Shown here piece by piece: positions 1 to 34,232 of a DNA stretch of 34,232 nt (positions within the stretch are counted from its first letter, which is position 1; every line of letters begins with the position of its first letter). The notes below the pieces were generated by a model. It saw only the letters and a list, made by a program, of their open reading frames with translations. It made no database searches and was not told the DNA's origin. This DNA comes from Oligoflexales bacterium (GTDB taxonomy: Bacteria > Bdellovibrionota_B > Oligoflexia > Oligoflexales > JAGOVF01), in contig JAGOVF010000021.1 in assembly GCA_018060885.1 (NCBI GenBank), positions 1-34,232 of the forward strand, given 5' to 3'. A program made the position numbers and the translations under genes.

Positions 1-392
1 TTGTTAAACCCCATACTATTTACTAAGGCTTTTTCATCTTTTAAACGCCAAAGTCTGGGGCAAGGATTTCCAGGCTGAGCAAAGGGGGTTACGGTACCAA
101 ACTCTAAGAACGCAAAAGCAAAATTTTTTATTGATTTAATCGTGCGCGCATCTTTATCAAATCCCGCAGCAAGGCCAATTGGATGCTGAATCGTCCCAAG
201 TCCAGGAACTTTAATTCCCAGTTCTATTTCTCTCGAAAACCAATTTTTTGGAAAAAAAAGCTCCGGGAAAATTCCCTTTTCCAAAGCGAAAAGTACGCTT
301 TCATGAGCCCATTCAGCTGGTAAGTATCTTAAAATAGTAGAGAAATGCGATGCAAATAATTCGCAAAAACGATTTTTATTATCTTTAGACAA
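1..392 (-). CDS. pyrD: Dihydroorotate dehydrogenase (quinone, class 2), 5' part, cut by the window edge
   Basis: This is the N-terminal ~130 residues of the membrane-associated, quinone-linked enzyme that oxidises dihydroorotate to orotate in pyrimidine synthesis. The class-2 N-terminal extension is visible (LRYLPAEWAHES), followed by the FMN-barrel entry motif AGFDKDA, then FGTVTP and QPGNPCPRLWRL, and the protein leaves the window at SMGFN. The only reasonable start is TTG at 392, because an in-frame TAG lies directly before it. GGGAG sits about 8 bases upstream as the ribosome binding site. The gene runs away from the desaturase at 666, so 393-665 is a divergent promoter region. Family assignment is firm; only the start codon is inferred. 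Confidence 0.93.
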   Translation of the reverse strand, partial: MSKDNKNRFCELFASHFSTILRYLPAEWAHESVLFALEKGIFPELFFPKNWFSREIELGIKVPGLGTIQHPIGLAAGFDKDARTIKSIKNFAFAFLEFGTVTPFAQPGNPCPRLWRLKDEKALVNSMGFN

Positions 393-401
393 CTACAAAC
401 T

Positions 402-420
402 CCCATATCCCATATCCCAT
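402..420. repeat. Short 7-bp tandem repeat in the pyrD leader
   Basis: CCCATAT is present twice and is followed by a partial third copy CCCAT. On the minus strand this reads ATGGGAT ATGGGAT ATGGGAG, and the last copy supplies the GGGAG ribosome binding site of pyrD. One of the ATGs opens a 6-codon frame whose stop abuts the pyrD TTG start. Confidence 0.8.
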
Positions 421-665
421 TTCTGCTCTTGCACCCTTCACTGAGCAGTCTATAATGCACCAATTATTTAAAAGCTATAGAAGAAATTTGATTAAATTTC
501 GGGTTCTTAGGCTTATATAAAATCACAAAAAAGATTTTACAAAGCTATTACATAACTTTGACCAGTCCATTACAGCTCATCGCCGATAGCTGCACTAGTA
601 TGAATCTAAGTGAATTTTAACATTTGCGTTTTATTTCATTAATTAAGGAATTAAGGAGAGTCATT

Positions 666-1550
666 ATGAATACGCGGGCTGAATCAGTCACACTGGGCGC
701 TAGTTTACCAACTTACACATCTTCTACAGCACTTTCACTTGCGTGGCCTTCAATAATTTGGATAGTCGGCATCCATCTTTTGGCTTTTGCCACCGTACCT
801 TTTTATTTTTCTTGGGGTGCATTTTATAGCTTTGTCATCTTGTACTTCATGACAGGCATGGTCGGAGTCACTCTTGGTTATCACCGTTTATTGAGCCACC
901 GCGCTTTCAAAACCAGTCGTACTGTCGAACGCATTTTAGCAACATTTGGAACTTTGTCATTGCAAGGCACTCCTATCCGCTGGATAGGAACACACAGAAT
1001 TCACCACGCCTTTTCAGATACCTTTAAAGACCCGCATGATTCAAGTCGCGGTTTTTGGTTCAGCCATGTTGGTTGGTTAATGGTCTTTAATCCAATTTAC
1101 GAACAAGGTGATAATATCAAAAAATTCTCTCGTGACATTGCTAAAGACCCCTATATGGTTTGGCTCTCTACGGCTATGGGACAAATTTCGGTAAATACCG
1201 CTCTTGGTTTAGCTTTGCTTTTTATCGGCGGTGTTGACTATTTCGTCTGGGGGTTTTTAGCCCGCGCGGTTGTTGTCTACCATGTAACCTGGTCAGTTAA
1301 TAGCTTGACACATAAGTTCGGTTATAAAAACTTCAAGGATGCGACTGATGAATCTAGAAATAACTGGCTCGTCGCATTGTTGGCCTTCGGTGAAGGGTGG
1401 CATAATAATCACCACACCCACGCTGACGTTGCTCGTAACGGACTTAAGTGGTGGGAAATTGACATCACTTATTATCTTATTAGAACTTTGGAATTCTTAG
1501 GATTAGCCTGGGAAGTCAAACAACCACCACGAGAATTCTTAAAATCGTAA
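666..1550 (+). CDS. Membrane fatty acid desaturase (acyl-CoA/acyl-lipid delta-9 type)
   Basis: Integral membrane di-iron desaturase of about 294 residues that introduces a cis double bond into a fatty acyl chain. The three diagnostic histidine boxes are all present: H73-x4-H78 in GYHRLLSHR, H110-x2-H113-H114 in HRIHH, and H246-x2-H249-H250 in EGWHNNHH. Hydrophobic segments lie at about residues 28-65 and 170-210. Reading is also open from a TTG at 624, but ATG 666 is preferred because AAGGAGAG (653-660) sits just before it. Box spacing and length fit the OLE1/DesC-like family. The exact regiospecificity and whether the substrate is acyl-CoA, acyl-ACP or phospholipid cannot be read from sequence. 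No electron-donor gene is adjacent. Confidence 0.93.
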   Translation: MNTRAESVTLGASLPTYTSSTALSLAWPSIIWIVGIHLLAFATVPFYFSWGAFYSFVILYFMTGMVGVTLGYHRLLSHRAFKTSRTVERILATFGTLSLQGTPIRWIGTHRIHHAFSDTFKDPHDSSRGFWFSHVGWLMVFNPIYEQGDNIKKFSRDIAKDPYMVWLSTAMGQISVNTALGLALLFIGGVDYFVWGFLARAVVVYHVTWSVNSLTHKFGYKNFKDATDESRNNWLVALLAFGEGWHNNHHTHADVARNGLKWWEIDITYYLIRTLEFLGLAWEVKQPPREFLKS

Positions 1551-1561
1551 ATTTAGAATCT

Positions 1562-1610
1562 GCTACAGCAAGCTATTGATATAATCTTCAATGTTGCTGT
1601 AGCCGTTTTT
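1562..1610 (+). terminator. Likely intrinsic terminator of the desaturase gene
   Basis: A perfect 10-bp inverted repeat, GCTACAGCAA (1562-1571) with TTGCTGTAGC (1594-1603), is followed by CG and TTTTT (1606-1610). It begins 12 bases after the desaturase stop and lies within the 3' coding end of the convergent lyase gene. The 22-base loop is longer than usual. The reverse orientation has no T run, so it should act only on plus-strand transcripts. Confidence 0.6.
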
Positions 1611-2984
1611 ATCCGCATCTAGTGACCCATCATCTTTTTTAGGATCTAAACCATTTTCTGTTTCCCATACATCAGGCATTCCATCTTGATCAGAATCAGT
1701 TAAATTATCTACGCCAAGCAAGTCCGGCCAACCACCGACTTCGGATGGGTCGTCTATTATTTCCCCACTACCATTTTTTACATCGTTAATAATTCTTTGG
1801 TCTACCGCATCACGAGGGCTTGCTCCAGCCTTTTCTAATACCCTGCTATAGGCTAATTCTGCGTCGATTATTGTTAAAGGGCTAGATGGGTGACTAGTGG
1901 CGATCAAATACTGATGTTGGTCAGCATCTACAACAAGCTTTTGGTCTAAATTTTGCTCGTTTCGATGCGGCCCAATATTTCCTGCAACGTAAACAGCGGC
2001 TCCAAAGCCATTATCAGCATCAATTTCAACTTCAAAAGACGAGTTTTTTGTGCTCTTACCGGCCTTGTAATAATTGCCTACAACATTCAAGGGCACTTTG
2101 GTTTGTGCGTCATTCGCTTCAGTAGCGACTATGCCCCAATTATAAATGACATTATTTACGAAATCGACGACACCAAAAGAAGCTTGGCGTAAATTTCTAT
2201 CTGCATTGTGGGCAAACAAATTTCTATGAACCGATATATTGCCGGTTTCTAGATCTGAGTTATATTTTTTGCCGGATACTGCAAATCCTTTTGAATGTTC
2301 ACCTTCTGAGTGAGTCGAATTTGAAAGCGCTTCAGAGATAATACTATTTTGAACGCTGACGTCTCTTACGCCATCGATTAAAGTAATATTATCATCTGTA
2401 GCCCAGGATATTGAACTTCTATCAATTATGATATTATGCGCAGCTTCTTCCATACGTATTGCACTTCTCATAGATGTTGCAGAATCACTCGCTCCTGTAC
2501 GAACGCGCAAACCGCGTATCACAACGTCATGAGTGACGATTTTGAGGCTTCCCTTATCGTAAGTCGCAGCAGAGCATATACTAATACCAGAGCCGGGAGC
2601 CGTTTGTCCTGCTATCGTAATATAAGGGGATTTAATTTTGATTTGGTCATTCAAAGTGATCGTACCAGCTACCTTAAAAATACACATTCGAGGCTCTTCT
2701 GCTTCGGCGCAAGATCGAAAGCTACCTGGACCGGAATCTTGCAAGTTGTTGACAAACATTACTTTGCCGCCTCGCCCACCTTTAGCATAAGCACCGAAGC
2801 CTTCTGCTCCAGGAAAAGCCTTCAGCTCTCCTTTAGAATTTCTATTACTTTGCTGTTCTTGATCTTCATCTAAGGGATTTTTTTTGCTGTCTATATCAAT
2901 GGGTAAAGAATTTTTATTGTCATTCTTCGATTGCGAGCAATTAAGTAAAATCAAAACAATTATTAGGCAACTTGGTTTATGCAT
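1563..2984 (-). CDS. Pectate-lyase-like beta-helix lipoprotein with Ca-binding C-terminus
   Basis: Predicted secreted polysaccharide lyase of the PL1-like superfamily. After a lipoprotein signal (LILLNC) comes the entry block AFPGAEGFGAYAKGGRGG and VNNLQDSGPGSFR, then repeated beta-helix rungs such as ITIAGQTAPGSGI and VVIRGLRVRTG. The last 45 residues carry an Asp-rich calcium-binding segment (DSDQDGMPDVWE, LDADKNGYSNIEDY), like TSP3/dockerin-type repeats. Reading is open from a TTG at 3050, but ATG 2984 places the signal peptide at the N-terminus and has GGGGTT upstream. Known members cleave pectate or related uronans; the substrate here is undetermined. It converges on the desaturase and stands alone. 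Confidence 0.85.
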   Translation of the reverse strand: MHKPSCLIIVLILLNCSQSKNDNKNSLPIDIDSKKNPLDEDQEQQSNRNSKGELKAFPGAEGFGAYAKGGRGGKVMFVNNLQDSGPGSFRSCAEAEEPRMCIFKVAGTITLNDQIKIKSPYITIAGQTAPGSGISICSAATYDKGSLKIVTHDVVIRGLRVRTGASDSATSMRSAIRMEEAAHNIIIDRSSISWATDDNITLIDGVRDVSVQNSIISEALSNSTHSEGEHSKGFAVSGKKYNSDLETGNISVHRNLFAHNADRNLRQASFGVVDFVNNVIYNWGIVATEANDAQTKVPLNVVGNYYKAGKSTKNSSFEVEIDADNGFGAAVYVAGNIGPHRNEQNLDQKLVVDADQHQYLIATSHPSSPLTIIDAELAYSRVLEKAGASPRDAVDQRIINDVKNGSGEIIDDPSEVGGWPDLLGVDNLTDSDQDGMPDVWETENGLDPKKDDGSLDADKNGYSNIEDYINSLL

Positions 2985-3041
2985 GTCGCTTAACCCCAAT
3001 ATACTGAAAGTTTTACGCGGCATAAAAACAAAATAAAGCAA

Positions 3042-3068
3042 TTGCCGCAACTATCAGCTGATCGGCAA
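3042..3068. promoter_or_regulatory. Inverted repeat upstream of the lyase gene, possible operator
   Basis: TTGCCG (3042-3047) and CGGCAA (3063-3068) form an inverted repeat, and the spacer ends with the perfect 10-base palindrome ATCAGCTGAT (3053-3062). It lies about 60-85 bases upstream of the lyase start, where a regulator could bind. No regulator gene is nearby, so the role is only inferred. Confidence 0.25.
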
Positions 3069-3215
3069 CTAGACTTCAGTTAATTAGAATTTAAAAATTG
3101 AATTACAAAATTGAACAGTTAGAACAAGACCTTTATATAAAGTCCAGACGTCCACTTTTTGAAATCGTAGAAAATTTAATTGCAGACATTACTCGGCTCA
3201 AAAAATAACGAAAGA

Positions 3216-3650
3216 TTATCCGATTTTGCCCGCATTTTTGCAGGTAAATTCTTTATCACCGATAAAAAGCACAAGATCTGAGCGAGATCGCAAGCCGGCA
3301 ATAAAAGAAACTACCTCTATTTTTGGAACTCGATTTATAGGGCGGGTAATTTGCATTGTCCATGTTACAAAATAATTTGCATTAACCACAGTAGGAGAGC
3401 CCGTATAAGTCTCCATATTTAAACCATTGTGGTCACCAACAGGAGACGGATTAAAATTTACCGTAAGAGCATTAGCACTGTCCCTATTCCGAACAAAAAC
3501 AAGCGCGCTGAGATTTGGGTCTCTCACAGAAGCGCAATCATACGCAGCTGGATAAAAAGCAAACGCGCTACTAGTAGAAAGTACGCTAAGTCCAGATGCA
3601 AAAATCAAACCTGCCAAAATTTTATTAATCTTTGAAATCAAACTAGGCAT
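3216..3650 (-). CDS. Small secreted protein of unknown function
   Basis: A 144-residue protein that I do not recognise. It begins with a clear Sec signal peptide (hydrophobic core LAGLIFASGLSVL, likely cleavage after SAFA before FYPAAYD). The mature part is about 110 residues, beta-rich in appearance, with one Cys near each end (YDCAS, FTCKN) that could form a single disulfide. The frame is open upstream to a start at 3725. ATG 3650 is chosen because AAGGGG lies just before it and the signal peptide would otherwise be internal. It has its own spacer on both sides (3051-3215 and 3651-3757), so it is probably monocistronic. Confidence 0.7.
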   Translation of the reverse strand: MPSLISKINKILAGLIFASGLSVLSTSSAFAFYPAAYDCASVRDPNLSALVFVRNRDSANALTVNFNPSPVGDHNGLNMETYTGSPTVVNANYFVTWTMQITRPINRVPKIEVVSFIAGLRSRSDLVLFIGDKEFTCKNAGKIG

Positions 3651-3757
3651 ATTTTCCCCTTTCAATAAGTCGTAAATTACAAATAAACAATTTAAATATC
3701 TCCCGAACTGCGCTGGAGTTATCATTTATTCCAAATAAACACAAGAATTAAGCAATT

Positions 3758-4258
3758 TTAGAAGAAATAACGTGCACCTATTGCAAAATCAACGTCGAGA
3801 ACAGTACTGGGGGTCAAATCCAAAATTAATGCGAACTCACTAAATAGCTCTAGAGGTACCTTATGAAATTCATAATAAACTCCGAAAGGTACTCGCACTC
3901 CTAAAAAATTCTCATCTTCCTTTCGGGGATGATCAAGTTGTAAAAATCTTCCTCCAATACCCCAGTAGGCATTCAAATATTCGCCATCGATCTTAAAATA
4001 ATTTTGCTGCGTAAAAAGATATGTCGCATGAAAATAAATTCGCCGTTGGCTGAGTAAAGACCACCCAGAAGCTACATCAAATGCTTGGTTGTTATTAATT
4101 TTCTTTTTATAAGTAAGACCCGTAGGGTCGTGTAAAATGAGACCGATGCCGTGTACTTTTTTTGATTGATTTGTTTTAGCAAGGCCCGAAGGCGCTTTTA
4201 GAAAAAACTCGATCACAAAAATTAAAAACAAAAATTTTATCATCTTCAAACAATTCAT
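3758..4258 (-). CDS. Predicted outer-membrane beta-barrel protein
   Basis: About 166 residues with a signal peptide (hydrophobic run FLFLIFVIEFF, likely cleavage after SGLA). It is followed by alternating polar/aromatic strands, for example YFHATYLF, NAYWGIGGRFL and VPFGVYYEF, and ends in the aromatic terminus GARYFF expected of barrels inserted by the Bam complex. It could be an eight-stranded barrel. No specific family is recognised. The start is uncertain: the frame opens at a TTG (4285), with ATGs at 4258 and 4243 and no clear ribosome binding site. It begins just after proS, so it may be read from the proS transcript. Confidence 0.6.
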   Translation of the reverse strand: MNCLKMIKFLFLIFVIEFFLKAPSGLAKTNQSKKVHGIGLILHDPTGLTYKKKINNNQAFDVASGWSLLSQRRIYFHATYLFTQQNYFKIDGEYLNAYWGIGGRFLQLDHPRKEDENFLGVRVPFGVYYEFHKVPLELFSEFALILDLTPSTVLDVDFAIGARYFF

Positions 4259-4292
4259 CTGTTTTTTTCTACCAATTAATAACAAACCAAAA

Positions 4293-5819
4293 TTAATAAC
4301 TTTTTGCCAAGATAACCGTTTTATTTGTGGGTCGACCGGTCACAATACAAACGCCGCTTTGCTCAGGTATGTTGAGAGGCATATTTCGACAAGAGACTTT
4401 TAATTTTTTAAATTTTTCTAGAACTTCAGTATCTCCAATTGCGATTTGTGCAAGAGCAAAACCACCATGTAACTCCGGCTTTTCCTCATTTTTGGGCGTG
4501 AAATATTCTACTAAATCAGAAAAGCTTGCAATTTTTTGGGTAGATTCTTTTTGCAACTGCAAAGCTTTCTGAAAAAGAGAGCTTTGCATCTCATCGAGAA
4601 AACCCAGAACTTTTCCGAGCAGTTCTTGTCGTGGTAAATTTAATTTTTCACGATGCGGTAGATGTCTGCGCGCCAGCATTACCGAATCAGACGCAATGTC
4701 ACGTGGGCCGACTTCTATGCGCAAGGGCACGCCGCGCTTGATATGGAACCAATTTTTTTCTCCGCCTCTTATATCGCGGAGATCGAGCAGGACTCGCAAT
4801 TGCGATCCATGGTAATTCAATGCTTCCAATTCTTTTTTAAAGCGCTGACAATACTCTATCACCTGAGAAGATTCTGAATCGTCACGCCATATTGGGTTTA
4901 TCACTATGTGTTTTGGAGCTAGTCGCGGCGGTAGCACTAAGCCGTCATCATCGGAATGACTCATAATCAAGGCTCCAATTAAACGCGTCGAGACCCCCCA
5001 GGAAGTTGTCCAGGCAAATTCTTCAATTCCTTGCTGGTTTAAAAATTTGATCCCTGAAGCTTTAGCAAATTTCTGACCTAAAAAATGCGAGGTTCCAGCT
5101 TGCAAAGCCTTGCGATCTTGCATCATCGCCTCGATAGAATAAGTTTCAACTGCACCGGGAAAGCGTTCTTCTGGAGTCTTGATGCCTTTAATAACAGGAA
5201 CCGCCATGAATTCGTGACAAAAACGTTCATAGACATCGAGCATTTTCAACGTTTCTTCTTGCGCCTCTTGGGCAGTAGCATGCACTGTATGACCTTCTTG
5301 CCAGAGAAACTCCGAGGTGCGGAGAAACATCCGTGTACGCATTTCCCAGCGCATCACATTCGCCCACTGATTGATTAAAATCGGCAAATCGCGATAGGAT
5401 TGCACCCATTTTGCATAAGAGTGACCTATGATCGTTTCGCTAGTTGGTCGTATGATGTAGGGTTCTTCTAATTCCCCTGCAGGCTTCAGTCGCCCATCTG
5501 CACCCTCTTCTAAGCGGTGGTGCGTAACAACCGCACACTCTTTAGCAAATCCTGTAACATGTTCAGCTTCTTGTTGTAAAAAACTCATCGGAATCAAAAG
5601 TGGGAAATAGGCGTTTTCATGCCCGGTATCTTTAAACATCTTATCGAGCACTGCCTGCATGTTTTCCCAAATTGCATAGCCCCAAGGCTTTATAACCATG
5701 CAACCTCGAACAGGCGAAGCTTCTGCTAAATCAGAGGCTTTTATGACTTGTTGGTACCACTCCGGGTAGTCTTGCTCTCGTGTTGGCGTTATGGCTGTTT
5801 GAATTTTTTGGCTCATCAT
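4293..5819 (-). CDS. proS: Prolyl-tRNA synthetase, archaeal/eukaryotic-type
   Basis: Class II aminoacyl-tRNA synthetase charging tRNA-Pro, 508 residues. It is the short ProRS type without the ~180-residue editing insertion of the E. coli-type enzyme. Visible motifs are RPTSE (124-128), the motif-2 block around RWEMRTRMFLRTSE (157-170), QEGHT, and the motif-3 region STRLIGALIMSHSDDDGLVLPP. The chain ends in Tyr (LAKSY), as in archaeal-type ProRS where the terminal Tyr carboxylate reaches the active site. The usual C-terminal zinc site looks degenerate: only two Cys remain (VSCRNMP, GVCIVTG) and the CxxC pair is absent. Start ATG 5819 (or 5816) follows AAAGG. Confidence 0.96.
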   Translation of the reverse strand: MMSQKIQTAITPTREQDYPEWYQQVIKASDLAEASPVRGCMVIKPWGYAIWENMQAVLDKMFKDTGHENAYFPLLIPMSFLQQEAEHVTGFAKECAVVTHHRLEEGADGRLKPAGELEEPYIIRPTSETIIGHSYAKWVQSYRDLPILINQWANVMRWEMRTRMFLRTSEFLWQEGHTVHATAQEAQEETLKMLDVYERFCHEFMAVPVIKGIKTPEERFPGAVETYSIEAMMQDRKALQAGTSHFLGQKFAKASGIKFLNQQGIEEFAWTTSWGVSTRLIGALIMSHSDDDGLVLPPRLAPKHIVINPIWRDDSESSQVIEYCQRFKKELEALNYHGSQLRVLLDLRDIRGGEKNWFHIKRGVPLRIEVGPRDIASDSVMLARRHLPHREKLNLPRQELLGKVLGFLDEMQSSLFQKALQLQKESTQKIASFSDLVEYFTPKNEEKPELHGGFALAQIAIGDTEVLEKFKKLKVSCRNMPLNIPEQSGVCIVTGRPTNKTVILAKSY

Positions 5820-5845
5820 CTGGACCTTTATTAATTTCGATAAAA

Positions 5846-5875
5846 TTGACTACTATTATGTAGGATTTTTATAAG
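5846..5875 (+). promoter_or_regulatory. Predicted sigma-70 promoter and inverted repeat for the sulfide operon
   Basis: TTGACT (5846-5851) and TATAAG (5870-5875) with an 18-base spacer each match the -35/-10 consensus at five of six positions. The spacer contains the inverted repeat CTAC-N6-GTAG (5850-5863), placed where a repressor would block RNA polymerase. BigR/SqrR-type ArsR repressors control related operons from such positions, but none is encoded in this window, so the operator role is an inference. Confidence 0.5.
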
Positions 5876-5967
5876 TTCAGCCAGCACCTTCTATGCCATT
5901 TTTTTTCTCAAGTCCTTGCTTGTTTTTTTTCAAGACCAACTTATTCTATAGGATTGGGGGAATTCCT

Positions 5968-6828
5968 ATGCAAATAAAGACGTTTTTTGATCCGGATACT
6001 TTTACATTAACCTACGTTGTCTTCGATTCCAGCACGAAGGATGCTGTAGTGATAGATCCAGTGCTTAATTTCGATCCCAAATCTGGAGCCGTTACCCAAC
6101 GATCTAACAATGAACTCAAAGATTTTATAGATAGAAATTCTTTAAAAGTGCATTACTTGCTTGAAACACACGCACATGCCGATCACATGTCCGGTTCGCA
6201 CGATTTGAAAAAATTACATTTCCCAAAGGCAAAAATAGCAATAGGTAAAAATATTACTTTAGTCCAAGAAACTTTTAAAAAGTTTTTTAATTTAAATGAC
6301 CTTCAGACTGACGGTAGCCAGTTTGACGAGCTCTTTTCAGATGATCAAGTCGTCAAAGCGGGAAGCCTTTCCTTTAAAGTCTTGTTTACACCGGGCCACA
6401 CTCCCGCCTGCGTTTGCTATCTTTTTAATGATGCCGTTTTTACGGGTGATGCATTGTTTATGCCAGATTTTGGCACTGGCCGTTGTGATTTTCCGTTAGG
6501 AAGTTCGCATGATCTTTTTACCTCAGTGAGTAAAAGGCTGTATACCCTACCGGATTCTACAAAAGTGTTCGTTGGACACGACTATCAACCTGGAGGCCGA
6601 AAGTTAGAATTTGAAACGACGATCGCCACTGAGAAATCCAAAAATATTCAACTCAATGCTAAGACCTCAGAAGCAGAGTTCGTGCGTTTTCGCAGTGAAC
6701 GCGATAAGACTCTTGCGGCACCTGTGCTGCTCCTACCAAGCATTCAGGTAAATATAGCAGCCGGAGAGTTCCCTGCTCCAGAATCCAACGGTGTTTCTTA
6801 CTTAAAATTACCATTGCGACGCACTTAA
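5968..6828 (+). CDS. Persulfide-dioxygenase-type metallo-beta-lactamase-fold protein (Blh/ETHE1-like)
   Basis: A 286-residue MBL-fold enzyme predicted to oxidise glutathione persulfide (or similar) to sulfite with a mononuclear iron. Metal-binding motifs are HAHADH (H68, H70, D72, H73), TPGHT (H144), D161 in FTGDALF, and GHDY (H204). The blocks GTGRCDFP and GHDYQPGGR are typical of the Blh/persulfide dioxygenase branch rather than of glyoxalase II. Reading is open from 5893, but ATG 5968 follows GGGGGAA and gives the family's normal N-terminus. It heads a tight four-gene operon with two YeeE halves and a TauE/SafE protein, the same gene company as bigR-blh operons. No rhodanese domain is fused. 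Confidence 0.88.
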   Translation: MQIKTFFDPDTFTLTYVVFDSSTKDAVVIDPVLNFDPKSGAVTQRSNNELKDFIDRNSLKVHYLLETHAHADHMSGSHDLKKLHFPKAKIAIGKNITLVQETFKKFFNLNDLQTDGSQFDELFSDDQVVKAGSLSFKVLFTPGHTPACVCYLFNDAVFTGDALFMPDFGTGRCDFPLGSSHDLFTSVSKRLYTLPDSTKVFVGHDYQPGGRKLEFETTIATEKSKNIQLNAKTSEAEFVRFRSERDKTLAAPVLLLPSIQVNIAAGEFPAPESNGVSYLKLPLRRT

Positions 6829-6847
6829 CTAGATAGAGGAGTCTTTT

Positions 6848-7264
6848 GTGAACCCAGATTATATAAATGGACTAATTGGTGGCGCTCTCATCGGTCTATC
6901 TGCAACTATAATGTATTTGGCTCTTGGTCGAGTAGCTGGAATTAGCGGAATTATATTTGGCACGCTCAAACCCGCAAAAGGAGATACCAGCTGGAGAATT
7001 AATTTTTTGTTCGGTCTGATTTTTGGTGGCCTTGTAGCTTTGTCTTTCAACCCAGTATTGTTTTCCAATGAAAGTAGTCGCGCTCTTCCCTATATCATCG
7101 TCGCCGGTCTGCTTGTCGGATTTGGCACGCGCCTTGGCAGTGGCTGCACAAGTGGCCATGGGGTTTGTGGTATTAGTCGGCTTTCGATTCGTTCCATACT
7201 TGCCACAGTGACATTTATTCTCGCGGGAATAATAACAGTTTGGGTATTAAATCTTTTTGCTTAG
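6848..7264 (+). CDS. YeeE/YedE-family sulfur-compound membrane protein, N-terminal-half type
   Basis: A 138-residue membrane protein of the YeeE/YedE (sulphur transport, DUF395) family with about four membrane segments. The signature [16 protein letters not shown] carries the two conserved Cys; in full-length homologues (TsuA/YeeE) such Cys line a thiosulfate path. Start is GTG 6848 with GAGGAG upstream; the gap after the dioxygenase gene is 19 bases. It corresponds to one half of the full-length transporter and is presumed to pair with the following gene (pmpA/pmpB-like arrangement). Substrate could be thiosulfate, polysulfide or sulfide; the sequence does not decide. Confidence 0.85.
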
Positions 7265-7273
7265 AGAGAGCAT

Positions 7274-7696
7274 ATGAAAACGTTTTTTGTTCCATTTATT
7301 TCTGGTTTGATCTTTGCACTGGGCCTAGCGCTCTCCGGCATGATACAACCACAAAAAGTCATTGGTTTTTTAGACTTAAACAACTGGGATCCAACGCTCA
7401 TTTTTGTGATGGTCGGAGCGATATCTGTTCACTCCTTAGTCTATCATTTAACCAAACACAGAGACTCACCACTTTTAGGCGGCAAATTTAGTCTGCCTAC
7501 TCGTAAAGATATCGATACAAAACTTCTTATAGGCTCAGCTCTCTTTGGCATAGGCTGGGGCATGGGCGGCTTTTGTCCAGGGCCCGCCTTGACTTCTATC
7601 GTTGCTCTCGATAATCGAACTATTGTTTTTGTCGTAATGATGTTTATCGGCATGTTTCTGCATTTCTATGCTGAAAAACACTTCTTTAAGTCATAA
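7274..7696 (+). CDS. YeeE/YedE-family sulfur-compound membrane protein, second half
   Basis: A 140-residue membrane protein with about four hydrophobic segments and the second-half signature GIGWGMGGFCPGPAL, including its conserved Cys. It starts at ATG 7274, 9 bases after the previous gene, with a GAGAGAG ribosome binding site. With the 138-residue gene before it, it forms a split version of a YeeE-type transporter. Members in persulfide-dioxygenase operons are thought to move reduced sulfur species across the inner membrane. The pairing is inferred from adjacency and the complementary motifs. Confidence 0.85.
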   Translation: MKTFFVPFISGLIFALGLALSGMIQPQKVIGFLDLNNWDPTLIFVMVGAISVHSLVYHLTKHRDSPLLGGKFSLPTRKDIDTKLLIGSALFGIGWGMGGFCPGPALTSIVALDNRTIVFVVMMFIGMFLHFYAEKHFFKS

Positions 7697-7725
7697 ATCC
7701 AAACGTTACAAAAGAAAGTTGACTC

Positions 7726-8529
7726 ATGTTTATTTTAGGTTATTTCGGAGTCATTTTAACCGGTATTTTACTAGGCCTATTGGGCGGAGGTGGATCCATA
7801 TTAATTGTTCCCGTGTTGGTTTACTTATTCAAGATAACCCCTACTAGCGCTACAGCTTATTCGCTTTTCGTCGTAGGTCTTGCAAGTCTACTCGGCATGT
7901 ATCAATACCACAGACTTAAATTAATAAACTATAAAATTGGAGTGATTTTTGCAGTTCCATCTTTTATTGGAGTCTATTTTGCACGAAGTTTTATCGTCCC
8001 CAGCCTACCTAATACAATTTTTAGTTTTGAAAATTTCACCATCAACAAAGATGCTTTTATCATGCTGGTGTTTGCAGTAATAATGCTATTAGCCTCTTAT
8101 TCGATGATTAAAAATCCTAAAAAAATCGAATTAACAAATACACCGATTGCTTCAGCTGGCGGGAAAAGCTATACACTTATTGGACTTGAGGGCCTTTTTG
8201 TCGGAACAATAACAGGATTTGTCGGGGCGGGCGGCGGATTTTTAATCATCCCCGCGCTGGTCGTTTTAGCCAAAATTCCCATGAAATTTGCGGTCGGCAC
8301 TTCTCTGATGATCATCGCAGCCAAATCCTTGTTCGGGTTTATCGGCGATCTACAAGCTACGACTTATATTGACTGGACTTTTTTACTACAAGTATCTCTT
8401 GTAACTTGTCTTGGAATATTTGTTGGCATTGCCTTGTCAAAAAAAATCTCCAGTGAGAAGTTAAAACCAGCTTTTGGCTGGTTCGTGTTATTCATGGGTG
8501 CCGGAATTTTACTAAAAGGATTTTTATGA
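7726..8529 (+). CDS. TauE/SafE-family sulfite/anion exporter
   Basis: A 267-residue inner-membrane protein with about eight hydrophobic segments arranged as two repeats. Each repeat begins with the glycine-rich family motif: GLLGGGGSILIVP near residue 18 and GFVGAGGGFLIIP near residue 165. TauE/SafE proteins export sulfite, sulfoacetate or related anions. As the last gene of this operon it most simply removes the sulfite made by the dioxygenase. ATG 7726 follows GAAAG and the preceding gap is 29 bases. Family call is strong; the transported ion is inferred from context. Confidence 0.88.
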   Translation: MFILGYFGVILTGILLGLLGGGGSILIVPVLVYLFKITPTSATAYSLFVVGLASLLGMYQYHRLKLINYKIGVIFAVPSFIGVYFARSFIVPSLPNTIFSFENFTINKDAFIMLVFAVIMLLASYSMIKNPKKIELTNTPIASAGGKSYTLIGLEGLFVGTITGFVGAGGGFLIIPALVVLAKIPMKFAVGTSLMIIAAKSLFGFIGDLQATTYIDWTFLLQVSLVTCLGIFVGIALSKKISSEKLKPAFGWFVLFMGAGILLKGFL

Positions 8530-8552
8530 AGCAACAATCTCTAAATACATTT

Positions 8553-8578
8553 ATTCGCAACTAGCGAATTTATTTTTA
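8553..8578 (+). terminator. Probable terminator of the sulfide operon
   Basis: ATTCGC (8553-8558), a 5-base loop and GCGAAT (8564-8569) form a 6-bp hairpin followed by TTATTTTT. It begins 24 bases after the TauE/SafE stop and before the macro-domain gene. The stem is short, so termination may be partial. Confidence 0.5.
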
Positions 8579-8622
8579 ACAATGTAAATATTAATAGTAA
8601 CTTTTAACGAGAGGATACTTAT

Positions 8623-9114
8623 ATGATTAAATATGTTGATGGCGATATTTTGTTGTCTAAAGCTGCAGCGATCTGCCATGGCGTCGCACCAAACGATGAC
8701 TTCAACCAAGGTTTAGCTTTCGCCGTACGTGAAAGATGGCCAGATCTTTATAAAGACTTCAGGCATTACTGCCATACAAACTCTCCTAAATCTGGTGAAG
8801 TCTGGTTGTGGCGCGGAGTCGGTAATTTTGCTTGTTTCTCTTTATTTACTCAAGATGGCAGTGAGCGCCATCATGGACATAGCCATCCGGGAGTCGCCAG
8901 TTTACAAAATGTTAATCACAGTCTCAAAGAATTAAAAAAACAAGCCGAAAAAGAAGATTTTAACAGCATAGCACTACCGAGACTCGGCTGTGGAGTTGGA
9001 AAGCTTGCTTGGGAAGAAGTAAAAACTATCATCGAAAAACATTTTTCAGACTCGTCGATCTCAGTTCTGGTGTATGAAAACTATGTGCCGAATAAACCTG
9101 CAAAAGAGTCATAA
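8623..9114 (+). CDS. Macro-domain protein (possible ADP-ribosyl hydrolase)
   Basis: A single-domain 163-residue macro protein, a fold that binds ADP-ribose and often removes it from proteins or nucleic acids. Diagnostic parts are the N-terminal VDGDIL strand-loop (5-10), AICHGVAPNDDFNQGLAFAV (the nucleotide-facing segment, 16-35), and the glycine loop LPRLGCGVGKLAWEEV (118-133). The last resembles the ALC1/TARG1/DarG branch. A His-rich stretch (HHGHSHPG, 83-90) is unusual in the middle. There is no neighbouring DarT-like ADP-ribosyltransferase, so a DarTG toxin system is not supported. ATG 8623 has GAGAGGA upstream. Whether it hydrolyses or only binds is unknown. Confidence 0.75.
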   Translation: MIKYVDGDILLSKAAAICHGVAPNDDFNQGLAFAVRERWPDLYKDFRHYCHTNSPKSGEVWLWRGVGNFACFSLFTQDGSERHHGHSHPGVASLQNVNHSLKELKKQAEKEDFNSIALPRLGCGVGKLAWEEVKTIIEKHFSDSSISVLVYENYVPNKPAKES

Positions 9115-9152
9115 GTCTGCGCAAAAAAGATTTTCATCGACTTGAGGATAAT

Positions 9153-9175
9153 CACACACTGCCTGCCAGTGTGTG
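9153..9175. other. Perfect 9-bp hairpin over the predicted start of the DUF2079-like gene
   Basis: CACACACTG (9153-9161) and CAGTGTGTG (9167-9175) are exact complements with a 5-base loop. The GTG at 9171 used as start lies in the second arm, and the reading frame stays open through the whole hairpin. There is no T tract, so a terminator is unlikely. Confidence 0.7.
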
Positions 9176-10652
9176 TCTTTCCTTTGCTTTCCTAGCGCCA
9201 ATTATTTTACTCGTTTTCTATCCAACTTTGGCTAATTTAAAAATCAGTTTGGCACTTGCTGCTGTCGCTATCTTTATTTTTGTTTTTTTCTCTAAGAAAT
9301 ATAGTAGTTATTTAGAGTTAAAATTCACTTTAACGCATTTTGCAATTGTCGGACTCTCAGCAGCGCTGTTACTTATCGTGGACAACGTCAAAGCATATTT
9401 AGCGTTCGAGCTAAATGGCATCGATTTTAGCATATATGATCATGCCCTGTTTAATACAACAAACGGTCCCTTTATGTGGTCAAACCTCTGCAACTGCAAT
9501 CACTTTGCGGTGCACCCAAATTGGATACTACTCGGCTTAATACCTTTACATGAATTAATTTCCAGTCCTTGGTTTCTGGTTATTTTGCAACCCTTAATTA
9601 TTGTCTCTTCTCTAATCCCGCTCTACTTATTAACAAAGTCCTATATTGCTACACCGACATTAAAACTCGTTTTTTTAGTCGCTTTTATTGCCAATCCTTG
9701 GGTTGGCTCTATCAATGGATATGGTTTTCATGTCGAAGCTTTTTATTTGCCAATAGGCTTTTGGCTTTTGTGGGCCTGGATTTCTCAACGCAACATTAGT
9801 TTATTCTTGTTTCTGCTTTTATTTTTATCGATCAAAGAAGATGCTGCGTTTTATATGCTAGGTTTTTCATTTTATGGGTTTTTATTTAAGCAAAGAAAAA
9901 AAATAAGCGCCTCGATTTTTTTAATTTCGCTAGGTGTATTTATAATCAATCAATTTGTCGTAATGCCCGCCATTCGTCCAGCTGAATGGCAGCCTAGTTT
10001 TGTTTCTTTTTGGGGTCACTATGGAAATGATTTAGAGTCCATAGCCTTAACAATGCTCAAATCACCTTGGTTGGTACTTAAAGATATTTTGTCATCACAA
10101 TGGTATCTGCTCTTTGCCTCGGCGCTTTTTCTTCCTTTTTTTTCTGGACATGCTTTTGCCGCGATGTTGCCCGCAATGATCATCTTGGGCACTTCGCTGA
10201 ATCCTAATATGCGTGCCTATGGTCTGTATTATTCCGCGCCTCTTCTGCCATTTTTTTTCTGGGGTTTTTTGCAAGCGCTGCCAAAACTCACAAAGAAGCT
10301 AGGAGAAAAGAAAAGTGCTTCGATTTTTTTAGCGGCCTGCACTTTACTCTTGTTCACACGCAATGGATCGATCAAATTGGATGTTCCACGTTTGGAGATT
10401 TATAAAGATTTGCGCTTGATCTTAGAAGAACAAAAAGAATTTTCTGGCACCATATGTAGTCAGCTATCGCTCGTTCCACACTTACCTTATCATTGGGACA
10501 TTCGAGCACTCAGTGATGAATGCTTAAAAATTCCGGGCGCTAAACGCTTAGGACATTTAGATCTCGTAACTTATCCTTACAACAAAAACAGCTTAAAGCC
10601 TTTGCTATTGGATTTAAAAAAGCGTGATTCTGGGATTCTAACTGATTTTTAG
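9171..10652 (+). CDS. DUF2079-like polytopic membrane protein
   Basis: About 493 residues with roughly ten hydrophobic segments, resembling the DUF2079 family, whose topology recalls GT-C glycosyltransferases. The family-typical early block is seen in GIDFSIYDHALFNTTNG and HFAVHPNWIL, where Asp and His would face the outer side. Function is unknown. The start is unsettled: GTG 9171 has no nearby ribosome binding site and lies in a hairpin. The frame is open back to 9096 without ATG, GTG or TTG and reads plausibly as protein (KKDFHRLEDNHTLPAS). A CTG at 9117 with AAAGAG upstream, overlapping the macro gene end, would be an alternative, so cotranscription with that gene is likely. Confidence 0.7.
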   Translation: MCLSFAFLAPIILLVFYPTLANLKISLALAAVAIFIFVFFSKKYSSYLELKFTLTHFAIVGLSAALLLIVDNVKAYLAFELNGIDFSIYDHALFNTTNGPFMWSNLCNCNHFAVHPNWILLGLIPLHELISSPWFLVILQPLIIVSSLIPLYLLTKSYIATPTLKLVFLVAFIANPWVGSINGYGFHVEAFYLPIGFWLLWAWISQRNISLFLFLLLFLSIKEDAAFYMLGFSFYGFLFKQRKKISASIFLISLGVFIINQFVVMPAIRPAEWQPSFVSFWGHYGNDLESIALTMLKSPWLVLKDILSSQWYLLFASALFLPFFSGHAFAAMLPAMIILGTSLNPNMRAYGLYYSAPLLPFFFWGFLQALPKLTKKLGEKKSASIFLAACTLLLFTRNGSIKLDVPRLEIYKDLRLILEEQKEFSGTICSQLSLVPHLPYHWDIRALSDECLKIPGAKRLGHLDLVTYPYNKNSLKPLLLDLKKRDSGILTDF

Positions 10653-10844
10653 AAAAAACCTTACTGTTAGTAGAACTGCTGAGGACGGGATACTCGAACT
10701 TCGTAATGTACACATTTAAACGAATTTCATCGAGTCTATAGCTGGGGGGGGTCTTGTATTGCCAGGCTGCCAGAGGACCGAGCCTAGACCTGCTTTCTAA
10801 ATGAAAGTCACTCAAAAAAATTTGCATTACGAACAATAAATAAC
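10653..10844. other. Intergenic spacer between convergent genes, nothing recognised
   Basis: A 192-base spacer between the DUF2079-like gene and the end of the hydroxylase. It holds a G-tract of eight (10743-10750) and the short repeat GCCAGGCTGCCAG, but no gene, RNA or clear terminator with a T run. Confidence 0.5.
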
Positions 10845-12647
10845 TCAATGTCCAGCAGTCACTAACTCTAAGCCCCACTTTACTAATAAGCCAGAATGAA
10901 ACGAGTCTATCTTCTGAGTTTTTATTTTTAAGAAGTTTTGCAATTCATTAATTATTTTTTCCAAGCGCGAATCATCCTGGCGCTGATTTATCGCCACGGC
11001 AAGCTCCAAACAATCAAGATACCAAAGCCATTCTTCAATATTTTGCGTTGCAGCTTTTTGCTGCAGAGTGACAATGGCTGATATGTGCTGTTCTAAGTCT
11101 TGATTAAGCGTAGCTGACTTTTCAACACGATCGCTGAGTTCTCTCAGTTCTTGATACAAACCAATTAATCGATTTTCCTGCAGTGAATAGGGCGTTTGTC
11201 GTCCCGGCTGAGTTGCAGCTTGTCCGACGTGTTGCTCACCGTAAGCAGCTACATCCGCGGGACCTCCACTGACAGATACAATTTTGTCGCCAACTGCTAA
11301 ATCAAACTCACCCCACTCCGGGGAAAATAATATTTCTACTCCACGAGTCACTTTACATTGACTAAAAGTCATTAGAAGCAAAGCACCATTTTTAGCGCGC
11401 AATAAATTTTTAAGACTACCTTCTAACAGAATTCCACTTTTAAACAGCAAACGACAAAATTCGCCTTCTACTATACCAACTTTTGATAACTGTTCAGTTG
11501 TAGCTTTGTGTAAGAGCAGCTCTGGATTTTTTTCGAGACGACCTAGAGGAGAGGAAAAGCCATCTGGATGGCGTTTACGATCATGACCCGCTAATTGTTT
11601 CTCACCATAAGAAAGAGCTACTGGTCCTTGAAATTTTATATAATCAACATTTTCATCGTTAGCGAAATAGTTTTGTAAAATCCCACTAATTTGCAAACCT
11701 GAATCTAAACAAGTTGTTGTAATAGTTCGGGCTTGTTTTGCGCGCTGCAGGCTATAGACACCTCCGCGTTGAAATGACATAAGTTTTTCCAATTGTTGCA
11801 AAACAGCAGTCAAGTGCGTAAAATCCTCCGCCACAAAAAGCTGCGGCTGAGGTTCGGTAATATCATAGCTAGTCTCAATGCAGTTTAAAGAAAGCCGAAT
11901 TTTTTTTACTGCATTCGATAAACAGTGGCGACTTTCACCTACTGAAGACAACAAACCCGCACCATAAATGCGCGGAGTCTCTAAACTACCAATAAGGCCG
12001 TATTCTGCGGTCCACCAATACATCCGCGCAACTTGACTAGCTTCCGATACAAAAGTGACATTCTCAATTGCTCGATTTAAACCAGCTTGAGCGGCAGTAA
12101 TATCTTCCTTAGTTTTATCTGGATTTTCTTTTGTATCGGAGAGAACACGTATCGCCTCGTAAAGCGAAATGTCTTCAACAGAAAATATGGCGTGCCGCGC
12201 TAACTTCGCATAGCTGGTCAAATAACGCGCATATTCTGGATCCGCGATTATCGGAGCGTGACCTGCTGCCTCATGGACAATATCGGGTGCTGGTGTATAA
12301 GCAATATGTTCAACTGTTCGCATATCTGCTGCTATGGGCAGTATTTGCATTGCTTGTAGCTCTATAAAAACAGATGGAGGTATAAAGCCTCGCACAGCTA
12401 CAGCGCCCCAACCAAATTCTCGTAAGGCTGCGTCCATTTCTGCAATTTTTGGAATGTAATTTTCGTGAATCGCTGTTTTTACTAGCCCGCTTAAATAAAC
12501 GGGAACAGCATGCTTCGCAAAATAATTGCGTGATTGTCGCATAATATAACGCCAAGCTGCCTGATCTCGCGCCGTATATTGAGAATAATCCTGTTGAACA
12601 AGATACTTTTGCAGATGATTAGGTACAGCATCATAAGAACTACGCAT
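10845..12647 (-). CDS. Long-form aromatic amino acid hydroxylase (phenylalanine 4-monooxygenase-like)
   Basis: Pterin-dependent, non-haem iron hydroxylase domain, probably Phe to Tyr, in a 600-residue protein; usual bacterial PhhA is about 260-300. Iron ligands are H125 and H130 in PDIVHEAAGH and E215 in WTAEYG; YGAGLLSS and GESRHCLS follow as in the family. The H130-to-E215 spacing is about 85 residues against about 40 in classical enzymes, so some 45 residues are inserted. The C-terminal ~270 residues form an extra region of unknown role with a predicted helical end. ATG 12647 has AAGGCG inside the preceding protease gene's last codons and a 3-base gap, which implies coupling. No pterin dehydratase (phhB) is nearby. 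Confidence 0.88.
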   Translation of the reverse strand: MRSSYDAVPNHLQKYLVQQDYSQYTARDQAAWRYIMRQSRNYFAKHAVPVYLSGLVKTAIHENYIPKIAEMDAALREFGWGAVAVRGFIPPSVFIELQAMQILPIAADMRTVEHIAYTPAPDIVHEAAGHAPIIADPEYARYLTSYAKLARHAIFSVEDISLYEAIRVLSDTKENPDKTKEDITAAQAGLNRAIENVTFVSEASQVARMYWWTAEYGLIGSLETPRIYGAGLLSSVGESRHCLSNAVKKIRLSLNCIETSYDITEPQPQLFVAEDFTHLTAVLQQLEKLMSFQRGGVYSLQRAKQARTITTTCLDSGLQISGILQNYFANDENVDYIKFQGPVALSYGEKQLAGHDRKRHPDGFSSPLGRLEKNPELLLHKATTEQLSKVGIVEGEFCRLLFKSGILLEGSLKNLLRAKNGALLLMTFSQCKVTRGVEILFSPEWGEFDLAVGDKIVSVSGGPADVAAYGEQHVGQAATQPGRQTPYSLQENRLIGLYQELRELSDRVEKSATLNQDLEQHISAIVTLQQKAATQNIEEWLWYLDCLELAVAINQRQDDSRLEKIINELQNFLKIKTQKIDSFHSGLLVKWGLELVTAGH

Positions 12648-12650
12648 CGC

Positions 12651-14558
12651 TTATCGCCTTCCCAAATAAATTCGAACAAATTTCAAAAAAGCATTCTTTC
12701 TTATTATCGCAAGCAAAGGCAAAATTAAACATAAGACAAGTATCCAATGTAATTCAATCGTGCCTGTAGTTGAATTGGAATGGTGCGCGATCACTCCACA
12801 ACCAGAACCTACACGATCAAAATCATTAATCGTATTTACACTTTTTCCTCTCTCTCCTTGTAAAGCATTCAATGCATCGACGATTCCGGAGCCTAGCAAA
12901 GGCTGCCTTTGGTCACTTCCAGCAAATTTAACATAATAGTTTCTGTTATAGCCCCCAGCGACATCTTCCGAATAGATTTTGCCGTCTGAACTCGTTATTA
13001 ATAAATTTTTAAGCTCTTGGCCGGAATAAGCTGGATTCACCGCTAAAATAAGTCCCGCTAGACCAGCTACAACAGGAGCAGCTTGCGACGTTCCCATTTG
13101 CTCTCCAAAATTTCCACCAGCTACGGTCGAAATTATTTGGCCTCCCGCGTCTCCCCCGGGAGCTGAAACATCAACCCAGGCTCCGAAGTTTGAGTAACTG
13201 GCTCTTTTCAGGTTTCCGTCAAGCGCAGAAACAGCTAAGACATCGTTGAATGCCGCCGGGTAAGCGCGCTTACTAGTATCTTCATTTCCCGCAGCTCCAA
13301 CAACCAAAACTCCACGGCCAAAATCTTTGAGAAGCCTAATGACTAGACCAATAGCCCGAGACCTCTGGAACTTACCAAATGAAGAGTTGATGACTCTGAC
13401 GACTTCTTGTCCTTGGCGCTGAAAGAGAGAAACATATTTAAAAGCATTGAGCATGGCACTATCTGGAATTTCGCCAGTTTCGTCATTCACAACTCTTAAA
13501 ACCATGATCTGACACATTGGGCAGACTCCTCCCACCCCGGAACTTGGAGCAGGATCAGCTGCGATCAAACCGGCCACATGCGTTCCATGATTGCAAGTTC
13601 CCTCCTTTGTATTAGGTCGAACATTACAACCTGCGCCGCAGCACTCACCTGGTCCAGGTGTTCCATATGGCCACACTTCACCGGTACCAAGAAAACCTTT
13701 CTTTGAACGCACGGTATTACAGCCATGCAGGTCACCAAGGCAACTCGATGCGCCTACCTGTTGATTGAGCCAAATTTTATTTTTTAATGAAGGGTGCTCA
13801 TAATCAACACCGCTATCCATCACTGCAATAACAGGTGGGTTGTTTAAAATATCTTCACCTAAACCCTGAGTAGCAAGATATGAAAAAGCCTCGCCTAAAC
13901 GAATCGAAGAATGCCAAAATTGCGTCAAAACAAGTCCATCCGCTCCACCGTAGCTTTCCAGGTAGTCGGCAAAAATATCTTTTGGTTTCGAATTATAATT
14001 TGGCTCAGCAAACCACAACAAACCTCTTTTTTCCCAGTCTCGCAAAATTTTCGCAGCCTGCCCTCTATCAGTAAAGTCAACACGAAACATCGTGCCGTAA
14101 AAGCGCTCGTCTTGTAGATCCTTCCCCCAAAAAAGCTGTAAAGTTTTTGCACTTTTAAATTTTTTTGAGGAGTAGGTATTTTCAGGATTTTGCAGATTTA
14201 AAGATGTGATAAAAGACAAATCCGAAATTCCAGGCTGTTTCATTAAGAAATCAAACTGATTAAGAAGTTGAAACTGCGACTCTTGGAAGAAACTCAGACC
14301 TTTTATTGTAGTCAGCGGAGTACCTTTATTCTTAAAGACGACAATATAACTCCCTGGAATAACCTCTTGATTCCTAACTTGCAAATCCGAAGCTAATATA
14401 ACGTCATTAAGAACAATTTCGTCTTCGATGGACGGCTCATTTACAGCTATTTCATCAGGTGAACCGCACGAGTTCATAGTTAAAAAAAGGGTCAAGAAAA
14501 AGGTTAAGAATAAAATCAAACAATGCGGTCGGCGAATTTTCAGGCTAAATTTTAGCAA
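12651..14558 (-). CDS. Subtilisin-like (S8) serine protease, membrane-anchored
   Basis: A 635-residue exported protease. Order: signal sequence ending in TMNSC (possible lipobox), inhibitor-I9-like propeptide region (PGSYIVVFKN, about 67-180), then the S8 domain with D248 (AVMDSG), H324 (NHGTHVAG) and S491 (GTSQAAP). Between Asp and His lies a Cys-rich insertion (C273, C280, C306, C307, C311, C322, with C346 and C349 beyond). The tail has GSGCGVIA, a hydrophobic segment (WILVLCLILPLLAII) and basic residues, like short C-terminal sorting/anchor tails. Start is TTG 14558 with GAGGAT upstream. The next gene is the hydroxylase, 3 bases away. Its substrate is unknown. Confidence 0.92.
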   Translation of the reverse strand: MLKFSLKIRRPHCLILFLTFFLTLFLTMNSCGSPDEIAVNEPSIEDEIVLNDVILASDLQVRNQEVIPGSYIVVFKNKGTPLTTIKGLSFFQESQFQLLNQFDFLMKQPGISDLSFITSLNLQNPENTYSSKKFKSAKTLQLFWGKDLQDERFYGTMFRVDFTDRGQAAKILRDWEKRGLLWFAEPNYNSKPKDIFADYLESYGGADGLVLTQFWHSSIRLGEAFSYLATQGLGEDILNNPPVIAVMDSGVDYEHPSLKNKIWLNQQVGASSCLGDLHGCNTVRSKKGFLGTGEVWPYGTPGPGECCGAGCNVRPNTKEGTCNHGTHVAGLIAADPAPSSGVGGVCPMCQIMVLRVVNDETGEIPDSAMLNAFKYVSLFQRQGQEVVRVINSSFGKFQRSRAIGLVIRLLKDFGRGVLVVGAAGNEDTSKRAYPAAFNDVLAVSALDGNLKRASYSNFGAWVDVSAPGGDAGGQIISTVAGGNFGEQMGTSQAAPVVAGLAGLILAVNPAYSGQELKNLLITSSDGKIYSEDVAGGYNRNYYVKFAGSDQRQPLLGSGIVDALNALQGERGKSVNTINDFDRVGSGCGVIAHHSNSTTGTIELHWILVLCLILPLLAIIRKNAFLKFVRIYLGRR

Positions 14559-14761
14559 TATCTAAATCCTCACAAGCAAGGTGAATTTTGGGATTTTAAC
14601 ATATTTTTCCCGCGAGGTCTGACCCTATATTATGCAAGCAAGCATCCTTTTTTGTTGGAATAATGTTATTATCGTAAGATGATACTTGATTGCGGATTGC
14701 AGCAGCTTTTGTTTAACACCATAAATTTATTGAACAAAAAAAGAAGCACTTAGTAGAATTC

Positions 14762-15445
14762 ATGAAGAATAATTTAGTTGAACAAAAAAACTCGGCGCAA
14801 GTTTTTGTCATATCAGCTCCTTCCGGCACTGGCAAGACGACTCTTAATCGCAGAATAGTCGCTTCTTATCCGGCAGTGCAAATTGCAGTCAGTCATACAA
14901 CAAGAAGTAAACGCCCGACTGAACGCGAAGGGATAGATTATTTTTTCGTTAATAAGACTGAATTTGAAGCAATGATACAAAAAGGCGAAATGCTAGAGCA
15001 CGCTTTAGTATTCGGTAACTATTATGGCACCAGTAAAAATTCTATCAACTCGCTCCTGAGCAGAGAAATCAATGTCATACTTGAAATAGATGTGCAAGGG
15101 TTTGAGCAAACCCGTCTTATATTTCCGGATTGTACTTCTGTTTTTATCTTGCCACCAAGTATTTTAGATCTTTGGCGACGCTTAGAAAATCGCGCAACTG
15201 ACGATCTAAACACGCGTTGGCGGCGTCTCATAACAGCACGCGAAGAAATAAAACTTAGCGGACATTACCAATATTTTATTATCAACGATAATATTGAAAA
15301 AGCTTATGATCAGCTAGTAGACATCGTTATTTGTGGTGGCAGCAAGGGTTTGATTGCAAAAAAAAATCGGGATCATTGCCAGTTATTATTAAATGAATTT
15401 GACGAAGCAAGTTGGATTCGAGATCTCAAAGAAAAGTTTAAATGA
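14762..15445 (+). CDS. gmk: Guanylate kinase
   Basis: Phosphorylates GMP to GDP using ATP; cytoplasmic, essential for GTP and (p)ppGpp supply. 227 residues. The P-loop is APSGTGKTT (19-27), followed by the GMP-binding block SHTTRSKRPTEREGIDYFF and EIDVQGFEQ. The lid segment is divergent: LENRATDDLNTRWRRL replaces the usual RGTD-containing sequence. ATG 14762 lacks a strong ribosome binding site. The last four bases (ATGA) overlap the start of the rel gene, so the pair is cotranscribed, echoing the gmk-spoT neighbourhood of E. coli. Confidence 0.95.
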   Translation: MKNNLVEQKNSAQVFVISAPSGTGKTTLNRRIVASYPAVQIAVSHTTRSKRPTEREGIDYFFVNKTEFEAMIQKGEMLEHALVFGNYYGTSKNSINSLLSREINVILEIDVQGFEQTRLIFPDCTSVFILPPSILDLWRRLENRATDDLNTRWRRLITAREEIKLSGHYQYFIINDNIEKAYDQLVDIVICGGSKGLIAKKNRDHCQLLLNEFDEASWIRDLKEKFK

Positions 15446-17703
15446 GCAGCGACTCCCAATTAACAACAGACCTCACTCTCGTTGACACTCCAGAGCAAAC
15501 GAATGCTGTAGCTGTGCTTTGGACAGAATTTGTTCTTGAATATAAAAAGAAATATCAAGATAGGGCCACCGAAATAGATCTTGAACGGCTAGAAAGCGCC
15601 TATCAATTCGCCGCCAAACAACATCGCCACCAAATTCGAAATTCTGGCGAACCCTACATAACGCACCCAATTGCCGTCGCCAAAATCTTGCTACAACTGA
15701 ATGTTGATACCAATTCGCTGCTTGCGGCTATTCTCCATGATACTGTCGAAGATACTTCAGCATCTCTTGAAGACATCGAACAACTTTTTGGCAAAGCTGT
15801 TGCAGAGCTTGTTGATGGTATGACCAAAATCGGAAAAATCAAGTTCCGCACGAATCAAGAAAAACTCGCTGAAAACTTCCGCAAGATGATCATCGCCATG
15901 GCAAAAGACCTCCGCGTTGTCATAATCAAGCTCTGCGACCGCCTCCATAACATGACGACTTTAGAATTTGTACCACTCAACAAACAACATCGCATAGCTA
16001 CCGAAACGCTTGAAATATACGCGCCTCTAGCCAACAGACTGGGTATTTATGGTATTAAAAGCCAGCTCGAGGACCTTTGCCTAAAGTATCTTGAACCAAG
16101 CATTTACCAAGAAATAAAAAGCAAAGTTGCTCAAAAAAAGAACGAGCGCCAAGCCTATATCGACGAAGTGCTCCGAATTCTAGAAAGCGAACTAAAAAAA
16201 TATAATTTTACGAGCTTTAAGGTCTATGGACGGCCAAAGCACTTCTATTCGATATATAAAAAAATGCTCGATCGAAAATTAGATTTTGAAGATGTACATG
16301 ACCTATTTGCATTTAGGGTGTTGGTACCGAGCTTAAAAGATTGTTACGAAGTTCTTGGAATTGTTCATTCAATTTGGAAGCCGATGCCTGGCCGCTTTAA
16401 AGACTATATTGCGATGCCCAAAGCCAATCTTTATCAATCACTTCACACATCGGTTATTCGGCCGAACGGCGAGCCTGCAGAGATTCAAATTCGCACCTTT
16501 GAAATGCACAAAATTTGCGAGTACGGTGTTGCCGCCCATTGGACTTATAAAGAAGAAAAAGAGGGCAAAGATCCGGCAAATTTAAAAAACTTTTCTTGGC
16601 TGCGCCAGATCATGGAATGGCAGAGTGAGATATCTGATCCAGAAGAATTTCTTGAAGCTTTAAAAGTCGATCTATTTGAAGAAGAAATTTTTGTATTTAC
16701 ACCGAAGGGCGATGTGCTGCAACTTTCGGCCAACGCAACTGCACTTGATTTTGCCTTCGCAATCCACTCCGATATTGGATTGCGCTGCGTTGGTGCAAAG
16801 GTAAACGGCAGAATTGTAACTTTAAAACACCCTTTAAAGTCTGGCGACATTATAGAAATTCTAACTTCAAAAACTCAAAAACCAGGCAGAGACTGGTTGG
16901 GTTTTGTCACGACTTCTAAAGCTAAAAATCGCATTCGATCCTATTTACGCAGCGAGCAGCGCGATGAAAGCAGGCGCATTGGTCGAGAGCTTTTAGATAT
17001 TGCGCTAGCTCCTCGCGGCCTCAGCATAGAAATTATTGAAAGAAGCGGCAAAGCAGAACACATCGTCAAAGCCGGCCGAGAAAATAGCCTTGATGATGTT
17101 TTGGTAGCATTGGGCTATGGTCAGCTCGACGCCAACGAGCTACTCGAACGCGCATTCCCAGAGCAAGAAGCCGCGCAAGAGAAAGCCAATCGCGAACTAC
17201 TGCAAAGACTTAATCTTAATGCCAATAAACCAGAGAGTGCGACAAGCAAAGCTGGACAAAAAGGCTTGCTTGTTTCTGGGATGAACGATTTATTGGTTAA
17301 CATCGCAGGTTGCTGTTCACCTTTACCAGGTGAACCGGTTGTAGGATTTATAACCCTTGGAAAAGGTATCAGTGTCCATAGAGATGGCTGTGATCGAGCT
17401 AAGGCTTTTGATCCGCGTCGAAAGGTAGATGTGACTTGGGCGGAGGCCAATCCAAACACCAATCAATATATTGTTTCCATTGTGGTTTTAACGCACGATA
17501 AACAAGGTGTTTTGGCAGAAGTTACCGCGGCTATTTCCGCCGCCGGATCAAATATTAAAAAAGCTCAGGTTCAAATTTCACAAGACAGTGAAGGTTTGCT
17601 CGAGTTTGATATTCTAGTGCGATCTTTCGAGCAAATGCGTGATGTTTTAGCCAGAATTCAAAATATTCCTGCTGTCGTTTCTGCGAGTAGAAAAATAATC
17701 TAG
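15442..17703 (+). CDS. rel: Bifunctional (p)ppGpp synthetase/hydrolase (RelA/SpoT homologue)
   Basis: 753-residue stringent-response enzyme making and degrading (p)ppGpp. Domains in order: HD hydrolase with H75 and HDTVED (99-104), an intact active motif; synthetase with GRPKHFYSIYKKM (263-275), RFKD (318-321) and YQSLHT; TGS (about 414-475); the Cys region AGCCSPLPGEPVVGF (C624, C625) with C650; and an ACT domain (about 677-753). RFKD is the RXKD form seen in bifunctional Rel/SpoT, not the EXDD form of monofunctional RelA. ATG 15442 overlaps gmk by 4 bases. The following small gene's ribosome binding site (AGGAGGT) overlaps this stop codon. Confidence 0.97.
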   Translation: MSSDSQLTTDLTLVDTPEQTNAVAVLWTEFVLEYKKKYQDRATEIDLERLESAYQFAAKQHRHQIRNSGEPYITHPIAVAKILLQLNVDTNSLLAAILHDTVEDTSASLEDIEQLFGKAVAELVDGMTKIGKIKFRTNQEKLAENFRKMIIAMAKDLRVVIIKLCDRLHNMTTLEFVPLNKQHRIATETLEIYAPLANRLGIYGIKSQLEDLCLKYLEPSIYQEIKSKVAQKKNERQAYIDEVLRILESELKKYNFTSFKVYGRPKHFYSIYKKMLDRKLDFEDVHDLFAFRVLVPSLKDCYEVLGIVHSIWKPMPGRFKDYIAMPKANLYQSLHTSVIRPNGEPAEIQIRTFEMHKICEYGVAAHWTYKEEKEGKDPANLKNFSWLRQIMEWQSEISDPEEFLEALKVDLFEEEIFVFTPKGDVLQLSANATALDFAFAIHSDIGLRCVGAKVNGRIVTLKHPLKSGDIIEILTSKTQKPGRDWLGFVTTSKAKNRIRSYLRSEQRDESRRIGRELLDIALAPRGLSIEIIERSGKAEHIVKAGRENSLDDVLVALGYGQLDANELLERAFPEQEAAQEKANRELLQRLNLNANKPESATSKAGQKGLLVSGMNDLLVNIAGCCSPLPGEPVVGFITLGKGISVHRDGCDRAKAFDPRRKVDVTWAEANPNTNQYIVSIVVLTHDKQGVLAEVTAAISAAGSNIKKAQVQISQDSEGLLEFDILVRSFEQMRDVLARIQNIPAVVSASRKII

Positions 17704-17712
17704 GAGGTGTTT

Positions 17713-18177
17713 ATGTCATTTGTATATAAGTTTTTTGCAGCCGCTAGTTTTATGCTGTTAGCAACAAGCAGCTGGTGTTCAGATTTAGACAAGCACAAAA
17801 ATGGCCCCAGCTCGAGCGCAAGCGCCGATAGAAGCCCAAGTGTAAATCAAAGCGAGAAACATTCTCGCATTGAAGTCTTGGTGAAAAACAACCCTAACAT
17901 CGTTGAATTCAAAGTAGTTCCAAACAGCGGCTTAGTTATCAATACTGAAGGGCCGTGGAGCTTAGTCGTAGACGAAAAAAGCCCCTTGAAGTTTAAAAAA
18001 ACACAGTTCAAAGTCGCAGATTTTGATGCAAAACTTCCAGGGTTTCGCGGTGATTTTAGCTCTGATTTAAAAATAACAACCAAAGCTAGATCAAGCACCA
18101 ACTATAAAATGATCGTTTTTGTTTGTACCGCAAATAAAAAAGTCTGCTATCGCGATGTTCACGAAAATACTTTTTAA
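17713..18177 (+). CDS. Small exported protein of unknown function downstream of rel
   Basis: About 154 residues, not recognised. A signal peptide (FFAAASFMLLATSSW) is followed by a Ser/Asp-rich linker and a roughly 100-residue beta-rich domain. That domain ends in VFVCTANKKVCYRDVH, a Cys-x6-Cys pair that could be a disulfide or redox site in the periplasm. It loosely recalls the immunoglobulin-like N-terminal domain of DsbD-type proteins, but this is only an impression. ATG 17713 has a near-perfect AGGAGGT starting at the rel stop codon; the GTG at 17707 lies in the ribosome binding site and is rejected. It is probably the third gene of the gmk-rel operon. Confidence 0.75.
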   Translation: MSFVYKFFAAASFMLLATSSWCSDLDKHKNGPSSSASADRSPSVNQSEKHSRIEVLVKNNPNIVEFKVVPNSGLVINTEGPWSLVVDEKSPLKFKKTQFKVADFDAKLPGFRGDFSSDLKITTKARSSTNYKMIVFVCTANKKVCYRDVHENTF

Positions 18178-18192
18178 ATAATCGGTTTAATA

Positions 18193-19932
18193 TTAGTTTC
18201 GAAAATCCAGCTGCAAAATCTGCGCATATGCGGCAGACACTTCTTTTGAACCTAATATGGTTCCAGAAAAAGCATCAAGTGTGCATCCCGGATAAAGATC
18301 AGCCTTATATGTTGTCTCACTGCTCGTAGACTCTAAACTCGGCAAAAATAAATATTGAAGAATTGGACTAATGGCTCCCGAAGTTACGTCATTGGATGCA
18401 ATTTTATAACGTACACTCGCGGTGCTTTGAGAGATGGATAAACAGCGACTAGGACTTGCGGCTGCTTCGACAAGAAGAATTGAATTTGGAACTAAGCGAT
18501 AAGTTGCATTTTTAACGACGTTGTCGAATTTTATAATATATGATTTCGCACCATCACCGGGAAGCTCCGCTCTTTTTGCATCTTTCTCTATATCTAAGCA
18601 GGTCATGCCAACATAGACTTCTAATCCTGATTTTACCTTTAAGTTGCTTGGTGTACTAAGAAAATAGCTAGCGGAAGTTTCTCCGTCAATTTCAAGAGGA
18701 TCGAGAAGAATATTAAAAGAAGCCGCGGATAAAAACTTATTTTCTGAGTTGCTTCCTGTAACAACACAAGATGCAACTCCTTTTGGAAACTCGCTTGAAA
18801 CTGTGGGGGCGGCCGTTCCAGCTTGCTGATCAAAACCCATCTTTAAAGTAATACTACTATAAGATCGCAATCCTTTGCCCATGCTGCTTATGTTCTCAGC
18901 CTTTACTTCGTCATTACTAAGATGAAATACATAATAGGAAAGATACTCATCTTGAGATTCAAACAAGACTTCGATATCGACAATACTAGTCCATGAACAT
19001 GATTTACCTTTTCCTAACATCGCTATACCTAAAAAGACACCGTCGTGATCTAAGTTAGAAGACGCAAAGGGAAGTTTTATGTTCGCTGCAGCTCCACTTT
19101 TGACAGTAAAAGCACCTGAAGCGAGCATCGCTACCGGCTCAAAGTCCTCGCCGCCTGATTTTTCCTTTGCCGACAACATAAAAACACAAAGACTATTCGC
19201 ACCACTTAAATAGGCAGCAGGAATCTCATAACTGAGCTCTAAGTCTTTTTCCTTAGCTGCTCCAGTTGCTGCATCTATATTGTGCGTAATTTCCCAATTG
19301 TCGACACTTGTTAATTTTTCATCTTCTACCTCAGAAAAACCCGAAAGCGCTGTATCGCCACAATATGCCAATTGAAATTTGCCCAATTTTGTTGTTAAGA
19401 ACTGAGCTTTATTTTTTACCACTTTAATATTTGCGGCACGCCATACCAAAAGACTTTTGTCCAATGCTGATAAAAACGCACATAAATTCGCTTCTGAGTT
19501 TTCTACTAACAATAACGAAGCAGCCTGTATAGGAAGTCCAACCAACATAGGTTGTTCAAGCTCTGATAAACGCTCTCCACTGCTATTATAAACAGAAACA
19601 TTAATGGCAAGAGAACCTGGAGAAATTTCTGCAGTGCCTAAGCTATCGAAAACCGGAAGAGTGCTAGTAGATTGTAAACGGACTTCTGAGCCCTCTGGCG
19701 CTGCACCTGCCGGCAATACTAAACTAGATCCATTAGACATTTGAATAGACGTTGGATCTTCGGCAGATATATCTGTCTTGACCCTTTCCGCCTCATCTTT
19801 TGAAGGCGAGGTTTGTGCGTCACATGATAATAAATAAATCGAAAGCAAGGCCAAAATCGTTTTGCCGCTGAGCAATCCATAAGAGCTTTGACAAATTAAT
19901 TGGACTCGCATAAAACCAATTTGTTTGGACAT
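18193..19932 (-). CDS. Large lipoprotein with a ZU5-like N-terminal segment
   Basis: 579 residues with a signal peptide ending at the lipobox YLLSC. After a low-complexity linker comes IQMSNGSSLVLPAGAAPEGS, the pattern of ZU5-type beta domains (polar strand, then PAGA-like turn). It is followed by several hundred residues of beta-rich sequence with scattered Cys pairs (for example FLSALDK/LAYCGD, VASCVVTG, GMTCLD, SRCLS). No enzyme motif is visible, so a surface or structural role is likely. ATG 19932 is preceded weakly by GGCAAG; ATG 19911 is an alternative. It is convergent with the small gene before it and divergent from the ureohydrolase. Confidence 0.75.
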   Translation of the reverse strand: MSKQIGFMRVQLICQSSYGLLSGKTILALLSIYLLSCDAQTSPSKDEAERVKTDISAEDPTSIQMSNGSSLVLPAGAAPEGSEVRLQSTSTLPVFDSLGTAEISPGSLAINVSVYNSSGERLSELEQPMLVGLPIQAASLLLVENSEANLCAFLSALDKSLLVWRAANIKVVKNKAQFLTTKLGKFQLAYCGDTALSGFSEVEDEKLTSVDNWEITHNIDAATGAAKEKDLELSYEIPAAYLSGANSLCVFMLSAKEKSGGEDFEPVAMLASGAFTVKSGAAANIKLPFASSNLDHDGVFLGIAMLGKGKSCSWTSIVDIEVLFESQDEYLSYYVFHLSNDEVKAENISSMGKGLRSYSSITLKMGFDQQAGTAAPTVSSEFPKGVASCVVTGSNSENKFLSAASFNILLDPLEIDGETSASYFLSTPSNLKVKSGLEVYVGMTCLDIEKDAKRAELPGDGAKSYIIKFDNVVKNATYRLVPNSILLVEAAASPSRCLSISQSTASVRYKIASNDVTSGAISPILQYLFLPSLESTSSETTYKADLYPGCTLDAFSGTILGSKEVSAAYAQILQLDFRN

Positions 19933-20091
19933 AATCTTGCCGACCCCATATTTAATTTAAAGCTAAATAAAGTAGATTCTCTCGATGACGGGCATCGGAA
20001 TTATTATGAAAATCCTTTAAAGACTAAAAATGGTTGATAATGAAATTAGACATTTAGCTCAGATCACCAAAGCGTTTTTTTGAGGTTTATA

Positions 20092-21156
20092 ATGATAAAA
20101 TATCGTGATTTTAATGCATTACTCGAAACCCAAGCATCAGGGGCAGCTCCTGAAACTGAAGCAGGATTGTTTGGATCACCTTTTAATAATGAGGAAGCTA
20201 ATTTAGTCATATTGGGAATTCCTTGGGACGCAACTTGTTCATATGGTCGTGGCAGTGCCTTGACTCCAAAATCTATTTCTAAGGTAAGCCATCAACTAGA
20301 TCTATCTGATGATTTTTTTGGCAACACCTATAGAGCTCGCATTTCTTTAGATGAATCTTTATTTGAAATTGCAGAAAGCAATCAATCTGCCACTGAAGCT
20401 GCAGTAAAAATGCGGGAACATGCGACAGATGAGACTCAACTTAAGACTGTTAACAGACTATCCGCTAAAGTTCATAAAAAAATCGAAGAAAGGGCAGTTT
20501 CAATATTAGCCTCTGGAAAAATTGTTGGCGTTTTAGGCGGAGAACACTCTTGTCCCTACGGGCTCATGAAAGCTCTGACTCAAAATCATGATGATTTTGG
20601 TGTACTTCATGTCGACGCACATTTTGATTTAAGAAAAGCTTACGAAGGAATTACGCACTCACATGCCTCTATTTTTTATAATGCTATAAACGATCTGCCA
20701 CAAATATCATCTCTCGTACAAGTCGGGATTCGAGACTTTTCCAAAGACGAATGGGACTTTTCGCAATCAAACAAAAGATGCCACGCATTTCTAGCGAGCG
20801 AAATGTTTCGCGATCAAGCTAGAGGACTTAGCTTTGCTGAACTAGCTACCAAGATAGTGCAAAAACTGCCTCAGAAAATTTATGTTTCTTTTGATATCGA
20901 CGGTCTTGATCCGAGCTATTGTCCGAATACCGGCACTCCGGTTCCAGGAGGCCTAAGCTTTGCAGAAGCCTGTTATTTATTAGAAGAAATTTGTCGTCAG
21001 AAAAAAACCGTGATTGGTTTTGATTTATGTGAAGCCGTTCCGGGAGACAAAAGCGACTGGGATTTAAACGTCGCAGCTCGCATACTCTACAAATTATGTG
21101 GAACTGTTTATAAAAGTCAGCAGGAATTTTTTGAAGCTAGAAACAAAAATGCCTAA
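20092..21156 (+). CDS. Ureohydrolase (agmatinase/arginase family)
   Basis: Binuclear-manganese hydrolase of the arginase/agmatinase/formimidoylglutamase family, 354 residues from ATG 20092 (GAGGT six bases upstream; a start at 20080 is possible but unsupported). Metal-site motifs are GGEHS (H152), VDAHFDLR (D175, H177, D179) and SFDIDGLDP (D268, D270), then GTPVPGGLSF. The sequence is longer than the usual ~305 residues because of an insertion at about residues 85-130, before the GGEHS motif. The exact substrate (agmatine, arginine, guanidino acid) cannot be settled; no ornithine or putrescine genes are adjacent. Confidence 0.88.
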   Translation: MIKYRDFNALLETQASGAAPETEAGLFGSPFNNEEANLVILGIPWDATCSYGRGSALTPKSISKVSHQLDLSDDFFGNTYRARISLDESLFEIAESNQSATEAAVKMREHATDETQLKTVNRLSAKVHKKIEERAVSILASGKIVGVLGGEHSCPYGLMKALTQNHDDFGVLHVDAHFDLRKAYEGITHSHASIFYNAINDLPQISSLVQVGIRDFSKDEWDFSQSNKRCHAFLASEMFRDQARGLSFAELATKIVQKLPQKIYVSFDIDGLDPSYCPNTGTPVPGGLSFAEACYLLEEICRQKKTVIGFDLCEAVPGDKSDWDLNVAARILYKLCGTVYKSQQEFFEARNKNA

Positions 21157-21175
21157 AGTTTTTGCGCTTTAGGCA
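21141..21175 (-). terminator. Intrinsic terminator of the phosphatase gene, inside the ureohydrolase 3' end
   Basis: TGCCTAAAG (21150-21158) pairs with CTTTAGGCA (21167-21175) around an 8-base loop. Read on the minus strand the stem is followed by TTTTTGTTT (21149-21141), 36 bases after the phosphatase stop. The plus-strand side has no T run. The ureohydrolase stop codon TAA lies within the stem. Confidence 0.75.
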
Positions 21176-21211
21176 TCAGTGCTCATCAAAATCTCTGCTG
21201 CTTTACGAGAT

Positions 21212-22345
21212 TTAATAAATCTCTGCTGGTTCCGAGATTTTTAAAGCCCGACAAGAGAATTTCTCTCTATGCTTCGGCGACAAACGACATTCGACCTGCA
21301 TCATATCCTTCGCCTGTTCGTTCACCATGTTGATACTAATCTTGTCCCCTTCAATCTCAATATACGAAAAACCCAACGAAGATTTCTGCCAAAGTGTTTC
21401 AGCCTCGACTTCTTCTGCAGCTGTTCGGTATAATTTTGAAACTTTACCGCCTACCCCACTAACAATATAGAGACCGGGGCATTGTTCTTGTTTGCGGTTG
21501 ATGAGTTGTAAATTGTGATCATGACCACTAATAAATAGATCAACATGCTGACAAAGTGACTGTTCTCCGAAGGATTTGGATTGATAAAAACGCTTTATAT
21601 AACTTCCGTCTTTTTGTTCTTTTATTTTTCCAAGAGCAGTTCCATACCCATAGTCCCCAGCATTTCCATGCGAGCCATTTGAATAAATCGGATGATGACC
21701 GAACATCACTCTAAAGCGCAATCCCTGATCAAGAGCAGCTTCATACGAGCTTTCAAATAATTTTTGCTGTAGATCTACGTTCCGCCCGTAAAGCAATTGC
21801 TGTGTATCTAAAGCCATAAACATCGCGTTACCGGCTGAAAAGTTATAGAAGGCGCTTGGAAATTGCCATTTTCCGCTAAAACGATCAGAGGGCGCAGATT
21901 TATTGTGAAATCGTTGATAGTTCTCGACCTTCTGCCAATCAGGCCGTCCTCTACCATGAAAGGAATAGTCGTGGTTTCCCATCGCGACATAAAAAGGAAA
22001 AGTTAAATGCGCATAAGGAAGTGCGAAACGCTCCAACCACAGACTCTCTGCTTCGACTTGGTCGTCGGGCAGTCCAGACTCGTAAAAGTTATCCCCTAAA
22101 TAAAGACCAAAATCACACTGTTTATCAGTGCGAGCACACCAAGAACCTACTGCGCTTGCGACGCGTAATTGTGTGTCTTTATGAACGCCGGCATCTCCAA
22201 TGGCGATAAAGCCAATCTTTTCGTTCTTGCTTTTAAGTATCTGAAATAGCTTGGCTTCATTTTCTCCACAAGAGGGGCTGAAAAACAAAAAACTGGATAC
22301 TAAGGCCAAGGCAACTGCACTAATGATACTTTTATTAAATTTCAC
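21212..22345 (-). CDS. Purple-acid-phosphatase-like metallophosphoesterase lipoprotein
   Basis: A 377-residue calcineurin-fold phosphoesterase with the metal motifs in order: GDAG (D51), GDNFY (D85), GNHDY (N124, H125), GHHP (H217, H218) and GHDH (H275, H277). This spacing and GDNFY/GNHDYSFHG are like tartrate-resistant purple acid phosphatases and secreted acid phosphatases. The N-terminus has a signal peptide ending SPSC (C26), a possible lipobox, so it is placed in the envelope. The start is GTG 22345 with GAGAGGA upstream. It probably hydrolyses extracellular phosphomonoesters. It converges on the ureohydrolase and is monocistronic. Confidence 0.88.
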   Translation of the reverse strand: MKFNKSIISAVALALVSSFLFFSPSCGENEAKLFQILKSKNEKIGFIAIGDAGVHKDTQLRVASAVGSWCARTDKQCDFGLYLGDNFYESGLPDDQVEAESLWLERFALPYAHLTFPFYVAMGNHDYSFHGRGRPDWQKVENYQRFHNKSAPSDRFSGKWQFPSAFYNFSAGNAMFMALDTQQLLYGRNVDLQQKLFESSYEAALDQGLRFRVMFGHHPIYSNGSHGNAGDYGYGTALGKIKEQKDGSYIKRFYQSKSFGEQSLCQHVDLFISGHDHNLQLINRKQEQCPGLYIVSGVGGKVSKLYRTAAEEVEAETLWQKSSLGFSYIEIEGDKISINMVNEQAKDMMQVECRLSPKHREKFSCRALKISEPAEIY

Positions 22346-22520
22346 TGAAAAATTCCTCTCTTTATAGATCCAATAGTCTTTTTAAAGCAGACATAATTCG
22401 CTATGCTCAAACTTGTTTGGAAAATAGCAAATATAGTCCACGCTGTCAGCTTTAATTCGATTGATTTTTAGCAAAATCCACGAATTTGGTAGATGGAATT
22501 CAAGAAATGTTAGGGAAGAT

Positions 22521-23315
22521 GTGCAAAATTTAACTGTATTCAAACTCGAACAATATTTAGACCACCAATTCCCCTCTTCACTCGCAGAAGAATGGGACAA
22601 TGTCGGGCTTTTAATTGGTGATAGAAAAAACCATATACAAAAAGTTCTCTGTTGTTTGACTTTAACTCAAGAAGTCGTCGAAGAAGCAATTGAACTAAAT
22701 ATTTCTCTCATCGTGACACACCACCCTTTGCCATTTAAACCAACAAAAAAAATATTAGCAGACGATCTTGTTGGTGGATTACTTATAAAACTCATTGAAA
22801 ACAAAATAGCAGTCTATAGTCCTCACACAGCCTATGACTCAGCAGAAAACGGGATTAATCAACAACTCGCCGAGATTTTAGATTTAGAAGACATAAATCC
22901 CTTAATGCCAATGGAAAATAGCCTCTATGGCGCAGGCAGATATGGACGATTAAGAATGCCTCAGCAATTAGCCGGCATATCGAAAACTTTGACAAATATA
23001 ACAAAATCCACTGAAACAAATTTTAGCGGCAATGCCAAAAGACCCATAGAGAAGATTGCCATCGCTTGCGGCGCAGCTGGGCACTTTCTCAGTTATGCTT
23101 ACGAGAAAAAATGTGATCTTTTTATCACCGGAGAAGCAAATTTTCATACTTGTTTAGAAGCTAAAGCCTTAGGTATGGGAATACTACTTCTCGGTCATTA
23201 TGCTAGTGAGCGCTTTGCTGTTGAAAGACTTGCGGTGCAAATTCGCGATCAGTTTCCAGAGTTACTCCATTGCGCAGCATCAAAAACAGAGCAGAATCCA
23301 ATCTACAAAATATAA
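22521..23315 (+). CDS. Nif3/YbgI-like (DUF34) metal-binding protein
   Basis: 264-residue member of the DUF34/NIF3 family, the short type like E. coli YbgI without the central PII-like insertion. Visible: FPSSLAEEWDNVGLLIGD near the N-terminus, VTHHP (H67, H68), YSPHTAYDSAENGIN, ACGAAG and FITGEANFH, and the C-terminal LGHYASERFAVE. These supply the di-metal site. Some members are annotated as GTP cyclohydrolase I type 2, but the physiological role is unproven. The frame is open to a TTG at 22461. GTG 22521 is chosen because AGGGAAG precedes it and the family N-terminus begins there. Confidence 0.88.
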   Translation: MQNLTVFKLEQYLDHQFPSSLAEEWDNVGLLIGDRKNHIQKVLCCLTLTQEVVEEAIELNISLIVTHHPLPFKPTKKILADDLVGGLLIKLIENKIAVYSPHTAYDSAENGINQQLAEILDLEDINPLMPMENSLYGAGRYGRLRMPQQLAGISKTLTNITKSTETNFSGNAKRPIEKIAIACGAAGHFLSYAYEKKCDLFITGEANFHTCLEAKALGMGILLLGHYASERFAVERLAVQIRDQFPELLHCAASKTEQNPIYKI

Positions 23316-23319
23316 AATT

Positions 23320-24114
23320 TCAACTCGAAGCAGACTCATAGTATTTCAAACCTACGCCCCAGAGTCTGCGGATTAAGAATACTAAAACCAAAAGCCCTGC
23401 AAGCATATAGACGATATACATCCAAGCCCTTTGGTCTAGTAAAAAGCGCACTGGAAAACTCCCAACCACTAGAACTGGAATGAAAAGTATAAAAAACTTT
23501 CTCACTAAATGACTGAAAGAGAAATCAGGCCAGCGGCTAATTTGCTGCAATTGAACCCGCAAAAAATTAATTCCATAGCCTTCAATCAACCAAAATGTCG
23601 AAATGGATAACAAAATCTCGAAACAAACCCAAAAGCCTAAACTGAGAACAATTAAAAAAGGCAGAGACACCCAAGCCATGTGCGACAAATCGCTTTGCAG
23701 GCCAAAGTAAATCAAGCAAGCCCAAGGAAAGGGCAAAACTAGAAGAGAGGCCGGGCGGATGTAATAGAAAAAAGAAATAAAAATTGAGCTCACGGGTTTC
23801 AGCAAATTAAAATCAAAGCGGCCTGTTCGAATATCGTAGGCAAAATTCCAGAAATTTTCTGAGACAAAAGTCATGTGAAGATGGTCTACGACAAGCATAA
23901 AACTTATAAAAAACATAAATTCATTTCTTTGCCAAATACCAATTTGCTCAACATGTTTATAGATAAAATCGACCAAGAGTAAACTGGAAGTATAGGCGAT
24001 CATATCCATCAAAATAAGCAGGACGAAATTTAAACGAAATTGGCTAGCAGCAGCGACATTGATCGTTAGAAATTGTTTATATATTGAAAAGTAATGTAGA
24101 AATTGTTTTTTCAC
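23320..24114 (-). CDS. ABC-2-type permease subunit, second of the exporter triplet
   Basis: Integral membrane protein of 264 residues with about six membrane spans, of the DUF990/ABC2_membrane_6 group (COG3694-like). ENFWNFAYDIRTGRFDFNLLKPVS is the characteristic cytoplasmic loop just before the third span. The frame is open to GTG 24150, but GTG 24114, one base after the preceding TAG stop, gives the shorter family-like N-terminus. It completes an ATPase-permease-permease exporter whose substrate is unknown. Homologous triplets are usually annotated only as uncharacterised ABC-2 exporters. Confidence 0.82.
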   Translation of the reverse strand: MKKQFLHYFSIYKQFLTINVAAASQFRLNFVLLILMDMIAYTSSLLLVDFIYKHVEQIGIWQRNEFMFFISFMLVVDHLHMTFVSENFWNFAYDIRTGRFDFNLLKPVSSIFISFFYYIRPASLLVLPFPWACLIYFGLQSDLSHMAWVSLPFLIVLSLGFWVCFEILLSISTFWLIEGYGINFLRVQLQQISRWPDFSFSHLVRKFFILFIPVLVVGSFPVRFLLDQRAWMYIVYMLAGLLVLVFLIRRLWGVGLKYYESASS

Positions 24115-24115
24115 T

Positions 24116-24937
24116 CTACATTCCCGCCGCTGTATACAAGCGAATCCCACGCCGCCAAAACCATGAAACTAGTATTTTAAAAAAGATGATCCAAAAAAGA
24201 ACTATCAAAAGGTCATGTAAGGTAAATATAACTTCTTCACCCATAAATATTTTTGCGGGTAGATAACCCAAATAGGGAAAAGGCGTAAATTGTAAAAATG
24301 TTTGAATCCACGCTGGGTATAAATCCAAAGGAAGTAGCGTGCCAGCAAAAAATTGCGTCAATATTTGAATCACAACTCTCAAAACCCAGGTTTCTTCCAG
24401 CCAAAACGAAAAAATTCCGGTCAAAAATTGCACTAAAAACCACATATAACTAATGAGCAAACAAACACCCAATCCTAGAAATAGAGTTGTGAAAAAATTA
24501 ACATTAACAATACCGACAACTGAAAGACTAACTATAACCAATGTGACTACAAGCAGCTGCAAGCTTTGAAAAGCCATGAAACTCGCGGTTTGGAATTTTT
24601 CGAAACTAAAGGGGTAAATTAAATAACTAGTCACGCGCCCCATACGAATATCTTCTGAAATGGTCATTGCATTAAAACTATTGAACAAACCTACCACCAG
24701 AATCCAACCCTGGTATTGTAGCATGGAATTAAGGTCATAACCTTCTATGACGTCTTTGCCGCTAGTCGAATAGATCGTAGACCATAAATTATATTTTATA
24801 AGAAAAAATACTAAAGATGGACCTATCACATGCAGGAAGAAATTAAGTTTGTAAGCGGTGTATTTTGACCAAGAAATGGAAATAGTTTGTAACCACTTGG
24901 CGAGTTCTATAGAAATCCTAGCAGACAGTGATCTCAC
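24116..24937 (-). CDS. ABC-2-type permease subunit, first of the exporter triplet
   Basis: 273 residues, about six membrane spans, COG4587-like. The family loop MTISEDIRMGRVTSYLIYPF precedes the second hydrophobic block, and the protein ends with a basic amphipathic tail. GTG 24937 overlaps the ATPase stop in a GTGA arrangement (4 bases), and the next permease starts one base after this gene's stop. The three genes thus form a translationally linked unit. Likely function is export of a lipid, polysaccharide or small molecule across the inner membrane; the substrate is unknown. Confidence 0.82.
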   Translation of the reverse strand: MRSLSARISIELAKWLQTISISWSKYTAYKLNFFLHVIGPSLVFFLIKYNLWSTIYSTSGKDVIEGYDLNSMLQYQGWILVVGLFNSFNAMTISEDIRMGRVTSYLIYPFSFEKFQTASFMAFQSLQLLVVTLVIVSLSVVGIVNVNFFTTLFLGLGVCLLISYMWFLVQFLTGIFSFWLEETWVLRVVIQILTQFFAGTLLPLDLYPAWIQTFLQFTPFPYLGYLPAKIFMGEEVIFTLHDLLIVLFWIIFFKILVSWFWRRGIRLYTAAGM

Positions 24938-25929
24938 AAAATTTCTTTAGTTAAATGCGGGTTATTCATCAAAGTTTCCATCACTCGTTCAATAGGCATG
25001 GCTTCACTAGAAAAATCAAGTACAGGGTAAGTGGCAAACACGTATTTGCCAACTTCCACTAATTTTTCAACCGGAACCTGTATACTCACCCCTCGCCGAT
25101 CTTCTAACCACGAAGGTGAGAATTCGGCAAAAAATTTGTCGTTTTTATCAATTTCTTTTGCAAAAGTAAGCGTCACATTCTTATCGTCACCTAAAACTCT
25201 AGAAAACGCCTGTATCGAGTCATCAAAGCGCTTACTGCCGCCTAATATCAAAATCAAACGCTGGCAAAGTTCTTGCACATCTGCCATGTAATGCGAAGTT
25301 AAAACAATCGTGGTTTTGTATTCATTTTGATAAGACTTAAGAAATGACCTGATGTTTCTTTGTGCCACCAAATCTAAGCCAATAGTCGGTTCATCTAGAA
25401 AAATCACTTTCGGATCATGCAACAAACAAGCAATCAACTCTAGCTTCATCCGCTCACCCAAAGATAGTTTGCGAATGTGCGTCGACAAGACGTGTTTGAC
25501 ATTTAATACTTCAGTTAATAATCCAATTCTGTTACGAAATCTTTTTTCATCGATTTCATAATAACGCTGTAGCAGCAGAAAGGCATCATGAGCAGTAATA
25601 TCCCACCATAGCTGGGACTTTTGCCCCATTACCAAGGCAATAGATTTACGAAATTCGACTTTTCTATCCGCTGGCCTATGACCTGCAACAATGACTTCTC
25701 CATGACTAGGCTCGATGATGCCGGTAAACATTTTCATTAAGGTGGTTTTTCCAGCTCCATTCGGACCAAGCAAACCAATAAACTCACCCTTTTCTATCTC
25801 AAGATTAAAATCGTGCACTGCAACTTTATCAATATATTTTCTAGAAAAAAAAGCTCTCAGAGAACCTTTCAGACCGGCTTCTTTTTGATAAATACGAAAA
25901 TTTTTATTAAGTTTCTGACAGCTAATCAT
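24934..25929 (-). CDS. ABC transporter ATP-binding subunit of the exporter triplet
   Basis: 331-residue ATPase, COG4586-like. Walker A GPNGAGKTT (55-63), Q-loop GQKSQLWWD (102-110), signature LSLGE (155-159), Walker B VIFLDEP (D179, E180) and the H-loop SHYM (H213) are all intact. A C-terminal ~90-residue extension follows the core (from about residue 240). ATG 25929 has only weak ribosome-binding sequence. It lies 25 bases after acs on the same strand, so readthrough from acs is possible. Downstream it overlaps the first permease. Confidence 0.93.
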   Translation of the reverse strand: MISCQKLNKNFRIYQKEAGLKGSLRAFFSRKYIDKVAVHDFNLEIEKGEFIGLLGPNGAGKTTLMKMFTGIIEPSHGEVIVAGHRPADRKVEFRKSIALVMGQKSQLWWDITAHDAFLLLQRYYEIDEKRFRNRIGLLTEVLNVKHVLSTHIRKLSLGERMKLELIACLLHDPKVIFLDEPTIGLDLVAQRNIRSFLKSYQNEYKTTIVLTSHYMADVQELCQRLILILGGSKRFDDSIQAFSRVLGDDKNVTLTFAKEIDKNDKFFAEFSPSWLEDRRGVSIQVPVEKLVEVGKYVFATYPVLDFSSEAMPIERVMETLMNNPHLTKEIL

Positions 25930-25954
25930 TTTATTATCTGTTCACTTTAAATAT

Positions 25955-27892
25955 TCAGTTTTTGCGATTTTTAATGAGCTCTTCCACTATAGATGGATCA
26001 GCTAAAGTAGAAATATCACCAAGATTTTGAAAATCATTTTCTGCTATTTTACGTAAAATACGCCGCATTATCTTCCCCGATCTTGTTTTTGGCAATGCAG
26101 GCGCCCATTGGATGATATCGGGTGTGCATATAGGCCCTATTTCATGACGCACCCACTTGACAAGTTCCGCGCACAAATCATCATGAGCACTAACCCCCGA
26201 TTTCAACGTCACATAACAGTAGATACCCTGACCTTTAATATCGTGAGGAAATCCAACTACCGCGGCTTCTGCAACATCACGATGGGCAACTAAGGCACTC
26301 TCGATTTCTGCAGTTCCCAATCTGTGACCGGAGACATTGAGCACATCATCCACTCTTCCAGTAATCCAATAATAGCCGTCACTATCTCGCCAGCAGCCAT
26401 CTCCAGTGAAGTACTTACCTGGATAGTGGCTAAAATAGGTCTCTTTAAAGCGCTGATGGTCACCATAAATAGTGCGCATTTGCCCTGGCCATGAATCAGC
26501 AATACATAAATTACCACGAGCCTCGCCTTCTAAAACCTCCCCGACTTTGTCAACAATCACTGGCTTAATCCCAAACAAAGGCAATGTCGCCGAGCCAGGT
26601 TTTAGTTCCGTCGCACCAGGCAAGGGAGCAATCATAATACCTCCGGTTTCTGTTTGCCACCAAGTGTCGACAACAGGGCAGCGTTTGTTTCCCACATTGT
26701 TGTAATACCACAGCCAAGCTTCTGGGTTTATTGGTTCGCCAACGCTGCCGAGTATTCTAAGGCTATCACGGTGGTTGTTTGAAAACTGTTCCAAGCTTTC
26801 CCGCATTAAAGAACGAATAGCAGTCGGTGCCGTATAATATATAGAAACTTTATACTTATCGATAATTTCCCAATGTCTAGAATGACTCGGATAATGCGGG
26901 ATTCCTTCGAACATAAGCGTCGTGGCGCCATTACACAAAGGCCCATACACCACATAAGAATGACCTGTGATCCAGCCTATATCTGCTGTGCACCAAAAAA
27001 TGTCATCACTTTGGCAATCAAAAACATATTGATGAGTCAGAGCAGTCCATAAAAGATAGCCGCCCGTTGTGTGCATAACTCCTTTAGGCTTACCGGTAGA
27101 TCCTGAAGTGTAAAGAATAAATGAGGGATGTTCCGCTTCGAGCTCTTCTGGAGGACAAACGTCAGACATGGAATCTATTTTCTCACTGTAAGATATATCC
27201 CGAGCGGAATTCCAAGCTATATGGCTGCCTGTATGTTTCACAACAATTACCGATTTAACTGAAGGAGCCTTTAATAAAGCCTCATCTACTCGTTCTTTTA
27301 AACAAATAGTTTTGCCACCTCGAACAACTTCATCGGCAGTTATAATACAAGTGCTTTGACAATCTATTATTCGACCAGCCAACGCCTCTGCGGAAAATCC
27401 CCCAAAAACGACCGAATGAATGGCACCAATACGCATACAGGCGAGCATCGCAAATGCAGCTTCAGGTAGCATCGGCATATAAATCGTTACACGGTCGCCT
27501 TTGCCGACTCCTTGAGCTTTTAATAAGTTTGCAAATCTGCACACTTCAAAGTGCAATTGTTTATAAGTAAAACTTCTAGCTTTGGAAGTCGGGCTGTCTG
27601 GCTCCCACAAAACTGCTATCTTTTCAGCGTTACCGTTTAAGTGCCGATCTATGCAGTTGTAAGAAATATTTAACTTAGCTCCTGCGAACCATTCTATAAA
27701 AATGTCATCGGAAAAATTTGTGTTTTTTACCCGATCCCACTTCTTATACCAGTGCAAGCGACTGGCTTGTTCCGCCCAAAAAGCCTCTGGATCAGCTATG
27801 GATTGCTCGTACATTTTTTTGTATTGAGATGTATTGCAATATGTTGATTTTAAAATTTCATTTTTAATTCGAATCACTTCAGGAGCAGACAT
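25955..27892 (-). CDS. acs: Acetyl-CoA synthetase (AMP-forming)
   Basis: 645-residue ANL-superfamily enzyme converting acetate, ATP and CoA to acetyl-CoA through acetyl-AMP. ATP-grip motif [11 protein letters not shown] (261-271), [10 protein letters not shown] (409-418), where the WW pair closes the small acetate pocket, YFTGDG, and the C-terminal PKTRSGK with Lys607, the residue that is reversibly acetylated to control Acs in other bacteria. Length is normal for Acs. ATG 27892 has AGAGGTG upstream. It allows growth on or salvage of acetate; no actP or pta/ack genes are adjacent. Confidence 0.97.
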
Positions 27893-28016
27893 AGATTCAC
27901 CTCTTGATTTTGCTTTGTTAGCAAATTAAGCAAGTGCCTATTCTGTTGTAGCGTTTACTTTTTTTCTATTAAAAAAGACTTATGTATCGTCAGAAGACTA
28001 TATTGCTGGAGCAAGC

Positions 28017-28625
28017 CTACTCCGAACATTCATCATCTATGCCTGTGTCTTTAATTATGCAACTTTTAAAGCATTCAATGGCGTAAGGAACTCCATCAGT
28101 GCATTTATAACGAAACTTTTCCTTGCCAAAAGTTGTCCCGTCATCGTCTGACTTTGGACCGCAGGTCCAAAATTGCGCTCCGCTTCCCCTTACTGCAGAT
28201 TTTCTGCAAAGCCATTCCGAATATTCAACTCTCTTTTGTTCTGATTCTTTGGCATCATTTCCGGCTTCTTGGCCGCCTTCGGCAGAGTCAACTCCATCTG
28301 CTGAGTCAACTCCATCTGCTGAGTCAACTCCGCCTGCTGAGTCAACTCCATCTGCTGAGTCAACTCCATCTGCTGAGTCAACTCCATCTGCTGAGTCAAT
28401 TCCGTCTGCGGTGCCTGTGCCCACAGCCGTCCCAAATCCTTCTGCAGTACCAAAGCCTTCTGCAGTGCCTGTGCCCACAGCCGTCCCAAAACCTTCCGCA
28501 GCTCCAGTGCCTTCTGCTGTGCCTGTAGCTCTGACAGCATCGGCATTTTCATTAATTATAGGTGCTTTTCGCTCTTTGCAATGACACAAAATAGAAAAGA
28601 TAGAAATATATAATAAGCTTCGCAT
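28017..28625 (-). CDS. Repeat-containing lipoprotein of unknown function
   Basis: About 202 residues. The N-terminus (MRSLLYISIFSILCHCKE) is a short signal with a weak lipobox. The middle is low complexity: units of about 18 residues rich in G/T/A/E (AEGFGTAVGTGT), then seven 6-residue DSADGV repeats. The end is a 65-residue domain with six Cys (SEWLCRKS, FWTCGPK, YKCTDG, IECFKSCI, DDECSE), probably disulfide-bonded. ATG 28625 has GAGGT before it. Because all repeats are multiples of 3, several frames are open on both strands; the ribosome binding site, signal and Cys domain favour this one. I know no family for it. It diverges from the RCC1 gene. Confidence 0.7.
   Translation of the reverse strand: MRSLLYISIFSILCHCKERKAPIINENADAVRATGTAEGTGAAEGFGTAVGTGTAEGFGTAEGFGTAVGTGTADGIDSADGVDSADGVDSADGVDSAGGVDSADGVDSADGVDSAEGGQEAGNDAKESEQKRVEYSEWLCRKSAVRGSGAQFWTCGPKSDDDGTTFGKEKFRYKCTDGVPYAIECFKSCIIKDTGIDDECSE
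28285..28410. repeat. Seven tandem 18-bp repeats within the lipoprotein gene
   Basis: Exactly 7 x 18 bp of GAGTCAACTCCATCTGCT with few substitutions (one copy has GCCTGCT, the last ends TCCGTCTGCG). On the minus strand each copy encodes DSADGV or a variant. The near identity suggests recent expansion. Confidence 0.95.
28411..28518. repeat. Two tandem 54-bp repeats within the lipoprotein gene
   Basis: The stretch starting GTGCCTGTGCCCACAGCCGT at 28411 recurs at 28465, 54 bases later, with several point differences. Each encodes an 18-residue G/T/A/E-rich unit, so copy changes would keep the frame. Confidence 0.85.
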
Positions 28626-28860
28626 CAACTGACCTCATTTTTTATTATCATAGTGAAACTTATCGGATATAAGGGGCGCATTCTTTAAGAAGCATCCTCT
28701 AAATACGAGAGTTCTATATCTCTCAAAACTCTTCCGGCTTTCCATCTCCAACATAATGCCCTGAAATTATTTAACTAATAATTCCAGCTTAAATTTTTTC
28801 TAATATTTCCGATCCTTTACTTAAATACGGGGGTAGAACATTTCTAGAATTAGAAGAAAA
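28626..28860. promoter_or_regulatory. Shared upstream region of two divergent lipoprotein genes
   Basis: 235 bases separating the repeat lipoprotein and the RCC1 giant. It must hold both promoters. A TATGATAAT stretch lies upstream of the repeat lipoprotein on the minus strand, but no good -35 partner is visible. An imperfect inverted repeat GAGAG...CTCTC occurs near 28708-28725. Confidence 0.3.
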
Positions 28861-31800
28861 TTGACATCTCTAGGCGCCAGGAATTGTTGGCTACCTTTTC
28901 TATTATTTGTCTTAGTTATTTCAAATCTCGGCTGCCAAGAGGCAGCGACTACAGATGAAGAATCTTCAGCAGCTTCTCCAGGTTGGGTAAGATCTCCAGT
29001 AGATACCAGAGAAGAAATAGTTGATGAAGAAAACGACGAAACGATTTTTAATGAAGATCTACCTGAAGAATTTTCTATTATTGCCCCACTAACAGTCATT
29101 AATACACCAGAATTTGAAGCCGAATGGACAAGACCAAAAGATTTAAAAGATTACGACATTATTCTCGGTAGTAGCGAAAAGTGCGCTACAAGCCCGCTTG
29201 CAGTTTTCCCCGACTACAAAAAACAAAAACTGCCCTTAGGACCTCTTGACGATGGTATCTACTTTTTATGTATTCAAGCAATTACCAAAGAAAAGCTTAA
29301 AATGGCGACAAACTCGCCCTACATATTCACGATAGATACTGTTCCTCCTGGTGAGTTTTCTCTGACAGAAATTGCAAGCCCAACTTCTCAATCAGAACTA
29401 ACTGTCACTTGGTCAGAATCTGCGGACGCCGTTTCATACGAAATTTCAATTTCTGAGAGCGATTCTTGCGAGGAACCTCTGGAAACTCAATCTTTCGAAA
29501 CAGTTACTGAAGCAATCTTTGTTATAGATTTAGATGGGTCTTATTTTGTTTGTGCAACTTCCACCGATATCGCAGGAAATAAAACAACAGTAAGCAACCA
29601 AGGTATGAATGTCGTTATTGATACAAGCATACCGCAAATAATAGACGTATCGACAACAAAAGACGACGGATCCTATAAACAAGGCGAGCAAATTTCTATT
29701 CAGGTAAAGTATAGTGAAGCGGTATTTTTTTCTCCACTTAATCAGCAAAGCGCTTCTTTGAAATTAGAAACAGGTACTAACGATAGATTAGCAAGCTATG
29801 TTAGTGGGCATGGGACTGACACTTTAACGTTTAGCTACACGATACAAAATGGCGATACTAGCGCTGATCTAGAAGTTCACAATGATACTCCACAAATCAC
29901 ATTACCAGCAAATGTCAAAATCACTGACCACGTTGGAAATAATACCGATATTGGGTCAACTTATATCAATCAACTATGGCTCAGCGAATCGAGCGCACTC
30001 ATAATAGATACGCTTTCCCCCTCTGTCATCAGTATAGATTCTAGCAATACAAATGGTTCCTATAAAGTTGGCGAATTAATTGAAGTAGAGTTGAATTTCA
30101 ACGAGTCGGTATTTGTGAGCGGCGGCAATCCAAGCATTGTTTTAAATATACAAAACACTCAGCGAAGTGCTACTTATCTTCGAGGTAGCGGTAGCGAAAC
30201 CTTAGTTTTTGGCTACACAATTTTGGCTGGAGACTATCAAAATGATCTAGACATTGCTGCAGATAGCAACAGCATAAATCTTTTAGGTGCCAGTATATTA
30301 GATCATGCAAATAATGCTGCGACATTGAGCCTTCCGATATCGCCTGCACTTGGTTCTCTGGCAGTGCGCAGTGAAATAGAAATTGATGGCGTTTTGCCAA
30401 CTGTGAATGTAGGTGCAGATTTGCTTGTCAATTCTGCAAGCACTATCAGCCCAATTGCTACGGATAATTATGAACTAAGCAGCTATAGCTGGACCCAAAT
30501 TTCCGGCGATGGAGATTTACAGTTTTCAGATCCAACTGAATCTGAATCAGAAGTCAGCGCCGATGAGGATGGTGAATACACTCTTCGATTTACTGCCTAC
30601 GATTTAGCTGGAAACGCCAACTACGATGAATTGAATTTTATTTGGGACACGACAGAACCATTAGTAAACCTTGGTGCCGATGTAACTACGAACTCGAGCC
30701 ATACAACTAATAGCACGACAAGCGATTTAAATGGTATAGAGACTTTTACTTGGTCCAAGATAAGCGGCCCAGGTAACATTAACTTTACTGCTGCCACATC
30801 TGCCAATACTTCAATTTCAGCTGATACCGATGGTACCTATGTCATCCGATTAACAATTGTAGATAGCGCAGGAAATTCTGCCTTTGATGAAATCAATTTC
30901 ATCTGGGACACAACCCCACCAGAAGCACCTCCCGCTTTGCAAATTCAAGCTGCATCTTTTAGAAATAATTTAGAATGGAACCTCAGCAGTGGATCTACTA
31001 TTGGCTATATTGTCGCCCGACGCACTGCCAGCCCTGTTGATTTCACTCCTACAGATGGCGTAGATTACCAAGTCGGCGGAATAGATCTCAACAATAGAAT
31101 AGTTTATAAAGGTAGCAGCGAATCTTATGATGGCTACGGACTGCAAACATCAAGCGTCTATCATTACGCAGTCTTCGCTTACGACGCTCTCTACAATTAT
31201 TCTGCTGCTAGTACAGCCAATGCCACGCCGCTGGGCAGTGACAATTTAGGCAGCTCTACCCCGCACAAAATAGCCGTGGGATATAATTCGAGTGGCAATG
31301 GCCATCAGACTTGCGCATTGATGGCAAACAGCCATTTAAAGTGTTGGGGCTATGACGATGATGGCGCTTTAGGCAGAGCTGCAACAAATGACGAATCACT
31401 TGGCGATGAAACAAATGAAATGGGTGATGATCTTCTTGCTTTGGATTTGGGTGAGCATACGAAAATTCAAGATTTTCACTATGGCAGTGATCGCGGTTGT
31501 ATTATCACAAGCCTTGGTAGTATCAAATGTTGGGGAAGTGTCGCAGCAACAGATTCTTGCAATCTAGGATATGGTGACACTTTAAGCAGAGGATACACTG
31601 CAAATAGCATGGGTTCGAATTTGCCTAATATTGATCTAGGTACTGATGAAAAATTCAAAACTATCGGCGGAACCGCAGGAAATTTTTGCGCAATAACTTT
31701 AGAAAATAAATTAAAATGTTGGGGCTGCAATAGCCTATCAGGCGCACTTTATGGTTACGGAGATTCCTCTGCTAGAGGGCACAATTCTGGATCTATGGGA

Positions 31801-33807
31801 GATAATTTAGGCTTTGTAGATCTAGGAACTAACCAATTCCCCATGGAAATCTCTCGCAGTGACAATGATTCGATTTGCGTAATTTTACAAAACAGAAAAA
31901 TAAAATGCTGGGGTGATAATAGCTTCGGCCATTTGGGTTATGGCGATACGACTACACGAGGTGGTTTAACTAATCAAATGGGCGACGATCTTCCTTTCGT
32001 CGACTTGGGTACTGATGCCGCTGTTTGGAAAATTTCTGGCAATGGCGGCAACCCAACGCTGAAATTTAATTGCGCATTACTTTTGAACGGGCAAATAAAA
32101 TGTTGGGGAGCAAACACCGACGGCAACCTAGGCTATGGGGATACGATACAACGCGGCGACCAGAGCGACGAAATGGGGGCTGATTTGCCCAATATAGATC
32201 TAGGAACGAATAAACGTGCCATTGATTTAGCTGTCGGGAATCGCTTTGTGTGCGCACTGCTTTCAGGCGGCAACCAAGTATGTTGGGGCTACAATATTGC
32301 AGGCTCTCATGGTAATAGTGTTATTGAAGCCATCGGCGATGAGGCTGATGAAATGGGTGATAATTTGGCGCAAGTTGATTTTGGTGTCGGATCAATACGA
32401 CCAACAAAAATATTCGCAGGCTGGAGTAGTTGCGCCATGTTGAGCGATGGCAGTTTAAAATGCTTTGGCGATAATAGCGCTGGTCTTTTAGGTTATGGCG
32501 ATATGCTAACCAGACAAGTTCCAGCAGATTTTTCTGCAATGAACCTTGGCACTGAAACCGCTGGGACCATAGAACTTGCAGCTTTTAACGAGCATCGTTG
32601 CATGTTGTCAGGCAGCCACCAAGTCAAGTGTTTTGGGCAAGGTGGAGCAAAACTAGGCTACGGGGATTCGATTTCAAGAGGCCTAGATGTTTCGCAACTC
32701 TCCGATCAACTTCCTATTTTAAATCTCGGAACAAATCTCAGAGCAAAACAAATTAGCGCAGGAGCAGAACACACTTGCGCCGTCGATCAGCTAGGAGAGG
32801 CAAAATGTTGGGGTCAAGGAGATCGTTTAGGGCTTGGAGACACGATATCTCGTGGTGATAATTCCAACGAAATGGATGATTCTTTGCCTTATTTAAACTT
32901 CGGTGCGAATTTAAAAGTGCGAAAAGTAAAAGCCGGCGGTGAACATAGCTGCGCAATTTTAGATAATGGTCTTGTAAAATGCTGGGGCCAAAATTCTTTC
33001 GGGCAATTAGGCTATGGCGACACACTTCCACGTGGAACTCAATTAAGCTACTCTCTGAGTAATACGCCTTTTTTGGACTTAGGTAGCAATGTGCAAGTTT
33101 ATGAACTCGAGCTTGGAAGACTGCATTCTTGCGCGCTGCTCGACACAAATAGCGTAAAATGCTGGGGCGCAAACAGCAGCGACGGCGTACTTGGCTACGG
33201 CGATAGTCTTGTGAGAGGCGATTCTAGCAATGAAATGGGTGATTTTTTGCCCACACTAAATCTTGGTAGCAACTTAGCTATAACGCACTTACCTAAGCTA
33301 GGAAGTCAATTTAGCTGTGTTCAAACTACTGTAGGCCCTAAATGCTGGGGAGCTAGTAGCGGTTTTGGCAAGCTGGGCTATGGCGACAATCTTAGTCGGG
33401 GAAGTAGCGTTACACAAATGAGCGATTTGCTGCCAGCTATAGCCCTTGCCGCAGCTCAATCGGCCTTGCAAATAAAACTTGGCTACCATCACGTTTGCGC
33501 CATTCTTGATAATCAGCAAATGAAATGTTGGGGCAGAAATACACATTACCAACTTGGTTACGGCGATCAAGTTCAGCGTGGATCTTCAGCTAATCAAATG
33601 GGTAACAATCTGGCAGAAGTAAGCATAGATGCAAATGTAGCCATCAAATCGTTAAGTTTAGGTGCAAGTACGAGCTGCATGTTGCTAACAAACGGAAGAA
33701 TCAAATGCTGGGGCTCAAACCTCTACGGTGCCGCTGGAGCCGAGCTCGATAATTATCTCGGCAATGATTTTGAAACCCCTAATTTGCAAGACTTTAGCGA
33801 CTTTTAA
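28861..33807 (+). CDS. Giant lipoprotein with Ig-like modules and 14 RCC1-type repeats
   Basis: 1648 residues. Signal peptide with lipobox SNLGC, then acidic linker. Next come two FN3/Ig-like segments (about 60-255), two SwmB/cadherin-like repeats (about 260-375 and 390-505; each has GSYK-GE and S-T-TL-F-YTI), two PKD-like modules (about 510-690, each ending FIWDTTEP/FIWDTTPP), an FN3-like module (695-795), and 14 RCC1-type repeats (about 810-1640). Each repeat has C-x8-11-CWG (or CFG) and mostly LGYGDTxxRG, about 50 residues apart. Start TTG 28861 has AGAAGAAA before it; a rare ATT at 28840 with GGGGG upstream would also fit. Likely surface-exposed binding or adhesion protein; ligand unknown. 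Confidence 0.9.
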   Translation: MTSLGARNCWLPFLLFVLVISNLGCQEAATTDEESSAASPGWVRSPVDTREEIVDEENDETIFNEDLPEEFSIIAPLTVINTPEFEAEWTRPKDLKDYDIILGSSEKCATSPLAVFPDYKKQKLPLGPLDDGIYFLCIQAITKEKLKMATNSPYIFTIDTVPPGEFSLTEIASPTSQSELTVTWSESADAVSYEISISESDSCEEPLETQSFETVTEAIFVIDLDGSYFVCATSTDIAGNKTTVSNQGMNVVIDTSIPQIIDVSTTKDDGSYKQGEQISIQVKYSEAVFFSPLNQQSASLKLETGTNDRLASYVSGHGTDTLTFSYTIQNGDTSADLEVHNDTPQITLPANVKITDHVGNNTDIGSTYINQLWLSESSALIIDTLSPSVISIDSSNTNGSYKVGELIEVELNFNESVFVSGGNPSIVLNIQNTQRSATYLRGSGSETLVFGYTILAGDYQNDLDIAADSNSINLLGASILDHANNAATLSLPISPALGSLAVRSEIEIDGVLPTVNVGADLLVNSASTISPIATDNYELSSYSWTQISGDGDLQFSDPTESESEVSADEDGEYTLRFTAYDLAGNANYDELNFIWDTTEPLVNLGADVTTNSSHTTNSTTSDLNGIETFTWSKISGPGNINFTAATSANTSISADTDGTYVIRLTIVDSAGNSAFDEINFIWDTTPPEAPPALQIQAASFRNNLEWNLSSGSTIGYIVARRTASPVDFTPTDGVDYQVGGIDLNNRIVYKGSSESYDGYGLQTSSVYHYAVFAYDALYNYSAASTANATPLGSDNLGSSTPHKIAVGYNSSGNGHQTCALMANSHLKCWGYDDDGALGRAATNDESLGDETNEMGDDLLALDLGEHTKIQDFHYGSDRGCIITSLGSIKCWGSVAATDSCNLGYGDTLSRGYTANSMGSNLPNIDLGTDEKFKTIGGTAGNFCAITLENKLKCWGCNSLSGALYGYGDSSARGHNSGSMGDNLGFVDLGTNQFPMEISRSDNDSICVILQNRKIKCWGDNSFGHLGYGDTTTRGGLTNQMGDDLPFVDLGTDAAVWKISGNGGNPTLKFNCALLLNGQIKCWGANTDGNLGYGDTIQRGDQSDEMGADLPNIDLGTNKRAIDLAVGNRFVCALLSGGNQVCWGYNIAGSHGNSVIEAIGDEADEMGDNLAQVDFGVGSIRPTKIFAGWSSCAMLSDGSLKCFGDNSAGLLGYGDMLTRQVPADFSAMNLGTETAGTIELAAFNEHRCMLSGSHQVKCFGQGGAKLGYGDSISRGLDVSQLSDQLPILNLGTNLRAKQISAGAEHTCAVDQLGEAKCWGQGDRLGLGDTISRGDNSNEMDDSLPYLNFGANLKVRKVKAGGEHSCAILDNGLVKCWGQNSFGQLGYGDTLPRGTQLSYSLSNTPFLDLGSNVQVYELELGRLHSCALLDTNSVKCWGANSSDGVLGYGDSLVRGDSSNEMGDFLPTLNLGSNLAITHLPKLGSQFSCVQTTVGPKCWGASSGFGKLGYGDNLSRGSSVTQMSDLLPAIALAAAQSALQIKLGYHHVCAILDNQQMKCWGRNTHYQLGYGDQVQRGSSANQMGNNLAEVSIDANVAIKSLSLGASTSCMLLTNGRIKCWGSNLYGAAGAELDNYLGNDFETPNLQDFSDF
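31264..33750 (+). repeat. Fourteen RCC1-like protein repeats (beta-propeller array)
   Basis: Fourteen units begin with a Cys-containing strand and K/V-C-W/F-G, most followed by LGYGDT-x2-RG and MGDxLPxxDLG. Fourteen equals two seven-bladed RCC1 propellers. Repeats 6, 7 and 14 deviate most. DNA copies are well diverged, so the array is old and stable. Confidence 0.85.
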
Positions 33808-33945
33808 TGAGTTATTTTTAAAACTTATACTTCACAAAATACAGAAAAAACAAGCTAAAGGCAGATGACTTTATCTAAAAAATCGTCTAGCCTAATTGAA
33901 TTCACATTTCCATCTTTTAGATTTGTTTTTAGGGGGTTTTTTTTG

Positions 33946-34232
33946 ATGAATTTATTTATTTTTGCGCAACGTTTTTTTATTTTTTTCATTTTAATTTCGT
34001 TAAGCAATTGCCAAAGTTTTCAAAAAATGGTCAAGGGCAGTGATAGTGCAACTGGACCACAACAAGCTATTGAGGCACGCAAAGCTTTTGATAAAAAAAC
34101 ATATAAAGAAATTAAACTTGAAAATGAGCTTCGCATTTTACTGGTTAGCGACCCTCAGGCAAAACAATGCGCTGCATCAATGAATGTAAATGTTGGTAGT
34201 CTTTCTAACCCAAAAGAAATGCAAGGTTTAGC
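33946..34232 (+). CDS. M16 (insulinase/pitrilysin-like) peptidase lipoprotein, N-terminal part cut by window end
   Basis: The first 95 residues are visible. A signal peptide ends in the lipobox LSNC, then a linker. ELRILLVSDPQAKQCAASMNVNVGSLSNPKEMQGLA follows in two pieces: ILLVSDP is the first beta strand and VGSLSNPKEMQGLA is the stretch that precedes the zinc motif HxxEH in M16 peptidases. The catalytic motif itself is beyond the window, so activity cannot be judged. ATG 33946 has AGGGGG 9 bases upstream. It lies 138 bases after the RCC1 gene on the same strand. Confidence 0.8.
   Translation, partial: MNLFIFAQRFFIFFILISLSNCQSFQKMVKGSDSATGPQQAIEARKAFDKKTYKEIKLENELRILLVSDPQAKQCAASMNVNVGSLSNPKEMQGL

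Follow-up and report, generated by a model that had tools for sequence, protein, structure and literature searches.

Gene and neighborhood

The window analyzed here is a 34,232-nucleotide stretch of contig JAGOVF010000021.1 from an Oligoflexales bacterium. On its forward strand, an open reading frame with a TTG start codon (28861-33807) encodes a 1648-aa protein in which an N-terminal signal peptide is followed by Ig-like and PKD modules and a long array of RCC1 units. The signal peptide (aa 1-24, MTSLGARNCWLPFLLFVLVISNLG; 28861..28932, + strand) was assigned from hydrophobicity and sequence; its 11-residue hydrophobic maximum is 2.85, and an Arg precedes the hydrophobic stretch. The next residue, Cys25 (28933..28935, + strand), is a putative lipidation site within the lipobox N-L-G-C. 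Measured against the consensus that we applied ([LVI][ASTVI][GAS]C), this lipobox is non-canonical, with Asn at position -3 where L is usual.

The first-pass annotation described the protein as an exported lipoprotein. Export is supported by the enrichment of signal peptides among related proteins: based on a simple hydrophobicity test, 70 of 85 ORFs with cysteine-paired RCC1 repeats (Cys-RCC1 ORFs) have a signal-like N-terminus, compared with 88 of 277 other long ORFs at the same loci. A lipobox-like Cys follows the signal-like segment in 45 of the 85 Cys-RCC1 ORFs (complete N-termini) and in 23 of the 277 other ORFs. The signal-like segment and Cys25 are both in place, but since N-L-G-C departs from the consensus at -3, we consider lipidation of Cys25, and with it the lipid anchor, probable and not certain.

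The flanking genes include housekeeping genes (an acsA-like gene lies upstream), and we found no partner gene or conserved neighbor beside the RCC1 protein gene that would hint at a ligand. Downstream, an M16-like gene (33865-34230, + strand) runs off the window; the part inside it encodes the beginning of an M16 (pitrilysin-like) peptidase, in which the lipoprotein-like signal reads LSNC. Peptidases of the M16 family are likewise listed among Myxococcus xanthus vesicle proteins (PMC4158809). On the reverse strand, 28017-28628 encodes a small putative lipoprotein of 203 aa that carries a run of almost identical GTAEGFGTA / DGVDSA repeats and has Cys in its C-terminus, for which Pfam and NCBIfam returned no match, and 10845-12647 encodes a 600-aa protein that matches biopterin-dependent aromatic amino acid hydroxylase in two stretches. 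A promoter and terminator scan performed no better than on shuffled sequences, and Rfam identified no family in the window. Comparisons with phages (one phage, in two records, matched weakly) and plasmids (22 records, all at <60% identity) gave no sign of mobile origin.

Stalk modules

Two Ig-like modules that resemble each other lie closest to the N-terminus, both on the + strand like all modules below. Module 1 (aa ~70-160; 29068..29340) was recognized from sequence, and a Pfam search with this segment alone matched no family; module 2 (aa ~165-258; 29353..29634) is Big_13-like, with an E-value of 1e-4 on the segment. Each has its own Cys pair, ~28 residues apart (108/137 in module 1 and 203/231 in module 2). 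Two further beta-sandwich-like modules (aa ~258-515; 29632..30405), also delimited by sequence, are mutually alike and share the pattern GSYKxGE.I...F.E.V. Searched alone, they matched no Pfam family; segments in many long ORFs of relatives match them.

Two K319L-like PKD modules follow at aa ~528-596 (30442..30648; Pfam E-value 1e-9) and aa ~612-679 (30694..30897; 9e-12). Between them and the RCC1 units is a linker or possible FN3-like module of ~110 aa (aa ~690-800; 30928..31260) without a Pfam match. In the Pfam scan of the whole protein, K319L-like PKD was identified in two stretches (E-value 7e-18; 64.9 bits against a cut-off of 27), along with Big_13 (8e-8; 33.1 bits against 27) and Big_3_2 (27.7 bits against 23.3). 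The profile search thus bears out the first-pass placement of Ig/PKD modules ahead of the RCC1 units.

RCC1 units and cysteine pairs

The C-terminal region contains exactly 14 C-x(n)-C[WF]G units, with a start-to-start spacing of 56-65 aa and second Cys residues that span aa 828-1616. In 13 units the second Cys follows the first at a distance of 10 residues, and in unit 12 at 9; in every unit it lies within CWG or CFG. The earlier count of exactly 14 repeats, each with a Cys pair and C[WF]G, was therefore confirmed (14/14 units). Units 1-7 (aa ~800-1231; 31258..32553, + strand) form proposed propeller 1, supported by Pfam, the Cys pattern and array sizes in relatives, with Cys pairs 818/828, 880/890, 943/953, 1006/1016, 1071/1081, 1131/1141 and 1191/1201. 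Units 8-14 (aa ~1232-1648; 32554..33804, + strand) form proposed propeller 2, supported by an AlphaFold2 model and Foldseek, with Cys pairs 1247/1257, 1306/1316, 1364/1374, 1424/1434, 1486/1495, 1546/1556 and 1606/1616.

The Pfam scan matched WD40_RLD (RCC1-like domain, PF25390; E-value 1e-67), RCC1_2 (PF13540; 1e-60, 11 stretches) and RCC1 (PF00415; 3e-19). All three far exceeded their curated cut-offs (229.4 bits against 150, 200.6 against 22 and 69.9 against 21.7, respectively). All 36 Cys residues could be placed: C9 in the signal peptide, C25, the two pairs of the Ig-like modules, 28 in the 14 units, and two extra residues at aa 900 (31558-31560) and aa 956 (31726-31728). These last two lie just past the CWG of units 2 and 3, and they possibly form a disulfide between neighboring blades.

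Evidence for disulfides within units

It had been proposed that the two Cys of each unit form a disulfide. Using a Cys-blinded profile over the repeats of relatives, we identified 765 repeats with both Cys, 36 with neither and 6 with only one, whereas independence of the two positions would give ~2 with neither; among Cys-type proteins alone, the corresponding numbers were 760, 14 and 5. Joint loss of both residues is the trace expected from a pairwise bond within the unit. These counts omit repeats gapped at either Cys column, the ORFs were partly chosen by Cys motifs, and the repeats are non-independent, so the associated p-value (1e-56) is not literal. Both AlphaFold2 models agree in placing the two Cys on adjacent strands; in the model of units 8-14, these strands belong to one hairpin in each unit, with positions 85 and 95, for example, on strands 83-88 and 93-97. 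Joint retention or loss and proximity in the model both support the predicted intra-unit disulfides.

The genome encodes VKOR and DsbA matches within one 424-aa frame as well as three further DsbA-like matches, indicating that an oxidative route exists; a search of the same genome for DsbB found none. That the conserved Cys are metal or haem ligands, or a relic of the lineage, appears extremely improbable, given that the two residues of a unit sit on neighboring hairpin strands, are kept or lost jointly, and belong to exported proteins. The same motif, C(X10)CWG, is present in the seven extracellular RCC1-like repeats of CRINKLY4, where intra-repeat disulfides were proposed by modeling and described as likely (PMC4617170).

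Grouping of units in sevens

Homologues were collected both within the order and class and in named genomes from other phyla, and we counted the units in each array. A combined count was used, as a plain HMM count misses degenerate units and gave 11 for the 1648-aa protein. Among 101 complete arrays in related loci, size 7 was by far the most common (n = 58) and size 14 formed a second mode (n = 14); sizes 8-13 together accounted for 14 arrays and sizes 15-16 for 3, and the rest were shorter. Clusters formed at 50% identity numbered 71, of which 38 had size 7 and 7 had size 14. In one protein from an Anaerolineae MAG (L045), three arrays of exactly 7 units are separated by gaps of ~170 aa. Array sizes that peak at 7 and 14 are the pattern required by closed seven-bladed rings. 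Sizes off multiples of seven remained after lenient counting in L059 (16 units), L063 (15), L099 (10), and L062 and L066 (8 each); part of the odd sizes in the sample stem from degenerate units missed by the profile, but a few, such as those of L059 and L099, look real.

AlphaFold2 modeled units 8-14 with a pLDDT of 89.4 and a pTM of 0.88 from a 47-row alignment. Foldseek aligned this model to UVR8 (6dd7; TM (target) 0.87), the ACR4 ectodomain (0.71), human RCC1 (0.70) and also HERC2 domains, and a seven-bladed RCC1 propeller is the fold supported by the model for these units. The alignment was assembled from seven-unit stretches, so the model tells us that a propeller can be closed by seven units and not where the boundary lies. 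A model of all 14 units (860 residues, 12 homologues) reached a pLDDT of only 51 and a pTM of 0.46, insufficient for a verdict on closure, and both the first ring and the joint between propellers are accordingly read from the family pattern. Of the two seven-bladed propellers in the first-pass annotation, the seven-fold grouping (58 + 14 of 101 arrays) and the confident model of units 8-14 speak for the arrangement, but joint closure did not emerge from the structure prediction of the full region.

We also considered a single continuous superstructure, either a 14-blade ring or an open array. Units 7 and 8 adjoin without a linker (spacing 56 aa), the 14-unit model has low confidence, and the similarity between units i and i+7 is no higher than that between other unit pairs, all of which would suit such a structure. 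The prevalence of sevens with a second mode at 14, the well-separated arrays of 7 in some proteins, and the confident closure of units 8-14 when modeled alone make it very unlikely. The 14 units are best read as two consecutive seven-bladed propellers, which would close side by side. The absence of an i/i+7 excess also leaves no trace of whole-propeller duplication.

Relatives and known systems

RCC1 repeat proteins with the Cys pair and CWG were identified in the same order and class and in Gammaproteobacteria, Nannocystis, Polyangiaceae, Actinomycetota, an Anaerolineae MAG and a Marine Group II archaeon. Within the order, a similar layout with a lipoprotein signal occurs in L051 (Big, PKD and 14 units) and L054 (four PKD modules and 7 units). 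The same genome has other Cys-RCC1 ORFs on contigs C76 (14 units), C155 (14 short units) and C64 (7 short units), a fragment on C214, and a stalk-only relative on C53; paralogues within this one genome are not uniform in repeat length or loop content. The SpoT-like protein encoded by this genome shares only 39-48% identity with its counterparts in the named genomes that were compared. The view that the protein is the most distinctive in the window, by an unusual combination of features, was not upheld, as L051, L054 and the paralogue L048 have like layouts and CRINKLY4 ectodomains share the C(X10)CWG design. The protein is a well-supported example of a widespread, functionally uncharacterized bacterial type and not a new kind.

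The repeated loops noted in the first pass are present in most units but not in all 14: LG[YLFHN]G[DN] occurs in 10, and the full GD..EMGD.L form in 3, with relaxed forms in more. The motif GDxxxEMGDxLPxxDLG also occurs in the Gammaproteobacteria (L039), in the Myxococcota, with Nannocystis (L040) and a Polyangiaceae MAG (L043), and in one archaeon of Marine Group II (L041). Since several phyla share the motif, it marks a subfamily rather than a protein-specific ligand, and the shared ligand surface that had been read from these loops lost its support.

L068 (G000:C155:1-6000, 2163-3881) and L069 (G000:C64:1-4000, 774-1703), both from the same genome as the 1648-aa protein, have Cys-paired RCC1-like repeats of ~37 aa in 14 and 7 units, respectively; their best likeness is to BLIP-II (4e-41 and 6e-33), and ACR4/CR4 ectodomains match too. 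L070 (G006:C34), L072 and L073 are RCC1 arrays without Cys pairs, and since L070 combines 7 units with a signal-like N-terminus, export does not need the Cys pattern. One genome of the same class (G053) has 27 RCC1-like domain matches, a number well above that of any other genome in the class sample.

The closest known systems are exported bacterial proteins of the RCC1_2 type (PF13540 / COG5184, “alpha-tubulin suppressor-like”), which share the Cys pair, CWG, 7 or 14 units, the signal peptide and Ig/PKD stalks; the protein studied here differs in its long units (~60 aa), its GDxxxEMGDxLPxxDLG loop, and its 14 units rather than the more common 7. CRINKLY4 family members are receptor kinases with seven crinkly repeats, a TNFR-like domain, a transmembrane domain and a kinase. 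The CRINKLY4/ACR4 ectodomain (PDB 7a0j, 7a0k) resembles the 1648-aa protein in its Cys-paired propeller and in the fold match given above, but it is the single propeller of a receptor kinase and has ~39-aa repeats with three strands per blade; L068 and L069 lie nearer to CRINKLY4/ACR4 and BLIP-II than the 1648-aa protein does. The Pfam scan of the latter contained no TNFR-like or kinase family, and membership in the CRINKLY4 family was rejected, the resemblance being limited to the Cys-paired propeller.

The propellers of UVR8, RCC1 and HERC2 (RLD) have the same seven-bladed RCC1 fold; however, they are intracellular, and UVR8 has no paired Cys in the printed alignments. BLIP-II is a secreted bacterial seven-bladed RCC1-like binder, a beta-lactamase inhibitor (PMC9218822); it differs in its short repeats, single propeller, lack of a stalk, and lack of Cys pairs in the printed alignments. 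An RCC1 repeat protein of M. xanthus, MXAN_0889, was found in the outer membrane vesicle fraction (PMC4158809), a likeness by description.

Proposed role

Repeat number, Cys pairing pattern, the seven-fold grouping of the family, the fold of units 8-14 and the export signal are computational observations, and with them in hand we propose the following role. The protein would be exported and then probably anchored by lipid in the outer membrane, exposed at the surface, with the N-terminal Ig-like and PKD modules as a stalk and the C-terminal units as the paired propellers. In each blade, a disulfide formed after export by a VKOR/DsbA-type system would clamp the hairpin of the “hxC” strand and the “KCWG” strand. 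The propeller faces may serve as an adhesin- or receptor-like platform for proteins or glycans, by analogy to BLIP-II, UVR8, RCC1 and probably CRINKLY4. Taken as a whole, an exported, lipid-anchored, disulfide-clamped binding protein with two propellers is the reading that we consider likely.

Alternatively, the 14 units could be a passive spacer or envelope scaffold, or part of a periplasm-facing lipoprotein, without a surface ligand-binding role. The conservation of GDxxxEMGDxLPxxDLG across phyla is easier to reconcile with maintenance of the fold than with a binding face that varies; no partner gene adjoins, and the lipobox is only weakly canonical. Against this, the solved seven-bladed relatives BLIP-II, UVR8, RCC1 and HERC2 are binding platforms or modules, stalks built of Ig/PKD modules are characteristic of surface proteins, and the paralogues of this genome vary in repeat length and loop content; we regard a purely passive role as possible but unlikely. 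A broader proposal goes beyond the binding-protein reading: Cys-paired RCC1 propellers might constitute a large exported prokaryotic superfamily of receptors and adhesins from which the plant CRINKLY4 ectodomain derives, with tandem double propellers acting as bivalent surface receptors in this order. This is speculative, and we think it rather doubtful.

The name RCC1 comes from a nuclear protein, although members of the Cys-paired family abound in some groups of bacteria. Units in sevens, Cys pairs within the unit, and export together argue against the intracellular roles that the name implies. Such a structural rule for Cys-RCC1 proteins opens a binding role at the cell envelope to direct testing.
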